Shown here piece after piece: positions 1 through 64,000 of a DNA stretch of 64,000 bases. A program made the translations under genes and the position numbers. Source of the DNA: Bacteroidales bacterium. Lineage in GTDB: Bacteria; Bacteroidota; Bacteroidia; Bacteroidales; GWA2-32-17. The notes below the pieces were generated by a model. That model was not told the DNA's origin, ran no database searches, and was given only the letters and a program-made list of their open reading frames with translations. The stretch lies in the NCBI GenBank assembly GCA_026416095.1, contig JAOAFV010000044.1, forward strand, positions 1-64,000, in the 5' to 3' direction. How positions within the stretch are numbered: the first letter of the stretch is position 1; each line of letters starts with the position of its first letter.

Positions 1-2
1 TG

Positions 3-215
3 GCTTCTGAAAAGTTTTACATTAACACCAAAGGCGAAAAAGTTGACGAATCGGCGGTTAAAAAATAAAGTGAAGATGAAGAAAAATCTTCTTTTGTAGC
101 GTTTGAATAAAATGGTTTATATAGCTACAAAGATAGCAAAGGTAACATTGCAATTAAACTAATAGAAAAATTAATTAATTTTTTAAAGTATAACAGATTT
201 AGGTTCAAGAAGTAA
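3..215 (+). pseudogene. Remnant of a WG-repeat protein gene
   Basis: Reading the plus strand from position 3 gives FYINTKGEKVD, then after two in-frame TAA stops (66-68 and 108-110) NGLYSYKDSKGNIAIK, ending at TAA 213-215. Both pieces look like WG repeats (pattern W/F-G-Y/F-I-x-x-x-G-K/N-x-V-I), short beta-rich repeats of unknown binding function that are common in Bacteroidota. The two internal stops lie in one frame, so this is nonsense decay rather than a single frameshift. The 5' part of the gene lies outside the window. The sequence from 216 to 535 has further short coding-like pieces in changing frames but nothing I recognise. The assignment rests on two short matches only. Confidence 0.45.
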
Positions 216-540
216 AGATCCCAAAATGGTTTTTCAATTTATACAGTAATTGAATATTCTTTGGTATCAGAGACGTTTTTATGTAAATAATTATTTAATG
301 GGCGATATATATAAAGGCGATAGAACCAGAGAATTAATTATGTATTTAAAAGTCATTATAACGATATTTTGATAGATTTATCTGGCATAAGTTTATAACA
401 ATTTTTATTATTAAAGCCTAATTTAAGTTAACTTTATTTTATTAACTTTACAAATAAAAAATGTAAACTTTATAAATGCCTTTTAAACTACTGAAACTTT
501 TTGTTAAACTACTATTTTTGTGCGAGTAAATATTTTTGAG

Positions 541-548
541 TAAATTTG
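541..548 (+). promoter_or_regulatory. Putative Bacteroidota -7 promoter element (TAAATTTG)
   Basis: TAAATTTG matches the Bacteroidota sigma-A -7 consensus TAnnTTTG. It lies just before the ATG at 557, so the transcript for the small gene there would have a very short or no leader. No clear -33 TTTG is seen at 19 bases upstream. Confidence 0.35.
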
Positions 549-556
549 TAAAAATT

Positions 557-721
557 ATGGAAGAAATCAAAAAGTTTTCTATAGAAATAATAAAGGAGCT
601 AGAAAAAAAATTTAAAAATGCTTGTTGTAACCAGGTTGCAGAAGCATATTTAGACTGTGCATTGTTAATAAAAAACAAAGTTGAAGAATATGTAAAACAA
701 AATAAGGCAACTAATGAATAA
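557..721 (+). CDS. Small hypothetical protein (54 aa)
   Basis: This short, highly charged and probably helical protein is not recognised. It has no signal peptide. A Cys-Cys pair (NACCNQ) sits near the middle and the C-terminal half is Lys/Glu-rich. A TTG start at 536 would add seven residues, but ATG 557 is the better start because it follows a TAAATTTG promoter-like box. The stop overlaps the start of the next gene (ATG at 714), which suggests the two are co-transcribed. Being so short, it could be a chance ORF, although the overlap and promoter favour a real gene. Confidence 0.45.
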   Translation: MEEIKKFSIEIIKELEKKFKNACCNQVAEAYLDCALLIKNKVEEYVKQNKATNE

Positions 722-1385
722 AAAATTCGTCTTTAATATTAAAAATGCTATGAGTGTTTCAATTAAAATATTTAGTGTTTCTTTATTTTTAATTATTTGC
801 ATTAACTATAATTTCGGACAAAGAAAAGATACAACATATATTATAAAAAGTGTCAAGGGTAGAAACATAAGAGTTCATAGTGTAAAACCTATTTTGAGTA
901 AGGAAGAATTTGAAAAAAGAAAGCCCGATACAGCAAAATTAATGACACTTGAACCTTATGTAAACATAGAAAATACAAATATTATGATAGCACCACCTAA
1001 ATACTTTATTTATAACAGTAAAATTAGTGGTTTTATTCACTTGCCAACTACTGCAGCTATAAATATTAAGGAAATAAAAGGGTACAATTACGAATTAGTA
1101 ACAGCCAATTTAACCGATGAATATATTGCAAGTCAAAATGCAAAGCTCATTTCGGTAGAGAATATTACAACAAGTAGTGGCATGCCAGGAAAACTTTATA
1201 CGCTTCGTTTTAACATTCAATCTGCCGACTCCTTAAAAAAAGATATTCCTTTTGAGCGACTTATGCTTTTCACAGGTGATATAAATAATACTATTTGGGT
1301 TAATGCTACTTATCCTTTGAATGTAAAAATCTTTGTTGAAAAAATTATAAAAAAAAGTATTTTATCGGTAAAATTTAAAGAATAA
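714..1385 (+). CDS. Exported hypothetical protein
   Basis: The protein has 223 residues. A hydrophobic signal segment at about residues 15-34 (IFSVSLFLIICI) is followed by FGQ, a usual Bacteroidota signal-peptidase context, so the mature part should be periplasmic or on the cell surface. An internal Met at residue 13 could also be the start. The C-terminal half contains the phrases GKLYTLRFNI and FTGDINNTIWVNATYP, which resemble small exported Bacteroidota proteins of unknown function. I do not recognise a family. It overlaps the small gene upstream and is followed after 4 bases by the large T9SS adhesin, so it may be expressed with that adhesin. Confidence 0.6.
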   Translation: MNKKFVFNIKNAMSVSIKIFSVSLFLIICINYNFGQRKDTTYIIKSVKGRNIRVHSVKPILSKEEFEKRKPDTAKLMTLEPYVNIENTNIMIAPPKYFIYNSKISGFIHLPTTAAINIKEIKGYNYELVTANLTDEYIASQNAKLISVENITTSSGMPGKLYTLRFNIQSADSLKKDIPFERLMLFTGDINNTIWVNATYPLNVKIFVEKIIKKSILSVKFKE

Positions 1386-1389
1386 AAAA

Positions 1390-4300
1390 ATGAAACGTCT
1401 TATTTTATATATATGTTTTGTATTTCTTTTTGTTAGATCGAAAGAACAAACTTATATTATAACACACGATGTGCCATGGGCAACATATTATCAAAATATG
1501 TGGGGTCCTAATGGATCCCCTTTCTCCATTGACTTTCATTATGAATTGTTTAATATCAATTTTGCCGATAGCTTTTCTCTTGGTTACATAGCAGATTTTG
1601 GCTGGTTTGGCGATTGGGGTGCTATGGTAAACTTTAATTTATGGTTATTGTTAGGTTCCGATTTCGATATGTACGGATGGACAACTGGCTGGGTAGATGT
1701 AAAATATCCTGTACGTTTAAAATACGAAATACCAAATAACTATACTTTTAATCCCGGTGAAATTGTTACAATACGCACTAGCTACCAAGTTTTACCAGGA
1801 TGGGAACTTAATAGTCAATTTCCTCAGGCAGGAGTTATCTCTCTCGATCTAGATTATGGTTTTGGAATAGACATAAATGTTGATATTTGCGTGTACAATT
1901 GTGCAAATATTCAACTTATTAATCTAAATGTTCCTCCCGATTCTTTCTATATTTTCTATTTAAACGGACAAACAGGCGAAGTTGCTTATCCATGTTACGA
2001 CCCAAGTTTGTTCCCCCCATTTACTATATGCCACGATGATATATTACCAATAACTTTTAATAATCTTTTTGGTATTGGTTTAAGCGGATGGATTACTTTA
2101 CCATATATACCAACCGAAGATTGGCTTAATACTTCTGATCCTTGTCATCAAATTCTCGGAGCTAATGGCGATAGCACTTATGCTCAAATTACCCTTGATA
2201 TTATTCAGTTTTTATATTTTCTTGCCGGTTTTATTCCTCCACCGCAAGGTCCAGTTATTCAGCAATTTTTACAGATGCTTAACGGAAGTTATAACTTTGG
2301 AATAATTACTATTCAATGGAATTTACTTTCTGCATATTTGCAAATGACCAATACTCTTCAGCAAGATTTAACTTTTAATCCTACAGTATTATCAATCTTT
2401 ACATTTCCTTTACCAGTTGAATACTGGATACACGATCCTCAAAATGGTAATCAGTTGGTTGAACACGGTATTTCCGACAGTATTCCTGTTGTTACATGTA
2501 TGGATTTTTCTTATAAGTATCCATGCTTTAACTGGCCCCAAATGCCAATTGGTCTTGCTGCTCATCTCGACAATGAGTTTACAAATCATGTGTGGGATAG
2601 CATTGCTTTCGATTTTATTGTACAGGCACTTGAATTTACGATTATTATTGATCTACCTTTCAAAAATGCTATTGTAGTGCCTGAATTTTGTTTGCCTTTA
2701 GAGCCTATAAAAGATATAAACGATACTATACAATCTGTACCACAACAAAATATTTGCATTCCTGCAATTACAGGCGATGTGATTGCCGATTTAAAACAAT
2801 TGCTTGATAGTACTGGCAATCAATATCACGACACAAGCGGAGGACAACCACCAATGCAATTGTTCGACTGGACATTTCATTTCGGGCCTCTTATTAATAT
2901 TTCTTTACCTTTGGGTTATATACCTTTTACTTGGTATGAAAATACATGGGAACTTGCTGGATTCCATGATACCATTTTCCCTGGTTTTGTAATGATACCT
3001 AATCCAGAATTTCAAATTGTTTCTGTTACTCATACCAACAATATTTGTGCAGGAGATAGCATTGGTACTATTACTATTAATGTGGCTAATGGTACTCCTC
3101 CTTATGTTTATTCAATTTCTACTGGCATAACCGATACCGTAAATTCAACAACTTATACTTTTACCGGATTAGTGGCTGGTACTTATTCTGTTACTGTAAG
3201 CGATATAAATGGGTGTTCTCACACTGCTAATGTTACCATAATAGAAACAAATCCTCCTATTTCAATTACCCTTATTCCAGTTAATGTTTTGTGTCATGGC
3301 GACAGTACTGGTATAATATATTCTCAAGTTACAGGTGGAACTCCTCCTTATAGTTATACTTGGCTTCCAATGGGTGGAAATAATGCTAATGCAACAAATT
3401 TACCAGCAGGTCAGTACACTTTAATCGTAACTGATGCTGTTGGTTGTACAAAAACTGCAACAACAACTATTACTGAACCAGCAACAGAAGTCCAAGGAAC
3501 TGTTGATTCTGTTAAACATATTTTATGCTATGGGCAAAGTACTGGAGCTATCTATATTTCTGTATGGGGAGGAACTCCTCCTTATACTTATTTGTGGCCA
3601 AATGGCTCTAATCAACAAGATTTAATTAATGTACCTGCTAACACTTATACTGTTACTATAAGCGATGCCAATCATTGTACTTTAACAATAACCGAAACAG
3701 TTAATCAGCCACCTATGCTTGCTGCTTTTATTATGCCAACAAATGTTACATGTTATGGCTTTTCTAATGGTTCAGCTAATCTAATTGTAGCAGGGGGTAC
3801 ACCTCCTTATCAATATCAATGGAATACGGGAGCTACAACTGAAGATATAAGCAATCTTCCTGCTGGCACTTATTCTGTGACTATTACCGATTCGCATGGT
3901 TGTACTATAACTACTCAAACCGTAATTACACAACCACAAGCGCCACTCTCTGCAACTTATTCTGTAACCGATGTTTTATGTCATGGCTTTTCAACAGGCA
4001 TCATCGACCTAACTCCATCGGGAGGCACACCTCCTTACTCTTACTATTGGAGTAACGGTGTTACTACACAAGATAATACAGGAGTTCCAGCAGGTAATTA
4101 TTCTGTTACGATAGTCGACTTTAATGGATGTTCTGAAACATATTCTATGAGTGTAAGTGAGCCTTCTTCATATGTAAGCATTACTATGAATGTACACGAT
4201 ATAAGATGCTATGGCGAAGTAAATGGGTTTATCGATTTAACAATAACAGGTGGTGTTCCTCCATATAGTGTACACTGGAGCAATAATGCTGGTGTTGAAG

Positions 4301-5649
4301 ATATTAGTTCACTTACAGCTGGCTGGTATTCCGTAACTGTAACTGATAGCCATGGGTGCACTATTACAGATTCAGCCTATGTTAACGAACCTGGTAAATT
4401 ATATGCCGATGTAAGTCAAAATCAGTACATATGTATAAACGATACAGCTCATCTATACGTATCGGCTACAGGCGGAGTACCTCCTTATAGCTATATGTGG
4501 AATACGGGCTCAAATACTGAGCATATTTACGTTACTCCATCTGTAACAACAGTATATGTTGCTACAGTAACCGATGCTCACGGCTGTACTGTTTCTAATG
4601 CAACAACAGTTTATGTGTATCCTCCTATTAATGCAAATATTGTATTCAGCGATACAATTGTTTGTAAAGGTAATGCAGTGATTATTAATGCCAATATTAT
4701 TGGTGGTAATGGCAACTATATTGTAATGATAAACGATTCTGTAATTACCTTGCCTTACACATTCTATCCCACAACAACTAATACATACACAATTCACATA
4801 GAAGATAATTGTAATACGCCTCCTTATATAATTAATCAAGAAATAGAAGTTGAAGATTTACCCCCTAATGGCTTTTTACCAGACATTACCGAAGGTTGCG
4901 CACCGCTTACTGTACATTTTGTAGAAACAACAAACGAAGAAAATTTACAATTTGAATGGAATTTTGGAGATCCTTACTCAATAAGTTATAGTAACTCGCG
5001 TAACCCAGTTTATACTTATACACACGAAGGAACTTACAGTGTAACACTTACAACTATTAGTCCAAACGGTTGCAAGAATATTCAAACTATACCTAATTTA
5101 ATAAAAGTTTATCCTAAACCAATTGCAAGGTTCACTACCGATCCAATAGTAATAAATATGATCAATACTAACGTACATTTTATAAACCTATCGACGGGAG
5201 CAAATCAATTTTATTGGAGTTTTGGTGATGGTGATTCGTCGTTACACGAAAGTCCTTATCATGAATATCCTATGGTTCCTGCTTCTTACAATGTTACCTT
5301 AATTGCAATTAGTGACAAAGGTTGTAGAGATACCGCTTATATGAAATTAGATGTTATAGGTGCTTATACATTCTATGCACCAACTGCATTTACTCCAGAC
5401 GATGATGGCGTAAATGAAACATGGCGGGTTTATGCAAGTAATATTAAATTTGAAACCTTCAACTTAAAGGTTTACGATAGATGGGGAGCTGTATTATTCG
5501 AAACTACCGATATAAATAAAGAATGGAATGGCTGTTTTAAAGATAGTAACCAAAAAGTACCTGTTGGTTCATACAACTGGATGGCTACTTTTAGAGATTT
5601 AAATGGAATAATGAGAACAAAAACCGGTAGCGTTACTGTAATTTATTAA
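1390..5649 (+). CDS. T9SS-secreted adhesin-like protein with SprB repeats, PKD domains and gliding-motility C-terminal domain
   Basis: This 1419-residue surface protein has a signal peptide (residues 1-20), then about 530 residues without a recognised domain. From Cys553 to about residue 1080 there are seven SprB-type repeats, each with C-x-G-x-S/x-x-G, then GGTPPY-x-Y-x-W and a closing D-x-x-GC. An Ig-like segment and two PKD domains follow at about 1160-1240 and 1250-1330, the second with WSFGDGDSS. The last 85 residues (FTPDDDGVNETW, DRWG, WNG, PVGSYNW, G-x-V-x-V) are a gliding-motility-associated C-terminal domain (TIGR04131/CHU_C type), which directs T9SS export. By family it should be an adhesin, possibly involved in gliding like SprB, but it is far smaller than SprB. 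No substrate can be inferred. Confidence 0.9.
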   Translation: MKRLILYICFVFLFVRSKEQTYIITHDVPWATYYQNMWGPNGSPFSIDFHYELFNINFADSFSLGYIADFGWFGDWGAMVNFNLWLLLGSDFDMYGWTTGWVDVKYPVRLKYEIPNNYTFNPGEIVTIRTSYQVLPGWELNSQFPQAGVISLDLDYGFGIDINVDICVYNCANIQLINLNVPPDSFYIFYLNGQTGEVAYPCYDPSLFPPFTICHDDILPITFNNLFGIGLSGWITLPYIPTEDWLNTSDPCHQILGANGDSTYAQITLDIIQFLYFLAGFIPPPQGPVIQQFLQMLNGSYNFGIITIQWNLLSAYLQMTNTLQQDLTFNPTVLSIFTFPLPVEYWIHDPQNGNQLVEHGISDSIPVVTCMDFSYKYPCFNWPQMPIGLAAHLDNEFTNHVWDSIAFDFIVQALEFTIIIDLPFKNAIVVPEFCLPLEPIKDINDTIQSVPQQNICIPAITGDVIADLKQLLDSTGNQYHDTSGGQPPMQLFDWTFHFGPLINISLPLGYIPFTWYENTWELAGFHDTIFPGFVMIPNPEFQIVSVTHTNNICAGDSIGTITINVANGTPPYVYSISTGITDTVNSTTYTFTGLVAGTYSVTVSDINGCSHTANVTIIETNPPISITLIPVNVLCHGDSTGIIYSQVTGGTPPYSYTWLPMGGNNANATNLPAGQYTLIVTDAVGCTKTATTTITEPATEVQGTVDSVKHILCYGQSTGAIYISVWGGTPPYTYLWPNGSNQQDLINVPANTYTVTISDANHCTLTITETVNQPPMLAAFIMPTNVTCYGFSNGSANLIVAGGTPPYQYQWNTGATTEDISNLPAGTYSVTITDSHGCTITTQTVITQPQAPLSATYSVTDVLCHGFSTGIIDLTPSGGTPPYSYYWSNGVTTQDNTGVPAGNYSVTIVDFNGCSETYSMSVSEPSSYVSITMNVHDIRCYGEVNGFIDLTITGGVPPYSVHWSNNAGVEDISSLTAGWYSVTVTDSHGCTITDSAYVNEPGKLYADVSQNQYICINDTAHLYVSATGGVPPYSYMWNTGSNTEHIYVTPSVTTVYVATVTDAHGCTVSNATTVYVYPPINANIVFSDTIVCKGNAVIINANIIGGNGNYIVMINDSVITLPYTFYPTTTNTYTIHIEDNCNTPPYIINQEIEVEDLPPNGFLPDITEGCAPLTVHFVETTNEENLQFEWNFGDPYSISYSNSRNPVYTYTHEGTYSVTLTTISPNGCKNIQTIPNLIKVYPKPIARFTTDPIVINMINTNVHFINLSTGANQFYWSFGDGDSSLHESPYHEYPMVPASYNVTLIAISDKGCRDTAYMKLDVIGAYTFYAPTAFTPDDDGVNETWRVYASNIKFETFNLKVYDRWGAVLFETTDINKEWNGCFKDSNQKVPVGSYNWMATFRDLNGIMRTKTGSVTVIY

Positions 5650-5663
5650 AAAAATTTTTATAA

Positions 5664-5956
5664 AGAATACTGAAATCCCTTGAAGATAGTATTATTAGAA
5701 AGCAAAAAACATTATTATCTTTATTTAATGTGCTAGATTATTTTTATGTGATTTTACACATGATATTAACTTTTCGACTTTTTTTAAAAATAAATATGAT
5801 TTTTTAGAAAAAATAAATAGAAATTACATCATTCAGCAAAATAAATTTTTTTTAATTGAACATTACTTAGAAATTGATAAGTATTTAAGTAATATTTTAC
5901 AGTTTATAAGTTTTCAATTAAGAAAAAAAAGATTTTTTAATGTTAAGTTTATGTAA
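5664..5956 (+). pseudogene. Frameshifted 5' part of the gene at 5940
   Basis: No single frame is open here, but a plausible continuous helical protein can be read by switching frames. Frame 0 gives KSLEDSIIRKQKTLLSLF up to the T-run at 5741-5745. Frame 2 then gives DFTHDINFSTFFKNKY and LIEHYLEIDKYLSNILQF up to TAA 5954-5956, and near the A-run 5923-5930 or T-run 5933-5938 the frame returns to that of the gene at 5940. The middle piece (5729-5956) has no ATG, GTG or TTG start, so it is not a separate small gene. The likely explanation is two single-base indels in homopolymers, either real mutations or sequencing errors. Confidence 0.5.
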
Positions 5957-6956
5957 AATTAATGAATATTATAGAAAAGAGTTTGGTCTTGGAAAATTAT
6001 TTTACGATTATTTTGGGTTAAAAAAGGTTAATTTGAAGAAATATAAAATTGAAAAAAGTAGAGTAATAGATTTAAGCAATGTGAAAGATAAATCGTATTT
6101 AAATTATTTATCCAATACATTTGAAGTTGTGGTTTTTTATTATTTAGTAAGAAAAAATTATAATGAATATACAATAACTAATTTTAAAAATATCTTAGAA
6201 TTAAAGAAAAAACAATTGAACGACAACAATAGTTTAAAATATTACAATTATTATTGCAAAAAATTTTTTGAATTATTTCAAAAAGAATTTGAAATTACTT
6301 ATGAATTAATCGATATTTGCTTCTATTTATCTATCTTTTTTTGTTATGTTTATAACTTTCATTATTTTGATAAATATTTAAATGATTATGAAACTTACAA
6401 AAATTTATTATGTTACGATATCAATAATTTATTCCAGAATTTTCTTGAGTTAGAGTTGTGTTTAGCAAAAAGATTTAATATAATCGATTTCAAATCTATT
6501 ATATCAACTTCAACTTTTTTTAGGGATACATTTTTAGAAAAACCTCTAAGTAAGAAAGAGATAGATTTTTTGACAAAAAATTCAATAATTGAGTTAAAAA
6601 TAGCTAAGGAAGATGATTTGTCTCATATTTATCAAATTTTAAATTATTATGTTTTTTATCTTATTGAATTGTTTATGAACTGCAATCTTATTAATTCAAT
6701 AAATGTTAGCACATTAGACAATATAATACTTATAAACCCTCGTTTAAATTATTTTTACGACATTCCAATAAAAAAATTAGTCGAAAAAGAAGATATAATT
6801 CTTTTGGTTATTATGTTACTTAAATTTATTTACCTTACTAACAAAACTTTAAATATTTGTTTAGTTGAATCTTTAAATTCAGAAGATTTTAAGAAGTCTA
6901 TTGAAACATACTTGCTGAAAAAAGAAAATTTAGAAAAATTAATCTCAATTTTATGA
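5940..6956 (+). CDS. Hypothetical protein, probably N-terminally truncated by frameshift
   Basis: This open frame of 338 residues is rich in Phe, Tyr, Leu, Lys and Asn and looks largely alpha-helical. It has no signal peptide and I recognise no domain. Hydrophobic stretches such as LSIFFCYVYNF (about 130-145) and IILLVIMLLKFIYL (about 280-297) are too short or too mixed to call membrane segments with confidence. The ATG at 5940 is simply the first Met after an in-frame stop at 5919. Coding-like sequence in another frame continues upstream, so the native protein probably began about 270 bases earlier. There is no clear operon partner; the next gene starts 47 bases downstream behind its own promoter-like box. 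Confidence 0.55.
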   Translation: MLSLCKINEYYRKEFGLGKLFYDYFGLKKVNLKKYKIEKSRVIDLSNVKDKSYLNYLSNTFEVVVFYYLVRKNYNEYTITNFKNILELKKKQLNDNNSLKYYNYYCKKFFELFQKEFEITYELIDICFYLSIFFCYVYNFHYFDKYLNDYETYKNLLCYDINNLFQNFLELELCLAKRFNIIDFKSIISTSTFFRDTFLEKPLSKKEIDFLTKNSIIELKIAKEDDLSHIYQILNYYVFYLIELFMNCNLINSINVSTLDNIILINPRLNYFYDIPIKKLVEKEDIILLVIMLLKFIYLTNKTLNICLVESLNSEDFKKSIETYLLKKENLEKLISIL

Positions 6957-6982
6957 AAATAGTGAATGTAAATATTTCTTAT

Positions 6983-6990
6983 TAAATTTG
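6983..6990 (+). promoter_or_regulatory. Putative -7 promoter element (TAAATTTG)
   Basis: TAAATTTG lies 12 bases before the ATG at 7003. It matches the TAnnTTTG -7 consensus and supports choosing 7003 over the TTG at 6988, which lies inside the element. Confidence 0.45.
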
Positions 6991-7002
6991 CAAAAAAAAC
7001 TT

Positions 7003-7686
7003 ATGAAAAAACATTTAATTAGTTTAGTTATTTTTTTATATGTTATTACTAATGCGTACTCTCAAGACGAAAAATTCAGTGGAGGAATATATTTTTCTCC
7101 AGTAATAAGCTGGTTTAAACCAGAGAATAAAAAAATAACGGCCGAAAAAGGTAGGTTTAGCTATGGATTTGGTTTAACAAGCGATATTAAATTAACAAAA
7201 ACTTTTGCATTTAATATTGGTTTAAATTTTATCAATAACGGAGGTAGTTTAAAATATACTGATACAATACCTGAATTTGAAGCTATTGATACAACATATT
7301 CTTTAAAAAAGAATTCTACAATAAAATATAAATTACAATTTATTGAACTTCCTGTTTCTATAAAGGGAAAAACACCTGAAATAGGATACACATCTTTTTT
7401 CTTAAAGTTTGGCATTAGTCCACTCATACAATTTAAAGCACTTGCCGATGTTACTGTCGATTCTGGCGATAATGTAAAAAAAGAAATAAGATCTCTTACT
7501 TTTGGTTATCACGTAGGGGGTGGAATTTTATACACATTAAAGGGAAACACAAAGTTACTGGGCGAAATCGTCTTTAGAAATGGGCTAGGAGATATCGAAA
7601 AAGTTGAAATGCTTGTAGGCGGAAAAAAATCAGATTACAAAGTAATTCTTAATTCTCTAGAAATAAGGGTAGGTATTATTTTCTGA
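7003..7686 (+). CDS. Outer membrane beta-barrel protein (PorT-like family)
   Basis: The protein has about 227 residues. The signal peptide (MKKHLISLVIFLYVITNAYSQ) ends at a typical SQ/D cleavage point. The mature part alternates polar and hydrophobic residues, with strand-like segments GGIYFSPVISWF, RFSYGFGLTSDIKL, FAFNIGLNFI and KYKLQFIELPVSIKG, and ends in aromatic Phe. The phrase LQFIELPVSIK is characteristic of the PF13568 outer-membrane barrel family. It probably forms a small 8-strand barrel in the outer membrane. It seems to be a single-gene unit with its own promoter. The exact role is unknown; PorT itself belongs to this fold family but I cannot equate the two. Confidence 0.75.
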   Translation: MKKHLISLVIFLYVITNAYSQDEKFSGGIYFSPVISWFKPENKKITAEKGRFSYGFGLTSDIKLTKTFAFNIGLNFINNGGSLKYTDTIPEFEAIDTTYSLKKNSTIKYKLQFIELPVSIKGKTPEIGYTSFFLKFGISPLIQFKALADVTVDSGDNVKKEIRSLTFGYHVGGGILYTLKGNTKLLGEIVFRNGLGDIEKVEMLVGGKKSDYKVILNSLEIRVGIIF

Positions 7687-7747
7687 TAATCTATTTAATT
7701 TTTAATATCATTATTTTTACTACTTTTTGTTACTTTAGTGTTCTATT

Positions 7748-9502
7748 ATGATAATTGTGTTTCTTATATCATTGCCTATGTATTGTTATTCTCTTTTAGG
7801 TGGCGACTCAACAAATGCTGTTTTTTTGTATAAAGAAGAAACTGCTTTTTATAAAGTATTCTATAATGATACAACTTTATCTTTTTTTCATCAATATAAA
7901 CCTGTGTATAAAGGTTTTTTCTTATACAATGGAATTGGCCTTTCGCCAATATACTCTTTAAGTAACTTTAACATTATTGAACCTTTTTGGTTCAGTTCAA
8001 TAAGTCAATATATCGCTGATGCTTACAATACATATTGTAAAACTTATAAACCATATACTTCTATTTCGTTTATCTCGAATACAACAAAACTTTATAACGA
8101 AGAATTTTTAAAGGCAATTCATTCGCAAAATATTAATCCTTTTATAAATCTTTATTTCGAAGGTCTTACCTCGCAGCACAAGGGAATGATACCACATCAA
8201 GAATCAAGAATGCATTATTTATATGGTTCCACAAATATTAATTTGCCATTATTGAAATTAAATGCCTTTTATATTTATTCTCTCAATAAAACAAAGGAAA
8301 GTGGTGGTGTTTCCAATACTACTGAAATTGTTGATTCTCTTTTCCCTTTACAAAACTCTATTCCTTTTTTAACGCGTGCTTTAAACAAATTACAGGGTCA
8401 TAATTCAAGAATAAAATCTTTCGTTTTTTTTAAAAAAGATACTTTACAACTTAAACCGCGCCTCTCACTTCATTTCGAATATGCTACCAATTATTTTAGA
8501 AAAATTTATACTGATGTTCCTTCTACTTACTATCTTAATTTTTTTAACGATAGCACAAAAACTTATGATTCGCTGTATTACGATAACTCAACTTATAAAA
8601 TCGGTCCTTCATTCATTAAAAAGAATGTTAAAGCCGCAATTAATTTTGTAATTAAGAATACAAGATGGTTTAATAATGCTTACAAGTATAATGTGGAAGC
8701 AAATGGTTTAGGTTTTTTTTATGATTATTCTTATTCTAATTTAACCTTGTTAACCGAAATGCTTTACTTTTTCGATGGTTATTATTCAAATAATTATTCT
8801 GGTTCTTTAAAGTTATTAAAACAATACAGAAAATTTAACATTAACCTTGTATCAAGCATCTTGTGTAAAGAACCCGATATGTTTTATGAACAAATTTTTC
8901 TTAATAATTTTCAATGGTGTAATGTATTAGATAAACAGTATTACTATAATGTAAATGTCGCACTAACGGATAGTTCGAAAGAAAATAGCATTTCTTTGTT
9001 TTATCATTATTTTAAAAATTTTTACTACCTAAATGAACACTATAACATTAATGCTCATAATTTTTATAATATAGGTTTACAGCTATCGAAATTATTTGCT
9101 TTTAATAACTTTTACTTATATTTGAAAGCTATAACACAAACAAATAATACCAAAGCCATAGAGACTCCTTTGTTGGTAACTTATTCAGCTTTATATTACC
9201 AAAATAAAAGTTTTAATAAAACTCTTACTTTTCAAATAGGCATCGATGTATATTACTTCACAAAGTTTTATTCTCCTCAATATGTCCCAGCACTAAGTAC
9301 TTTTATTTATAAAAAGCAAAACTCTGGTAGTTATCCGCTATTAAGTTTTTTTGTGAATTTTAGTCTAAAACGTGCAAAATTTTTTATATTAGTAGAACAT
9401 TTAAATTATGGAATAACTCATGGAAATTTTTGTTTAATACCAAATTATCCTTTACCCCCACGAAACTTTAAATTTGGAATAAATTGGCGTTTTTACGATT
9501 AA
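7748..9502 (+). CDS. Putative porin (PF14121 type)
   Basis: This 584-residue protein starts with a short hydrophobic signal segment (IIVFLISLPMYCYSLL) and continues as a long aromatic, strand-rich region typical of a large outer-membrane barrel. Its end is diagnostic: YPLLSFFVNFSLKRAKFF, then EHLNYG, then PNYPLPPRNFKFGINWRFYD, matching the C-terminal pattern of the Bacteroidota putative porin family. It should form an outer-membrane channel of unknown specificity. The stop shares bases with the start of the glycosyltransferase gene (TAATG at 9500-9504), so the two are translationally coupled. That linkage of a porin with an LPS-type glycosyltransferase gene suggests shared expression as envelope genes, not necessarily shared function. 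Confidence 0.8.
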   Translation: MIIVFLISLPMYCYSLLGGDSTNAVFLYKEETAFYKVFYNDTTLSFFHQYKPVYKGFFLYNGIGLSPIYSLSNFNIIEPFWFSSISQYIADAYNTYCKTYKPYTSISFISNTTKLYNEEFLKAIHSQNINPFINLYFEGLTSQHKGMIPHQESRMHYLYGSTNINLPLLKLNAFYIYSLNKTKESGGVSNTTEIVDSLFPLQNSIPFLTRALNKLQGHNSRIKSFVFFKKDTLQLKPRLSLHFEYATNYFRKIYTDVPSTYYLNFFNDSTKTYDSLYYDNSTYKIGPSFIKKNVKAAINFVIKNTRWFNNAYKYNVEANGLGFFYDYSYSNLTLLTEMLYFFDGYYSNNYSGSLKLLKQYRKFNINLVSSILCKEPDMFYEQIFLNNFQWCNVLDKQYYYNVNVALTDSSKENSISLFYHYFKNFYYLNEHYNINAHNFYNIGLQLSKLFAFNNFYLYLKAITQTNNTKAIETPLLVTYSALYYQNKSFNKTLTFQIGIDVYYFTKFYSPQYVPALSTFIYKKQNSGSYPLLSFFVNFSLKRAKFFILVEHLNYGITHGNFCLIPNYPLPPRNFKFGINWRFYD

Positions 9503-10491
9503 TGAAAAAAAGATTTTTAATTATAAGATTTAGCTCTATTGGCGATATTGTACTTACCACACCTATTGTAAGATGTTTAAAAATACAATTTAAAAATTCT
9601 GAGGTTTATTACTTAACTAAAAAACAATATGTCGATATACTTAAAAATAACCCATATATAGATAAACTAATAATTTTCAATGGTAACATTAAAGATACAA
9701 TGCGTGAAATAAAAAATTATAATATCGACTACATTATCGACTTACATAAAAGTTTAAGAAGTTATTTATTTAGGTTGCTGCTATTAAAAAAAACATATTC
9801 TTTTCCTAAATTAAATTTTAAAAAATGGTTAATAGTTAATTTTAAAATTAATCTATTACCAAATATACACATCGTTGATAGGTATTTTAAATCTGTTAAA
9901 AAATTTAAAGTTTTCAACGATAATAAAGGATTAGACTTCTTCGTAGACGAGACAAATAAAGTAAATATTTATAAATTGCCTGAATTTTTACATAAAGAAT
10001 ATATTGCTCTTGTAATAGGGGCAAAGCATTTTACTAAACAAATACCAGTAGAATTAGCTGTATCAATAATCGATAAAACTAATTTACCCTTTATATTATT
10101 GGGCGATAGTAGCGACTTCAAAAAAGCCGAAAAAATATCTGAAATATGTAAAAATAAAAAAGTTTACAATGCATGTGGGAAATATTCTATTTTGCAAAGT
10201 GCTTCATTAATAGAACAAGCAAAAGTAGTTGTTACATCCGATACCGGACTAATGCATATAGCAGCAGCCTTGAATAAAAAAATAATAAGCATTTGGGGAA
10301 ATACTGTACCTGAATTTGGAATGTACCCATATACTAATAAAAACAATTATATTATTTCCGAAGTAAAATTACCTTGTCGTCCGTGTAGTAAGCTTGGATT
10401 TGATAAGTGTTATAAAGTACATTTCAATTGTATGATGCAACAAGATGAAAAATTTATCGTAAAAAAAATTATAGAATTTTATAATGAATAA
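9502..10491 (+). CDS. Glycosyltransferase family 9 (heptosyltransferase-like)
   Basis: The protein is a GT-B fold glycosyltransferase of about 329 residues. The N-terminus FLIIRFSSIGDIVLTTPIVR is the family-9 signature (R-x-x-x-x-GD-x-V-x-T-x-P). The C-terminal half has TSDTGLMHIAAAL and IWGNTVPEFGMYPY, the nucleotide-sugar site of ADP-heptose:LPS heptosyltransferases. A Cys cluster (CRPCSKLGFDKC) follows, common in this family. It probably adds a heptose-like sugar to LPS core or another surface glycan in the cytoplasm. The ATG at 9502 is chosen because it gives the canonical N-terminus; a TTG at 9484 would add residues inside the porin gene. It overlaps the next gene by 8 bases. Confidence 0.88.
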   Translation: MKKRFLIIRFSSIGDIVLTTPIVRCLKIQFKNSEVYYLTKKQYVDILKNNPYIDKLIIFNGNIKDTMREIKNYNIDYIIDLHKSLRSYLFRLLLLKKTYSFPKLNFKKWLIVNFKINLLPNIHIVDRYFKSVKKFKVFNDNKGLDFFVDETNKVNIYKLPEFLHKEYIALVIGAKHFTKQIPVELAVSIIDKTNLPFILLGDSSDFKKAEKISEICKNKKVYNACGKYSILQSASLIEQAKVVVTSDTGLMHIAAALNKKIISIWGNTVPEFGMYPYTNKNNYIISEVKLPCRPCSKLGFDKCYKVHFNCMMQQDEKFIVKKIIEFYNE

Positions 10492-11725
10492 TGATATAGA
10501 AATAACAGCTCCTGTTGGATCTTATGAAACATTAATGGCTGCAATTCATGCGGGCGCCGATTCGGTATACTTTGGAGTCGGAAAACTTAATTTGCGTGCT
10601 GCTTCTATTCAAAATTTTACTCTATCTGATTTAAGAGAAATTGTTAAAATATGCCGCGATCATAATGTCAAAACTTATCTTACAGTAAACTCAATTATTT
10701 ACGACGATGAAATGAATTATATGAAAGAGTTAATAGATGCAGCTAAGCAAAATAATATAGATGCCATTATTGCAACAGATTTTGCTGTTCTTCAGTATTG
10801 TAAAACAATTGGAATACCTGCTCATGCTTCAACTCAGTTGAACATTTCAAATATAGAGGCTGTTAAGTTTTTTTCTCCGTATTGTGATGTTATGGTGCTT
10901 GCTCGTGAGCTAACCCTTGAACAGATTAAATATATTGTTAATCAAATTAAAGAGCAACAAATTAAAGGACCGTCTGGTAACGAGGTTAAAATAGAAGTGT
11001 TTGTTCATGGTGCATTATGTATGTCTATAAGTGGTAAATGTTATATTAGCCTCCATGAAAACTCACATTCAGCAAATCGTGGAGAGTGTTTACAAAATTG
11101 TCGTCGTAGATATAAAATTATTGATATTGAAACAGGGTACGAATTAGAAATTGATAATGATTATATATTGTCGCCGAAAGATTTGTGCACAATACATATT
11201 TTAGATAAAATTGTTAATTCAGGAGTAAAAGTACTTAAAATTGAAGGTAGAGCTCGCTCTCCTGAGTATGTTTATTATGTTACAAAGTGTTATAAAGAGG
11301 CAATTCAAGCTATTAAAGAAAAAACTTATAATAACGAAAAAATAGAAAATTGGCTAAATACTCTTAAGCAAGTTTACAATCGTGGATTCTGGGTTGGACA
11401 TTACTTGGGACAAAAACATATAGAATGGTCAAATGCTTATGGCAGTGTGGCAACTCGTACTAAAATATATGCAGGTAAAGTAATTAATTATTTTAAAAAA
11501 ATAAATGTTGCTGAAATTTTAGTAGAATCTTATCCTTTGAAAATTAACGATGAAATTTTAATAACAGGCCCAACAACAGGAATTGTTGAATCAATAATAA
11601 CTGAACTTCGCAATGAAAAGGGTATTGAAGTTGAACGTGTCGAAAAAAAAACAATATGCAGCATTTTTATAAATAAATTAGTAAGAAAAAACGATAAAGT
11701 ATATGTATGGAAAAAGACCGATTAA
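10484..11725 (+). CDS. U32 family peptidase / tRNA hydroxylation protein TrhP-like
   Basis: The 413-residue protein has the U32 signature: E-V-F-V-H-G-A-L-C followed by S-G-K-C-Y-I-S at about residues 169-187. The N-terminal ITAPVGSYETLMAAIHAGADSVYFG is the TIM-barrel start usual for the family, and further Cys residues (RGECLQNCRR) could bind an iron-sulfur cluster. Family members include TrhP/YegQ (5-hydroxyuridine at tRNA position 34) and RlhA (23S rRNA hydroxylation), so RNA hydroxylation with prephenate-derived chemistry is the likely role, although the family was first named as a peptidase. The C-terminal small barrel (about 330-413) is also typical. It overlaps the upstream gene by 8 bases. 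Confidence 0.85.
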   Translation: MNNDIEITAPVGSYETLMAAIHAGADSVYFGVGKLNLRAASIQNFTLSDLREIVKICRDHNVKTYLTVNSIIYDDEMNYMKELIDAAKQNNIDAIIATDFAVLQYCKTIGIPAHASTQLNISNIEAVKFFSPYCDVMVLARELTLEQIKYIVNQIKEQQIKGPSGNEVKIEVFVHGALCMSISGKCYISLHENSHSANRGECLQNCRRRYKIIDIETGYELEIDNDYILSPKDLCTIHILDKIVNSGVKVLKIEGRARSPEYVYYVTKCYKEAIQAIKEKTYNNEKIENWLNTLKQVYNRGFWVGHYLGQKHIEWSNAYGSVATRTKIYAGKVINYFKKINVAEILVESYPLKINDEILITGPTTGIVESIITELRNEKGIEVERVEKKTICSIFINKLVRKNDKVYVWKKTD

Positions 11726-11905
11726 AAATTTTTTTTCTATATATAAAATAATTATTTTAAGCAAAGATACCGAATACGCGAGAAAAATAAAAAACCTTAT
11801 CAACGAACTACCCAAAAAATGCAACATAACATAGCAACAAATGAAGATAAAGTTTTATACGCAACAAGTTTTTTATTAATAGTAAATTACGATGAAAACC
11901 CATAA
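11703..11905 (+). pseudogene. Frameshifted receiver-like N-terminal part of the histidine kinase gene
   Basis: From ATG 11703, which overlaps the upstream gene, frame 0 reads YKIIILSKDTEYARKIKNLI and NELPKKCNIT to TAG 11832. Frame 2 then reads ATNEDKVLYATSFLLIVNYD to a TAA at 11903-11905, and frame 0 resumes as HKEAIVKEIRKKNRWLPIIL at 11901 onward. Joined, these pieces follow the beta1-alpha1, beta3 and alpha3-beta4 pattern of a response-regulator receiver domain (compare VLKEIRKKNPDLPIIILT in many receivers). The usual DD pair and phospho-Asp context are weak (IVNYDENP), so it may be a pseudo-receiver even when intact. Two indels are needed, one around 11820-11840 and one around 11895-11905. 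Confidence 0.5.
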
Positions 11906-13076
11906 GGAAGCTATTGTAAAAGAGATAAGGAAAAAAAATCGTTGGTTGCCAATTATTTTAATTACAAAAATTCAAGATTATGAAAGATTTAAGAATCTTT
12001 TAATAGAAAAAAATATATACATTGTCGTTAGCTGTGATATTTTAAAAGCTTTTGTAAAAAGAATAATAAAAGGCTATAGTAATGAAATAAAGTTAAAAAT
12101 TTTCAATATTTTGTACGATTCTATTTCAAAAGTTGCAGGAAAATTTTCGAATTTTTTTGTGGCTATTATCGATAGTAATGGCTATATTCTTGATATTTCA
12201 AATACTTACATAAAATTTATTGACTTAGAAAAAAATGAAATTATTAACAAAAAATTTAGTTATTTTTTTAAAAATACAACTAATGCTCGTAGTTTAATAG
12301 AATTATTAAAAGAAAGCAATGAGATAAACGCATTTGAATTCTCTTTAAGAAGCCCCAAAAATACTAAAAATATATTTTGCTATGTTGATGTTTTTCACTT
12401 AAACAACGAAAATATTTATATTTTAATTATATATGATTTTCCAGGGGCTTCAAAAGAATTTATTCAACAGAATATCGATGTTTATAAAAGTGTTATGGAA
12501 AAAGTTGCAGATTATTTACACGATGAAATATCACCATTATTTGCTTCTGTAAATTTAAAGATTCAAAACGATTGTAATTGCGAAAATAAGGATCAAATAA
12601 TTATGTTGTTTAATTTAATTTATAAAAAAATTTGCGAAATTGCTAACGAACTATCAATTAAAACACATGTGAATAAAGGTCTAACAATAGCATTAATTAG
12701 AATTATTGAAGTTAAAAGAGAATACATCAAAAACATTAAATACGAGATTAATTTAAAAGATAAAAGATACGACGAAAATATTGAAAATGCTACTTATAGA
12801 ATTTGTATTGAATTGTTAAATAACAGTATTAAACACTCAGAAGCCGATTATATTGAAATTAACATTGTTGATAAAGAAGATGAAATAAATTTTACTTATT
12901 TTGAGAATGGAATTGGTTTTGATTTAGATGAAAAACTGAGTAAAGCCACAAAATCAGATAAACAAGGACTTATAAATATTATCAGCCAAATTAATCTAAA
13001 CAAAGGCACATATAAATTTAAGAAACTTAATCAAGACTATTTTTTTAAAGTTAACATACCATTGTTAGAGAAATGA
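11892..13076 (+). CDS. Sensor histidine kinase (NarL/HisKA_3 type) with PAS-like domain, 5' end disrupted
   Basis: This 394-residue open frame starts in the middle of a receiver-like domain (KEIRKKNRWLPIILITK). A PAS-like domain follows at about residues 85-190 (VAIIDSNGYILDISNTYIKF). The H-box is ADYLHDEISPLFASVNLKIQ with phospho-acceptor His210, the NarL/DegS-type LHDE pattern. The ATPase domain has an N-box (RICIELLNNSIKHSEA) and a G-box (ENGIGFD), and ends with GLINI and the final strand. There are no membrane segments, so it is a cytoplasmic kinase. Its partner response regulator is not in the window. ATG 11892 may be an internal codon; see the frameshifted segment just upstream. The stop overlaps the next gene (ATGA). 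Confidence 0.75.
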   Translation: MKTHKEAIVKEIRKKNRWLPIILITKIQDYERFKNLLIEKNIYIVVSCDILKAFVKRIIKGYSNEIKLKIFNILYDSISKVAGKFSNFFVAIIDSNGYILDISNTYIKFIDLEKNEIINKKFSYFFKNTTNARSLIELLKESNEINAFEFSLRSPKNTKNIFCYVDVFHLNNENIYILIIYDFPGASKEFIQQNIDVYKSVMEKVADYLHDEISPLFASVNLKIQNDCNCENKDQIIMLFNLIYKKICEIANELSIKTHVNKGLTIALIRIIEVKREYIKNIKYEINLKDKRYDENIENATYRICIELLNNSIKHSEADYIEINIVDKEDEINFTYFENGIGFDLDEKLSKATKSDKQGLINIISQINLNKGTYKFKKLNQDYFFKVNIPLLEK

Positions 13077-14140
13077 AAAGTAAAATAATCATAACAATCT
13101 TAATAATATCTTTTACTCTTAAATGTCAGGTTATTCATAATAATTATATTCTTGTAAAGTTTGGAAGTGGAATTAACTATGGAGGTTATGGGTTTGGGTG
13201 TGAATACCGTTTAAAGCATTTAGGATTATCTTTCTGTGGCGGCTACAAGCCAGTACAGTCGGGTTTCGAATATTATATTCCTGCTTCTTATAATTTTGGT
13301 GCAGAGCTTACATATTATTATTTTTTTAAACGCAATGAATGGCAATGGTTTAATTCGTTATATGCAGGCTGGCTCAATAATTACTATGAACCCGAATTGT
13401 ACAATAAAACCTACAATCCAATAGTATATGGTCTTGCCTATATTACAGGTGTTTGCATTAAAGATGAATTTGTAAATTTGCATGTAGGTATAGCCGCCGA
13501 AAATGGAAAGCTAATTTATAACAAAAAATCTCATCCATTCTACGATAAAAACTGGCACTTTTCACTTTCTGTGGGTTTTGGCTTTAATATTTATTCTATC
13601 TATAAAGAAATTAAATGGTATTGTAAACACAAAAAGAATTATATGAGAAAGAAAAGTATAGATAAAGTTCTCTATTATAACAAAGATAGTATAAACAAGG
13701 TTATTGATGAAAAAATTCAAAATATTAAACCACTTAGCATTATTGATAGTTGCAATAGTCCTGCTAACTTTTTATTATTTTTAAGTAACGATACTTTGTT
13801 TTTTTTAAAAAAATTATCTCCATATCAGTTTATATATGGCAGAATTCTTTATATAGAAAATTTTTATCACTATTACCAAGCTGTTTCTCTTGATAGTAGT
13901 ATTTATAATATACAAGTATTTTTTGGTGAAGGTCGATTGAATGAAATAACAAATGAAGATTTACCAGAATTAATATACGATTTCAATATGATAAAAGCTT
14001 CTTCTGGTATGATTTTATTTTACGCTTACGAAAGTGAAATATATTTAATTTTAGAAAATTTGTATTTTATAGGACATAATAAAAAAAGTTTTGTAAATAG
14101 AGTAGAATTTTGTAAAGGTAAAATAAATAAAAAGAAGTAA
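13073..14140 (+). CDS. Exported protein with N-terminal beta-barrel-like region
   Basis: The protein has 355 residues and begins with a signal peptide (KIIITILIISFTLKCQ). Residues 20-185 are strand-like and Gly/Tyr-rich (GSGINYGGYGFGCEYRL, LHVGIAAENGKLIY, FSLSVGFGFNIYSIY), suggesting a small barrel or beta-sandwich. After a basic stretch (WYCKHKKNYMRKKS) the C-terminal 160 residues look like a separate mixed domain with no family I recognise. The start overlaps the stop of the histidine kinase gene by ATGA, so the two are probably co-expressed. That arrangement suggests an envelope protein linked to the kinase pathway, but this is only inference. Confidence 0.55.
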   Translation: MKSKIIITILIISFTLKCQVIHNNYILVKFGSGINYGGYGFGCEYRLKHLGLSFCGGYKPVQSGFEYYIPASYNFGAELTYYYFFKRNEWQWFNSLYAGWLNNYYEPELYNKTYNPIVYGLAYITGVCIKDEFVNLHVGIAAENGKLIYNKKSHPFYDKNWHFSLSVGFGFNIYSIYKEIKWYCKHKKNYMRKKSIDKVLYYNKDSINKVIDEKIQNIKPLSIIDSCNSPANFLLFLSNDTLFFLKKLSPYQFIYGRILYIENFYHYYQAVSLDSSIYNIQVFFGEGRLNEITNEDLPELIYDFNMIKASSGMILFYAYESEIYLILENLYFIGHNKKSFVNRVEFCKGKINKKK

Positions 14141-14281
14141 GTTTTGATAACAACAATTCTTAATTCTAACAAAAATTAAAAATAGTTTCAGTTTTAAGCT
14201 AATTAATTTTAGGTGTTTATGTTTTGAAACTAAGAGACATAGTTAAAATTAATAAAGATTTTAAAACAACAAAAAAAAATT

Positions 14282-14289
14282 TAAATTTG
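14282..14289 (+). promoter_or_regulatory. Putative -7 promoter element (TAAATTTG) before the radical SAM gene
   Basis: TAAATTTG matches TAnnTTTG. A TTTT stretch about 19 bases upstream could act as a weak -33 element. The transcript would begin near 14295, upstream of both candidate starts (14325 and 14400) of the next gene. Confidence 0.45.
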
Positions 14290-14324
14290 CAATTTGTAAA
14301 GGGTAAAGAAGTTTATTTATAAAA

Positions 14325-15371
14325 ATGTTTGCTATAACTTTATATATTGTTTTGAGTTTTTTCTTTAATAAATGTAATTCGCAAATAAAAGATAAAAAAA
14401 TGTCAGATAAGCATAAAGATAGTAGTAATGTTGGTAATATATTTGTTCCTTCTTATTTAAAATTGAAGGAGAAAAATGAACTCAAAAAAAGAGGAGAAGA
14501 ATTATGGGAACGTTTAAAACATTGTGATTTATGCCCTCGGAATTGTGGGGTAAATAGAATAGCAGGCGAAAAAGGTACATGCAAAGCTACAGCCACTTTG
14601 CAAATAGCTTCGTATGGTCCACATTATGGTGAAGAAGATGAACTTGTGGGTAATGGTGGTTCTGGAACAATTTTTTTTACAAATTGTCCTTTACTTTGTG
14701 TATTTTGTATTAATTATGACATAAGTCAGTTAGGTGTTGGAAAAAATACCGAAATTGACGATTTAGCTAATATGATGTTATACTTACAAAAAATCGGTTG
14801 CCATAATATTAATCTTGTTACACCTACTCATTATTTACCTCATATAATTCTTGCATTAGATAAAGCAGTCGATAAAGGATTAAGACTACCGTTGGTTTAT
14901 AACACCAGTGGCTATGAAAAAGTTGAGATTCTAAAATATTTAGATGGAATTGTAGATATTTATTTACCTGATTTTAAATATGGATGTAATGATCTTGCAG
15001 GGAAGTTCTCTATTGGAGCTTACGACTATTTCGATGTTGCTCAAAAAGCTATACTTGAAATGCATAGACAAGTAGGAGTTGCTAAACCAAATCCTAAAAC
15101 CGGAATAATGGAAAGAGGTTTAATGATAAGACATCTTGTAATGCCTAATAATACTTCATGTTCCGATAAAGTAATAAAATGGATAGCTGAAAATTTACCT
15201 AAAAATACATATGTAAATATCATGTCTCAGTATTCACCTGTATTTAAAGCAAAAAATTATCCTGAAATCAACAGAAGAATAACTTATAATGAATATCATC
15301 AGGTAATTGAATGGGCTAAGCAGCATAATTTAACTAATATTAGAGTGCAAGGTTATTATTTTGTGGATTAA
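14325..15371 (+). CDS. Radical SAM protein, PflX/pyruvate formate-lyase activating enzyme-like (COG1313)
   Basis: The 348-residue protein carries the radical SAM cluster motif CPLLCVFC (Cys121, Cys125, Cys128), preceded by an N-terminal Cys set CDLCPRNCGVNR...GTC typical of the COG1313 group. Other conserved phrases are NLVTPTHYLP, YNTSGYEK and VDIYLPDFKY. These enzymes bind a [4Fe-4S] cluster and cleave S-adenosylmethionine; the physiological substrate of this group is not established. The first 25 residues (MFAITLYIVLSFFFNKCNSQ) look like a signal or lipoprotein leader, which is odd for an oxygen-sensitive enzyme. ATG 14400 would give a soluble protein. The gene stands alone behind a promoter-like box. 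Confidence 0.85.
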   Translation: MFAITLYIVLSFFFNKCNSQIKDKKMSDKHKDSSNVGNIFVPSYLKLKEKNELKKRGEELWERLKHCDLCPRNCGVNRIAGEKGTCKATATLQIASYGPHYGEEDELVGNGGSGTIFFTNCPLLCVFCINYDISQLGVGKNTEIDDLANMMLYLQKIGCHNINLVTPTHYLPHIILALDKAVDKGLRLPLVYNTSGYEKVEILKYLDGIVDIYLPDFKYGCNDLAGKFSIGAYDYFDVAQKAILEMHRQVGVAKPNPKTGIMERGLMIRHLVMPNNTSCSDKVIKWIAENLPKNTYVNIMSQYSPVFKAKNYPEINRRITYNEYHQVIEWAKQHNLTNIRVQGYYFVD

Positions 15372-15395
15372 ATTCTTTCATGTTTAAAAACTAAT

Positions 15396-15411
15396 GCCTT
15401 ATTGTTAAGGC
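15396..15411. terminator. Possible weak bidirectional terminator hairpin
   Basis: GCCTTA-TTGT-TAAGGC can form a six-pair stem between two convergent genes. On the minus strand it is followed by ATTAGTTTTTAAA, a short T-tract; the plus-strand side has little T-tract. It lies 24 bases after the radical SAM gene and about 100 bases beyond the end of the minus-strand barrel gene. Confidence 0.3.
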
Positions 15412-15513
15412 CCATAAGAAAATTTAATTATGTTAATGTAACACTTTTGATTATGTTTATTTTGTCAAATATAATTAATCTACCAGAATTCTTTGATAAT
15501 GATTGTTTAATAC

Positions 15514-16338
15514 TTAGAAATAAAGCCCTATTCCTGCACTCCATACATTGAATTCAGGACCTTTATTTTTTTGGAATAGATAAAATGGGTAATAATTAAA
15601 ATATAGTCCAAAATCGTTGAAGCCAAATCGTAACTGAAAGTTTGCCTGTAAAGGCAATAAGTAATAATTACGTTTTTCCTTTATTGTTCTGTGGTCTCCG
15701 CTAAAGGTTTGGCGTGTATGTGATTTTACTTTTAATTCACCACCCACTCCAGCATTGAGATAAAATTTATCGGTTTTCTTGCCAACAGGTATATTAATTT
15801 CTAACAATAACGGAACAGATATGCTAAAAATTGTTAACTTATTAACTGAATATTTGTTTATTGTATCTAACACATAAGTTAAGGTATGTGAAGTATCATA
15901 AATATTTACATTGTTTTTAAATCTGAAATTTTTGTAATTTAACCCAAGACCAGTCACAATACCTAATTTATTATTACAAAGATTAATTGATTCTTCAATA
16001 ATATTAAGATTAAAATTTTTTGAATAATTATAATTCAAATCAAGCAAAGAATATTGAACAGGTAAATTAAACTCATAATTATACATAAAACCATTTACAC
16101 CAAACTCAATTCCCGAAAAATGTCCTTTAAACATTTTCTTTTTTTTCTTTGTTGTCGTTGTATCTTTTCCTGTTGCTATGTCTCCAGAAATTACAACTTC
16201 TTTAATTGTATCAGATGCTTTTGGTTTTACTATAAGAATTTTTAAATCTTTACCCAGTTTTATTATTGTTGTATCTTCTTGGGCATTTAATTTAATAACC
16301 CCTGAAAAAATTGCCAACATTAAAACTAACCTTTTCAT
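15514..16338 (-). CDS. Outer membrane beta-barrel protein
   Basis: The protein has 274 residues. The signal peptide (MKRLVLMLAIFSGVIKLNAQ) ends at AQ/E. A short Thr/Lys-rich linker (TTTTKKKKK at about 65-75) precedes the barrel region, which starts at FSGIEFGVNGFMY and continues with YKNFRFKNNVNIYDTS, FSISVPLLLEINIPVG and FYLNAGVGGELKVKSHTRQ. It ends in Phe (AGIGLYF), the usual outer-membrane barrel C-terminus. This fits PF13568-like barrels. It lies 63 bases downstream of the anti-sigma-like gene, with a possible separate promoter, and may be a target or member of that ECF module. Function unknown. Confidence 0.72.
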   Translation of the reverse strand: MKRLVLMLAIFSGVIKLNAQEDTTIIKLGKDLKILIVKPKASDTIKEVVISGDIATGKDTTTTKKKKKMFKGHFSGIEFGVNGFMYNYEFNLPVQYSLLDLNYNYSKNFNLNIIEESINLCNNKLGIVTGLGLNYKNFRFKNNVNIYDTSHTLTYVLDTINKYSVNKLTIFSISVPLLLEINIPVGKKTDKFYLNAGVGGELKVKSHTRQTFSGDHRTIKEKRNYYLLPLQANFQLRFGFNDFGLYFNYYPFYLFQKNKGPEFNVWSAGIGLYF

Positions 16339-16401
16339 AACTTTTTAATTTTAATAATTACTTTGTTAATGTAACGTTTATGTATATAAATTTGTTACAA
16401 T

Positions 16402-17421
16402 TCAATTTCCTTTTGATGCAATAAATCCAAAGTCATTAATTAGTATCCCTTTTTTGTTACGACTTTCACTTTTTACATCAATAATTTCTATGTTAATATT
16501 TGCTTTATTTTTAAAAAAGAGTTTTACTTTTTCAATAAGAAAATCTGTAAATTTTATTTCGTTGCACGCGATTCCTTTAATGTTTGTTTTATTACTGTCA
16601 AGGGGGAAGTATTCTTTATTGATAAAAGTTATATTGGCATTTTGAAAGTGAATTAATGTTGTATCCTGAGAAATAGCCTTATTATCTAATAATTCAAAAT
16701 TTTTATTTACAAAGTAAAAATTAGTAGTATCTGACGCATGATTTATAATTGAGATTTCGTTTTGAATTGCCTTTTTTGTGTTGTTTTTAAAGCACATAGG
16801 TAGGTTATGAGGTTTATTTATTTTCTGAGAGATGGGTAATAAGGCGGTTTTTTCTTTATTATGTATAGTCTGGGCAAGGTAAGTTTTATTATAAGACAAA
16901 TCAGAAAAAAGTAAATATAAAAACAGTAAAACAGAAGCGGCAAAAGAAAGTAATAAGGTTAATATTTTGCCTTTTTTATTATAGTTTTTGTAAAGTAATT
17001 CTTTGTTGTTGAATTTTTCCGTATTATCAGGCTTTATATAAACTTTGGAATAGATATGGTATTCTCTTAAAAAAAATTTATCCTTTCTTAATATTTTTTC
17101 TAATTTTTTTTCTTCTTCAGGAAGCGTAATACCTTCGTAATGTTTTATTATAAGATCTTCATATTCGGCTATTGTTACATGGGGTATTTGTTTGAGTGCA
17201 TCTTTGTTTTTAAAGATTATTGTATTATTTGATATGGGAGATATAAAAACATCATTATAAAATCCGTTATCAATCAGAAAATTATGTAAAGTATCGTCGT
17301 ATTGAATAATTAGATGAATGTTTTCTTTTAAATATTTTAAGAGAATATACTTTTCTTCTTCAGTTAAATTGTTATTCTTAATTTTATTAATGTAAAACTC
17401 AATATTTAACTTTTTATTCAT
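16402..17421 (-). CDS. Putative anti-sigma factor (single-pass membrane protein)
   Basis: The 339-residue protein has a charged cytoplasmic N-terminus (about 1-150), one membrane segment at about 151-173 (ILTLLLSFAASVLLFLYLLF) and a periplasmic C-terminus. Its start overlaps the stop of an ECF sigma-factor gene (ATGA at 17418-17421), the standard position of an anti-sigma factor. The topology also fits. No FecR domain or zinc-binding HxxxCxxC motif is visible, so the call rests on position and topology. The periplasmic part has several Asn/Lys-rich stretches and ends KGILINDFGFIASKGN; it has no recognised domain. Confidence 0.6.
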   Translation of the reverse strand: MNKKLNIEFYINKIKNNNLTEEEKYILLKYLKENIHLIIQYDDTLHNFLIDNGFYNDVFISPISNNTIIFKNKDALKQIPHVTIAEYEDLIIKHYEGITLPEEEKKLEKILRKDKFFLREYHIYSKVYIKPDNTEKFNNKELLYKNYNKKGKILTLLLSFAASVLLFLYLLFSDLSYNKTYLAQTIHNKEKTALLPISQKINKPHNLPMCFKNNTKKAIQNEISIINHASDTTNFYFVNKNFELLDNKAISQDTTLIHFQNANITFINKEYFPLDSNKTNIKGIACNEIKFTDFLIEKVKLFFKNKANINIEIIDVKSESRNKKGILINDFGFIASKGN

Positions 17422-17909
17422 TGTTTATTTTCAATATAAAAAGGCGTTAGAATTTCTTTTAAAAATTTTCTGGCTCTAAAAATATAAACCTTCACTTGCG
17501 ATTCGTTAAGTCCTGTTATTTCTTCAATTTCTTTGTATGAGTATCCTTCGTAATCCCTTAATAGTAAAACTGCACGTTGATCAGGTGGTAGTTTATTTAT
17601 TGCATTATGTAAAATTTTTTGTAGTTCAAAATCGTTTAAGTTTTCATTATAGCTTAATTCAGGTAAATCTTCGTTTTTTATAATATTTTTGTTTTTTCTG
17701 ATATAATCAATTGTCATATTATATGCTACTGTAAATAGATATGATTTTGCCTTTTCAAAGTTAACACTATCTAATTTTAACCATAATTTTTCGTAAGCAT
17801 ACTGAACAATATCTTCAGAAATATACTTGTCTTTTGTGATTTTCAATACAAATCTGTAAAGTTTGTCTGAATATAAATCAACAGCGGAATTATATTCTTT
17901 ATAATTCAT
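17418..17909 (-). CDS. RNA polymerase ECF sigma factor
   Basis: The protein has about 163 residues. Region 2 contains DLYSDKLYRFVLKITKDKYISEDIVQ and a KSYLFTVAYNMTIDYIRK segment (-10 recognition and melting). Region 4 contains LPPDQRAVLLLRDYEGYSYKEIEEIT followed by the helix-turn-helix NESQVKVYIFRARKFL. This is a normal ECF length. ATG 17909 is preferred; the TTG at 17936 adds nine residues without family support. It overlaps the anti-sigma-like gene downstream, so the pair should form a signal-responsive regulator of envelope genes. A second ECF gene is transcribed divergently 178 bases away. Confidence 0.9.
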   Translation of the reverse strand: MNYKEYNSAVDLYSDKLYRFVLKITKDKYISEDIVQYAYEKLWLKLDSVNFEKAKSYLFTVAYNMTIDYIRKNKNIIKNEDLPELSYNENLNDFELQKILHNAINKLPPDQRAVLLLRDYEGYSYKEIEEITGLNESQVKVYIFRARKFLKEILTPFYIENKQ

Positions 17910-18062
17910 AGTTATTCTTAAAACGTAAAAAGGCAAATAAAGTTACAGAATATTGTAATAAAAAGATACTATAATAATTTGTGTTTTTATCATGCGAATT
18001 GAAAGTAATAAATTTTTGACTTAAAATTATTATAAGTTAATATAAGCTAACAATAAATACAT

Positions 18063-18070
18063 TATATTTG
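18063..18070 (+). promoter_or_regulatory. Putative -7 promoter element (TATATTTG) before the ECF sigma gene
   Basis: TATATTTG matches the TAnnTTTG consensus and lies 17 bases before the ATG at 18088. No matching -33 TTTG is seen at the right distance. It sits in the divergent region between the two ECF genes. Confidence 0.4.
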
Positions 18071-18087
18071 TGTTATTATTGAATTAA

Positions 18088-18654
18088 ATGTGCGACGAGA
18101 GAGAGCTTATAGAAAAGCTTAAAAAGCAGGATTTTAAAGCTCAAAAACTTTTGTACAAAAAATACTGTTCAAAATTTCTCGGAATTTGTATGCGGTTTGC
18201 TAAAAACAAGCACGAAGCAGAAGATATATTGCAAGACAGTTTTATTAAAATATATAAAAAGATAAGTCAATTCAACTTTGAAGGATCGTTTGAAGGGTGG
18301 ATGAAAAGAATAATAATAAATACAGCAATTTCTTATTACAGAAAAAATCACAAATGGTATAATGTAGAAATAAACGATTCAATAATAAACGAAGAACAAA
18401 GTAATTTTTCTTTTAATATCGATGATTACGAATTAACAACTGAAGAAATACTTAAGGTAATACAAAGTTTATCGCCAGGATATCGCATTGTTTTTAACCT
18501 ATATGCAATTGAAGGATATTCTCATAAAGAAATAGCCGAAATGTTAAATATTAATATATCTACATCTAAATCGCAGTATTCAAGGGCAAAGAAAATTTTG
18601 CAAATACGTTTGCAACAAATTATACAAAAAAAAGCGTCATTAAGGCAAGTATGA
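18088..18654 (+). CDS. RNA polymerase ECF sigma factor
   Basis: The 188-residue protein has region 2 motifs AQKLLYKKYCSKFLGICMRF, HEAEDILQDSFIKIYKKI and FEGSFEGWMKRIIINTAI, followed by region 4 LSPGYRIVFNLYAIEGYSHK, EIAEMLNINISTSKSQYSRA. The GSFEGWMKRI and LSPGYR phrases are typical of the large Bacteroidota ECF group. It is the first gene of a three-gene unit; its stop overlaps the start of the next gene (ATGA). It presumably recruits RNA polymerase to envelope-related promoters under control of the protein encoded next. Confidence 0.92.
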   Translation: MCDERELIEKLKKQDFKAQKLLYKKYCSKFLGICMRFAKNKHEAEDILQDSFIKIYKKISQFNFEGSFEGWMKRIIINTAISYYRKNHKWYNVEINDSIINEEQSNFSFNIDDYELTTEEILKVIQSLSPGYRIVFNLYAIEGYSHKEIAEMLNINISTSKSQYSRAKKILQIRLQQIIQKKASLRQV

Positions 18655-19964
18655 ATAACTTCGAAGATAACATACGCAATCTGTTCGATGATTACAACGA
18701 AACTCCAAGCAAAAAAGTATGGAATAATATTCAAGAATATTTATTTGTAGAAAAAATTAAAAATAATGTTAAGGAAATAAGTTTAAACCCTTCGAAATAC
18801 GTATGGTATAAAATTGCATTGAAGTTGCAATTTATAAATTTTTTTAGTTTTTCTTTAAACAGAATAAATTTTTATACAGTTTCTTTTGTTTTATTGTTGT
18901 CATTCTTTATACACAAGCAATTAAGTGTAAATGAAGCAAAAATATTGTTCCCGAAAGCTAAGAGGCACGAGGATAAAGCAATTTCACTACTTTATAATTT
19001 CAGAGATAAAAATATTAATGACAACAAACAAAATAATGAAACAAAAGATACTATAAATTTAACATCTTTTAAAACTTTTGCTGTCGAATCGCACAACGAA
19101 GATTTTATGTTTACTGAAGATTGTTTTGCCACTCTATATCCAAAAAATATAGCATCAATACAAAACATAAAAATAAAAGAATATGATATAAATTATAACA
19201 ACATAAATGCTATACCTTTGAGATCACATTTAAATTTTATAACAGGCATAGGAATAAATTTTTTTCGACTTTTAAATAAAACTAATGACGATGCAAACTT
19301 ATATGTTTTAAACAATATAATTCCATCGTTATTTTTTGTGGGCATTGAAAAGCAATACTATAATTTTTCACTTCAAACGGGGCTATATTTTGGTAAGCAT
19401 TTACAAATTTTAAGTTTTTATAATAAAATTAATAAAACCGAAATAAATACCGTTTATCATATTATTCCTTACGATGTTTATACATACAATAGTTATCAAG
19501 TTTTAAATATTGATAGTTTAATAGCTAATGGCGATACAGTTTGGATTACACTAATCGATTCAACTTACCTATATACAACATACGATACAACAGTTACTAT
19601 TAACTATACCGAAAAACAACATTATAATTACACATCCAACAGGTTTAATATAACAAATATAAAAATTCCATTTATTTCGGAATATTTTATTCCGTTTGGA
19701 ATATTTTCAGTGGGCATTAAAGGAGGAATTTCGATTTCATATTTTTCGCTTAAAAACATTTCCTATAATAAATTTCAAAAAAATGTTATGCTTAGTATTA
19801 TTACAGGTTTCGGTATTTCATGTCTTTTAAATAATAAAATAAACCTTTATTCAGCAATAAATTATGAAAATAATTTATTATGCAAAAGTTACAATGAAAG
19901 ATATTTTGAATTTAATAAAAACAGTTTTACCTTTGTTATGGGTTTAAAATATAGAATAAAGTGA
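18651..19964 (+). CDS. Membrane protein with anti-sigma-like N-terminus and barrel-like C-terminus
   Basis: The N-terminus (MNNFEDNIRNLFDDYNETPS, then KKVWNNIQEYL) matches the cytoplasmic start commonly encoded after Bacteroidota ECF genes (phrase P-x-x-x-VW-x-x-I). One membrane segment lies at about residues 73-90 (FYTVSFVLLLSFFI). The C-terminal half from about residue 180 is strand-rich (HLNFITGIGINFFRLL, FSLQTGLYFGKHLQIL, FSVGIKGGISISYFSL) and ends FVMGLKYRIK, like an outer-membrane barrel. By position it should regulate the sigma factor, and its length could let it span the periplasm. It overlaps both neighbours by 4 bases. Confidence 0.6.
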   Translation: MNNFEDNIRNLFDDYNETPSKKVWNNIQEYLFVEKIKNNVKEISLNPSKYVWYKIALKLQFINFFSFSLNRINFYTVSFVLLLSFFIHKQLSVNEAKILFPKAKRHEDKAISLLYNFRDKNINDNKQNNETKDTINLTSFKTFAVESHNEDFMFTEDCFATLYPKNIASIQNIKIKEYDINYNNINAIPLRSHLNFITGIGINFFRLLNKTNDDANLYVLNNIIPSLFFVGIEKQYYNFSLQTGLYFGKHLQILSFYNKINKTEINTVYHIIPYDVYTYNSYQVLNIDSLIANGDTVWITLIDSTYLYTTYDTTVTINYTEKQHYNYTSNRFNITNIKIPFISEYFIPFGIFSVGIKGGISISYFSLKNISYNKFQKNVMLSIITGFGISCLLNNKINLYSAINYENNLLCKSYNERYFEFNKNSFTFVMGLKYRIK

Positions 19965-21232
19965 AGTTTATTATACCTATAATTTTAATTTTATTCAACT
20001 TATTTTATATTTATTCTCAAAGTGAAAAATGTAGTATTACGTATTCAGCTAATTTATACGGTAATTTTTTAATATCTTTTAGTGCTCAAAGTGAAAATAG
20101 TAATAATATAATAAGATACTTATGGGACTTTGGCGACGGTACAAGTTCTTCTCTTCAATCACCTTACCATCTTTACTTAAAAAGCGATACTTATTATGTT
20201 TGTTTAACTGTTACTTATAGCGATGGTTGTATTGCTACAAGCTGCGATTCTATTTTCATTACCGATGCTATTTCGTTAAGTAGAACTGGCAATAAAATTC
20301 ACGGTCATATATATGTTGGAAATAATTTATTACCTGAGGGAGCTGTAATTTTAATTTCTATAGTAAATGATAAATACAAAGCAATTGCAGCTACTAAAAT
20401 AGTTAATGGACATTATTTTTTTAATAATATACCTTTAGGTAAATACTTTTTGTATGCAATACCACGTTTCAATGTTACCTGCAACTATTTTCCACATTAT
20501 TTGCCAACATATTCAGGAAATGTAACTTACTGGGCAAATGCAAGCAACATAACTTTTAACGATACTAATGTTTCTGTTATATGTAATATTCAGTTATATG
20601 CCGACTATAGCTTTTATGCTGGAAACGATTCAATTTATGGTTATGTTTACGTTGAAGATACTCTTAATTTTGAGTATAATGTATATTTTAATCTGTTTGG
20701 AGATAAGGTAAATATAGATTATTATGAATTACACAAAGCACCACACCAAGTTATTTTATTGTACGATAAATACAATAAATTATTAAATTTTGCACTTACT
20801 GATTTAAATGGTTATTTTACTTTAAAAAATCTACCTTCCGATATCTTTAAAGTAAAATTAGAAAGGCATGGAATAAATTCGGCCGTGTTTACTTCTAATA
20901 CAACTTCGCAAAATTTCGTTAAATTTGTTATACAAAAAGATACGATCACTATCAACGTAAAAAGCAATTTTTATAAAGAGCATGACGCTATACTCATTTT
21001 ACAAAATCCTGTTGAGAATTATTTAACTTTAAAAGTTAACTCTTCAAGCAATTTCATTTTTTTGCATATATATAACTCATCGGGCATAATTGTTTATTCA
21101 GAAAAAATTACTATTGAAAAGAATTCCAATGAAATAATATTTGTCCCCTTAGCATTATTAAAAAAAGGTGTTTATTTCTTGAAAGTTAGTGATTTAAATT
21201 CGCATTATATAAAGCCTTTCATAAAAAATTAA
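19961..21232 (+). CDS. PKD-domain protein with T9SS type A sorting domain
   Basis: The 423-residue protein has a signal peptide (IIPIILILFNLFYIYSQS), a PKD domain at about residues 25-100 (YLWDFGDGTSSSLQSPYHLY, then YVCLTVTYSDGC), and two carboxypeptidase-regulatory-like beta-sandwich regions (GHIYVGNNLLPEGAVILIS; LLYDKYNKLLNFALTDLNGY). The last 75 residues (ENYLTLKV, LHIYNSSGIIVYS, LKKGVYFLKV) are a type A T9SS sorting domain. It should be exported across the outer membrane and anchored or released. It starts with GTG inside the stop of the upstream gene (GTGA). As last gene of the ECF unit it may be that sigma factor's output. Confidence 0.8.
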   Translation: MKFIIPIILILFNLFYIYSQSEKCSITYSANLYGNFLISFSAQSENSNNIIRYLWDFGDGTSSSLQSPYHLYLKSDTYYVCLTVTYSDGCIATSCDSIFITDAISLSRTGNKIHGHIYVGNNLLPEGAVILISIVNDKYKAIAATKIVNGHYFFNNIPLGKYFLYAIPRFNVTCNYFPHYLPTYSGNVTYWANASNITFNDTNVSVICNIQLYADYSFYAGNDSIYGYVYVEDTLNFEYNVYFNLFGDKVNIDYYELHKAPHQVILLYDKYNKLLNFALTDLNGYFTLKNLPSDIFKVKLERHGINSAVFTSNTTSQNFVKFVIQKDTITINVKSNFYKEHDAILILQNPVENYLTLKVNSSSNFIFLHIYNSSGIIVYSEKITIEKNSNEIIFVPLALLKKGVYFLKVSDLNSHYIKPFIKN

Positions 21233-21264
21233 TAATTATCTTTTTTTACGATAAAAATAATGTG

Positions 21265-21272
21265 TAAATTTG
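21265..21272 (+). promoter_or_regulatory. Putative -7 promoter element (TAAATTTG) before atpD
   Basis: TAAATTTG matches TAnnTTTG and lies 26 bases before the atpD start. A T-rich run about 19 bases upstream could stand in for the -33 element. Confidence 0.5.
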
Positions 21273-21289
21273 TATTTAACATTTACTAA

Positions 21290-23055
<1,766 letters not shown>

Positions 23056-23066
23056 AATTTTTTGTT

Positions 23067-23795
23067 ATGAATATAATAATAACTTTAAGTGGGCTTTTTG
23101 CATTATTGCTTAATTTAAAAGGACAGGAAATAATAACATTTCCTTCGAAAGATAGTTTAATTATAACAGCTACTTTATATGAAGAGGATCCTTCGTATCC
23201 TTACATTGTTTTATTTCATCAGGCAGGTTTTAGCCGTGGAGAATATAAAGAAACTGCTCCAAAGTTTACAAACCTCGGGTATAATTGTTTGGCTGTAGAT
23301 TTGCGTTCAGGCGAACATGTGAATTCTGTTTATAATGAAACAGCCAAAAGAGCAAAAGATAAAAAATTACCAACAGAGTATTTAGATGCAAAACAAGATA
23401 TTGAAGCTGCAATCGATTTTGCATATAAAAAATCGAAAAAACCAGTTGTTGTAGTTGGTAGTTCATATTCTGCATCGTTGTCTTTGATTGTTGCAAAGAA
23501 TAATCCAAAAGTGAAAGCAGTTGTTGCTTTTTCGCCAGGTGAATATTTTGGAAAGGCCTTAAATGTTCAAAATTCTTTAAAGAATTTCGACAAACCAGTT
23601 TTTGCAGCATGCTCACAGCGTGAATATTCTTATGTTGTAACTTTGTTATCTAATGTTCCAGAAAATTTGAAAACAATCTTTAAACCGGCAGAACATCAAG
23701 GAGAACATGGTTCAAAATGCTTATGGGCGTCTAATCCATCAAGTAAAGAGTATTGGCTAGCTATATTAATGTTTTTTAATAAAATTAAGCAATAA
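23067..23795 (+). CDS. Exported alpha/beta hydrolase
   Basis: The 242-residue protein has an N-terminal signal segment (IIITLSGLFALLLNLKGQ) and an alpha/beta-hydrolase fold: YIVLFHQAGFSRGEYKETAP (oxyanion region), NCLAVDLRSGEH, then the nucleophile elbow GSSYSAS (G-x-S-x-S variant) at about residue 133, and a late His in PAEHQGEHG. It resembles dienelactone-hydrolase-type or serine-esterase proteins. The substrate is unknown. It lies 12 bases after atpC and 12 bases before ssb, so it may be read in the same transcript. In many relatives mutY occupies the place just before ssb; here it does not. Confidence 0.75.
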   Translation: MNIIITLSGLFALLLNLKGQEIITFPSKDSLIITATLYEEDPSYPYIVLFHQAGFSRGEYKETAPKFTNLGYNCLAVDLRSGEHVNSVYNETAKRAKDKKLPTEYLDAKQDIEAAIDFAYKKSKKPVVVVGSSYSASLSLIVAKNNPKVKAVVAFSPGEYFGKALNVQNSLKNFDKPVFAACSQREYSYVVTLLSNVPENLKTIFKPAEHQGEHGSKCLWASNPSSKEYWLAILMFFNKIKQ

Positions 23796-23807
23796 ATCTA
23801 AAAAATT

Positions 23808-24311
23808 ATGTCGGTAAACAAAGTTATACTCTTAGGAAATGTAGGCAGAGATCCTATAATAAGGTATACTGCCGATAATGTACCTGTGGCAAGTTTTTCG
23901 TTGGCCACAAATGAATATTACAAAGATAATTCTGGTAATTTACAAAGAATTACTGAGTGGCATACTATTGTTGCTTGGCGAAATTTGGCAGAATTAGCAG
24001 AAAAACATATTAGAAAGGGAAGTCAAATATATGTTGAAGGTAGATTAAGAACAAGAACTTATACAGACGTAAATCAGGTACAAAAAGTAGTTGTTGAAGT
24101 TATTGCAGATAACATACAATTATTAGGCAAGAAAGAAGATGTGGGCGAAACAAATAATAATAACATTAACTCGCAATCAACAAACGTAGAAACAATAAAT
24201 GCTTCTGAAACTAAAAACTCTACAATGGAAAATACTGAGAATGTAACAGAACTTAAGAATATCAATAGCGTTATAAATAGCGGAATTGAATCTGACGATT
24301 TACCTTTTTAA
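23808..24311 (+). CDS. ssb: Single-stranded DNA-binding protein
   Basis: The 167-residue protein has the SSB OB-fold (NKVILLGNVGRDPIIRYT, VASFSLATNE, WHTIVAWRNLAELAEKHI, GSQIYVEGRLRTRTY) in residues 1-110. A flexible Asn/Thr/Glu-rich linker follows, ending in the acidic tip SDDLPF that recruits repair and replication partners. It coats single-stranded DNA during replication and recombination. It lies directly before gldE and gldD, a conserved order in Bacteroidota. Confidence 0.97.
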   Translation: MSVNKVILLGNVGRDPIIRYTADNVPVASFSLATNEYYKDNSGNLQRITEWHTIVAWRNLAELAEKHIRKGSQIYVEGRLRTRTYTDVNQVQKVVVEVIADNIQLLGKKEDVGETNNNNINSQSTNVETINASETKNSTMENTENVTELKNINSVINSGIESDDLPF

Positions 24312-24326
24312 TTTTTTATAGTAGTA

Positions 24327-25601
24327 GTGACTGTTCAATTCCACAATAATTGGTTAATTTTAGGTATAGTTATTCTTTTAGTTTCATTATTTATGAGTTT
24401 TTTATATTCGGCAAGTGAAGTTGCCCTTTTTTCGTTAAAAAAATCTTATTTTACCTTAACTAAAAAGAAAAAAACTAACTTAGAAAATAAAATATACAAA
24501 GTTATTTCAGAACCCGATTCATTACTAGCAACAATATTAATAGGAAATAACTTTGTTAATTTATGCTTTATTATTTTGTTTGTGTATATTACAAATTCTA
24601 TTGTTAAAAATATTAGTGGCTTAACTTTATTTATTCTGCAAACAATTGTGGCCTCGTTTATAATTTTGCTTTTTGGAGAAATTATACCAAAAGCAATTGC
24701 TACTGTTTATTCATTTAAAATGTCTTGCTTTACTATCAATTTTATTTTATTTTCTAAATTTCTTTTTAAACCATTAGTGAGTTTATTAAAAAAGTTTAAT
24801 ATTTATCTAAGTAAAAATTTTATTTCAACTGAACAAGTTGAATTAGAAGACCTGTTGCAATACATCGAAGAAATAAATGATACGGGGTTTGAAGAAAAAA
24901 GATTGTTAAAAGGTATAATTAACGTTATTAAAATCAGGGTTAAAAATATTTGTGTCCCACGAATAGATGTAAAAACAATCGATATCAACGATAGCTTTAA
25001 AACTGTTACTAACAAAATTAAAGAACATGGATATAGTAGAATGCCTGTAATTAATAAAACAATTGATAATATTGTTGGTGTATTATACATTAAAGATTTC
25101 ATAGAACATTATAATAAAGACAACTTTAAATGGCAGAGTTTAATAAGAAAACCCTATTTTGTACCTGAAACTATGTATATTCTCGATTTACTAGAAAAGT
25201 TTCAGCAAGAAAAAATACACTTGGCAATAGTAGTTAATGAATATGGTGGAGTAACTGGAATAATTACTCTCGAAGATATAATTGAAGAAATTATAGGAAA
25301 CATTGACGATGAATTCGATGAGGAACAAAATAAAATAGTAAAAATTAACGAAAACACTTACGAAGTAGAAGGTAAACTATTAATAAACGATTTTTTGAAC
25401 TATGTGAATCTAAGTAATCTAAAATTAAGTGAAATGAATGTCGATACCATTGCAGGTTTAATTCTTGAGCATTGTAAAGTAATACCGGAACCCGGACATA
25501 AAATTAAAATTGAAAATTTTGAATTTACTATTTTACAAGCCGATCAACGCAAAATTAAAAAAGTAAAAATAAAAATACTCAACGCAGATGAAAATAATTA
25601 A
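24327..25601 (+). CDS. gldE: Gliding motility-associated protein GldE (CBS-domain membrane protein)
   Basis: The 424-residue protein has an N-terminal DUF21/CNNM-type membrane domain with about three to four segments (LILGIVILLVSLFMSFLYSA, FVNLCFIILFVYIT, FILQTIVASFIILLFGEIIP). The motif SASEVALFSL and the GEIIPKAIAT phrase are typical. Two CBS domains follow at about 210-330 (RIDVKTIDI, YGGVTGIITLEDIIEEIIG) and a CorC/HlyC domain closes the protein. GldE is needed with GldD for gliding in Flavobacterium. The start is GTG. It overlaps gldD by 14 bases, and synteny ssb-gldE-gldD supports the assignment. Confidence 0.9.
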   Translation: MTVQFHNNWLILGIVILLVSLFMSFLYSASEVALFSLKKSYFTLTKKKKTNLENKIYKVISEPDSLLATILIGNNFVNLCFIILFVYITNSIVKNISGLTLFILQTIVASFIILLFGEIIPKAIATVYSFKMSCFTINFILFSKFLFKPLVSLLKKFNIYLSKNFISTEQVELEDLLQYIEEINDTGFEEKRLLKGIINVIKIRVKNICVPRIDVKTIDINDSFKTVTNKIKEHGYSRMPVINKTIDNIVGVLYIKDFIEHYNKDNFKWQSLIRKPYFVPETMYILDLLEKFQQEKIHLAIVVNEYGGVTGIITLEDIIEEIIGNIDDEFDEEQNKIVKINENTYEVEGKLLINDFLNYVNLSNLKLSEMNVDTIAGLILEHCKVIPEPGHKIKIENFEFTILQADQRKIKKVKIKILNADENN

Positions 25602-26154
25602 AGTCACTATTTTTTTTTGTTTATTTTTTTCCTGTTCAAACCCAATACCAAAACCATCGGAGTATTTTAGAATAGATTTCCCTGAAAAAAAATATTTAAA
25701 GTTCAGCAATAAAAACTGCAATTTTGAATTTGAATATCCTTATTATTCAAAAGTTATAAATGATAGTTCAGATAGTATCAAAAATCCTTGTTGGAAAAAT
25801 ATTATTTTTCCTTATTTTAATGCCACAATATATTTAACTTACTATCAAATAACAAACAATTTTGTTAAATTATCAGAAGAGAGCCGTACACTTGCTTATA
25901 AGCATAACATTAAAGCCGATGCAATTCGAGAGATTTTATATTCAGATACACTTAATAAAATATATGGCATAGTTTACGAAATTAAGGGGAATGCTGCATC
26001 GCCTGTTCAGTTTTTTATGACAGATAGCGTTAGACATTTTCTAAGAGGTTCGCTTTATTTTAATACAAAGCCAAATAAAGACAGTTTAGCACCAGTCATT
26101 GAATTTATAAGTGTCGATATAAAGCACCTAATAGAAACACTACGATGGAAATAA
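25588..26154 (+). CDS. gldD: Gliding motility lipoprotein GldD
   Basis: The 188-residue protein has a lipoprotein leader (IIKVTIFFCLFFSC, lipobox FFSC with Cys16). The mature protein begins PIPKPSEYFRIDFPEKKY, the hallmark of GldD, followed by FEFEYPYYSKV, WKNIIFPYFNATIYLTYYQI and SPVQFFMTDS. It is an inner- or outer-membrane-anchored lipoprotein required for T9SS function and gliding in model Bacteroidota, where it acts with GldE. It overlaps gldE upstream and the phosphopantetheinyl transferase gene downstream by 10 bases. Confidence 0.93.
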   Translation: MKIIKVTIFFCLFFSCSNPIPKPSEYFRIDFPEKKYLKFSNKNCNFEFEYPYYSKVINDSSDSIKNPCWKNIIFPYFNATIYLTYYQITNNFVKLSEESRTLAYKHNIKADAIREILYSDTLNKIYGIVYEIKGNAASPVQFFMTDSVRHFLRGSLYFNTKPNKDSLAPVIEFISVDIKHLIETLRWK

Positions 26155-26753
26155 TTCACCAAAACGACATAATAATCGTTTTTTCTGAAATAATTCAAGA
26201 TGAAAAATTATTGTCCGATTACATTAAAGCAGACGAACTTATTAAAAAACTTAACAACATAAAAAATGTAAAACGACGTCTTGAAATTTTAAATTCTCAT
26301 TATTTAATATATAAAATATTAGGGAATTACTTTATATATACTTACGATGACCAAAATAAACCTTTCATACCTGGTGTAGGTAAAATAAGTATTACTCATA
26401 CCGATAATTACATTTCTTTAATTTTTGGATTCGATAAACGTGTAGGTATTGACATGGAAGAAAATGATAGAGATTTTTCAAAAGCTGCTCAAAAGTTTTT
26501 ACATCCTTACGAAAAAACATGGGCATTAATTAATGACCATTACAAAGCAATATGGTGTGCTAAAGAAAGTTGTTATAAAATGATAGATAAACCAAAATTT
26601 AGTTTTAGTAAGTATTACATTACAAAAAAGATCGACTTTAATAAAGATAATAATATTTATGTAGAAATAATCGAACCTAAAAATCAAATAGTTAGTTTAT
26701 GCTTTTTTAAAAACCATAAATTCTTTTTAACTTGGTGCGTAGATGAAATATGA
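26145..26753 (+). CDS. 4'-phosphopantetheinyl transferase superfamily protein
   Basis: The 202-residue protein has the transferase motifs ISITHTDNY, GIDMEENDRD (Mg-binding acidic residues) and WCAKESCYKM at about residue 143. It should transfer 4'-phosphopantetheine from CoA to a carrier-protein Ser, activating acyl carrier protein or a biosynthetic carrier. A position after gldD and before a GGGP synthase gene is seen in other Bacteroidota. It overlaps gldD by 10 bases and lies 6 bases before the next gene, so co-expression is likely. Confidence 0.87.
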   Translation: MEIIHQNDIIIVFSEIIQDEKLLSDYIKADELIKKLNNIKNVKRRLEILNSHYLIYKILGNYFIYTYDDQNKPFIPGVGKISITHTDNYISLIFGFDKRVGIDMEENDRDFSKAAQKFLHPYEKTWALINDHYKAIWCAKESCYKMIDKPKFSFSKYYITKKIDFNKDNNIYVEIIEPKNQIVSLCFFKNHKFFLTWCVDEI

Positions 26754-26759
26754 TGTATA

Positions 26760-27434
26760 ATGTTTTATGATATTTTAAAAAACAAAGCATCTTTAGCAAT
26801 TCTTATAGATCCTGATAAGTTCAATAAAAAGTTAATTGTAAGAAATTTAGAAATTATAAAAAATTTAAACTTTTCAGTAATTCTTGTAGGTGGGAGTTTA
26901 ATTTATAACGATGTAGATGAAGCTGTAAAATTTATAAAATCGAAAACTAACTTGCCAATATTTTTATTTCCAGGAAGTTTTTTTCAAATATCTAAATTTG
27001 CCGATGGAATTTTATTTACTTCTTTAATTTCTGGCCGTAATCCGGAATTTATTATATCTCAACAAGTTCAAGCAGCTCCTATAATAAAAAGACTGAAACT
27101 CGAAGTAATAAGCACAGCCTATATTTTAATTGATGGTGATAAAACATCGAGCGTTGAATACATTAGCAATACAAAACCAATACCTGCCGATAAAACTGAT
27201 ATTATTCTTGCTACTTGCTATGCAGCAGAAATCATTGGCTTCAAGGCTTTGTATCTGGAGGCTGGAAGTGGAGCTAAAATTCCTATACCTATTGATGTAA
27301 TCAAATTAATTAAAAAAAATGTTGACATGCCTTTAATTGTAGGTGGTGGTATAAAAACAATAAACCAAGCAAACAATTATCTTGAGAACGGAGCAAATCT
27401 TGTAGTATTGGGTACTATGTTTGAAAACCCTTAA
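26760..27434 (+). CDS. Geranylgeranylglyceryl / heptaprenylglyceryl phosphate synthase family protein
   Basis: The 224-residue protein is a TIM-barrel prenyltransferase of the PcrB/GGGPS family: LAILIDPDKF, VGGSLIYNDVDE, LPIFLFPGSFFQIS, YLEAGSGAKIPIP, LIVGGGIKTINQA and LGTMFE mark the glycerol-1-phosphate and prenyl-diphosphate sites. Members join a polyprenyl chain to sn-glycerol-1-phosphate in an ether bond, the first committed step of archaeal lipids. Bacteroidota carry a bacterial clade whose lipid product is not well settled. Its 3' end overlaps the convergent lgt gene by 20 bases. Confidence 0.92.
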   Translation: MFYDILKNKASLAILIDPDKFNKKLIVRNLEIIKNLNFSVILVGGSLIYNDVDEAVKFIKSKTNLPIFLFPGSFFQISKFADGILFTSLISGRNPEFIISQQVQAAPIIKRLKLEVISTAYILIDGDKTSSVEYISNTKPIPADKTDIILATCYAAEIIGFKALYLEAGSGAKIPIPIDVIKLIKKNVDMPLIVGGGIKTINQANNYLENGANLVVLGTMFENP

Positions 27435-28212
27435 TTTTTCTACTTCTGTAAAACAAATATATGCCGGCTAAAACAAATGGAATACTTAAGAGTTGTCCCA
27501 TATTAATTATCATATAATTTTCGAAATCGACCTGTATATCCTTTAAAAATTCTATGAAAAACCGAAATCCGAAACAACCAATAAGAAAAATTGAAAATAT
27601 ATAATATGGCTTATTCTGTGCATTTTTTCTAAAATATAGATAGTAAAGAAAAAAGAATAATAATAAATAAAAAACCGATTCATAAATTTGTGTAGGATGG
27701 CGAGGTAATTTTTGAGCGTCGGACAATTCAAACACAAAAGCCCATGGCACATTTGTTGGTTTGCCGTAAATTTCAGAATTCATTAAATTCCCTAACCTTA
27801 TTAATGACCCTCCAAGGGCAACAGGAATAACAATTCTATCAAGAATCCAGTAAAAAGGCTTTTTTTCCTTGCGCGAAAATAACCATAAAGCAACTAATAT
27901 TCCAATTGCACCTCCATGACTTGCTAATCCCCCCTGTCTAATATTCAAAATTTGCCATGGGTTTTCTAAATAATAGCCAGGTTCATAAAACAAACAATGC
28001 CCTAATCGGGCACCAATAATAGTTCCAAGTAACATGTATATACTTAAACGATCTAAAATGTTTACATTTATGTTTTCTTTTTTTACTATTTTTTTTAGAA
28101 TAAAATAACCAAATAAAAAACCCAAAGCAAATAAAACTCCATACCACCTTATCTCTAAATCAAAAATTGTAATAAACGTAGGATCGGGATGCCAAATAAT
28201 GTAAAGAAACAT
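27415..28212 (-). CDS. lgt: Prolipoprotein diacylglyceryl transferase
   Basis: The 265-residue membrane protein has about seven hydrophobic segments and the Lgt signatures: GGLASHGGAIG, RLGNLMNSEIYG (Lgt-specific R-x-GN-x-x-N-x-E-x-YG) and HPTQIYE. It moves diacylglycerol from phosphatidylglycerol to the lipobox Cys of prolipoproteins in the inner membrane, the first step in making the lipoproteins encoded here (gldD, TPR protein, metallopeptidase). It is transcribed with the metallopeptidase gene, which ends 3 bases upstream, and converges on the GGGP synthase gene. Confidence 0.96.
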   Translation of the reverse strand: MFLYIIWHPDPTFITIFDLEIRWYGVLFALGFLFGYFILKKIVKKENINVNILDRLSIYMLLGTIIGARLGHCLFYEPGYYLENPWQILNIRQGGLASHGGAIGILVALWLFSRKEKKPFYWILDRIVIPVALGGSLIRLGNLMNSEIYGKPTNVPWAFVFELSDAQKLPRHPTQIYESVFYLLLFFFLYYLYFRKNAQNKPYYIFSIFLIGCFGFRFFIEFLKDIQVDFENYMIINMGQLLSIPFVLAGIYLFYRSRKIKGFQT

Positions 28213-28215
28213 AAA

Positions 28216-29898
28216 TTAGTTTTCTAAAAATTGTTGTGCATAATATTTTGGTGTAAGTTTTTCTCCAGTTGCTTTTTCAATCATTTCGTTCCAATGATAT
28301 TTAGCACCAGGTTTAAATACCTTTTCTACAAGATATTTACCAATCTCTTTATTATTAACATAAGAAGGATTTTTGAAATCGTTACCTTTTATGATGTTAT
28401 TTACAATATATGCATTAAGTTGTGAAGCAAGTAATTCTCCCAGTAAGTAATTATGATAATAACAAGGAGAGGTTGCAATATGAATTTTTGTTGCCCAGTC
28501 GGGCATATTTCTGTTTTTCGGACGCTTTATCAGTTGATATTTTTCAACTAAATCCCACCATAATTTATTTAAATCTTGATCGGGGTTTTCATACATAGAT
28601 TTTTCGAATCTGTACATTACTTGCGACCATCTGCTAAATACAAGCTGTTCTAATCTTAATGTTTTAAATCCTGTTTCTTTAATCATTTTATAATCGTTTT
28701 CATTTAATTTTAGCATTTCTTTATTCCATTCTGCATTTTTAGTCAAACGACCAAAAATCATAGCTATGGCTTCGGTGGTAAACGTATGAGCAGGCTCACG
28801 AAGTACAAAAGGTAAATTCTTATCAATATATTTGTCGTAAACGCCGTGGCCAAATTCATGTAACATTGTACTCATCCAGTTTTCGTTAGGTTTAATATTG
28901 CAAAGTATGCGTATGTCGCCTTCATTATCTATATCTATGCAATATGCATGCTGGTTTTTCCCTTCTTTTTCGTACAAATCACTTCTACTTAAAATATCAT
29001 TTATATCTAATCCAATGCTTTCAAAAAACTGTTTTGTAATTTCTTCTATATTTTTGTCTTTATAAAATTTATCTACATTAAAATTATAAATATTTGGTGC
29101 TTCTTGGAAAAAACGGTTTTGATAATGCCATGGACACAGCTCTTCAGGTTTAACTCCATATCGCTTTGCAAGTATTTTGTCCATTTCAGATTTTAAATTG
29201 TGGAATGCATTGCTTGTTAAACTATCGAGTTTATCGAACAATTGTGCTATTTCTTCAGGATCTTGTTCAGATAAAGCAAGCATCATTTGATGATAATTTT
29301 TGTAGCCCATCTTTTGTGCTACCTGATTGCGTAATTTAACTAAGCTTTTTATGTCTTCTGCTACAATTGGACCTACTTCCTTAACAGCAACCCACGCTTT
29401 TTCAAGTAACTTGTTATCTGTTGATGTTTTAAGTATTTCTTCAATATCATTATCGGTATATTTTTTATTGTCTATAACTGCTCTAAAAGTTGAGAATTTT
29501 TTTTCAATATCGTTTTGGATTTTTGAAATTTTGTTTAGTAAAGCTGTGTCTAATTGCTTTGGTAACATTGTATTATGAATACTTAGCAGTTGCCTTTTGA
29601 TAAGTGTATCGTTTACTTCGGTATTGTTTAAGTAATATTTAATCTTTGCGAACAAAGCTGTATCGGAAAGTATCTTATTATATTCCATTTCGTATTTAAG
29701 AGCTACCTGATAATCACTATCTTTCCCTGATATTGAAGCGTTCCAATAGGCCTCGTTCATTTTCTTTAAAAGTGGTTTTAATTTTTCGACGTACGAATCA
29801 ATAACTTTCTTTGCTTCTTCGTTCATATTTACTGTACTTTTTTCGCTTTGGCAAGCGGTTAAAAATAATACAATTAAGCTGAAAACTACCCCTCTCAT
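28216..29898 (-). CDS. Zinc metallopeptidase lipoprotein (M2/M3-like, HEXXH)
   Basis: The protein has about 560 residues. The leader GVVFSLIVLFLTAC is a clear lipoprotein signal (lipobox LTAC), so ATG 29898 is preferred over 29940. The zinc motif HEFGH lies at residues 347-351, with a likely third ligand in TTEAIAMIFG about 28 residues later. The segment LVKLRNQVAQKMGYKNYHQM and KPEELCPWHYQNRFFQEAPN resemble the M2/M3 peptidyl-dipeptidase or oligopeptidase groups (gluzincin helical fold). It probably digests small peptides in the periplasm or on the surface. It lies 3 bases before lgt. The exact family (M2 versus M3) is uncertain. Confidence 0.85.
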   Translation of the reverse strand: MRGVVFSLIVLFLTACQSEKSTVNMNEEAKKVIDSYVEKLKPLLKKMNEAYWNASISGKDSDYQVALKYEMEYNKILSDTALFAKIKYYLNNTEVNDTLIKRQLLSIHNTMLPKQLDTALLNKISKIQNDIEKKFSTFRAVIDNKKYTDNDIEEILKTSTDNKLLEKAWVAVKEVGPIVAEDIKSLVKLRNQVAQKMGYKNYHQMMLALSEQDPEEIAQLFDKLDSLTSNAFHNLKSEMDKILAKRYGVKPEELCPWHYQNRFFQEAPNIYNFNVDKFYKDKNIEEITKQFFESIGLDINDILSRSDLYEKEGKNQHAYCIDIDNEGDIRILCNIKPNENWMSTMLHEFGHGVYDKYIDKNLPFVLREPAHTFTTEAIAMIFGRLTKNAEWNKEMLKLNENDYKMIKETGFKTLRLEQLVFSRWSQVMYRFEKSMYENPDQDLNKLWWDLVEKYQLIKRPKNRNMPDWATKIHIATSPCYYHNYLLGELLASQLNAYIVNNIIKGNDFKNPSYVNNKEIGKYLVEKVFKPGAKYHWNEMIEKATGEKLTPKYYAQQFLEN

Positions 29899-29994
29899 AT
29901 TTTTTTTTGCAAAGTTTAAAAAAAGTGAAAATAAAAACAATTACTTTTTAATACATGTTAATAATTTAATTATTAACCTATATGTTTGAAAATA

Positions 29995-30022
29995 AAAAAG
30001 GGGAGAAAATCTCCCCTTTTTT
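29995..30022 (-). terminator. Rho-independent terminator after the T9SS-sorted protein gene
   Basis: GGGGAGA (30000-30006) and TCTCCCC (30010-30016) form a 7-pair GC-rich stem with an AAA loop. It is flanked by A and T runs that extend the stem and give a T-tract in either direction. It lies 23 bases after the stop of the minus-strand gene at 30045. Confidence 0.85.
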
Positions 30023-30044
30023 GGCAATATGATCTAAAAAACTG

Positions 30045-32087
30045 TTATTCAACAATCATTTTCTTTGTTATACTTTCACCGTTAGCATTAACAGTGTAGA
30101 AATAAATTCCACTTGGCAAATTATTAGTATTAATTGTAATAGTGTGTTTGCCAGCATTTAATTTACCTTTATCAATTAACATTACCTTTTGTCCTACAAT
30201 ATTTGTAATAACAATATTAACATTTGCAGATTCTTTAAGAGTAATGGTTAAATTAGTGGATTGTTTAGCTGGGTTAGGGGTGTTCTGAGAAACATTGAAA
30301 CTGTAGATATTGTTAGTTAACTTTGAATTTTCGCAGCTTGCAAGTATTGTTGGATCAGAGGGTGATAATTGTATTGTAAAAGCATTTTTACTTACTCGTA
30401 GCCCGGCAGCAAAATAATGTTGTTGTGGATTTATTGCATTAGGCTCAGAATAAATATCAATAAATGTCATTGGTATTACGTAATCGTTGCCATCTTCAAG
30501 AACATAATGAGGATAATTACAGAAGAAAAACATACCACCTTCGCCTGGTGTGAAGTTAATTACTGGGGTAGCCATAAATGTTTCTACATTCCAGGCACGG
30601 CATTTAATTTCGGGCATTGTATTTACTGTATCAAACTGTGGATCGGTATCGGTCCATATAGCAAAAATTACTTTTTTATCGGGACTTGTAGCAATACCTA
30701 AAGCATGACCCCATCCAAATTTTCCTTGATCGTCGCCAAAAGGAGAATGCTCGTCTTGTACAACTTTAGTTCTTAATGTATCAATAAATTGTACATCCCA
30801 TGTGCGAACACTACCATCCCAATTCCAACCGGTAGTATAAACATCAAATAAAAACAATGGTTGATTAGCATAAACATAATTTAAAGAATCGGGATGATTT
30901 GAATACATTCCTTCAACAATTGCAAGCATATGCAAATTACCCTGATAGTCAATTACACCAGGATTAAAGTTTTCATCTGCAACAGAACCATTAGGAAAGT
31001 TAACTCTATATTCCCATAATTCAGGATTATCTGGATGATCGATTAAGGATTGACGTACAGGCCAAATTTGATCGGTAAGGTTACTTAACTTATGCCAACA
31101 CCCGTAAGCTGGATAAGTGGCAAAAGTTTGTGCGCCATCCCAGGTTTCCCAAATATGAGGTAAACCAGTTTTAACATACCAATCGGAAGTTGAATCGCAG
31201 CCACTTGGTGTCCATACAAAACCTTTATAGGCGTCGAATTGATTATTCCACGAAAATGCCCACTCTACACTTGCATTACTAAATTCTCTTAATTTCCATG
31301 CTTTTGATAACGGACCTGTTAAGTTAGTGTCGACTACTACTCCCTTAACATTTCCATCGAATATCATTTTTCTAACATAAGCTTTGCCTAAGTAATAGTT
31401 TCCATCATCGTCTTGCCACATTGTGTAATATCTACCATTATTCCCCCCTGTTGTTCCACCGCTTAAGTTCAAGCGTTCAAGAACATTGCTTCCTCCGCTG
31501 CTTACAGGAGGAGTGAGGTGATTAATTGTAAGATTTTCTCCAGTTTTCTTCTTCGAATCATAATAGTTAGCAATCCAACCACTACCATCGGTTATAGGTC
31601 CGTTTACAATAAAGTAAGCTTCGTTGAGATTAGTATTTCCTTGTGGATTATGGATAATTCCATTTGGATAACGATAACGGTGAGTTCCTTGCATGGTAAA
31701 CACAACTGAATCGTTCCAGTTATAACCGAAATCGGTACTTAGTTTCACAATGAGGTCGTTACCCGTAGTACCAGCCCATGCACCACCACCACGATGAGTA
31801 TAAGCAATAGCATTTAACTGAGGGTTAGCATCTAACTGGTAATTAGGTTCGTAAATGAATGTATAGGCGTTTACACTTGTACCTATTAGAATTGTTTGAA
31901 TCGACTTTGAATGAGCTCTTGATGGCTTAAGAATTGGTAAAATTGGAACATCCTTACCTAATTCAATTTTTCTATCCTTGTGGATAGTAACAGGTTTTGT
32001 TTTGTTAAGCTTTTTTGCTGCATACTTTTGAGCATTACCACTTAAAAATACTCCTAAAATTACACTTAAGAATAAAAGTTTTCTCAT
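30045..32087 (-). CDS. Secreted protein with T9SS type A sorting domain
   Basis: The 680-residue protein has a signal peptide (RKLLFLSVILGVFLSGNAQ), a basic pro-region, and a long central region with repeated strand/loop phrases such as AYTHRGGGAWAGTTGNDLIV, KLSTDFGYNWNDS and WTDTDPQFDTV, suggestive of a beta-propeller (BNR/sialidase-like) but with no catalytic motif that I recognise. The last 80 residues (NTPNPAKQSTNLTITL, VNIVITNIVGQKVM, LPSGIYFYTVNANGES, KKMIVE) are a type A T9SS sorting domain. It is a secreted or surface protein of unknown substrate. It has its own promoter-like box and a strong terminator, and its codon choice is somewhat less AT-extreme than its neighbours, consistent with high expression. 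Confidence 0.82.
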   Translation of the reverse strand: MRKLLFLSVILGVFLSGNAQKYAAKKLNKTKPVTIHKDRKIELGKDVPILPILKPSRAHSKSIQTILIGTSVNAYTFIYEPNYQLDANPQLNAIAYTHRGGGAWAGTTGNDLIVKLSTDFGYNWNDSVVFTMQGTHRYRYPNGIIHNPQGNTNLNEAYFIVNGPITDGSGWIANYYDSKKKTGENLTINHLTPPVSSGGSNVLERLNLSGGTTGGNNGRYYTMWQDDDGNYYLGKAYVRKMIFDGNVKGVVVDTNLTGPLSKAWKLREFSNASVEWAFSWNNQFDAYKGFVWTPSGCDSTSDWYVKTGLPHIWETWDGAQTFATYPAYGCWHKLSNLTDQIWPVRQSLIDHPDNPELWEYRVNFPNGSVADENFNPGVIDYQGNLHMLAIVEGMYSNHPDSLNYVYANQPLFLFDVYTTGWNWDGSVRTWDVQFIDTLRTKVVQDEHSPFGDDQGKFGWGHALGIATSPDKKVIFAIWTDTDPQFDTVNTMPEIKCRAWNVETFMATPVINFTPGEGGMFFFCNYPHYVLEDGNDYVIPMTFIDIYSEPNAINPQQHYFAAGLRVSKNAFTIQLSPSDPTILASCENSKLTNNIYSFNVSQNTPNPAKQSTNLTITLKESANVNIVITNIVGQKVMLIDKGKLNAGKHTITINTNNLPSGIYFYTVNANGESITKKMIVE

Positions 32088-32114
32088 ATCAAAAAGTTTT
32101 TAGTTTTGTTATTG

Positions 32115-32122
32115 CAAATTTA
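32115..32122 (-). promoter_or_regulatory. Putative -7 promoter element (TAAATTTG, minus strand)
   Basis: CAAATTTA on the plus strand reads TAAATTTG on the minus strand, 27 bases before the start of the T9SS-sorted protein gene at 32087. Confidence 0.45.
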
Positions 32123-32155
32123 ATCATATTCTTTTAAAAAAAAAAATTTATTTTT

Positions 32156-33010
32156 TTAAATGGTTTTTTTATAGAAAAATTTATTTTTGTATAATATTTT
32201 TTCTGAATTTATTTTCTGCCCAAAAAAAATTAGTGATTTTTCATCGAAATCGTTAGGGTCGTCGGTGGTATAGAATTTTAAAGTGCCATTTTTCGTGCAT
32301 TTTTTTTCTATCTCAGGATGGCGTATCAAATACTCAGCCAAGCTATTTGCCACAATCTCGTTTTGAGTTATTATTTTTATTTCTGGGGGTATGAATTTTT
32401 TAATAATATGTAATAACAAAGGATAATGAGTACAACCGAGTATTATAGAATCTATGTCTTTATCTTTTTCTAAAAGTGCGTTCAAGTCTTTTTGAATAAA
32501 ATATTCACCACCAATGTTGTTAAATTCGTTATATTCTACAAGTGGTACCCACATTGGACATGCATGTTGGTAAACCTTAATATCAGGATAAAGTTTATTT
32601 ATTTCAATTACGTATGAATTCGACTTTATTGTTCCAATAGTCCCCAAAACACCTACCTTTTTTGTCTTAGTAAACTGATTTATAACTTCAACTGTTGGTC
32701 TTATTACCCCAAGAACTCTTCGTGATGGGTCGAAGCGTGGCAAATATTCTTGTTGAATTGTTCGCAAAGCCTTAGAAGAGGCAGTGTTACATGCAAGAAT
32801 TATAAGATGACAATTTTGATTAAATAGCCATTTAACAGCTTCAAGAGTATATTCTAATACTGTTTCGTATGAACGGGTACCATAAGGGGTACGAGCATTA
32901 TCTCCTAAATATATATAATCGTATTGTGGTAATTTTTGTCTTATTGCTTTTAATACTGTTAATCCACCATAACCCGAATCAAAAACTCCTATTGGTGAAA
33001 ATTCGTGCAT
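32156..33010 (-). CDS. murI: Glutamate racemase
   Basis: The 284-residue protein has the racemase motifs IGVFDSGYGGLTVLKAI, IYLGDNARTPYGTRS, LACNTASSKAL (first catalytic Cys) and LGCTHYPLL (second catalytic Cys). It converts L- to D-glutamate for peptidoglycan stem peptides in the cytoplasm. The C-terminal tail (about 250-284) is Lys/Phe-rich and slightly longer than in many homologues. A TATATTTG box lies just upstream. It is a single-gene unit here. Confidence 0.96.
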   Translation of the reverse strand: MHEFSPIGVFDSGYGGLTVLKAIRQKLPQYDYIYLGDNARTPYGTRSYETVLEYTLEAVKWLFNQNCHLIILACNTASSKALRTIQQEYLPRFDPSRRVLGVIRPTVEVINQFTKTKKVGVLGTIGTIKSNSYVIEINKLYPDIKVYQHACPMWVPLVEYNEFNNIGGEYFIQKDLNALLEKDKDIDSIILGCTHYPLLLHIIKKFIPPEIKIITQNEIVANSLAEYLIRHPEIEKKCTKNGTLKFYTTDDPNDFDEKSLIFFGQKINSEKILYKNKFFYKKTI

Positions 33011-33020
33011 TTCGTTTTTT

Positions 33021-33028
33021 CAAATATA
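33021..33028 (-). promoter_or_regulatory. Putative -7 promoter element (TATATTTG, minus strand) before murI
   Basis: CAAATATA on the plus strand reads TATATTTG on the minus strand, 10 bases before the murI start codon, so the leader would be very short. Confidence 0.45.
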
Positions 33029-34209
33029 CATAAAAAAATTGAACTTATTGAAAAAAAATGCTACATCTATTTTTATGTTACTAAAATTCTTAATTTCAAA
33101 CTTTAAATGATAAAATAAAATTTTAAAAATAAGGTTTTCAGTGTTAAATAAAGAAAGTTAACATCATTTCTATGGTGTAAGTTTTGAATAATAAGTTATC
33201 GGTTGGAATTTAAGCAATATTTTTCATAAGAATTTAGGTACATTAGCCAGTGCATATGTGAGGTTTGCTTATAAAAGTCCATTAAATAATGTGGAATTTC
33301 TATACCAACAGAGTTACCTATCGAAGATATAAGTGGGGGGGTGATGTAAGTGATAATAAAGCAATGGAACTATTAAGGAAGTTAAGCAGCAAAAGACTAA
33401 CACTAAGTAATTTCATAAAATAATTTGTAAACCAAGCTATAGGTTAATTATGTATATTGCACATTTGTTTACCTATTCAGCGAAAGTAGGCATAAATGAG
33501 GTTTGTAAATATATTTCACAAGTAAATTTGCTATACGTGATGTAGAGAACGCAAAAATTGTAGGTATATTGCAAGCTATTAAGCGAGTAGCATAAGAGGT
33601 GTAAAGAAGAAAATGAATTAGGAAGGAGAGCAGTAAAAGGTAAAAGATGGTAATAATGAACAAGGTTTTTTATTCATATGAGAATATAAAGCAATTATAG
33701 TAGAAATACATAATTCGATAAAGAAAGATAATAAGCTAATAGATAACTGTGAGCTTTGGGACAACATGTTTGAGTAAAGGTTGGAATTTTTTTAATATCG
33801 GTTACAAACTGTGTTTGGTAAGAAAATAAGGATAAAAAAGTTTGAGATGTTTTTATATCTTTATAAGTAACTAATGGGGAAAGAGGAGTAAGAATATTTA
33901 GAGCATATATTTTAGCAACCAGAGTGTTATAGTGAAGAAGTAAATAACAAGAAACAACATGATTTTGAGGCAATAGGAATTATTACAAATTGAAGGAATT
34001 TTGCGATATTTGTGACATTGTAAGACATACAAGAATCGAAACAAAATAAAACAGATGTTTGGTGTGTAGAAGAGCATATTTGAAGACGATAGAACATATG
34101 TGCAAAGTGAAGAAGCGGAAGAATACTAAGTTTTTATTTCTCATATGGTTTTACAATGGTATTATGAGATGTATAAGATTTTAAACGAAGAAGAATTAAT
34201 ATCGAAGGC
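33029..34209. other. Gene-poor stretch with decayed coding-like sequence
   Basis: No ORF in this 1.2 kb resembles a real gene. The plus strand from about 33360 to 34190 is purine- and G-richer than typical local intergenic DNA. It contains broken coding-like phrases separated by stops, for example DVENAKIVGILQAIKRVA at about 33539-33592 and EEVNNKKQHDFEAIGIITN near 33930-33990. This suggests one or more decayed plus-strand genes, but I cannot name a family. Minus-strand ORFs at 33469-33663 and 33695-33973 are low-complexity and look like chance. No inverted repeats or transposase motif were recognised. Confidence 0.4.
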
Positions 34210-34303
34210 ATTATAGACATATATTGCTTGATGTTAAACTTATATTCGCGGTTTCTGGAGGGGGGCTCGGTTGATTATAGACATATATTGCTTGATGTTA
34301 AAC
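34210..34303. CRISPR. Two-repeat CRISPR-like unit with one spacer, no cas genes
   Basis: A 30-base sequence beginning ATTATAGACATATATTGC and ending GATGTTAAAC occurs identically at 34210-34239 and 34274-34303. The 34 bases between (34240-34273) are unique and 19 of 34 are G or C, in sharp contrast with the AT-rich flanks. Repeat length 30, spacer length 34 and an AAAC end are usual for class 1 CRISPR arrays. Read on the minus strand the repeat starts GTTTAACATC. No cas gene is in the window and the surrounding 1.5 kb is decayed, so this would be an orphan or remnant array. A simple 30-base direct duplication is the alternative. Only two copies are seen. Confidence 0.5.
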
Positions 34304-34492
34304 AAGTAAGGATAAATTTGGAGTATGATACGATGCCAAGGTTACAAACGAAATTATTAATTTTCTGAAAAAGTTTTAACTAAAGTATTAACTTGTTGTA
34401 TACTTCTTAATTTTTTTGTGGAAGTATAATGTACAATTATAAGTTAAGAGATAACTATGCTATAAAGCAATAAAAGTAAAATATGTTTAAAA

Positions 34493-35479
34493 TTATTTTG
34501 CAAGAAACTTGTTTATTGTATTGATTTCTTCAATAAAGTCAAGGTAAGGATGTTTTTCCTTGAGTTTTAAAATTTTTTGTAATGTTTCCTTCATTAATTT
34601 TTTATATTCGTTAGTTTCTTTAAAAAAAGGATCATGTTCTAAAATCTGTAAAACATTTTTTATTTCTTTCATTTCTTCTAAGGTCTTGTTATCAAAAAAA
34701 ACCTTGCAAAATTTTTCCCATAAATATTCTATACCAATGTTGTTAGGGTGTATAAGGTCAATATCATAATATCGATAATCTCGTAATTCGTCCATAAAAA
34801 TCTCGTACGAAGGGAAATATATTATATTGTTGAATTTGTCTAATGATCTTTTCACCGATAAAAATAATGTTGCTTTGCTTAAATTATTTTCGAAAGCGCC
34901 GTATTTAAGGTATCGAACAGGACTAATAGTGAAAACAATTTTACTGTTTATGTTGTGACATCTTATTTCTTCTATAATATTTTCAATGTACTTGGAAGTT
35001 TCTTCTAAACTCAACAAATAATTTTCGAAAATTTTAGCAGGTTGTTTGTGACAATTTGTTACAATAATGTTTAATATTTTATGTTTGTAAACAAAAGCTG
35101 AACCAAATGTTATAAATATCCATTTAGAGTTTTTTATAAAATAAAATGCCTTTTTTATTTTTTCGTCTAAATGTTTTTTTAAGTAGTCTATGTTTGGACT
35201 TGCAATGCTTGAATGTAAGTAAAAACTTTTATAAATTTCACCTTCTTTAAAAAAATCATCATCGTATAATTTTAATTTTCCACAAATTATTTTTATTGTA
35301 TTTAAGATAGAAGCAGGATTGTAAATAGTACCTAATGGATTTACGCAAATATTAAATTTATTTTTTTTTAATTTTTCACCTACATGTAATATAAAACAAG
35401 AACCAAGTAAAAATATGTTATCGCATAGTTTTATTTTTTCTTTTAGTTCAGGAAGGGTAATTTCTGTATAAGTTTTCAT
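34493..35479 (-). CDS. GSCFA domain-containing protein
   Basis: The 328-residue protein contains the domain-naming motif near the N-terminus (IFLLGSCFILHVGEKL) followed by NPLGTIYNPASILNTI, FFKEGEIYKSFYLHSS and FITFGSAFVYKH, with TISPVRYLKYGAFENNLSKA and the catalytic-looking DLIHPN later. This is the GSCFA family (PF08885), relatives of SGNH hydrolases whose Ser (G-S-C), Asn and D-x-x-H residues are present here. It is expected to be a cytoplasmic esterase or acyl-modifying enzyme, of unknown substrate. The last 70 residues are helical. A TATATTTG box lies 9 bases before the start. Confidence 0.88.
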   Translation of the reverse strand: MKTYTEITLPELKEKIKLCDNIFLLGSCFILHVGEKLKKNKFNICVNPLGTIYNPASILNTIKIICGKLKLYDDDFFKEGEIYKSFYLHSSIASPNIDYLKKHLDEKIKKAFYFIKNSKWIFITFGSAFVYKHKILNIIVTNCHKQPAKIFENYLLSLEETSKYIENIIEEIRCHNINSKIVFTISPVRYLKYGAFENNLSKATLFLSVKRSLDKFNNIIYFPSYEIFMDELRDYRYYDIDLIHPNNIGIEYLWEKFCKVFFDNKTLEEMKEIKNVLQILEHDPFFKETNEYKKLMKETLQKILKLKEKHPYLDFIEEINTINKFLAK

Positions 35480-35487
35480 TTTTTTAG

Positions 35488-35495
35488 CAAATATA
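35488..35495 (-). promoter_or_regulatory. Putative -7 promoter element (TATATTTG, minus strand) before the GSCFA gene
   Basis: CAAATATA reads TATATTTG on the minus strand, 8 bases before the ATG at 35479. Transcription would start almost at the start codon, giving a nearly leaderless mRNA. Confidence 0.4.
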
Positions 35496-35659
35496 TATAA
35501 AACTTTCTATAAGAATTTTTATACTCACGGAGAGAATATTAAATAGCTTATTAGTATTTTAAAAGTCTATAAAATTTTTGGTTTATGTTATAAAAATTTT
35601 ATTAGGATATCTAATATGTAAAAACATTCTTAATTGTAATAAGTTTTCTTGTTTTTTTA

Positions 35660-35667
35660 TATTTTTG
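35660..35667 (+). promoter_or_regulatory. Putative -7 promoter element (TATTTTTG)
   Basis: TATTTTTG fits TAnnTTTG and lies 11 bases before the ATG at 35679 of the cyclase-HD gene. Confidence 0.35.
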
Positions 35668-35678
35668 TATTTCCATTT

Positions 35679-37082
35679 ATGTACATGAGCCAATTGAAAG
35701 ATATTGCTACCTTAAAGAAAGAAATAGAAGAATTAAAAAAGCTAAATAACGAGCTTTTGCTTCGTAATAAAGAGCTTATCGAACAGAATCGCCAACTAAA
35801 TGCACAGATTGAAAAATTAAAAACCCGATTAGATAATGAATTGCACAATAAAAAAACTTTGAGATTTAAAATAGCTACCGTATTATATGCAAGTTTACAT
35901 GGTTTTACGAATATTGCTACTATTCATGATAAAGAACAGTTAATTGATGAGCTCGATAAGTTTTATCTTATAATGAACGATATTTTAGCAAAGTATAACA
36001 TACAAAAAGTACCATCAATAGGCGATACAATAATAGTTGTGGGAGGCATTCCAAAAAAAAATAGAACGAATCCAATAGAAATGGTGTTAGCTGCAATTGA
36101 TATAAGACGGGCATTTATAGAATTTCAGAACAATTTATTTGGGGAAAATCATTTATGGGAGTTAAATATTGGAATACATACTGGTGCTATTAATGTTAAT
36201 ATTACTGGTAAGAAAAAAGAAATATACGATATTAAAGGCGAAACTGTAAATATTGCAAGTCGAATTGAGTCTGTGGCAGTTAAAGGTAAAATAATAATAT
36301 CGGAAAGTACTTTAGAATATGTAGCTCCTTATTTTAGATATCGTTTTTTTTCTAAATTACCAGTAAAATATGTTGGTGATCTTGCATTGTACGAAATTCT
36401 TGGTTTTTCACCTGAATATAGCAGCGACTCAAAAGGTATTGCTCCTAATAGTAAATTTAATACTCGACTTCAGCTTATCCGATACGATGATCTAGAAGCT
36501 TTTATGTTAGATAAACTCGAACGAGAATTACCTAAATATCTTTACTATCATAATATAAAGCACACAATTGATGTTATTATTCAATCCGAATTAATTGGTA
36601 AAAGCGAGGGGGTTACATCCGAAGAGTTACTTCTTTTAAAAACAGCTGCCTTGTTTCACGATGCAGGACAAATTATTCAGTCAAAAGGTCACGAAGAGAT
36701 AAGTGTACAAATTGCACGCGAAATTCTTCCAAGCTTTAACTATACCGAAGAACAAATAAATAAAATATGTGAAATTATTCTTGCAACTAAATTGCCACCT
36801 AAACCTAAATCTCTCTTGGAAAAGATTATATGTGATGCTGACCTTGATTATCTTGGAAGACAAGATTTTATAGAAGTTTCCAATACTCTATATAAAGAAT
36901 TAAAAGAACAAAATATCGTAACTTCACTTAAGCAATGGTACGAATTACAAATTGCTTTTTTATCAGAACATCAGTATTTTACTGAAACTGCAAATAAGTT
37001 ACGAGAAGTAAATAAACAAACACAAATAGAACGTTTAAAAAAAGAACTTGAAAAAATTGGAAATGAGTCTAGTTATTTATAG
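35679..37082 (+). CDS. Coiled-coil / class III nucleotide cyclase-like / HD-domain protein
   Basis: The protein has about 467 residues. Residues 5-60 are a heptad-patterned coiled coil (LKKEIEELKKLNNELLLRN). Residues 65-240 are a class III adenylate/guanylate cyclase-like domain (ATVLYASLHGFTNIA, VPSIGDTIIVVGG, LNIGIHTGAINVNITG, GETVNIASRIES). The first metal-binding Asp of the usual F-x-D-I-x-GFT motif is replaced by Ser72; the second (IGD, Asp116) remains. An HD phosphohydrolase-like domain follows (YHNIKHTIDVI, ALFHDAGQI, GHEEIS, CDADLDYLGR) with its metal His/Asp residues present. It may bind or hydrolyse nucleotides rather than cyclise them. ATG 35685 is an alternative start. It overlaps the next gene by 20 bases. 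Confidence 0.85.
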   Translation: MYMSQLKDIATLKKEIEELKKLNNELLLRNKELIEQNRQLNAQIEKLKTRLDNELHNKKTLRFKIATVLYASLHGFTNIATIHDKEQLIDELDKFYLIMNDILAKYNIQKVPSIGDTIIVVGGIPKKNRTNPIEMVLAAIDIRRAFIEFQNNLFGENHLWELNIGIHTGAINVNITGKKKEIYDIKGETVNIASRIESVAVKGKIIISESTLEYVAPYFRYRFFSKLPVKYVGDLALYEILGFSPEYSSDSKGIAPNSKFNTRLQLIRYDDLEAFMLDKLERELPKYLYYHNIKHTIDVIIQSELIGKSEGVTSEELLLLKTAALFHDAGQIIQSKGHEEISVQIAREILPSFNYTEEQINKICEIILATKLPPKPKSLLEKIICDADLDYLGRQDFIEVSNTLYKELKEQNIVTSLKQWYELQIAFLSEHQYFTETANKLREVNKQTQIERLKKELEKIGNESSYL

Positions 37083-40000
37083 TAGGTTATTTTTTTTTCT
37101 ACTTTTTACGCTTTTCTTTTTTGTAAATGTGAATTCACAATTTTATAATGGTTTGCAAAATGAATTTGGGAAAAGTCGTATTCAGTATCGGAATTTCATA
37201 TGGCAGTATTACAGATTTAAAAGATTTGATGTGTATTTTTCTGAACGCGGCGAAAACCTTGCAAAATACGTAGCAGAAAAAGTTAATAAATATTTACCCG
37301 AAATTGAATCTATACTTGGTACAACTCTTAATAAAAGAATAATTTTTATAGTTTATCATAATATTAACGAATTCAAGCAAAGTAACATAGGCCTTATTAC
37401 AGGAAATGAGCAATACAATATTGGTGGTACTACGCAAATAATAGATAATAAAGTTTTTTTGTTTTACGAAGGGGTTCATTATAAATTTGATATTCAAATA
37501 AGAAAAGCTATTGCTCAAATTGTTTTGAACGAAGCTTTATATGGTGCAGAATTAAAAAGTAAAATTGCAAATTCGCTTTTGCTTTCAATACCAAAATGGT
37601 ATTACGAAGGGTTAATATCTTACATTTCAGAAGAGTGGAACGATGTAATAGAAACATTTATTCGCGATGGTATTAAATATAATTACTTGAAGAAAATTAA
37701 TAATCTGGAAGGAGAAATGGCAACCTACCTTGGGCATTCTTTATGGTTTTTTATTGCTTACAAATATAGTAAACAAGTTATTCCTAATATTTTATACCTC
37801 ACTAGAATTTCGAAAAATATAGAAACAGGGTTTCTTTATACAATAGGTCTTTCTATAAAAGAACTTTCGCTTGAATGGAGACAGTTTTATAAAAATTTAC
37901 TAGAAAATTCCGACAACATTACCGATTCTGTTCTATATGTCTCTAAAAAAGGTGCAAAGATAAATAATTTGGCTATATCTCCTGATAAAAAATTTATTGC
38001 CTTTTCTATTAATAACAAAGGTAAAATTAAAATATATCTTTACAATAAAAATTCTAATAAAAAAATATGCATTTATAAACAGGGTTATAAAATAGATCAG
38101 ATACACGATTATAGCTATCCTGTTATAGCCTGGCACCCAAGTAGTAAGGTATTATTATTTATAACAGAAAAGAAAGGCTCAAAATTTATGTACACCTACG
38201 ATGTAGAAACAAATGAAATATTTGAAAGAGAATTATTTAATATTGATAAAATAGTTGATGCATCATATTCTGAAATGGGATATAATATTATTTTTTCAGG
38301 TGTAAGAAATGGTGTTACAGATTTGTATTCTTATAACTTTGCGTCTAATACTATGGAAAAAATTACTTCCGATTTAGCCGATGATATAAATCCTGTATTA
38401 ATTGATAATTCGCAAAAAATATTATTTATCTCTAATAGACCAAATATCTTATTATCAGATTCACTTTCTAATAACTATAATTTGTATATATATAATACTT
38501 CAACTGATTCTTTAACCCGAATAACTAACATAGAAGGTTTAAATTTTTCACCTACCCAATACGATGTAAATAAATATATTTTCCTAAGTAACCAAACCAA
38601 CATTTTTAATCTTTATAAAGCTGAATACGATAGCACAATCGATTTCATTGATACAATTGTTCATTATCGTTATTATTCGAATGTTAAGCCACTTACAAAT
38701 AATCTTTCTGCAAATATACAAAAATACAGCTTGTTAGATGATAATACCTTTTATTATGTTACTTATCGGAAGAAAAAAGAAATAATAGCTAAAGGTAATT
38801 ATAATTTTAATTCTTCTGTTTCTTATAATGAATCTCCTTTAAAAAAATTAATGCAAAAAAAATATAGAAATATCGATACAACTTTAAAACAAAAACAATC
38901 TTTAAAAATCGACACTTTTAAAACTACTATAAAAATTGATACAAATAATATAGATTACCGACATTATGTATTCAATTTCGAAATTTATAAGAAACCTTTT
39001 ATGCACGAATCAAAAAAAATTATCGACAAAAGCGATTCTTCTCTTTTAGCCTTTAAGCCTAATATTTATTTAATGAATTTTTATATAAATAAAATAGTAA
39101 GTCAAGTCGATTTTGGCTTTTTAAATAATTCATATCAGCAATTTACAGGTGGTCCTTTTTATTATAACCCAGGCATGAATTTCTTTATAAAAATGGGAGT
39201 TAATGATCTTTTTGAAGATTATAAAATAGTTGGAGGGATACGCCTTTCGGGTAATTTAAATAGTAACGAATACTTATTGAGCCTTGAAAATTTGAAAAAT
39301 CGTTTAGATAAACAAATTGCATTTCATAGACTAGCAATAAATAAAATTGATGAAAATTTTTTGGTAAAAACTCATACTCACGAAGGATTTTATATACTAA
39401 AATACCCTTTTTCAGAAATTCAATGTGTTAAATTTACAATAAATCTTCGTCACGATAATAATGTGTATCTTGCTACAGATATACAATCGTTATACAAGAA
39501 AAATACTCAAAATTTATGGTTTGGTTTTAAAACAGAGTATATATTTGATAACACGTTTTTTAAGCAGCTTAATATTTATAATGGGCTTAGAATGAAGGTT
39601 TTTTATGAATTCTATTATCGTACTACCACAAATTATAGAAATCTTAATGTTACAGGTTTTGATGTTCGCTATTATCAGCCTTTGCATCGGAATTTTATTT
39701 TTGCCACTCGACTTGCAGGAAGCTCGTCTTTTGGTTCTGCAAAATTATTATATTATCTTGGTAGTGTTGACAATTGGATTAATCTTAGCCCTAATGTCCC
39801 TGTGTTCGATAGAAGTGTTAACATAAATTATTCTCAACCTTATGCGTTTCAAGCAATTGCTACAAACATGAGAGGATTTTCACAAAATATTCGCAATGGC
39901 ACTAATTTTATAGTTTTTAATAATGAGCTTCGCTTGCCTATTTTTAGATATTTATTTAATAGGCCTTTACAAAATGAATTTTTAGAAAATTTTCAGTTGG

Positions 40001-40260
40001 TTGGTTTTTTTGATTGTGGAACAGCATGGACTGGCAAATCGCCTTTTAGTAAAGAAAATGCATACAACACCGAAACTATAATTTCTGGGCCAATTACTAT
40101 TGTTATCGATAAACAGAGAGATCCGATCGTTTGGGGATATGGCTTTGGTGTAAGAAGTAAACTTTTCGGATATTTTGTTAGAGCCGATTATGCGTGGGGT
40201 ATAGAAAATAATATTGTGCTGAAACCAATATTTTATTTATCTTTGAGTTTAGATTTTTGA
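37063..40260 (+). CDS. Large exported protein: peptidase-MA-like, WD40/TolB-like propeller and C-terminal barrel
   Basis: The protein has 1065 residues. A signal peptide (SRLFFFLLFTLFFFVNVNSQ) leads to a region at about 30-290 that resembles a gluzincin (MA) peptidase fold, with IPKWYYEGLISYISEEW at 176 onward. The place where HEXXH would be expected reads RKAIAQ (147-152), so the zinc site is lost. Residues 300-620 hold TolB/PD40-like propeller blades (ISPDKKFIAFS, DDINPVLIDNSQKILFISNR). The C-terminal 350 residues are barrel-like (FFIKMGVNDLF, GIRLSGNLNSNEYLLSL, VRADYAWGIENN) and end LSLSLDF. It probably sits in the outer membrane with its N-terminal domains in the periplasm. ATG 37063 is preferred over TTG 37048. 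Confidence 0.75.
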   Translation: MSLVIYSRLFFFLLFTLFFFVNVNSQFYNGLQNEFGKSRIQYRNFIWQYYRFKRFDVYFSERGENLAKYVAEKVNKYLPEIESILGTTLNKRIIFIVYHNINEFKQSNIGLITGNEQYNIGGTTQIIDNKVFLFYEGVHYKFDIQIRKAIAQIVLNEALYGAELKSKIANSLLLSIPKWYYEGLISYISEEWNDVIETFIRDGIKYNYLKKINNLEGEMATYLGHSLWFFIAYKYSKQVIPNILYLTRISKNIETGFLYTIGLSIKELSLEWRQFYKNLLENSDNITDSVLYVSKKGAKINNLAISPDKKFIAFSINNKGKIKIYLYNKNSNKKICIYKQGYKIDQIHDYSYPVIAWHPSSKVLLFITEKKGSKFMYTYDVETNEIFERELFNIDKIVDASYSEMGYNIIFSGVRNGVTDLYSYNFASNTMEKITSDLADDINPVLIDNSQKILFISNRPNILLSDSLSNNYNLYIYNTSTDSLTRITNIEGLNFSPTQYDVNKYIFLSNQTNIFNLYKAEYDSTIDFIDTIVHYRYYSNVKPLTNNLSANIQKYSLLDDNTFYYVTYRKKKEIIAKGNYNFNSSVSYNESPLKKLMQKKYRNIDTTLKQKQSLKIDTFKTTIKIDTNNIDYRHYVFNFEIYKKPFMHESKKIIDKSDSSLLAFKPNIYLMNFYINKIVSQVDFGFLNNSYQQFTGGPFYYNPGMNFFIKMGVNDLFEDYKIVGGIRLSGNLNSNEYLLSLENLKNRLDKQIAFHRLAINKIDENFLVKTHTHEGFYILKYPFSEIQCVKFTINLRHDNNVYLATDIQSLYKKNTQNLWFGFKTEYIFDNTFFKQLNIYNGLRMKVFYEFYYRTTTNYRNLNVTGFDVRYYQPLHRNFIFATRLAGSSSFGSAKLLYYLGSVDNWINLSPNVPVFDRSVNINYSQPYAFQAIATNMRGFSQNIRNGTNFIVFNNELRLPIFRYLFNRPLQNEFLENFQLVGFFDCGTAWTGKSPFSKENAYNTETIISGPITIVIDKQRDPIVWGYGFGVRSKLFGYFVRADYAWGIENNIVLKPIFYLSLSLDF

Positions 40261-40270
40261 ATTTATAACT

Positions 40271-40636
40271 ATGATAAACGAAATATTAATTCTTATTATT
40301 ATAGGTTTTGTTGCTGGAATACTTGGTGGAATGCTTGGAGTAGGAGGTGGCATAATTGTTATTCCTGCTTTAGTGTTTTTCCTTGGATTAACGCAAAAAC
40401 AAGCTAATGCAACAAGTTTAGCTTTTATGCTGGCTCCTACTGGCCTGCTTGCTGTAATCAATTACTATAAAGCAGGTTATGTTAATGTAAAATATGCTAT
40501 AATTTTATCTATAGCTTTCTTTGTAGGAGCATATTTTGGCTCATTATGGGCTATTAAAATGCCAGTTGAAACACTAAGAAAAATTTTTGCTTTGTTTATT
40601 ATTGTTGTAGGAATTAAACTTTTTTTCTCTAAGTAA
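40271..40636 (+). CDS. Half-size TauE/SafE-type membrane transporter
   Basis: The 121-residue protein has about four membrane segments and the TauE/SafE hallmark GILGGMLGVGGGIIVIPAL followed by QKQANATSLAFMLAPTGLLA. Full-length members are about 250-300 residues with two such repeats, so this protein holds one repeat and may dimerise. The family exports sulfite, sulfoacetate or related anions in the inner membrane, but the substrate here is unknown. It starts 10 bases after the propeller/barrel gene and its stop overlaps the next start by 1 base (TAATG). Confidence 0.85.
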   Translation: MINEILILIIIGFVAGILGGMLGVGGGIIVIPALVFFLGLTQKQANATSLAFMLAPTGLLAVINYYKAGYVNVKYAIILSIAFFVGAYFGSLWAIKMPVETLRKIFALFIIVVGIKLFFSK

Positions 40637-41844
40637 TGGAAAATATAGAATATTTTAAAAAAAGTGCATACGCAATTAAAAGTGAAGTTGTTAAAATAAT
40701 GCAACACTTACACATGTATCCAGAACTATCTTTTCAAGAATTTGAAACAAAAAAATATATATGTAGAGTACTTGATGAATGGAAAATAAGATACGTAAAA
40801 GATATTGGGAACACAAATAGTGTTGTTGCAATTTTAGAAGGCAATGCCAAAGGAAAAAATATAGGACTTCGTGCCGAGATTGATGCTTTACCAATAAGTG
40901 AAGAAACAAAATTACCATATAAATCTAAGCAAAAAGGAATAATGCATGCTTGTGGTCACGATGTTCATACAGCATTGTTGCTCGGAGCATTATATATTCT
41001 TAAAAATTTAGAAAAAAAAATTAATGGTAATATATATGCTATTTTCCAACCAGCCGAAGAAAAATTACCAGGAGGTGCAATAAATATTTTAAAGGATAAA
41101 TTCTTTGAAAAATTATCTCTTGACGCTGTGTTGGCTTATCATGTTTATCCATATTTACCGGCTGGTAAAATAGGGTTACACTGTGGCAACTATCTTGCCT
41201 CTTCAGATGAAATATATATTACTGTTAAAGGTGAAGGTGGCCATGCAGCAAATCCCCACCTGGTTGGAGATACCGTACTTGCCTCTGCTAATATATTAAT
41301 AACTCTTAATCAATTGATTAATAGATTATCTAATCCTATAAATCCTTCTATTATTTCGTTTGGTAAAATTATTGCAAATGGCGCAACTAATATAATTCCC
41401 GATAAAGTTTATATGGAAGGTACATTTAGAACTTTCGACGAAAAATTTAGAACAAAATTCCTAAAGCATTTGCATTCAACAGTAACTAATATTTGTTCTA
41501 ATTTTAATTGTAGTTGTGAAATAACTATAAAAAATGGTTATCCGGTGCTTATTAATAATCCTGAATTATATAACGTCGTGAAAAAACTTTCTTCGAAATT
41601 TTTAGGAGAATTAAATATTGTAGATGTTGAAAAAAGAACTACTTCTGAAGACTTTGCTTATTTTTCTCAAAAATACAAATCGCTGTTTATAAGATTAGGA
41701 ACAGGAGGTACAAAAGATACCGAATACCCTCTTCATTCGCCAAATTTTAAGGTAAATGAAAAAATATTTGACTTTGCTCATGGTTTACTTGCCTATATTG
41801 CTTTATCTTTATTGAATGAAAAATGGGAAGATTTATTGCAATAG
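40636..41844 (+). CDS. M20 family amidohydrolase (N-acyl-amino-acid/hippurate hydrolase type)
   Basis: The 402-residue metallopeptidase has HMYPELSFQEFETK, GLRAEIDALPISEET, MHACGHDVHTALLLG (zinc ligands), FQPAEEKLPGGA (catalytic Glu) and a lid domain with GEGGHAANPHLVGDTV. The late metal His is in YPLHSPNF. Family members remove acyl groups from N-acyl amino acids or cleave small peptides in the cytoplasm. There is no signal peptide. The gene overlaps ruvX by 22 bases, so the two are tightly linked. Confidence 0.92.
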   Translation: MENIEYFKKSAYAIKSEVVKIMQHLHMYPELSFQEFETKKYICRVLDEWKIRYVKDIGNTNSVVAILEGNAKGKNIGLRAEIDALPISEETKLPYKSKQKGIMHACGHDVHTALLLGALYILKNLEKKINGNIYAIFQPAEEKLPGGAINILKDKFFEKLSLDAVLAYHVYPYLPAGKIGLHCGNYLASSDEIYITVKGEGGHAANPHLVGDTVLASANILITLNQLINRLSNPINPSIISFGKIIANGATNIIPDKVYMEGTFRTFDEKFRTKFLKHLHSTVTNICSNFNCSCEITIKNGYPVLINNPELYNVVKKLSSKFLGELNIVDVEKRTTSEDFAYFSQKYKSLFIRLGTGGTKDTEYPLHSPNFKVNEKIFDFAHGLLAYIALSLLNEKWEDLLQ

Positions 41845-42248
41845 ATTATGGTTTAAAAAGAGTAGGTATCGCTGTTTCAGATCCACTTAATATGTTTGGG
41901 CAACCTTTTGTAACAATAAAACCAGAAGAATTATTTTCCTTTCTTTCTGAATATATGAAAAAAGAAAATGTTTCTACAATAATACTTGGTTACGCTAAAA
42001 ATTGTAATAATACACCTGCTCAATTTCAACGACACATTGAAAAGGTTTACAATAAGTTAAAACAAACATTTCCAACAAAAGAAATTGTTTATTATGATGA
42101 ACGCTTTACTTCTAAATTGGCTTTAAAATCAATGATAGAAGCTGGTTCAAAAAAAATGCAAAGGCGTAAAAAAGAAAATATTGATAAAATAAGTGCCGCA
42201 ATAATCCTCAATGATTATCTTTTTTACATTAAACAAAATAAAAAATGA
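41823..42248 (+). CDS. ruvX: Putative Holliday junction resolvase / pre-16S rRNA nuclease YqgF
   Basis: The 141-residue protein has the RNase H-like fold motifs: FIAIDYGLKRVGIAVSDP (catalytic Asp), TIILGYAKN, VYYDERFTSKLA and KENIDKISAAIILNDYL (late acidic residue). Such proteins process the 5' end of 16S rRNA precursors and have been proposed as Holliday junction resolvases. The start codon lies within the M20 gene, and its stop overlaps def by 4 bases (ATGA). Confidence 0.93.
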   Translation: MGRFIAIDYGLKRVGIAVSDPLNMFGQPFVTIKPEELFSFLSEYMKKENVSTIILGYAKNCNNTPAQFQRHIEKVYNKLKQTFPTKEIVYYDERFTSKLALKSMIEAGSKKMQRRKKENIDKISAAIILNDYLFYIKQNKK

Positions 42249-42796
42249 TTTTACCTATATATACATATGGACATAGGCTTTTAAGGAAAAAAGCTGTGGA
42301 TATTGAAAAAGATTACCCAAATTTGAAAAATATTATTGAAAACATGTTTGAAACATTATATTCGGCCGAAGGAGTTGGTCTTGCTGCCCCTCAAGTAGGA
42401 TTATCAATACGTCTTTTTATAGTTGATGCAACGTCAATGAAAAAAGAACATCCAGAATTAAGTAATTTTAAGAAAATATTTATAAATGCAAGAATTTTAA
42501 AAGAAGAAGGAGCGGAATGGTATTACAACGAAGGTTGTTTGAGTATTCCAGGTATAAGAGAAGATGTACTTAGAAAAAGCATTGTAACAATTGAGTATTA
42601 TGACGAAAATTTTTTAAAGCATACTGAAACATATAATGGCATAGCTGCAAGAATTATTCAACATGAGTATGATCATATAGAAGGTATTTTATTTATCGAT
42701 AGATTGTCTTCGTTAAGAAAGACGCTTTTAAAATCGCGACTTAATATGATAGCTAAAGGAAGAATTCAACCAAAGTATAAAATCGTAGCACCATGA
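42245..42796 (+). CDS. def: Peptide deformylase
   Basis: The 183-residue protein has the three deformylase motifs: EGVGLAAPQVG, EGCLSIPGIRE (metal-binding Cys) and QHEYDHIEG (HEXXH). It removes the formyl group from the N-terminal Met of new proteins. The gene overlaps ruvX and the TPR lipoprotein gene by 4 bases each, giving the ruvX-def-lipoprotein order often found in Bacteroidota. Confidence 0.97.
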   Translation: MILPIYTYGHRLLRKKAVDIEKDYPNLKNIIENMFETLYSAEGVGLAAPQVGLSIRLFIVDATSMKKEHPELSNFKKIFINARILKEEGAEWYYNEGCLSIPGIREDVLRKSIVTIEYYDENFLKHTETYNGIAARIIQHEYDHIEGILFIDRLSSLRKTLLKSRLNMIAKGRIQPKYKIVAP

Positions 42797-43311
42797 GAAT
42801 TCTTATTGTTGTAATTCTAATATTATCGAGTTGCGGGGGTAATAAAAATTCAAGTAGCGATGAGAAAAAAGTAATACTTGAAAATATTAAAATTATTGAA
42901 GAAAAAATAAAAAATGATACTACAGGAGAAATAAATAAGTTTTATTATTATGAATTAGTTAAGAATTACAATAGGTATATTTATTCTTATCCAAACGATA
43001 GTTTATCGGCCGACTTAATTTTTAAATCGGCTAATTTACACTTTACTCTCAATAAGCCTAAAGAAACCTTAAATTTATTAACTAAACTTGAAAAAAGCTT
43101 CCCCAATTTCAAAAATATTGATATGTGTTTAATTTTAAAAGCTGAAACCTATCTTGAATTACTTAACGATACAAGTAAAGCTATTGCAATTTATAAAGAG
43201 TTTTTAAACAAATTTCCACAACATCCTCTTGCGAAAGATATTAAAATGTATATTGAAAACATAAAAAATATTAATTTGAATTTTCTGAAAGCAAAAAATA
43301 AATCGTTATAA
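42793..43311 (+). CDS. Tetratricopeptide-like lipoprotein
   Basis: The 172-residue protein has a lipoprotein leader (RILIVVILILSSC; lipobox LSSC) and then helical TPR-like repeats (SLSADLIFKSANLHFTLNKP, CLILKAETYLELLNDTSKAI, AIYKEFLNKFPQHPLAKDIK). It is probably a membrane-anchored scaffold in the periplasm or outer membrane. It follows def with an ATGA overlap and converges on the TauE/SafE gene, overlapping it by 6 bases. Confidence 0.8.
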   Translation: MRILIVVILILSSCGGNKNSSSDEKKVILENIKIIEEKIKNDTTGEINKFYYYELVKNYNRYIYSYPNDSLSADLIFKSANLHFTLNKPKETLNLLTKLEKSFPNFKNIDMCLILKAETYLELLNDTSKAIAIYKEFLNKFPQHPLAKDIKMYIENIKNINLNFLKAKNKSL

Positions 43312-44190
43312 TAATAATTTTATAAGAGTAATAAGACATGTAACAATTATTAATATTCCCACTAAAATTAGGATAACTTTATTATTCATTTTGTTACACA
43401 TATATGCTGCTAAGGGAGCGGCTATTATTCCACCAATCAATAGTCCTATCGATATGTATAAATTATTTAATCCAATCATAAGCGCAAAAATACCAGACGA
43501 GGTTAAGGTAACAAAAAATTCTGAAGCATTTACACTTCCAATAACTTTTTTTGGATTTTCGTTATTTGTTATTAAAGTCGAAGTAACTATTGGGCCCCAT
43601 CCTCCACCGCCAATTGCATCGATAAAGCCACCTAACACACCAAGTATCTTATAAGTTCTGAAATTTTTATTTTCATAGTTCTTTTTTTTGAATGCTGAGT
43701 ATAGTATCTTTATTCCAATTAAAAATAAGTAAATTGTAATAAAAGGTTTAATAACATTTCCGTTAAGTGAAGATAATCCATATGCCCCTATAGCTGAACC
43801 AATTATTCCTGGGATCGTTAGCTGAAGAAAAATTTTCTTATCTATATTTTTAAAACGCCAGTGAGAAATACCTGAAATGCCCGTAGTAAAAATCTCGGCG
43901 AAATGTACACTTGAACTTGCAACAGCAGGAGATAAGCCAATGCCAATTAAAAAACTTGTTGAAGTTACACCATAAGCCATACCAAGCATTCCATCTATGA
44001 ATTGAGCAATAAATCCTATTAGAGCATATAAAATAAAAGTACTATTAATAATATTGAAAATCTTTATTACCTTATGGTAAAATAAAAAAGTAACTAAAAT
44101 ACTACTAATAAAAATAATAACAATTATAACCAAATACCATTTTAGCAAATCTTTGACCTCTAACTCCTTATTGGTAGATAATATTTTCAT
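43306..44190 (-). CDS. TauE/SafE family inner-membrane transporter (full length)
   Basis: The protein has about 294 residues and some eight membrane segments. The two repeats are visible: FIAQFIDGMLGMAYGVTSTSF with LSPAVASSSVHFAEIFTTG, and LGGFIDAIGGGGWGPIVTST with KKVIGSVNASEFFVTLTSSG. This is the sulfite-exporter family, in the long form with an extra N-terminal helix. The substrate is unknown. ATG 44190 is chosen over a TTG at 44217. It is the second member of this family in the window; the other has only one repeat. Confidence 0.87.
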   Translation of the reverse strand: MKILSTNKELEVKDLLKWYLVIIVIIFISSILVTFLFYHKVIKIFNIINSTFILYALIGFIAQFIDGMLGMAYGVTSTSFLIGIGLSPAVASSSVHFAEIFTTGISGISHWRFKNIDKKIFLQLTIPGIIGSAIGAYGLSSLNGNVIKPFITIYLFLIGIKILYSAFKKKNYENKNFRTYKILGVLGGFIDAIGGGGWGPIVTSTLITNNENPKKVIGSVNASEFFVTLTSSGIFALMIGLNNLYISIGLLIGGIIAAPLAAYMCNKMNNKVILILVGILIIVTCLITLIKLLL

Positions 44191-44711
44191 GTTTATGATG
44201 CTATTGTGTAAAACCAAAATTAAAATTAATACAAAGCTTTTTTATCTACAAATTCTATAGAATAATAGTGTTGATTATTTTTGAATTTTTCCTTTAATTT
44301 ATAATTTTATTAACCAACTCATTTAAAAAGTTTTTTTACGTCGAATAATAAACCTCAAACACTTTTATTTTTGATAATTTTAAGCAAGTTATTCATTAAA
44401 TTTAATTGTTACGCTAGTTATTTAAAATAATTAATTTTTAAAATCTTACCAAAGTGGCTATATAAGAATTTAAATCAAACAACTAAAGTTTGTAATTCTA
44501 TATGTTACATGGTTTAATACTTCAAACAAAAAAATTCCAAATGATGTTAGTTAATTTTAAACGAGCTAGGGCAACAAAATTATGGCATAATGCTACTTTA
44601 CCAGTAAAATAATTAATTTTCAAAATAAAATTTTAACACAAAACTTGCTATCTTTTATTTTAAGATAGAGATCAAATATAATCTTGTATACTTAAAACTT
44701 ATTTTTAAGAT
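44191..44711. other. Intergenic region without recognisable genes
   Basis: This AT-rich stretch of about 520 bases has no supported ORF. A small inverted repeat, CTATCTT with AAGATAG at about 44649-44669, is followed on the minus strand by only a weak T-tract, so it is at most a poor terminator for trmH. Nothing else stands out. Confidence 0.5.
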
Positions 44712-45398
44712 TTATAACAATAGTGGATTTATGTAAATAGAATAGCGAGATAGAATTTTATCGGAAAAAGGTACTGTTTTTATTAGCCATTCGGCAAGAA
44801 TTTTATCTTTTTCTTCTTCGGTTAGAGAGAAATTACCGGAAGTTGTTCTTATTTTGTTAGCAAGAGAGTAGATAATTATTCCAGTAGCAACCGATACATT
44901 AACGCTTTGAGCAAAACCATAAAGAGGAATCTTTAATTTCACATCTGCATAAGTTAATAACTCGTCAGAAATTCCAGTTTTTTCTGAACCAAACATTACA
45001 AGAAGTTTTTCATTAACATACTTAAAATCATTTAAATAAATAACATCATTACCTAAATCGGTTGCTATAATTTTAAATCCTCTTTTTTTAAAGTCGTTAA
45101 AAAGCTCCTTTATATTTATACTATCGTAACTGAATTTAGTAATAGATAACCATTTTTCAGATCCCAGAGAAATCTCAGGATTTGGTCGGAATAAGTTATT
45201 TTTTTCTAGTACATAAATATATTGTATACCAAAAGCATCGCAACTTCGAATTATAGCACTTGCATTATGTGATTGATAAATATTTTCTATAAAAACTCGT
45301 AGTGTAGCTATTCTATTATTTAAAACATTAATAAGGCAATTTAGTCGTTCTTTAGTAACATAATGACTCAAAATATTTATTACCTTTTTATAATCCAT
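44712..45398 (-). CDS. trmH: tRNA (guanosine(18)-2'-O)-methyltransferase, SpoU/TrmH family
   Basis: The 228-residue protein has the three SPOUT motifs: SHNASAIIRSCDAFGIQYIY (motif 1, catalytic Arg), LLVMFGSEKTGISDELL (motif 2) and KIPLYGFAQSVNVSVATGII (motif 3), which together form the knotted SAM site. The N-terminal TKERLNCLINVLNNRIATLR and the overall length fit TrmH, which methylates G18 in the tRNA D-loop. It starts 82 bases after the HU stop on the same strand, with the HU terminator between. Confidence 0.88.
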   Translation of the reverse strand: MDYKKVINILSHYVTKERLNCLINVLNNRIATLRVFIENIYQSHNASAIIRSCDAFGIQYIYVLEKNNLFRPNPEISLGSEKWLSITKFSYDSINIKELFNDFKKRGFKIIATDLGNDVIYLNDFKYVNEKLLVMFGSEKTGISDELLTYADVKLKIPLYGFAQSVNVSVATGIIIYSLANKIRTTSGNFSLTEEEKDKILAEWLIKTVPFSDKILSRYSIYINPLLL

Positions 45399-45424
45399 TA
45401 TTATCTCTAAACTTTATAAAAAAT

Positions 45425-45450
45425 AAAAAAGGGAGTATTGCTACTCCCCT
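45425..45450 (-). terminator. Rho-independent terminator after the HU gene
   Basis: GGGAGTA (45431-45437) and TACTCCC (45442-45448) pair around a TTGC loop. On the minus strand the stem is followed by CTTTTTTATTTTTT. It lies about 30 bases after the HU stop codon. Confidence 0.85.
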
Positions 45451-45480
45451 TTCTACTGGATTAGTGTTTTAGCGACAGTC

Positions 45481-45753
45481 TTATTTTACAGCGTCGCTAA
45501 GTTCGCTACCTGGACGGAAACGAACAACCTTCTTAGCAGGTATCTGTATTTCTTTACCGGTTTGGGGATTACGACCTTTACGAGCATTTCTTTTTGCAAC
45601 AACAAAAGTTCCCCAACCAACTAAAGAAATACGTTCACCCTTTTTTAAAGACTTCTTTGTTACTTCTATGAAAGCATCTAATGCTTTCTTTGCATCGGCC
45701 TTTGTTAACTTGGCTTCTTTTGCAATTGCATCAATTAATTCACTCTTGTTCAT
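45481..45753 (-). CDS. hup: HU family DNA-binding protein
   Basis: The 90-residue protein is a complete HU: MNKSELIDAIAKEAKLTKAD, FIEVTKKSLKKGERISLVGW, GTFVVAKRNARKGRNPQTGK and KEIQIPAKKVVRFRPGSELS. The GRNPQTG arm tip and the DNA-binding beta-arms are intact. It binds and bends chromosomal DNA as a dimer. It has a textbook Bacteroidota promoter and a strong terminator, so it is an abundant, single-gene unit. Its codon use is less AT-extreme than its neighbours, as expected for high expression. Confidence 0.98.
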   Translation of the reverse strand: MNKSELIDAIAKEAKLTKADAKKALDAFIEVTKKSLKKGERISLVGWGTFVVAKRNARKGRNPQTGKEIQIPAKKVVRFRPGSELSDAVK

Positions 45754-45788
45754 ACTCTAAAAGTTTTAAGTTTAAAGTTAAGTCGTTA

Positions 45789-45819
45789 CAAATATAATTT
45801 AAATTCATTATTTAGCAAA
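45789..45819 (-). promoter_or_regulatory. Full Bacteroidota promoter of the HU gene
   Basis: On the minus strand TTTG (CAAA at 45816-45819) is followed after exactly 19 bases by TATATTTG (CAAATATA at 45789-45796). This matches both consensus elements, -33 TTTG and -7 TAnnTTTG, with the standard spacing. It is the best promoter seen in the window. Confidence 0.8.
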
Positions 45820-46082
45820 GCATATAACGAAAAAAAGTGTTTTTTTGTTGATAAATTGCCAAAATTGTTAATAACTTTTTCGCAAAATGCTTGATTTTTG
45901 TATTTTTTTTCATATTTATGTACTCTCAAAATAAGATCAAAAAGGTTTCTTAAAAAATTAATTTTTTCAAAATTTAACATTAACAATATACACAAAAAAT
46001 TTTTAAAACACAATACAAATAAAACGACAACATATAAAATTTTTCTATTGTTTTATCGTTATTATTCTGTATTTTTACAAAA

Positions 46083-47150
46083 GTGAAAAACCAAATCAGT
46101 TTAATTGTACTATTTATTATAATTCCATTTATAAGCAAAGGTCAAAGTGGAGGGCTTGGAGTGTATTCCTTTTTACAATTGCCAAAATCATCGCACATTT
46201 CTGCAATTGGAGGTACTTGTCAAAGTATTATTTCAAACGACCTTTCTACTGTTTTTCATAATCCTGCTTTATTAAACGATTCTGTTATAAATCATATAAC
46301 ACTATTTGTTAATAAATATTTTTCTGATATATATTATGGTAATTTTGCTTATGCTACAAAAATCTTTAATAAATACAATATTTTTACAGGCATAAATTAT
46401 TTAAATTACGGCAAATTTATAAGAACCGATGAATGTGGTAATATTTATGGGAATTTTTATGCAAGCGATTATGTTTTAAATATTTCTTTTTCTAATAGTA
46501 TAGTTAAAAGTAATTTGAATTATGGAATTGCATTTAAACCATTAATCTCTGTATACGATCGTACCTATTCGTTTGGTACATGTTTCGATTTTTCTATGTT
46601 GTATTATAATACGAATAATAATATAAGTTTAAGTTTAGCCATTAATAATATTGGTATTCAAATAATACCATACACTAAAGGTAATTTTGAACCAGTAAAA
46701 TATAGTCTTAATTTTTCAGTATCGAAAAGGTTTGTTTATTCTCCATTTTACATACATGCAAGTTTAATTGAACTCCAAAATTTTAAACTTTCGAATTACA
46801 AGAACTTAATAGACAAGCAAAAGAAACCTGAAAAATTGTTTAGCGATACTTCTTTTAAAAGAATAAATAAAATTGAAAGTTTTGCCACCGAATTTATACA
46901 TCATGTGGTTATAGGTACTGATGTTCTTATCACTAAAAATTTCTACTTTTCAGTAGGATATAATTTCAAAAGGAGATATGAATTAGCGACAGAAGGCAAA
47001 AAAAGATTAACTGGCTTTTCGTGGGGAGTGGGGCTTAAGATTTATAAATTACAAATTCATTTTTCAAGATCTAAATATCACATTGCCCAAGCAATTAACA
47101 TGATAACTATCAATACAAACTTAAACGAATTCATTAAGAATAGCCAATGA
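46083..47150 (+). CDS. porQ: Type IX secretion system protein PorQ
   Basis: The 355-residue protein has a signal peptide (ISLIVLFIIIPFISKGQ), then GGLGVYSFLQLPKSSHISAI, GG, and STVFHNPALLNDSV. This N-terminal pattern (V-F-x-F-L-x-L-P-x-S, GG, NPALL) is that of PorQ, a PorV-like 14-strand outer-membrane barrel. The rest is strand-rich (KIFNKYNIFTGINYLNYGKF, FYFSVGYNFKRRYELAT). In Porphyromonas PorQ helps the T9SS attachment complex that handles cargo C-terminal domains. The start is GTG. Its stop overlaps rlmH by ATGA. Cargo with sorting tails is encoded at 1.4, 20.0 and 30.0 kb. Confidence 0.85.
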   Translation: MKNQISLIVLFIIIPFISKGQSGGLGVYSFLQLPKSSHISAIGGTCQSIISNDLSTVFHNPALLNDSVINHITLFVNKYFSDIYYGNFAYATKIFNKYNIFTGINYLNYGKFIRTDECGNIYGNFYASDYVLNISFSNSIVKSNLNYGIAFKPLISVYDRTYSFGTCFDFSMLYYNTNNNISLSLAINNIGIQIIPYTKGNFEPVKYSLNFSVSKRFVYSPFYIHASLIELQNFKLSNYKNLIDKQKKPEKLFSDTSFKRINKIESFATEFIHHVVIGTDVLITKNFYFSVGYNFKRRYELATEGKKRLTGFSWGVGLKIYKLQIHFSRSKYHIAQAINMITINTNLNEFIKNSQ

Positions 47151-47614
47151 ATATACTGCTATATACTATTGGTGTGCATAAGGATAAAAATTATTATGCT
47201 ATAGAAAAAGATTTAATAAATAAAATTCAGCATTTTAATAAGTTTAGTTTAATTGAAATTGAAGAACCTGCAAAAATAAACAAGTTACCAATTCACGATC
47301 AAATTAAGAAATATGAAGAACTTATAAGTAAGAAAATAAGTGAAAGTGATTATAACATAGTACTTGATAGCAAAGGTAAGGAGTACACTTCGGAAAAATT
47401 TGCTCAACAACTTTCGGCATGGTTACTGACTAGAAAAAAAAACTTAGTTTTTATTATTGGTGGACCACATGGTTTTTCCGATTCTTTCAAAAAAAAATTC
47501 CCTTGTTTGTCGCTATCTCAAATGACTTTTAATCATTTACTTGTAAGAATTATTTTTTTGGAACAATTATATAGAGCTTTCTGTATAATCAAAAACATTC
47601 CATATCACTATTAA
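47147..47614 (+). CDS. rlmH: 23S rRNA (pseudouridine1915-N3)-methyltransferase
   Basis: The 155-residue SPOUT methyltransferase has NLVFIIGGPHGFSDSFKKKF (SAM-binding knot) and LSLSQMTFNHLLVRIIFLEQ, ending LYRAFCIIKNIPYHY, the RlmH C-terminus. It methylates pseudouridine 1915 in the ribosome. It overlaps porQ by 4 bases and is followed after 4 bases by the histidine kinase gene. Confidence 0.95.
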   Translation: MNILLYTIGVHKDKNYYAIEKDLINKIQHFNKFSLIEIEEPAKINKLPIHDQIKKYEELISKKISESDYNIVLDSKGKEYTSEKFAQQLSAWLLTRKKNLVFIIGGPHGFSDSFKKKFPCLSLSQMTFNHLLVRIIFLEQLYRAFCIIKNIPYHY

Positions 47615-47618
47615 TGCT

Positions 47619-50600
47619 ATGAGCAAAAAAGTTTTTACATTATTAATTGTAGTTATTTGTACTTTAATATTTTCCATATTTTATTGGAAATCAGCTAGTT
47701 TTAATCTTAGAGACGATATAGAAAAGCTTCAAAATATAATAAATACAAAAATTAGTAGTGCTGAGCAATTTTTATCTCAAATTAAACCGTGCGAAGGTAA
47801 TTATGAAACATTTAGTAGTTTTTCAAAAAATTATAACATTGGTATACTTATTATAAAAAATAACAATCCTGTATTTTGGACAAATAATGATTACATATCT
47901 ATAGAGTACTTGAACCTAATAAAAACACCGAAAATTCTTTACTTTAACAACGTATGGTTTTTTTCATTTTATAAAAAATACAACTGTTACACTGTTTACT
48001 TTTTTATACCTATTAAAAAACAATACTATATAAATAACAAGTATATTAAAGACGAATACTTTACTGATTTTAACTTAACATACGATTATACATTTTCGAA
48101 TATTCCTCAAGAAAACTCCTATGAAATAAAGGATATAAACAATAATTATCTTTTTTCTGTTGCCTTGTCAAATAATAAAATTAAAAACAATACTATTTCA
48201 AATGCTTTTATTTTATATTTTTTTGCTATATTTCTAATTATTATTTACTTAACAAAATCAAACAGAAAAAATAAAATTATACATGCATTTTTATTGTCAT
48301 TATTCCTTATAATGTTCACAATTTTTTCGTATTTTTTTGTTAGTTTCTCGACTATTAGAGATTCAGAACTCTTCAGTCCCCAAATATTTTCGTATAATAA
48401 TATTATAAATTCTTTAGGGGTACTTATTGTTTTACTCTTATGTTTTATAGGACTTTCCTATATTTTCAAAAGAAATATAATTATAACATTCAATTACAAT
48501 ATTTATAAAATAATAACTGCTTTGTTTTTTTATTTTATCTCTTTTTTCTTTATTATTTTTTACTCTGAATCAATTATCTCAAATTCGAGTTTATCTTTTA
48601 ACCGCACATATACTTTAATGAATCACTATTCGCTACTGTTACTCCTAATTTTGGCAATTGTAATAATAATTAACTACAATTGGTTATTCATAGTTTTAAA
48701 AGTACTCCGTTATTTAAATAAAAGAAAATATTTTCAGATAATTATAATATTAAATTTAATTTTTTTGTGTTTAGGATATATTTTAACAAAAAATTGTTAT
48801 GTTTTGTTGTTTATTGTGCCAAATATTTTATTAAGTATATTTATATGGTTTAATAAATACAAATTACTACATCAAACATTGTTATTTTTCATTGTTTCAG
48901 TTGTTTTATCTATTATTTTACTCAAATTAACTGAAAAAAAAGAAAGAGAACTACTCTTACTTTTTTTAAAAAACAAGTCTATCGAAAGAAATTATAGTTT
49001 TGAAACCGATTTCAAAAATGTTATAAGTATCATCAGTAAAGATTCTATAGTTAAGACTCTTGTTGACAGAGAACAAGATAATAGATACGAGATTACAAGA
49101 TATTTTAAGATGAAATATTTTTATAAGTATCCCGATTTTGAGATAAGAATTTTAAAATGCGATGAAAAAACTACATTAAAAATATTACCTGCTAAAAATT
49201 TAGTTCCATGCATAAAATTTTTCACAGAACAAATAAATGATAGCAAAACAATAAAAATAACAGATAATTTTTACTTTGTTCAAAACGAAGAAGGAATAAC
49301 AAATTACATTGCGTTTCTTGACATTTATAAATCACTAAAACCATTAAAGAAATTAATAATAGAAATTTATCCTCAAAATGTTAACGAAAGAATAGGCTAT
49401 CATAGTGTTTTGTATTCATCGGAATATAATGTTTATCGTGAATATAACCTTGCAAAATATTATAAAAATAATCTTATAAAAAAAATAGGTAAATATAATT
49501 TTCCAATAATACTCAATTCTCAAAATTCATCTGATAAACCTAACATATCAAATTTCGGTAATTATATTAATGTTTTTTATAAAACTTCTAACAATACAGT
49601 ATTTGTTGCAAGTGTTCAATTTGATAAATTAAAGACTGTTGCATTAATTTTAATAGTACTATTTAATCTTCTAATGTTTATACAATTAATATTTTATCTT
49701 TTCAATTTTATTAAAGGTAGTCGATTTCAAAATAAAGGATTTCGCTATAAATATCTTTTATCAACTATTTCGATACTACTTATAGCGTACTTATTAAGTG
49801 GAATGTATTCATTTTATTTTATTAAGAAAAATTTTTCCGACATTAACACTAAAGAATTGAACGACAAAACAAACTCAATAATAAATTTTCTAAAAGAAAA
49901 GTATGGTAAATTATCAAATATATACTTAACTAATCCTTATGAACTTTCGTCCGATTTAATAACACTTTCAAACATTTTTTATTCAGATGTAAATTTTTAC
50001 GATTCTGTGGGAATATTATTTGCTTCTTCTCGATTATCTTTATTTACTAATGGCATTAAAAGTAAACTCATAAATTATGAAGCATTACAAAATTTTCACA
50101 TAAATCAGAAAATTGTAATTAAAGAAAAAATAGGAACACTTGAATATTTTTCACATTATATTCCCTTCTTAGATGGGAAAAAAATAATTGGTATACTGCA
50201 GATACCGTATTTTACAGAGCAAGAAGATTTTAACGATAAGATTATTTCGGCCTTTTTGTGGTTAATAAATTTTTATTTTCTTCTAATAACAATTTTTTTG
50301 AATGTGTCGGCTATTATGGTCAGAAAAATTTTCTTTTCTCTTACTACTCTGGAAAAATATTTTAAAAATATTAATCCCGATTTAATGTATCGACCACTTG
50401 AATACAAAGAAAAAGATGAAATATTAACCCTTGTTAAAGAGTATAACAGAGTTTTAGATGAACTAAAGGAAAAAACAAAAAAACTTATTCAATCTGAAAG
50501 AGAATCGACTTGGAAAGATATTGCACGTCAAGTTGCACACGAAATTAAAAATCCACTTACTCCTATGAAATTACATATTCAGCATACGCTTAAAATTGTG

Positions 50601-51179
50601 CAAGAAAAAAAATATAATACCGACGATATTGTTAAAACATTAAAATCCCTGCTTGAACAAATAGATTCGTTAGCGAGTATTGCTGAATCTTTTTCAATTT
50701 TCTCAAAAGTTTTAACTCCTTATATAGAAGAAATAGAAATAGTGTCGTACTTAAATAAAATTGTAACCATTTACAATACAGAAAAGGAGATTATTAAATT
50801 AAATTCAGGCAAAATAAGTGAAATATATGTAGATGCCGATACTCAATACATAAAACAAATTTTTAATAACCTTATAACAAATGCTATACAAGCGATTCCT
50901 GAAGATAGAGAAAAAAATATAACTATTTCATTAACAACAGTCAACGACATTTTAAAAATTGAAATTGCCGATAATGGAATAGGAATTCCAGAAGAAATAA
51001 AAGATAAAATATTTACTCCTTCCTTTTCTACAAAAACTTCGGGTATGGGGTTAGGGCTAGCAATCACAAAGAACATGATTGATTTATTAAACGGTAAAAT
51101 TTATTTTGAAACTCAAATTAATAAAGGTACAACTTTTTACATTGAATTAAAATATAAAAGAAAATATGAAAAAATATAA
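47619..51179 (+). CDS. Large membrane sensor histidine kinase (about 12 membrane segments)
   Basis: The 1186-residue kinase begins with one membrane segment (TLLIVVICTLIFSIFYW), an extracytoplasmic domain to about residue 195, a block of about eight helices (about 195-440), a second extracytoplasmic domain (about 445-675), two further helices, a third sensor segment (about 735-880) and a last helix before a HAMP-like linker. The H-box is DIARQVAHEIKNPLTPMKLH with His974. The ATPase domain has N-box IFNNLITNAIQAIP, G1 DNGIGIPEE, F-box IFTPSFSTK and G2 GMGLGLAITK. It resembles NtrY/Bacteroidota multi-TM kinases. No response regulator is adjacent. It overlaps birA by 14 bases. Confidence 0.9.
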   Translation: MSKKVFTLLIVVICTLIFSIFYWKSASFNLRDDIEKLQNIINTKISSAEQFLSQIKPCEGNYETFSSFSKNYNIGILIIKNNNPVFWTNNDYISIEYLNLIKTPKILYFNNVWFFSFYKKYNCYTVYFFIPIKKQYYINNKYIKDEYFTDFNLTYDYTFSNIPQENSYEIKDINNNYLFSVALSNNKIKNNTISNAFILYFFAIFLIIIYLTKSNRKNKIIHAFLLSLFLIMFTIFSYFFVSFSTIRDSELFSPQIFSYNNIINSLGVLIVLLLCFIGLSYIFKRNIIITFNYNIYKIITALFFYFISFFFIIFYSESIISNSSLSFNRTYTLMNHYSLLLLLILAIVIIINYNWLFIVLKVLRYLNKRKYFQIIIILNLIFLCLGYILTKNCYVLLFIVPNILLSIFIWFNKYKLLHQTLLFFIVSVVLSIILLKLTEKKERELLLLFLKNKSIERNYSFETDFKNVISIISKDSIVKTLVDREQDNRYEITRYFKMKYFYKYPDFEIRILKCDEKTTLKILPAKNLVPCIKFFTEQINDSKTIKITDNFYFVQNEEGITNYIAFLDIYKSLKPLKKLIIEIYPQNVNERIGYHSVLYSSEYNVYREYNLAKYYKNNLIKKIGKYNFPIILNSQNSSDKPNISNFGNYINVFYKTSNNTVFVASVQFDKLKTVALILIVLFNLLMFIQLIFYLFNFIKGSRFQNKGFRYKYLLSTISILLIAYLLSGMYSFYFIKKNFSDINTKELNDKTNSIINFLKEKYGKLSNIYLTNPYELSSDLITLSNIFYSDVNFYDSVGILFASSRLSLFTNGIKSKLINYEALQNFHINQKIVIKEKIGTLEYFSHYIPFLDGKKIIGILQIPYFTEQEDFNDKIISAFLWLINFYFLLITIFLNVSAIMVRKIFFSLTTLEKYFKNINPDLMYRPLEYKEKDEILTLVKEYNRVLDELKEKTKKLIQSERESTWKDIARQVAHEIKNPLTPMKLHIQHTLKIVQEKKYNTDDIVKTLKSLLEQIDSLASIAESFSIFSKVLTPYIEEIEIVSYLNKIVTIYNTEKEIIKLNSGKISEIYVDADTQYIKQIFNNLITNAIQAIPEDREKNITISLTTVNDILKIEIADNGIGIPEEIKDKIFTPSFSTKTSGMGLGLAITKNMIDLLNGKIYFETQINKGTTFYIELKYKRKYEKI

Positions 51180-51927
51180 CATAATAACAATTAAAGAAGG
51201 TATATCTTCGAACGAAATAGCACATGAATTAGCAAATTATGATGACACTCCAGAATTTACTGTTGTTAATCTTTTAAATCAAACCAAAGGAAAAGGTAGA
51301 GGCACGAATAAATGGTTTTCGGAATTAGGGAAAAGTTTAACTTTTTCAATTATTGTTTACCCAAGGTTTTTAAATTCTCAATTATCTTTTTATATTTCAA
51401 AGTTAACATCTATTGCCGTTGTAGAAGCATTACAAAATTTTTCGCATAAAATAAAAATTAAGTGGCCAAACGATATTTATTTCAACAATAAGAAACTAGG
51501 TGGTATATTAATTGAAAATTGTTTTGAGAACGATAAAATTACTTATTCAATTGTTGGTATTGGTATAAATGTAAATCAAACAAATTTTCCGTCAGAATTA
51601 CCAAACCCCATTTCCTTGCTTCAAATAACAGGCGATAATTCTCAGCTTATAAATTTAGAAAATACTTTATACAAAATTATAAGAAAATTTGTAAAATGGT
51701 ATACCATCCTAAAAAACGAAGATCATAATGGTTATGCAATTATAGATAAAACATATTTTAAATACCTAACAGGTAGAAGTAAGACAATTGAGTATAAAAC
51801 CAATGATGAAAAAATTCTTAAAGGTAAAATTATTTCTGTCGATGAATTTGGCTTTATTAATATAAAAAACTCAGCTGGTATAGTTCTCTCTTATAACATA
51901 GATGAAATAAAGCTTATCAAATTTTAA
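51166..51927 (+). CDS. birA: Biotin--[acetyl-CoA-carboxylase] ligase
   Basis: The 253-residue protein has the ligase motifs NQTKGKGRGTNKWFSELGKS (biotin/ATP loop), KIKWPNDIYFNNKKLGGILI and IVGIGINVNQ, and a small C-terminal SH3-like domain. It makes biotinyl-AMP and attaches biotin to carboxylase carrier proteins in the cytoplasm. There is no N-terminal winged helix, so it is not a BirA repressor. It overlaps the histidine kinase gene by 14 bases. Confidence 0.94.
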   Translation: MKKYNIITIKEGISSNEIAHELANYDDTPEFTVVNLLNQTKGKGRGTNKWFSELGKSLTFSIIVYPRFLNSQLSFYISKLTSIAVVEALQNFSHKIKIKWPNDIYFNNKKLGGILIENCFENDKITYSIVGIGINVNQTNFPSELPNPISLLQITGDNSQLINLENTLYKIIRKFVKWYTILKNEDHNGYAIIDKTYFKYLTGRSKTIEYKTNDEKILKGKIISVDEFGFINIKNSAGIVLSYNIDEIKLIKF

Positions 51928-52830
51928 TTTTTTACTTTTTATATTATGTTCTTTGATAAGGTATTTTTAAATTACTCTGAGTAGTTCTTTAATAAAGCTT
52001 TTTCAAATAGAATAAAGTATAAACCCCAAAACGGTATGTTTATTAATACTACTTGCTTGTAAGGCTATATTTTGTGCGTATTATGCTAAAGTTTTTGTAT
52101 TTTTATAAAAAATTTTTTAATAGTTTATTCAAAAAGCACTTACGTTTCTTTTACAAAATAAATTTATCAAAAAAAGGTAAACTAAAAATTGAGACCTTTA
52201 CAAAACTGCCTAATTAATAATTTTTACCCATTTAAACAATTTAAATATTTTAAATTTTCTATATTAAAATTCAAAAAACTTGCCTTATTAAATAACAAAA
52301 ATTGCTCATTACATTAATCTTCTCAATTTTGTTATTTTTGATTAATATTTATCTAATGTGCAAATAACACATCACTACATTTCAACAAGCCTTAACCTAT
52401 CTTTTACAAACTTTTTACATTTCACATTGCTCGTACTATATTATTGCCCTATTAATAAAATCTTAAACATGTTATCTTTCTGTATGTTGTTCGACCTTCT
52501 GTTGTTCTACACATCTTTTATATCTTTTCTATCTATATTTCGCAAATAATCTCAATTTTATTGCTCTACTCACAGTCTCAAAAAAACGTTTCGACTTGTA
52601 ATACGTGCTTCGTAAATATCAAAAAAATTCATTATATAAAGAAAATTTATTTGTATACTTTGCTTTATTTTAATAACATAAATGCAAACTTCTATTAAAA
52701 TACTTATAAAGTTTTAACCTAATTTATAAACCCACCAAGTTAGAATATTTTTACAGAGGTTTCAATATTTATTTTGCGAAAAGAGACATTACTAGAATAA
52801 AAATTATTTTTTAAAATAATGTTAAAATTG
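51928..52830. other. Gene-poor stretch (about 900 bases)
   Basis: No supported gene is present. The plus strand between about 52340 and 52560 is C/T-rich, and its complement gives broken coding-like phrases on the minus strand with frequent stops (for example SRAIKLRLFAKYR and RYKRCVEQQKVEQHTER). A decayed minus-strand gene is possible, but I cannot name it. The 63-codon plus-strand ORF at 52358-52549 is hydrophobic low-complexity and probably chance. The end of the stretch carries the lpxC/fabZ promoter. Confidence 0.4.
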
Positions 52831-52838
52831 TAACTTTG
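52831..52838 (+). promoter_or_regulatory. Putative -7 promoter element (TAACTTTG) before lpxC/fabZ
   Basis: TAACTTTG matches TAnnTTTG and lies 31 bases before the ATG at 52870. TTTT lies at 52807-52812, near the expected -33 position. Confidence 0.5.
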
Positions 52839-52869
52839 CGATAATTTTTAATTAGCAAAACATTCACTA

Positions 52870-54276
52870 ATGATAGGCAAGATGCAAAGAACAATCAAGA
52901 TGCCTGTTAGCTTTTCTGGAATGGGCTTACATACGGGCAAATTTGCTAGAGTCACATTAAAACCTGCTCCAGTGAATCATGGAATAATATTTCAGCGGGT
53001 TGATGTAGAAGGTAACCCTATAGTGCATGCTACAAGCGATAATGTTTCAAGCACAGCACGAGGTACATCTCTTTCAGAAAATAATGTTACTGTTCACACA
53101 GTTGAACATTTGCTTGCTTCAATTTTTTCTTTCGAAATAGATAATTTACTTATCGAAGTAGATGGTGAAGAAATACCAATACTTGATGGTAGTGCAAAAG
53201 ATTTTACCGAAGCAATTAAAACAATTGGAGTTTATGAACAGGATGAACCAAAATCATATTTTGAAGTAAAATCTGCAATTACTTTTTACCATAAAGAGAC
53301 CGATAGCGAGTATATTTTAATGCCCGACGATGAATTTACTGTTACGGTTCTTATTGATTATTCAGATAGTATTGTAAAAAATCAATATGCTACTCTTAAC
53401 TCTTTATCTAATTTTTCAGAAGAAATAGCAAGTGCCAGAACATTTGTTTTTTTAGAGGAGTTAGAATGTTTAGCACGAAATGGCCTTGTAAAAGGAGGTG
53501 ACTTAAATAATGCAATTGTTATTGTTAACAAAAAACTAAACAAAAACGAAATAAACAGAATTGCCGATATTTTGAACAAACCTCATGTCGACTACGAACC
53601 AGAACTTGGGCTTTTAAATAATACTGAACTTTTTTTCCCAAATGAAATGGCACGGCATAAATTGCTCGATTTATTAGGCGATTTGTGTCTGACAGGAATA
53701 AATATAAAAGGCAAAATAATAGCAAAAAAACCAGGTCATAAACCCAACGTAGAATTTGCTAAATATTTACTTAATCTGATTAAAAAAGAAAAAGCTAAAC
53801 CCACTTTTCCAATCACCGATATTTTTGCTAAACCTGTATTAGATATTTTACAAATACAGCAGTTACTACCGCATCGTTATCCATTTTTGTTGGTCGATAA
53901 AATTTTAAAAATTGACGAAAATAGCATTATTGGGCTTAAGAATGTTACCTATAATGAGGCGTTTTTTGCTGGGCATTTTCCAGACGAACCTATAATGCCT
54001 GGAGTTCTTATTGTTGAAGCAATGGCTCAAGTGGGTGGACTTCTTGTTTTGAAAACTTTACCCGATCCAGAAAATTATTCAACTTATTTCTTAAAAATAG
54101 AACAATTCCGTTTTAAAAAGAAAGTAGTACCTGGCGATACTTTAGTTTTTAAACTAGATTTAATGAGTCCCCTTAGAAGAGGCATTGCCACAATGAAAGG
54201 TATAGCTTTTGTTGGCGATACAATTGTTGCCGAAGGAATAATAACTGCTCAAATTGCCAAAAAAGAAAAAAAATAA
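52870..54276 (+). CDS. lpxC/fabZ: Bifunctional UDP-3-O-acyl-N-acetylglucosamine deacetylase / 3-hydroxyacyl-ACP dehydratase
   Basis: The 468-residue protein is the LpxC-FabZ fusion typical of Bacteroidota. Residues 1-315 are LpxC, the zinc deacetylase of lipid A synthesis (SFSGMGLHTGKFARVTL, VHTVEHLLASIF with the zinc His, DGSAKDF, RHKLLDLLGDLCLTG). Residues 325-468 are FabZ, the hot-dog-fold dehydratase of fatty acid elongation (LLPHRYPFLLVDKI, AGHFPDEPIMPGVLIVEAMA with catalytic His and Glu). The fusion ties lipid A and fatty acid synthesis together. lpxA follows 13 bases later. lpxD, often upstream, is not in this window. Confidence 0.98.
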   Translation: MIGKMQRTIKMPVSFSGMGLHTGKFARVTLKPAPVNHGIIFQRVDVEGNPIVHATSDNVSSTARGTSLSENNVTVHTVEHLLASIFSFEIDNLLIEVDGEEIPILDGSAKDFTEAIKTIGVYEQDEPKSYFEVKSAITFYHKETDSEYILMPDDEFTVTVLIDYSDSIVKNQYATLNSLSNFSEEIASARTFVFLEELECLARNGLVKGGDLNNAIVIVNKKLNKNEINRIADILNKPHVDYEPELGLLNNTELFFPNEMARHKLLDLLGDLCLTGINIKGKIIAKKPGHKPNVEFAKYLLNLIKKEKAKPTFPITDIFAKPVLDILQIQQLLPHRYPFLLVDKILKIDENSIIGLKNVTYNEAFFAGHFPDEPIMPGVLIVEAMAQVGGLLVLKTLPDPENYSTYFLKIEQFRFKKKVVPGDTLVFKLDLMSPLRRGIATMKGIAFVGDTIVAEGIITAQIAKKEKK

Positions 54277-54289
54277 TTAGTGTTAAAAT

Positions 54290-55096
54290 ATGAAACAGCC
54301 GCTTGCATATATTCATCCCGATGCAAAAATTGGAAATAATGTTATAATAGATCCTTTTGTAACTATCGAAAAAAATGTTGAAATAGGCGATAACACCTGG
54401 ATAGGATCTAATGCAGTTATAATGGAAGGTGCAAAGATAGGTAAGAATTGTAAGATATTTCCAGGTGCTGTTATATCAGCTATTCCGCAAGATTTAAAGT
54501 TTGCAGGCGAAGAAACTTATGTTTACATTGGAGATAACACAACAATTAGAGAATATGTTACTATTAATAGAGGCACAAAAGCTAGTTATAAAACAATAGT
54601 TGGAAGTAATTGCCTTATAATGGCTTATGTTCATATTGCTCATGATTGTGTAATTGGGAATCATTGTATTTTAGCTAATGCAACAAATCTAGCAGGTCAT
54701 GTTGTAATTGAAGACCATGCAAATATTGGTGGCCTTGTGGCAGTGCAACAATTTGTAAGGATTGGTGCTTATTGTTATATTGCAGGTGGTAGCTTAGTAA
54801 GAAAAGATGTACCACCATACATTAAAGTAGCTCGCGAACCACTTTCTTATATGGGAGTTAACTCAATTGGCTTGCGAAGAAAAAACTTTACAAACGAACA
54901 AATACAACAAATACAAGAAATATATCGGTACATTTTTCTAAAAAATATGAATATTTCAAATGCACTTGAATATATAGAGAGAGAAATTCCTGCATCGAAA
55001 GAACGCGACGATATTTTATTATTTATAAGAAATTCGACACGTGGAATAATAAAGGGTTTTAACTCAATGCGCATAGCGCAAAATTATGAGTATTAA
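54290..55096 (+). CDS. lpxA: Acyl-[acyl-carrier-protein]--UDP-N-acetylglucosamine O-acyltransferase
   Basis: The 268-residue protein has a left-handed beta-helix of hexapeptide repeats (IHPDAKIGNNVIIDPFVTIE through VAVQQFVRIGAYCYIAGGSL), the LpxA motif MAYVHIAHDCVIGNHCILAN with the catalytic His, and a C-terminal helical part (LRRKNFTNEQIQQIQEIYRY). It catalyses the first step of lipid A synthesis in the cytoplasm. It follows lpxC/fabZ and overlaps queG by 11 bases. Confidence 0.97.
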   Translation: MKQPLAYIHPDAKIGNNVIIDPFVTIEKNVEIGDNTWIGSNAVIMEGAKIGKNCKIFPGAVISAIPQDLKFAGEETYVYIGDNTTIREYVTINRGTKASYKTIVGSNCLIMAYVHIAHDCVIGNHCILANATNLAGHVVIEDHANIGGLVAVQQFVRIGAYCYIAGGSLVRKDVPPYIKVAREPLSYMGVNSIGLRRKNFTNEQIQQIQEIYRYIFLKNMNISNALEYIEREIPASKERDDILLFIRNSTRGIIKGFNSMRIAQNYEY

Positions 55097-56003
55097 CGAT
55101 TTCTCTTTAGTAATAAAAAATAAAGCACTTGAATTAGGTTTTAATGCAGTAGGATTTACAGAACCCAAAATAAAAAAAAACGAAAAAATTTTTCTTTACA
55201 AATATTTACAAAACAACTATCACGGTCAAATGCAATTTCTTTCCAAAAACACTGATGTTCGTGAAAATATTAAATTGCAATATCCATGGGTTAAGTCTAT
55301 AATTGTTTGTTTATTATCCTATTACCCCAAAACAACCGACAATAGTTCTAAGTATAAAATTTCGTATTATGTATACGGAAACGACTATCACATAATTGTA
55401 AAGAGATTACTTTTATTGTTAGCGAATTATATTAAACAAGAAAAAAACAATGCTAAAGTTAAAATCTTTTGCGATACTTCCCCTATTTTCGAGAAAAGTT
55501 ATGCTGTCGATGCAGGTTTAGGATGGATTGGAAAAAATACTTTGCTTATAAATAAAGATTTAGGTTCTTTTGTTTTTATTGGTGGATTAATTACCGATGT
55601 TGAGTTAATTTATGATAGTAATAAAAAGTTATCGTGCCCTGAAAATTGTAACCTTTGTATTCAAAGTTGTCCGTCTAAAGCAATAAAAGAGCCATATGTT
55701 TTAGATGCTTCGAAGTGTGTTTCTTATCAAACAATTGAAAACAAAACTAAAAATTACTACAACAATTCGGCTTACATTGCAGGTTGTGATATATGTCAGA
55801 AAGTATGCCCATTTAATAAAGAAGAAAGAAAACACTTAAATATCTTTTTCAATCCGAACAAGTATGTTTTCTGGGAAGATAGAGAATGGCAAAATTTGAA
55901 CAAAATAACTTTCAATAATATTATGAAATATACTGTTTTTAAAAGAGTTGGATATAATCGGTTAAAAAGAAACATTGAAAATTGCAATTTTTGTAACTTA
56001 TAA
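55086..56003 (+). CDS. queG: Epoxyqueuosine reductase
   Basis: The 305-residue protein has the QueG N-terminal domain (ALELGFNAVGFTEPKI, GQMQFLSKNTDVRENI) and the cobalamin-binding region (DTSPIFEKSYAVDAGLGWIG, KNTLLINKDLGSF). Two [4Fe-4S] motifs follow: CPENCNLCIQSCPSKAI and CDICQKVCPFNKE. It reduces epoxyqueuosine to queuosine in tRNA anticodons. It overlaps lpxA, and the lpxA-queG linkage is probably positional only. Confidence 0.95.
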   Translation: MSINDFSLVIKNKALELGFNAVGFTEPKIKKNEKIFLYKYLQNNYHGQMQFLSKNTDVRENIKLQYPWVKSIIVCLLSYYPKTTDNSSKYKISYYVYGNDYHIIVKRLLLLLANYIKQEKNNAKVKIFCDTSPIFEKSYAVDAGLGWIGKNTLLINKDLGSFVFIGGLITDVELIYDSNKKLSCPENCNLCIQSCPSKAIKEPYVLDASKCVSYQTIENKTKNYYNNSAYIAGCDICQKVCPFNKEERKHLNIFFNPNKYVFWEDREWQNLNKITFNNIMKYTVFKRVGYNRLKRNIENCNFCNL

Positions 56004-56154
56004 ATGCTTTTTCTTTATTTTTAGACCTTAGACACGATTAAATTATTTTCAAATAAATGTTAAGCTCAAAGGTGTTTATGTAGTAGAACTAATCAAGTAA
56101 AAAAATAATCATTGGAAGTTTTAATAAAAATAATAAAAATTGCAGAAAAAAAAT

Positions 56155-57543
56155 ATGTACGATATTGTAGTTATTGGAAGTGGGCCAGGTGGGTATGTTG
56201 CTGCTATCAGAGCTTCTCAATTGGGATTTAAAACAGCTGTTGTAGAGAAAGCAGAGTTAGGAGGAGTGTGTTTAAATTGGGGTTGTATTCCTACTAAAGC
56301 ATTATTAAAAAGTGCTCAAGTTTATGAAAATATAAAGAAAGCAAAAGAATTTGGGATACATGTAGATAATTATTCTGTTAATTATAATGACGTCATAAAA
56401 AGGAGTCGTAACATTGCTCAAACAATGAGTAAAGGAATTGAATATTTATTTAGGAAAAATAAAGTAGATATAATTAGAGGTACAGCTAAATTAACAGATG
56501 AAAATCAAGTTATAGTGAGAAACATAGAAAAAGATGAGGAGACACAATTAAAGTCAAAACATATAATAATTGCAACCGGTTCGCGCGCTAAAGATTTACC
56601 CAATTTACAAGTAGATAGTAAATATGTAATATCTTATCGAGAGGCTTTAAGTAGTACCGAATTACCAAAAAGAATTTTAATAGTTGGAGCGGGTGCAATT
56701 GGATGCGAATTTGCTTATTTTTATAATACAATGGGTTCGCAAGTTACTCTTGTTGAATATATGCCAGAAATTCTTCCAATGGCCGATATAGAAATAAGTA
56801 AATCTTTGGAAAGATCTTTCAAAAGAAATAATATAAATGTTTTCACATCATCATTTGTTAAAGGTTATAGAATAGAAAACAATAAAATTATTGTAGAAAT
56901 TCAAACCGATCAAGAAGTAAAAATATTAGAAGTAGATAAAATATTATTAGCAGTTGGGGTTACATCTAACATTGAGAATTTGGGATTAGACGAACTTAAA
57001 ATAAAAACTCAAAATAATAAGATAATAGTTAACGAGCATTATGAGACAAATGTAAAAAATATTTATGCAATTGGCGATGTTATAAATACTCCTGCCCTTG
57101 CTCATGTTGCTTCTGCAGAAGGAATATATTGTGTAGAATATCTTGCAGGAAAAAAACCAAAATCGATTAACTATAATGCTATACCTTGGTGTGTTTATAC
57201 TAATCCAGAAGTTAGTTGTGTAGGATTGACTGAAAAACAAGCAACAGAAAGTAATTATAACATTAAAGTTGGAAAATTTCCTTTTACAGCTTCGGGTAAA
57301 GCAAAAGCAGTAGGGAATTACGATGGTTTTGTAAAAGTTATTTTAAATACTCATACGAATGAAATTCTTGGTGTTCATGCAATTGGATACAATGTTACAG
57401 AAATAATTGCCGAAGCTACCCTTGCTATAAATAACAATATTAACATTCATAGTTTAATAAAGAGTATACATCCTCACCCAACAATAAGTGAAGCTCTTAT
57501 GGAAGCTGCTGCACATGCAAATAATGAAGCTATTCACTTATAA
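56155..57543 (+). CDS. lpdA: Dihydrolipoyl dehydrogenase
   Basis: The protein has about 462 residues. MYDIVVIGSGPGGYVAAIRA is the FAD-binding start, GGVCLNWGCIPTKALL holds the redox-active Cys pair, ILIVGAGAIGCEFAYFY is the NAD-binding fold, NIYAIGDVINTPALAHVASA is the second FAD motif, and HPHPTISEALMEAA contains the active-site His-Glu pair at the dimer interface. It is the E3 component of 2-oxo acid dehydrogenase or glycine cleavage complexes. ATG 56155 gives the family N-terminus; a TTG at 56140 is less likely. No E1 or E2 genes are adjacent. Confidence 0.95.
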   Translation: MYDIVVIGSGPGGYVAAIRASQLGFKTAVVEKAELGGVCLNWGCIPTKALLKSAQVYENIKKAKEFGIHVDNYSVNYNDVIKRSRNIAQTMSKGIEYLFRKNKVDIIRGTAKLTDENQVIVRNIEKDEETQLKSKHIIIATGSRAKDLPNLQVDSKYVISYREALSSTELPKRILIVGAGAIGCEFAYFYNTMGSQVTLVEYMPEILPMADIEISKSLERSFKRNNINVFTSSFVKGYRIENNKIIVEIQTDQEVKILEVDKILLAVGVTSNIENLGLDELKIKTQNNKIIVNEHYETNVKNIYAIGDVINTPALAHVASAEGIYCVEYLAGKKPKSINYNAIPWCVYTNPEVSCVGLTEKQATESNYNIKVGKFPFTASGKAKAVGNYDGFVKVILNTHTNEILGVHAIGYNVTEIIAEATLAINNNINIHSLIKSIHPHPTISEALMEAAAHANNEAIHL

Positions 57544-57603
57544 GGTTTTGTATGCTATTCTTTGAGTTTGTAAAAGAAAGCTTTTTGTATGCATTATGTA
57601 TAA

Positions 57604-57691
57604 ATGTTTCAAACATTACAAACCTTATGAATTAACCAGCGGGTGGTATAATTCAGAAAGTGAAAATTAAAATTATTAATGTTTCAAACAT
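57604..57691. repeat. Duplicated palindromic motif ATGTTTCAAACAT
   Basis: The 13-base perfect palindrome ATGTTT-C-AAACAT occurs at 57604-57616 and again at 57679-57691, 75 bases apart. The similarity extends a little: AA before each copy, and TACAAACC or ACCAAACC after it. The pair lies between the convergent lpd and recQ genes. It could be a protein-binding site pair, a remnant of a repeat family, or part of an RNA hairpin. No T-tract follows directly, so a simple terminator is not clear. Confidence 0.55.
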
Positions 57692-57754
57692 ACCAAACCC
57701 CCTGAGAGTGCAATAAAATACTTTTTTTCATTCTAAAGTGGTAATCTTGATGTA

Positions 57755-59947
57755 TTAATTACCAAGTTCTGATATAAATTTTAATCTTATTAATCTAAGT
57801 TCTTCTTCTGTATAATCAGGTCCAAGTTCTTTTAAAGCATCTGAAATACTATCGGTTTCGGCTTTTTTAAAATATTCGTATGCTTCTTCAATTTTTTCGG
57901 GTTCGATTAATTCTTCAACAGCATATTTAATATCTAATTTAGTACCGCTATATACAATAGCCTCAAGTTCATCAAGTAATTCATTAAAATCGACTTGCTT
58001 AGCGTTGCAAATGTCTTCGAACGATATTTTTCTGTCAATAGATTGAATTAAAAAGATTTTTAAACTACTTTTGGGAGGAGCAGATTTAATAACCATATCT
58101 TGCGGGCGCTCTATTTCGTTTTCTTCAACATATTTTTTAATTAAATCAAGAAATGGTTGCCCATATTTTTGAGCTTTACCTGCTCCAACACCAACTATAT
58201 TTTTTAATTCGTCCATTGTAATTGGGTAATGAGTAGCCATTTCTTCAAGTGAATTATCCTGAAAAATAACAAAAGGAGGCAAATTTAGTTTTTTTGCAAT
58301 ACTTTTTCTTAAATCTTTTAGCATTGCAAACAAAGTAGAATCGGCAGCATTATCTCCAATTTGTCTTGTAATAAAATCTTCGTCATCGCCTTCTTCATAT
58401 TCGTGATCTTTTAGTAGTTTGATTTCGTAAGGTTCCTTTAAAAATTTTTTGCCCTCAGGGGTTAACTTTAATACACCATAGTTTTCTAAATCTTTTTCTA
58501 TTAACTTTTTAATTAGTAGTTGTCTTATAATACCTAACCAGAATCTTTTACTTTCGTCTGATCCAGCACCAAATGATTCAAGTAAATGGTGATTATAGCT
58601 TTTAATGGTCGAGGTTGCATTACCGATTAAGATTTCAGCTATATGTTCAGCTTTGAATTTTTCGTTTACTTCTTGAATACATTCAAGTAAAGTTAAAGTA
58701 GTTTCTTTGCCATCGAATTCGGTTTTTGGATTAAGACAATTGTCGCAGTTTCCACAGTTATCTTCTTCGAAGTCCTCTCCAAAGTAATTTAATAAAACTT
58801 TTCTACGGCATACCGATGATTCGGCATAAGCAATGGTTTCTAATAAAAGATGTTTAGCTATTTCAAGTTCAGAAACAGGTTTACCTTGAATATATTTTTC
58901 AATTTTTATTACATCGTCGTAATTATAGAAAGCAATGCAATGACCTTCACCACCATCTCTGCCGGCTCTACCTGTTTCTTGATAATACGATTCTAAGCTT
59001 TTAGGCATATCGTAATGGATAATGAATCTAATATCGGGTTTGTCGATACCCATTCCAAAAGCAATTGTTGCAACCATTACTTCAACTTCTTCCATTAAAA
59101 ATGCGTCTTGATTACGATTACGGGTTGCTGTATCGAGTCCGGCATGGTATGGTAAAGCTCTAATACCATTAGCAACAAGACGAGCAGCCATTTCTTCAAC
59201 CTTTTTACGTGTTAAACAGTAAATAATACCTGATTTTCCAGGGTTGGATTTTATATATTTTATTATTTCTTTTGTTGCACCAATTTTTGGTCTAACTTCA
59301 TAATATAAGTTTGGCCTATTAAAAGAGGTTTTAAATACATCGGCGTCCATTATATCGAGGGTTTTAAGAATATCGTGTTGAACTTTTGGTGTTGCTGTAG
59401 CAGTAAGAGCTATAATAGGTTTCAGCCCAACTTCGTTTATCATTGGTCTTATTCTTCTATATTCAGGACGAAAATCGTGACCCCATTCCGAAATGCAATG
59501 TGCTTCATCAATAGCATAAAATGAAATATTTACCTTTTTTAAAAATTCAATGTTTTCTTCTTTTGCAAGTGATTCTGGTGCAAGATATAATATTTTAGTT
59601 TTACCATTTAAAACATCGCTTTTTACTTTATTAATTTGAGCTTTTGTGAGTGAAGAGTTAAGAAAATGAGCAACCCTTTCATCTACGCTAAATGCTCTCA
59701 TCATATCAACTTGGTTCTTCATTAGGGCAATTAATGGTGATATAACTACTGCTGTACCTTCTTGAGCTATAGCAGGAAGCTGATAACAGAGCGATTTTCC
59801 GCCACCCGTAGGCATTAAAACAAATGTATTTCTGCCTTTGAGCAAGTTTTTAATAATTTCTTCCTGCTTTAGTTTGAAATTATCGAAACCAAAATATTTC
59901 TTTAGCAATTCGTGCATTCTAATATCTTCGGTTCTTATTGTTGCCAT
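57755..59947 (-). CDS. recQ: ATP-dependent DNA helicase RecQ
   Basis: The 730-residue protein has all RecQ parts. The helicase core contains LMPTGGGKSLCYQLPA (motif I), AIDEAHCISEWGHDFRPEYR (motif II), ALTATATPKV and a C-terminal core with IAFGMGIDKPDIRFIIHYDM and QETGRAGRDG. An RQC zinc-binding module follows (CRRKVLLNYF and CGNCDNC), a winged helix, and an HRDC domain at about 545-610 (LRKSIAKKLNLPPFVIFQDN). A further 100 helical residues close the protein. It unwinds DNA 3' to 5' in recombination and repair. It is transcribed alone. Confidence 0.97.
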   Translation of the reverse strand: MATIRTEDIRMHELLKKYFGFDNFKLKQEEIIKNLLKGRNTFVLMPTGGGKSLCYQLPAIAQEGTAVVISPLIALMKNQVDMMRAFSVDERVAHFLNSSLTKAQINKVKSDVLNGKTKILYLAPESLAKEENIEFLKKVNISFYAIDEAHCISEWGHDFRPEYRRIRPMINEVGLKPIIALTATATPKVQHDILKTLDIMDADVFKTSFNRPNLYYEVRPKIGATKEIIKYIKSNPGKSGIIYCLTRKKVEEMAARLVANGIRALPYHAGLDTATRNRNQDAFLMEEVEVMVATIAFGMGIDKPDIRFIIHYDMPKSLESYYQETGRAGRDGGEGHCIAFYNYDDVIKIEKYIQGKPVSELEIAKHLLLETIAYAESSVCRRKVLLNYFGEDFEEDNCGNCDNCLNPKTEFDGKETTLTLLECIQEVNEKFKAEHIAEILIGNATSTIKSYNHHLLESFGAGSDESKRFWLGIIRQLLIKKLIEKDLENYGVLKLTPEGKKFLKEPYEIKLLKDHEYEEGDDEDFITRQIGDNAADSTLFAMLKDLRKSIAKKLNLPPFVIFQDNSLEEMATHYPITMDELKNIVGVGAGKAQKYGQPFLDLIKKYVEENEIERPQDMVIKSAPPKSSLKIFLIQSIDRKISFEDICNAKQVDFNELLDELEAIVYSGTKLDIKYAVEELIEPEKIEEAYEYFKKAETDSISDALKELGPDYTEEELRLIRLKFISELGN

Positions 59948-59964
59948 TTTAAATTTTTTATCGT

Positions 59965-59972
59965 TATTTTTG
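59965..59972 (+). promoter_or_regulatory. Possible -7 promoter element (TATTTTTG) for kdsD-lptB
   Basis: TATTTTTG fits TAnnTTTG and lies 76 bases before the kdsD start, in the divergent gap between recQ and kdsD. Being T-rich, it could also occur by chance. Confidence 0.25.
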
Positions 59973-60048
59973 TAGTTAAAATTATAGCATTTATTTTAAT
60001 AATCAAAAAATTTTTGTTTTGCTTTTGACAAAATAAAATAAAAAATTG

Positions 60049-61008
60049 ATGAACGAAATTAAATTATTTTTTGAAAGTGTTTTAGAAATTGAGGCGCAAG
60101 CAATATTAAAAATAAAATCTATTAATACACCAATAATAGAAAAAATTGTTGACAAAATATTAAAAAGCAAAGGAAGGATTATTGTAACAGGAATAGGAAA
60201 AAGTGCAATAATTGCACAGAAGTTTGTAGCAACATTAAATAGTACCGGAACCTCAGCTATTTTTTTACATGCAGCCGATGCTATACATGGTGACCTTGGC
60301 GTTATATTGCCCGATGATATTGTTTTTTGTTTGTCGAAAAGTGGTAATACTCCAGAAATAAAAGTATTGGTGCCTCTTATAAAACATGCTGGTAATTGTT
60401 TAGTTGCTATTGTTGGCGATAGTAGTTCGTATTTAGCACAACATGCCGATTACATAATTTATACGCCAGTTGAAAGAGAAGCATGTCCATTAAATCTTGC
60501 CCCAACAGCAAGTACAACTGTACAACTTGTAGTTTGTGACGCAATTGCAATGACATTGTTAAAATTGCGTGGTTTTACTGCCGAAGATTTTGCTCGTTAT
60601 CACCCTGGCGGAACACTTGGCAGAAAACTTTATATGAGAGTTGTAGATATCATTGAAAAAAGAGATTACCCACAAGTTATGCCAGAAGAAAACATAAAAA
60701 ATGTTATTATTGAAATATCTTCGAAACGACTTGGAGCAACAGCAGTTATTGAAAATAACAAAGTTGTGGGTATTATAACCGATGGCGATTTAAGGCGAAT
60801 GTTAGAAAAACATGATAATTTTCTGAACTTAAAAGCTAAAGATATAATGACAAAAGAGCCTAAAACAATATTTGCTGACGAGCATGCAGTTAATGCGTTT
60901 TATATAATGGAAAAACATAAAATTACTCAGCTAATAGTGCTTAATGAAAAAAACGAATACTCAGGTATGATTCATTTACATGATATTTTACGAGCAGGAA
61001 TTGTATAA
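60049..61008 (+). CDS. kdsD: Arabinose-5-phosphate isomerase (KpsF/GutQ family)
   Basis: The protein has about 319 residues. A SIS domain ([47 protein letters not shown]) carries the sugar-phosphate site, and [20 protein letters not shown] is the family's linker motif. Two CBS domains follow (about 200-319; [31 protein letters not shown]). It converts ribulose-5-phosphate to arabinose-5-phosphate, the first step to Kdo. ATG 60049 is preferred over TTG 60046. It is followed by lptB, a common LPS-related pairing. Confidence 0.95.
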
Positions 61009-61018
61009 TAAGATTTTT

Positions 61019-61783
61019 ATGATTGATTGTTCTGTTTTAAAAGCCGAAAATTTAGTTAAAAGGTACAAGCTCAGAACAGTTGTTAATAATGTAAATATTA
61101 CAGTTAAACAAGGAGAAATTGTTGGGCTTCTTGGGCCTAATGGAGCTGGGAAAACAACAACTTTTTACATGATAGTTGGACTTATAAAACCTAATGCAGG
61201 TAAGGTTTTTATTGATGATATTAATATAACAGATTATCCTATTTATAAAAGAGCCCGATTAGGTATAGGATATTTATCGCAAGAGCCTTCGGTATTTAGG
61301 CGTATGTCGGTCGAAGACAACATTAAATGTGTACTTGAAATGTCTGATTTCGATCAGCAATATCAAAAACAAAGGCTAGAAGAGCTATTAACAGAATTTA
61401 ATTTACATAAAGTGCGAAAAAACCTTGGGATACAACTTTCAGGTGGTGAACGACGTCGGACCGAAATAGCTCGAGCTCTCGCATTAAATCCTAAATTTAT
61501 CTTATTAGATGAACCATTTGTTGGTGTTGACCCAATTGCTGTAGAAGATATTCAAGAAATAATAATTAAATTAAGAGAAAAAAATATTGGTATTCTTATT
61601 ACAGATCATAATGTACACGAAACTTTATCTATAACAGATAGAGCATACTTACTTATAGATGGACAAATTTTTAAATCAGGTACAGCTTACGATTTAAGTA
61701 TCGATGAGCAAGTACGACGATTATACCTTGGAAAAAATTTCGAATTGCGAAGTTTAAAGTTTAGAACAACTCAGAAGCATTAA
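61019..61783 (+). CDS. lptB: LPS export ABC transporter ATPase LptB
   Basis: The protein has about 254 residues. Walker A is [20 protein letters not shown], the Q-loop is [19 protein letters not shown], the signature is [16 protein letters not shown], and Walker B is [20 protein letters not shown], with the switch His in [10 protein letters not shown]. The sequence [12 protein letters not shown] and the F-V-G-V-D-P-I-A phrase are specific to LptB, which powers LPS transport from the inner membrane. ATG 61019 gives the usual N-terminus; ATG 60980 would overlap kdsD. Its 3' end overlaps the convergent cphA-like gene by 23 bases. Confidence 0.95.
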
Positions 61784-63989
61784 GAGAAAATTCCTTTAAT
61801 AAATCTCTTATGTCAAGCTCGTCGTAGTTGAATATGTATCCAACAATACAAAATGCAAGTAGACACTCTAATTTATATTGCTCGTTATATAAGTTTTTTG
61901 AAATCTCGTCGAGATAGCACATTACAAATCTTTTCTTTTTGTGATATAATATAATCCTATAATCATCGACACAACAGCATGTTTCACCATTATTTATTAA
62001 ATTATCTAAAATACTTGAGTTTTTATAGGTCGAAAAGTATGCAATCTTGCAATCTATTCTTTCGCTAGAGTTGAGAATATAATTATTGTCTGCATTTATA
62101 ATTGCATAACCATCTTTTCTAACCTCTTCAACAACAACCGACATTGCATAAGTAGCATCATCAATATCTCTTATATGATCGTATTGGTAATAGTCTGATT
62201 TATCATAAACATTTAAGAATATGCCAATATAAGCTTTTTTATATCCCAACCCATGATTTAAAATACTTTCTATTGGAGTTTCAAAAATTGCCATTTCAAT
62301 GTATGGGTCTTTTAGTATAATATTAACATTATTGCTATCATAACAATTATTTTTCGAAACGTAGTAATTATTAATAAAAATACCTTTACTATTTACAACA
62401 CCTGTCTTAATATTTCGCTTTGTAAAGGCAAAATTCAACAAATAAGTTAAAAAAGTTTTTCCTTTTGACCCGGTAATTGAAATAATAGGTATCTCGTATT
62501 TTTGATCGTCTTTGAAAAGTGTGTCTATGAAGTATTTTTGTACAGGTCTTGACTCACCAATTGTAGGATTAATATGCATTCTAAAATCAGGAGCTGCATT
62601 AATTTCTAATACTCTTGCATCGTTTTCGTACAAAGGTTTTGAAATATCTTCCGAAATAATATCTATGCCTGCAACATCGAGATTAAAAACCCCAGCTATT
62701 CTTTCGGCAATGAAACAATTAAAAGGATGTACATTTTCAGTAACATCAATAGAAGTTGCACCACTTCGCATGTTTCCAGTATTTTTAAGAAATATTTTCT
62801 CGTTTTCTGGTAGAATACTTGATAAGTTATAATTATTTAGCTCAAGTATTTTCAAGGTATCTTCATCGATTTCAACTTTAGTTAATTTTCCTTTATCGCC
62901 GTATTCTCTTAAAGGATCGTTATTTAATTTATCAATTAATTCCTGTATAGTTGATTTTCCATCGCCTATTATAAAAGGAGGTATTAATTGAGAAGCTGCT
63001 ACAACTTTATTATTTATAACAAGAATTCTATATGTGTTTCCTTTTATATACTCTTGCACAAGCACTTCAGGATCGTAACTATAAGTCCATATGTATGCTT
63101 TAATTATAGAATGTTCGTCTTTTAAATTAACACTTACTTTTTTTCCCCTGTATCCTTTGCATGGTTTTATGACAATAGCACACTGTTTTTCATGAAAAAA
63201 ATTTAAAACATCGTTAATATTTTTTGCCAAAATGCTGTCGGGAACAGGGATACTTAACTCTTGTAATAATTGTTGTGTATAATATTTATCATCGGTTTTT
63301 TCTATTGCTAGGTACCCTGCATTTTGTGTAAGTGTGGCTCTTATAAGTTTACGATAACAACCTGTACCAATTTGAACAAAGTTATACTTGTCGAGACGAA
63401 TAAAAGGTATATCTCGTTTGTTCAGTTCGTTGATTATTTGTTGAGTAGAATATCCAAACATTCTGTTTTCCCTTATAATTACAAGTTTTTCTATGATATT
63501 ACTTATATTGCACTCTTCGTTTCTTAAAATTGAATTTATAATGTGAATTGCCATTTTTCCTGCATATATTCCAGCATATTCATCGGCAAATCTAAAAACT
63601 ACATTATAAACTCCTTTTTCTTTAGTTTCGCGAGTTTTGCCAAAACCAATATTCATTTTTGCAAGATTTTGCAATTCAATGGCAATATGTTCCATTACGT
63701 GTCCAAGAAGAGTTCCTTCGTTAAGCCTTATATAAAATCCACCTTTTTGCTTTAGTGAACAGTAATGTTCTTCTAAAGAAGGTATTAATTGTTTAAGTTT
63801 TTCATTAAAGCCAGGAATTTGAGTTGTAAAAACTTCGTCGTATTCGTTTAATTTAATGCGGAATAGAATAACTTTATCGCCACTAAAATAGTTTGCTCCA
63901 ATTAAAACCTTATAGTTTAAAAGTTCAACAGGTGAGTTAAAAAAAGGTTCTTCGATAATTTTCTTTAAAATTTCATTATTATTGCCCAT
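61761..63989 (-). CDS. cphA: Cyanophycin synthetase-like protein (short form)
   Basis: The 742-residue protein has the CphA N-terminal domain ([36 protein letters not shown]), an ATP-grasp domain at about 220-480 ([52 protein letters not shown]) and a Mur-ligase-like domain with P-loop TGSKGKT at about 506-512. CphA polymerises aspartate and arginine into cyanophycin, a nitrogen store. Typical CphA is about 870 residues; this protein has only 230 residues after the P-loop, so the C-terminal lid part is short or missing. No cyanophycinase gene is in the window, but the region upstream (beyond 64000) is not visible. Confidence 0.85.
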
Positions 63990-64000
63990 TAATTATTGTT

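Follow-up and report, generated by a model that had tools for sequence, protein, structure and literature searches.

A CRISPR-shaped repeat pair in an IS1634-type transposase relic is most likely ordinary genome debris

A repeat pair in an intergenic desert

The window analyzed here, a 64-kb stretch of DNA that begins its contig, contains a 30-bp sequence (R) repeated directly and exactly around 34 bp of GC-rich sequence (S). The unit lies in an intergenic desert with a GC content of 27.7%, and the organism appears to be Bacteroidota-like, judging from T9SS sorting domains found in the window ORFs that were checked. The features of the locus are as follows.

33011 to 34490, no strand: intergenic "gene desert" with an Asp/Glu-racemase ORF on one side and a GSCFA ORF on the other; the transposase relic is shown for its 3′ part only
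33855 to 34420, forward strand: the 3′ half of a decayed IS1634-family (DDE) transposase pseudogene, carrying the 64-bp R+S addition
34210 to 34239, forward strand: R1, the first 30-bp repeat copy, homologous to sequence that IS1634-type relics carry once
34240 to 34273, forward strand: S, the 34-bp GC-rich filler or "spacer", a gap in every aligned paralog, source not found
34274 to 34303, forward strand: R2, the second 30-bp copy, identical to R1, running straight into the downstream relic

A preliminary description had reported an exact 30-base repeat around a unique 34-base GC-rich spacer, and this stands: both copies at 34210 to 34303 read ATTATAGACATATATTGCTTGATGTTAAAC, and the sequence between them, TTATATTCGCGGTTTCTGGAGGGGGGCTCGGTTG, has G or C at 19 of its 34 positions (56%) and includes one run of six G. 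Shuffled sequence is expected to give 0 such matches even with up to three mismatches allowed, and a chance origin of the pair is excluded. It is the sole exact repeat-gap-repeat in the 64-kb window (repeat ≥16 bp, gap 5 to 80 bp), and only 0.33% of the 34-mers in the window are as G+C-rich as S, which has a GC content of 0.56 versus 0.29 for the sampled genome. Runs of G6 or C6 are scarce in the window, with about five sites, and a G7 run lies at 33335 to 33341 in the same desert, ~0.9 kb upstream of the unit. Rfam and ARAGORN gave no match in the window.

The surrounding relic and its paralogs

The flanks had been described as decayed, which we confirm, and the cause is a degenerate IS1634-type transposase gene. 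When the desert DNA (33011 to 34490) was compared with its own genome and 40 relatives, its 3′ part matched eight other contigs of the same genome, mostly at 69 to 75% identity, and a laxer search gave further copies. About ten diverged relic copies, at 67 to 73% DNA identity, are found elsewhere in the genome. Reading frames broken by stops spell out a transposase C-terminus across the relic, and frame 33022 reads ...YRHILLDVKQVRIN... through R2. A stitched consensus of the copies matches positions 377 to 461 of the 483 in NF033559, the IS1634 transposase profile of NCBIfam, with E 6e-12; the score, 45 bits, is under the 100-bit full-length cut-off, as expected for a stitched fragment. DDE_Tnp_1 is a further, weak match, and an intact 520-aa homologue from another genome of the order aligns with the consensus through its C-terminus, at 33% identity over 76 aa. 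Copies containing stops occur in this genome and in one genome of the same family, and open copies occur in a few relatives from the order. From these comparisons, the sequence that hosts the unit is identified as an IS1634-type transposase relic. IS4-type and other transposases recovered in the first family search are separate elements and not the host relic. The IS1634-type family has expanded and then died in this genome. At least 10 decayed IS1634-type copies were seen in the one genome (L024 to L031, L083, L084, and L127), with no intact copy.

The relic copies that align across the unit, on contigs C53, C45, C61, C19, C60, and C8, contain one R-like segment each (that on C60 reads CTTCATAGACATATTGCCGAATGTTAAA) and no counterpart of S; these empty sites belong to paralogous relics within one genome, as opposed to the corresponding locus of a different strain. 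Because the paralogs have a single R and lack S, R began as transposase coding sequence (…IDILLDVK…; …DFIDILLDVKQVK…), with the 64-bp R+S unit gained by one copy only, that at 34210 to 34303. With no difference between R1 and R2 against a divergence of ~30% for the paralogs, the duplication is probably younger than most of the relic's decay. We also considered that S might be native relic sequence left by a tandem duplication that then lost its first half; S is ~20 nt too long for this and far too G+C-rich. It starts with TTATATTCGC, where nearby paralog sequence shows ATATTCAC.

A search of the genome for further copies of the repeat, as the preliminary description had proposed, found none beyond the pair at up to three mismatches; R is also absent from 98 relatives, its 26- to 28-bp core was not found in GTDB or IMG/VR contigs, and it differs from all three array repeats of the genome. 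That description had counted a dispersed occurrence of the repeat against an array, and this was largely borne out: related sequences are dispersed in the genome, single-copy, and spacerless. The proposed comparison of the spacer with phage and plasmid sequences likewise gave no match, and no source of S was found in IMG/VR (four sub-patterns), GTDB, or its own genome. One 18-mer match (L142) extends to only 23 of 34 positions overall, which is shuffle-like and at chance level.

CRISPR arrays and cas genes in the genome

The genome contains genuine CRISPR arrays of three kinds, as follows.

C31 (L004) and C10 (L085:11-520): type II-C locus (cas9 fragment, cas1, cas2), 47-bp repeats, 29- to 32-bp spacers
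C18 (L092:12840-13135), C49 (L127:9-300), and C56 (L132:10-416): arrays of the 37-bp repeat GTCGCAATCCTTGTTGTAATGGACATATCACTTCAAC, 35- to 38-bp spacers
C58:1-398 (L134:1-398): array of the 29-bp repeat GTTTTAGTTGCCAAATATGGGATTTAAAG, 36- to 37-bp spacers, running off the contig end

The 47-bp repeat of the type II-C locus is unusually long, and the locus is apparently divided between two contigs. The 37-bp arrays on C18, C49, and C56 adjoin housekeeping genes; the ORFs tested near them are housekeeping or other genes with no PADLOC match, and none is a cas gene. A genome of the same genus has a long array with a repeat similar to the 37-bp one (L162:163-2700). Cas genes fitting the 29-bp array on C58 were not found in the assembly. 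Since arrays often end contigs, the cas genes of the 37- and 29-bp systems may lie in assembly gaps.

The preliminary description had also placed no cas genes within 64 kb. This holds for the ten window ORFs that were checked, none of which is a cas gene, and the search extends to the whole genome for two families: a Cas1 profile has one match, in the type II-C locus with the 47-bp repeat on C31, and a Cas6 profile, which is insensitive (5 of 14 control genomes positive), has none. No class 1 cas1 was found in the genome.

A second two-repeat unit lies on C8 (L083:616-712), with a 32/33 repeat/spacer geometry and a repeat that resembles that of the 29-bp array (p < 2e-4), some 100 to 150 bp from another IS1634-type relic. 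Compared with the pair at 34210 to 34303, we consider it the better candidate for a CRISPR remnant or an ectopic unit.

Origin of the repeat pair

The explanation that we prefer, with a probability of roughly 0.6, is that break repair or template switching duplicated 30 bp of a dead transposase gene around a 34-bp filler. On this view, an IS1634-family insertion sequence landed at the locus and decayed; later, 30 bp of the dead gene were doubled where they stood, and staggered-break repair or polymerase template switching would have captured 34 bp of GC-rich, unrelated filler between the copies. Relics that align across the spot with one R-like segment and no S count in favor of a duplication, and they fit the unrelated duplication that the preliminary description had offered as one of its readings. 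Also in favor are the transposase C-terminus that the relics encode, the confinement of R to this pair, its difference from the array repeats, and the searches for a class 1 cas1, for Cas6, and for a source of S, which found none. Counting against it are the rarity of such events, a 30/34 size close to that of the 29/36-37 array, and the GC content of S (0.56 versus 0.29), which suggests an outside source for the filler, not a local template. In a survey of 2.17 Mb (1.12 Mb, or 46%, of this genome and 1.05 Mb from three same-genus genomes), nearly all other repeat-gap-repeats belonged to genuine arrays or to coding repeats, or lay at contig ends; this type of event is thus uncommon, which leaves room for off-target spacer integration. 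We conclude that the unit is most likely ordinary genome debris, and expect it to be without function.

Of the rivals, the one that survives best, and which we nonetheless regard as unlikely, is that Cas1-Cas2 put a 34-bp prespacer into a non-CRISPR site of the relic, giving a one-spacer "neo-CRISPR" in which gap repair doubled the 30 bp between two staggered attack points. About as unlikely is its more specific version, a natural single ectopic integration into the dead transposase gene by an adaptation complex of 29- to 30-bp geometry, either missing from the assembly or lost; the pair would then be a newborn CRISPR-like unit seen beside its empty-site paralogs. Off-target integration is reported under Cas1-Cas2 overexpression (Nivala et al. 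2018, as relayed in PMC11788318), and off-target sites are similar to leader-repeat junctions (PMC6895254). In line with such an event, an insert of foreign appearance is flanked by perfect duplicates, and the paralogs show an empty site that has neither. The 30/34 dimensions are near the resident 29/36-37 array and equal to none of the three (29/36-37, 47/29-32, and 37/35-38); however, the unit was chosen for its array-like look, so the size match is biased evidence, and the spacers of the 29-bp array are 36 to 37 bp long, not 34. The reverse complement of R starts with GTTTAA, much as the array repeats start with GTTTTA. R is weakly similar to the 29-bp repeat of the genome, with p 0.013 in one orientation and 0.044 in the other, values that would not hold up once corrected for the number of orientations (two) and repeats (two) tested. 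The type II-C locus, with its 47/29-32 unit, contains the sole Cas1 found, and no protospacer for S was found among phages, plasmids, IMG/VR, or GTDB. Compared with the integration of Nivala et al. (2018), in which, as far as PMC11788318 recounts it, a non-CRISPR sequence is likewise doubled once around a spacer-sized insert, 34210 to 34303 offers no matching integrase, protospacer, or geometry.

We think it improbable that a mobile element produced a 30-bp target-site duplication and was later deleted almost entirely, leaving a 34-bp scar. IS1634-family relics are plentiful in the genome, and IS1549 and IS1634 are reported to make long, variable direct repeats of 8 to 514 bp (PMC2266710). The IS family is the same, and it can produce direct duplications tens of bp long. 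In contrast to those repeats, the copies of R enclose no element, only 34 bp of unrelated sequence, and the G+C content of S far exceeds that of the relics. Within the 46% of the genome sampled, no sequence resembles S more closely than shuffled sequence does.

An assembly or read artefact, either a mis-joined repeat loop or a chimeric read, is very improbable. The genome is a 62-contig draft, and S, with its G6 run, has no second occurrence, but the unit lies inside a 79-kb contig where the relic continues coherently to either side, and assemblers do not typically create exact 30-bp duplications around 34 bp.

Least credible is the reading of the unit as what remains of a real class 1 CRISPR array. 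The lengths, the AAAC at one end of R, and orphan-looking arrays of other types in the genome could be cited for it. Against it stand the identity of R as transposase sequence, of which each aligned paralogous relic has one copy, the lack of a third repeat, and the absence of R elsewhere in the genome and in the collections searched. The same observations argue against the recent loss of a CRISPR-Cas locus and the remote array used in trans that had been suggested earlier: no further R exists in the genome, and R belongs to a decayed transposase gene. Provided that the aligned paralogs are homologous at this spot, both a class 1 remnant and a trans array are ruled out, and by sequence comparison the unit does not appear to be a CRISPR array.

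As a duplication in place, the unit is like the false one-spacer CRISPR-like elements described previously (e.g., PMC5294841), being a repeat-spacer-repeat that a finder could flag, lacking cas support and originating from another kind of repeat; it differs from them in that its origin is traceable to duplication within an IS1634-type relic for which paralogous empty sites are available. If the unit is ordinary, it illustrates that a CRISPR-shaped structure can arise through duplication in transposon debris, and paralogous relics would be usable as a control for one-spacer CRISPR calls. If ectopic integration were instead the true origin, the pair would be a natural example of new arrays being seeded outside existing ones.
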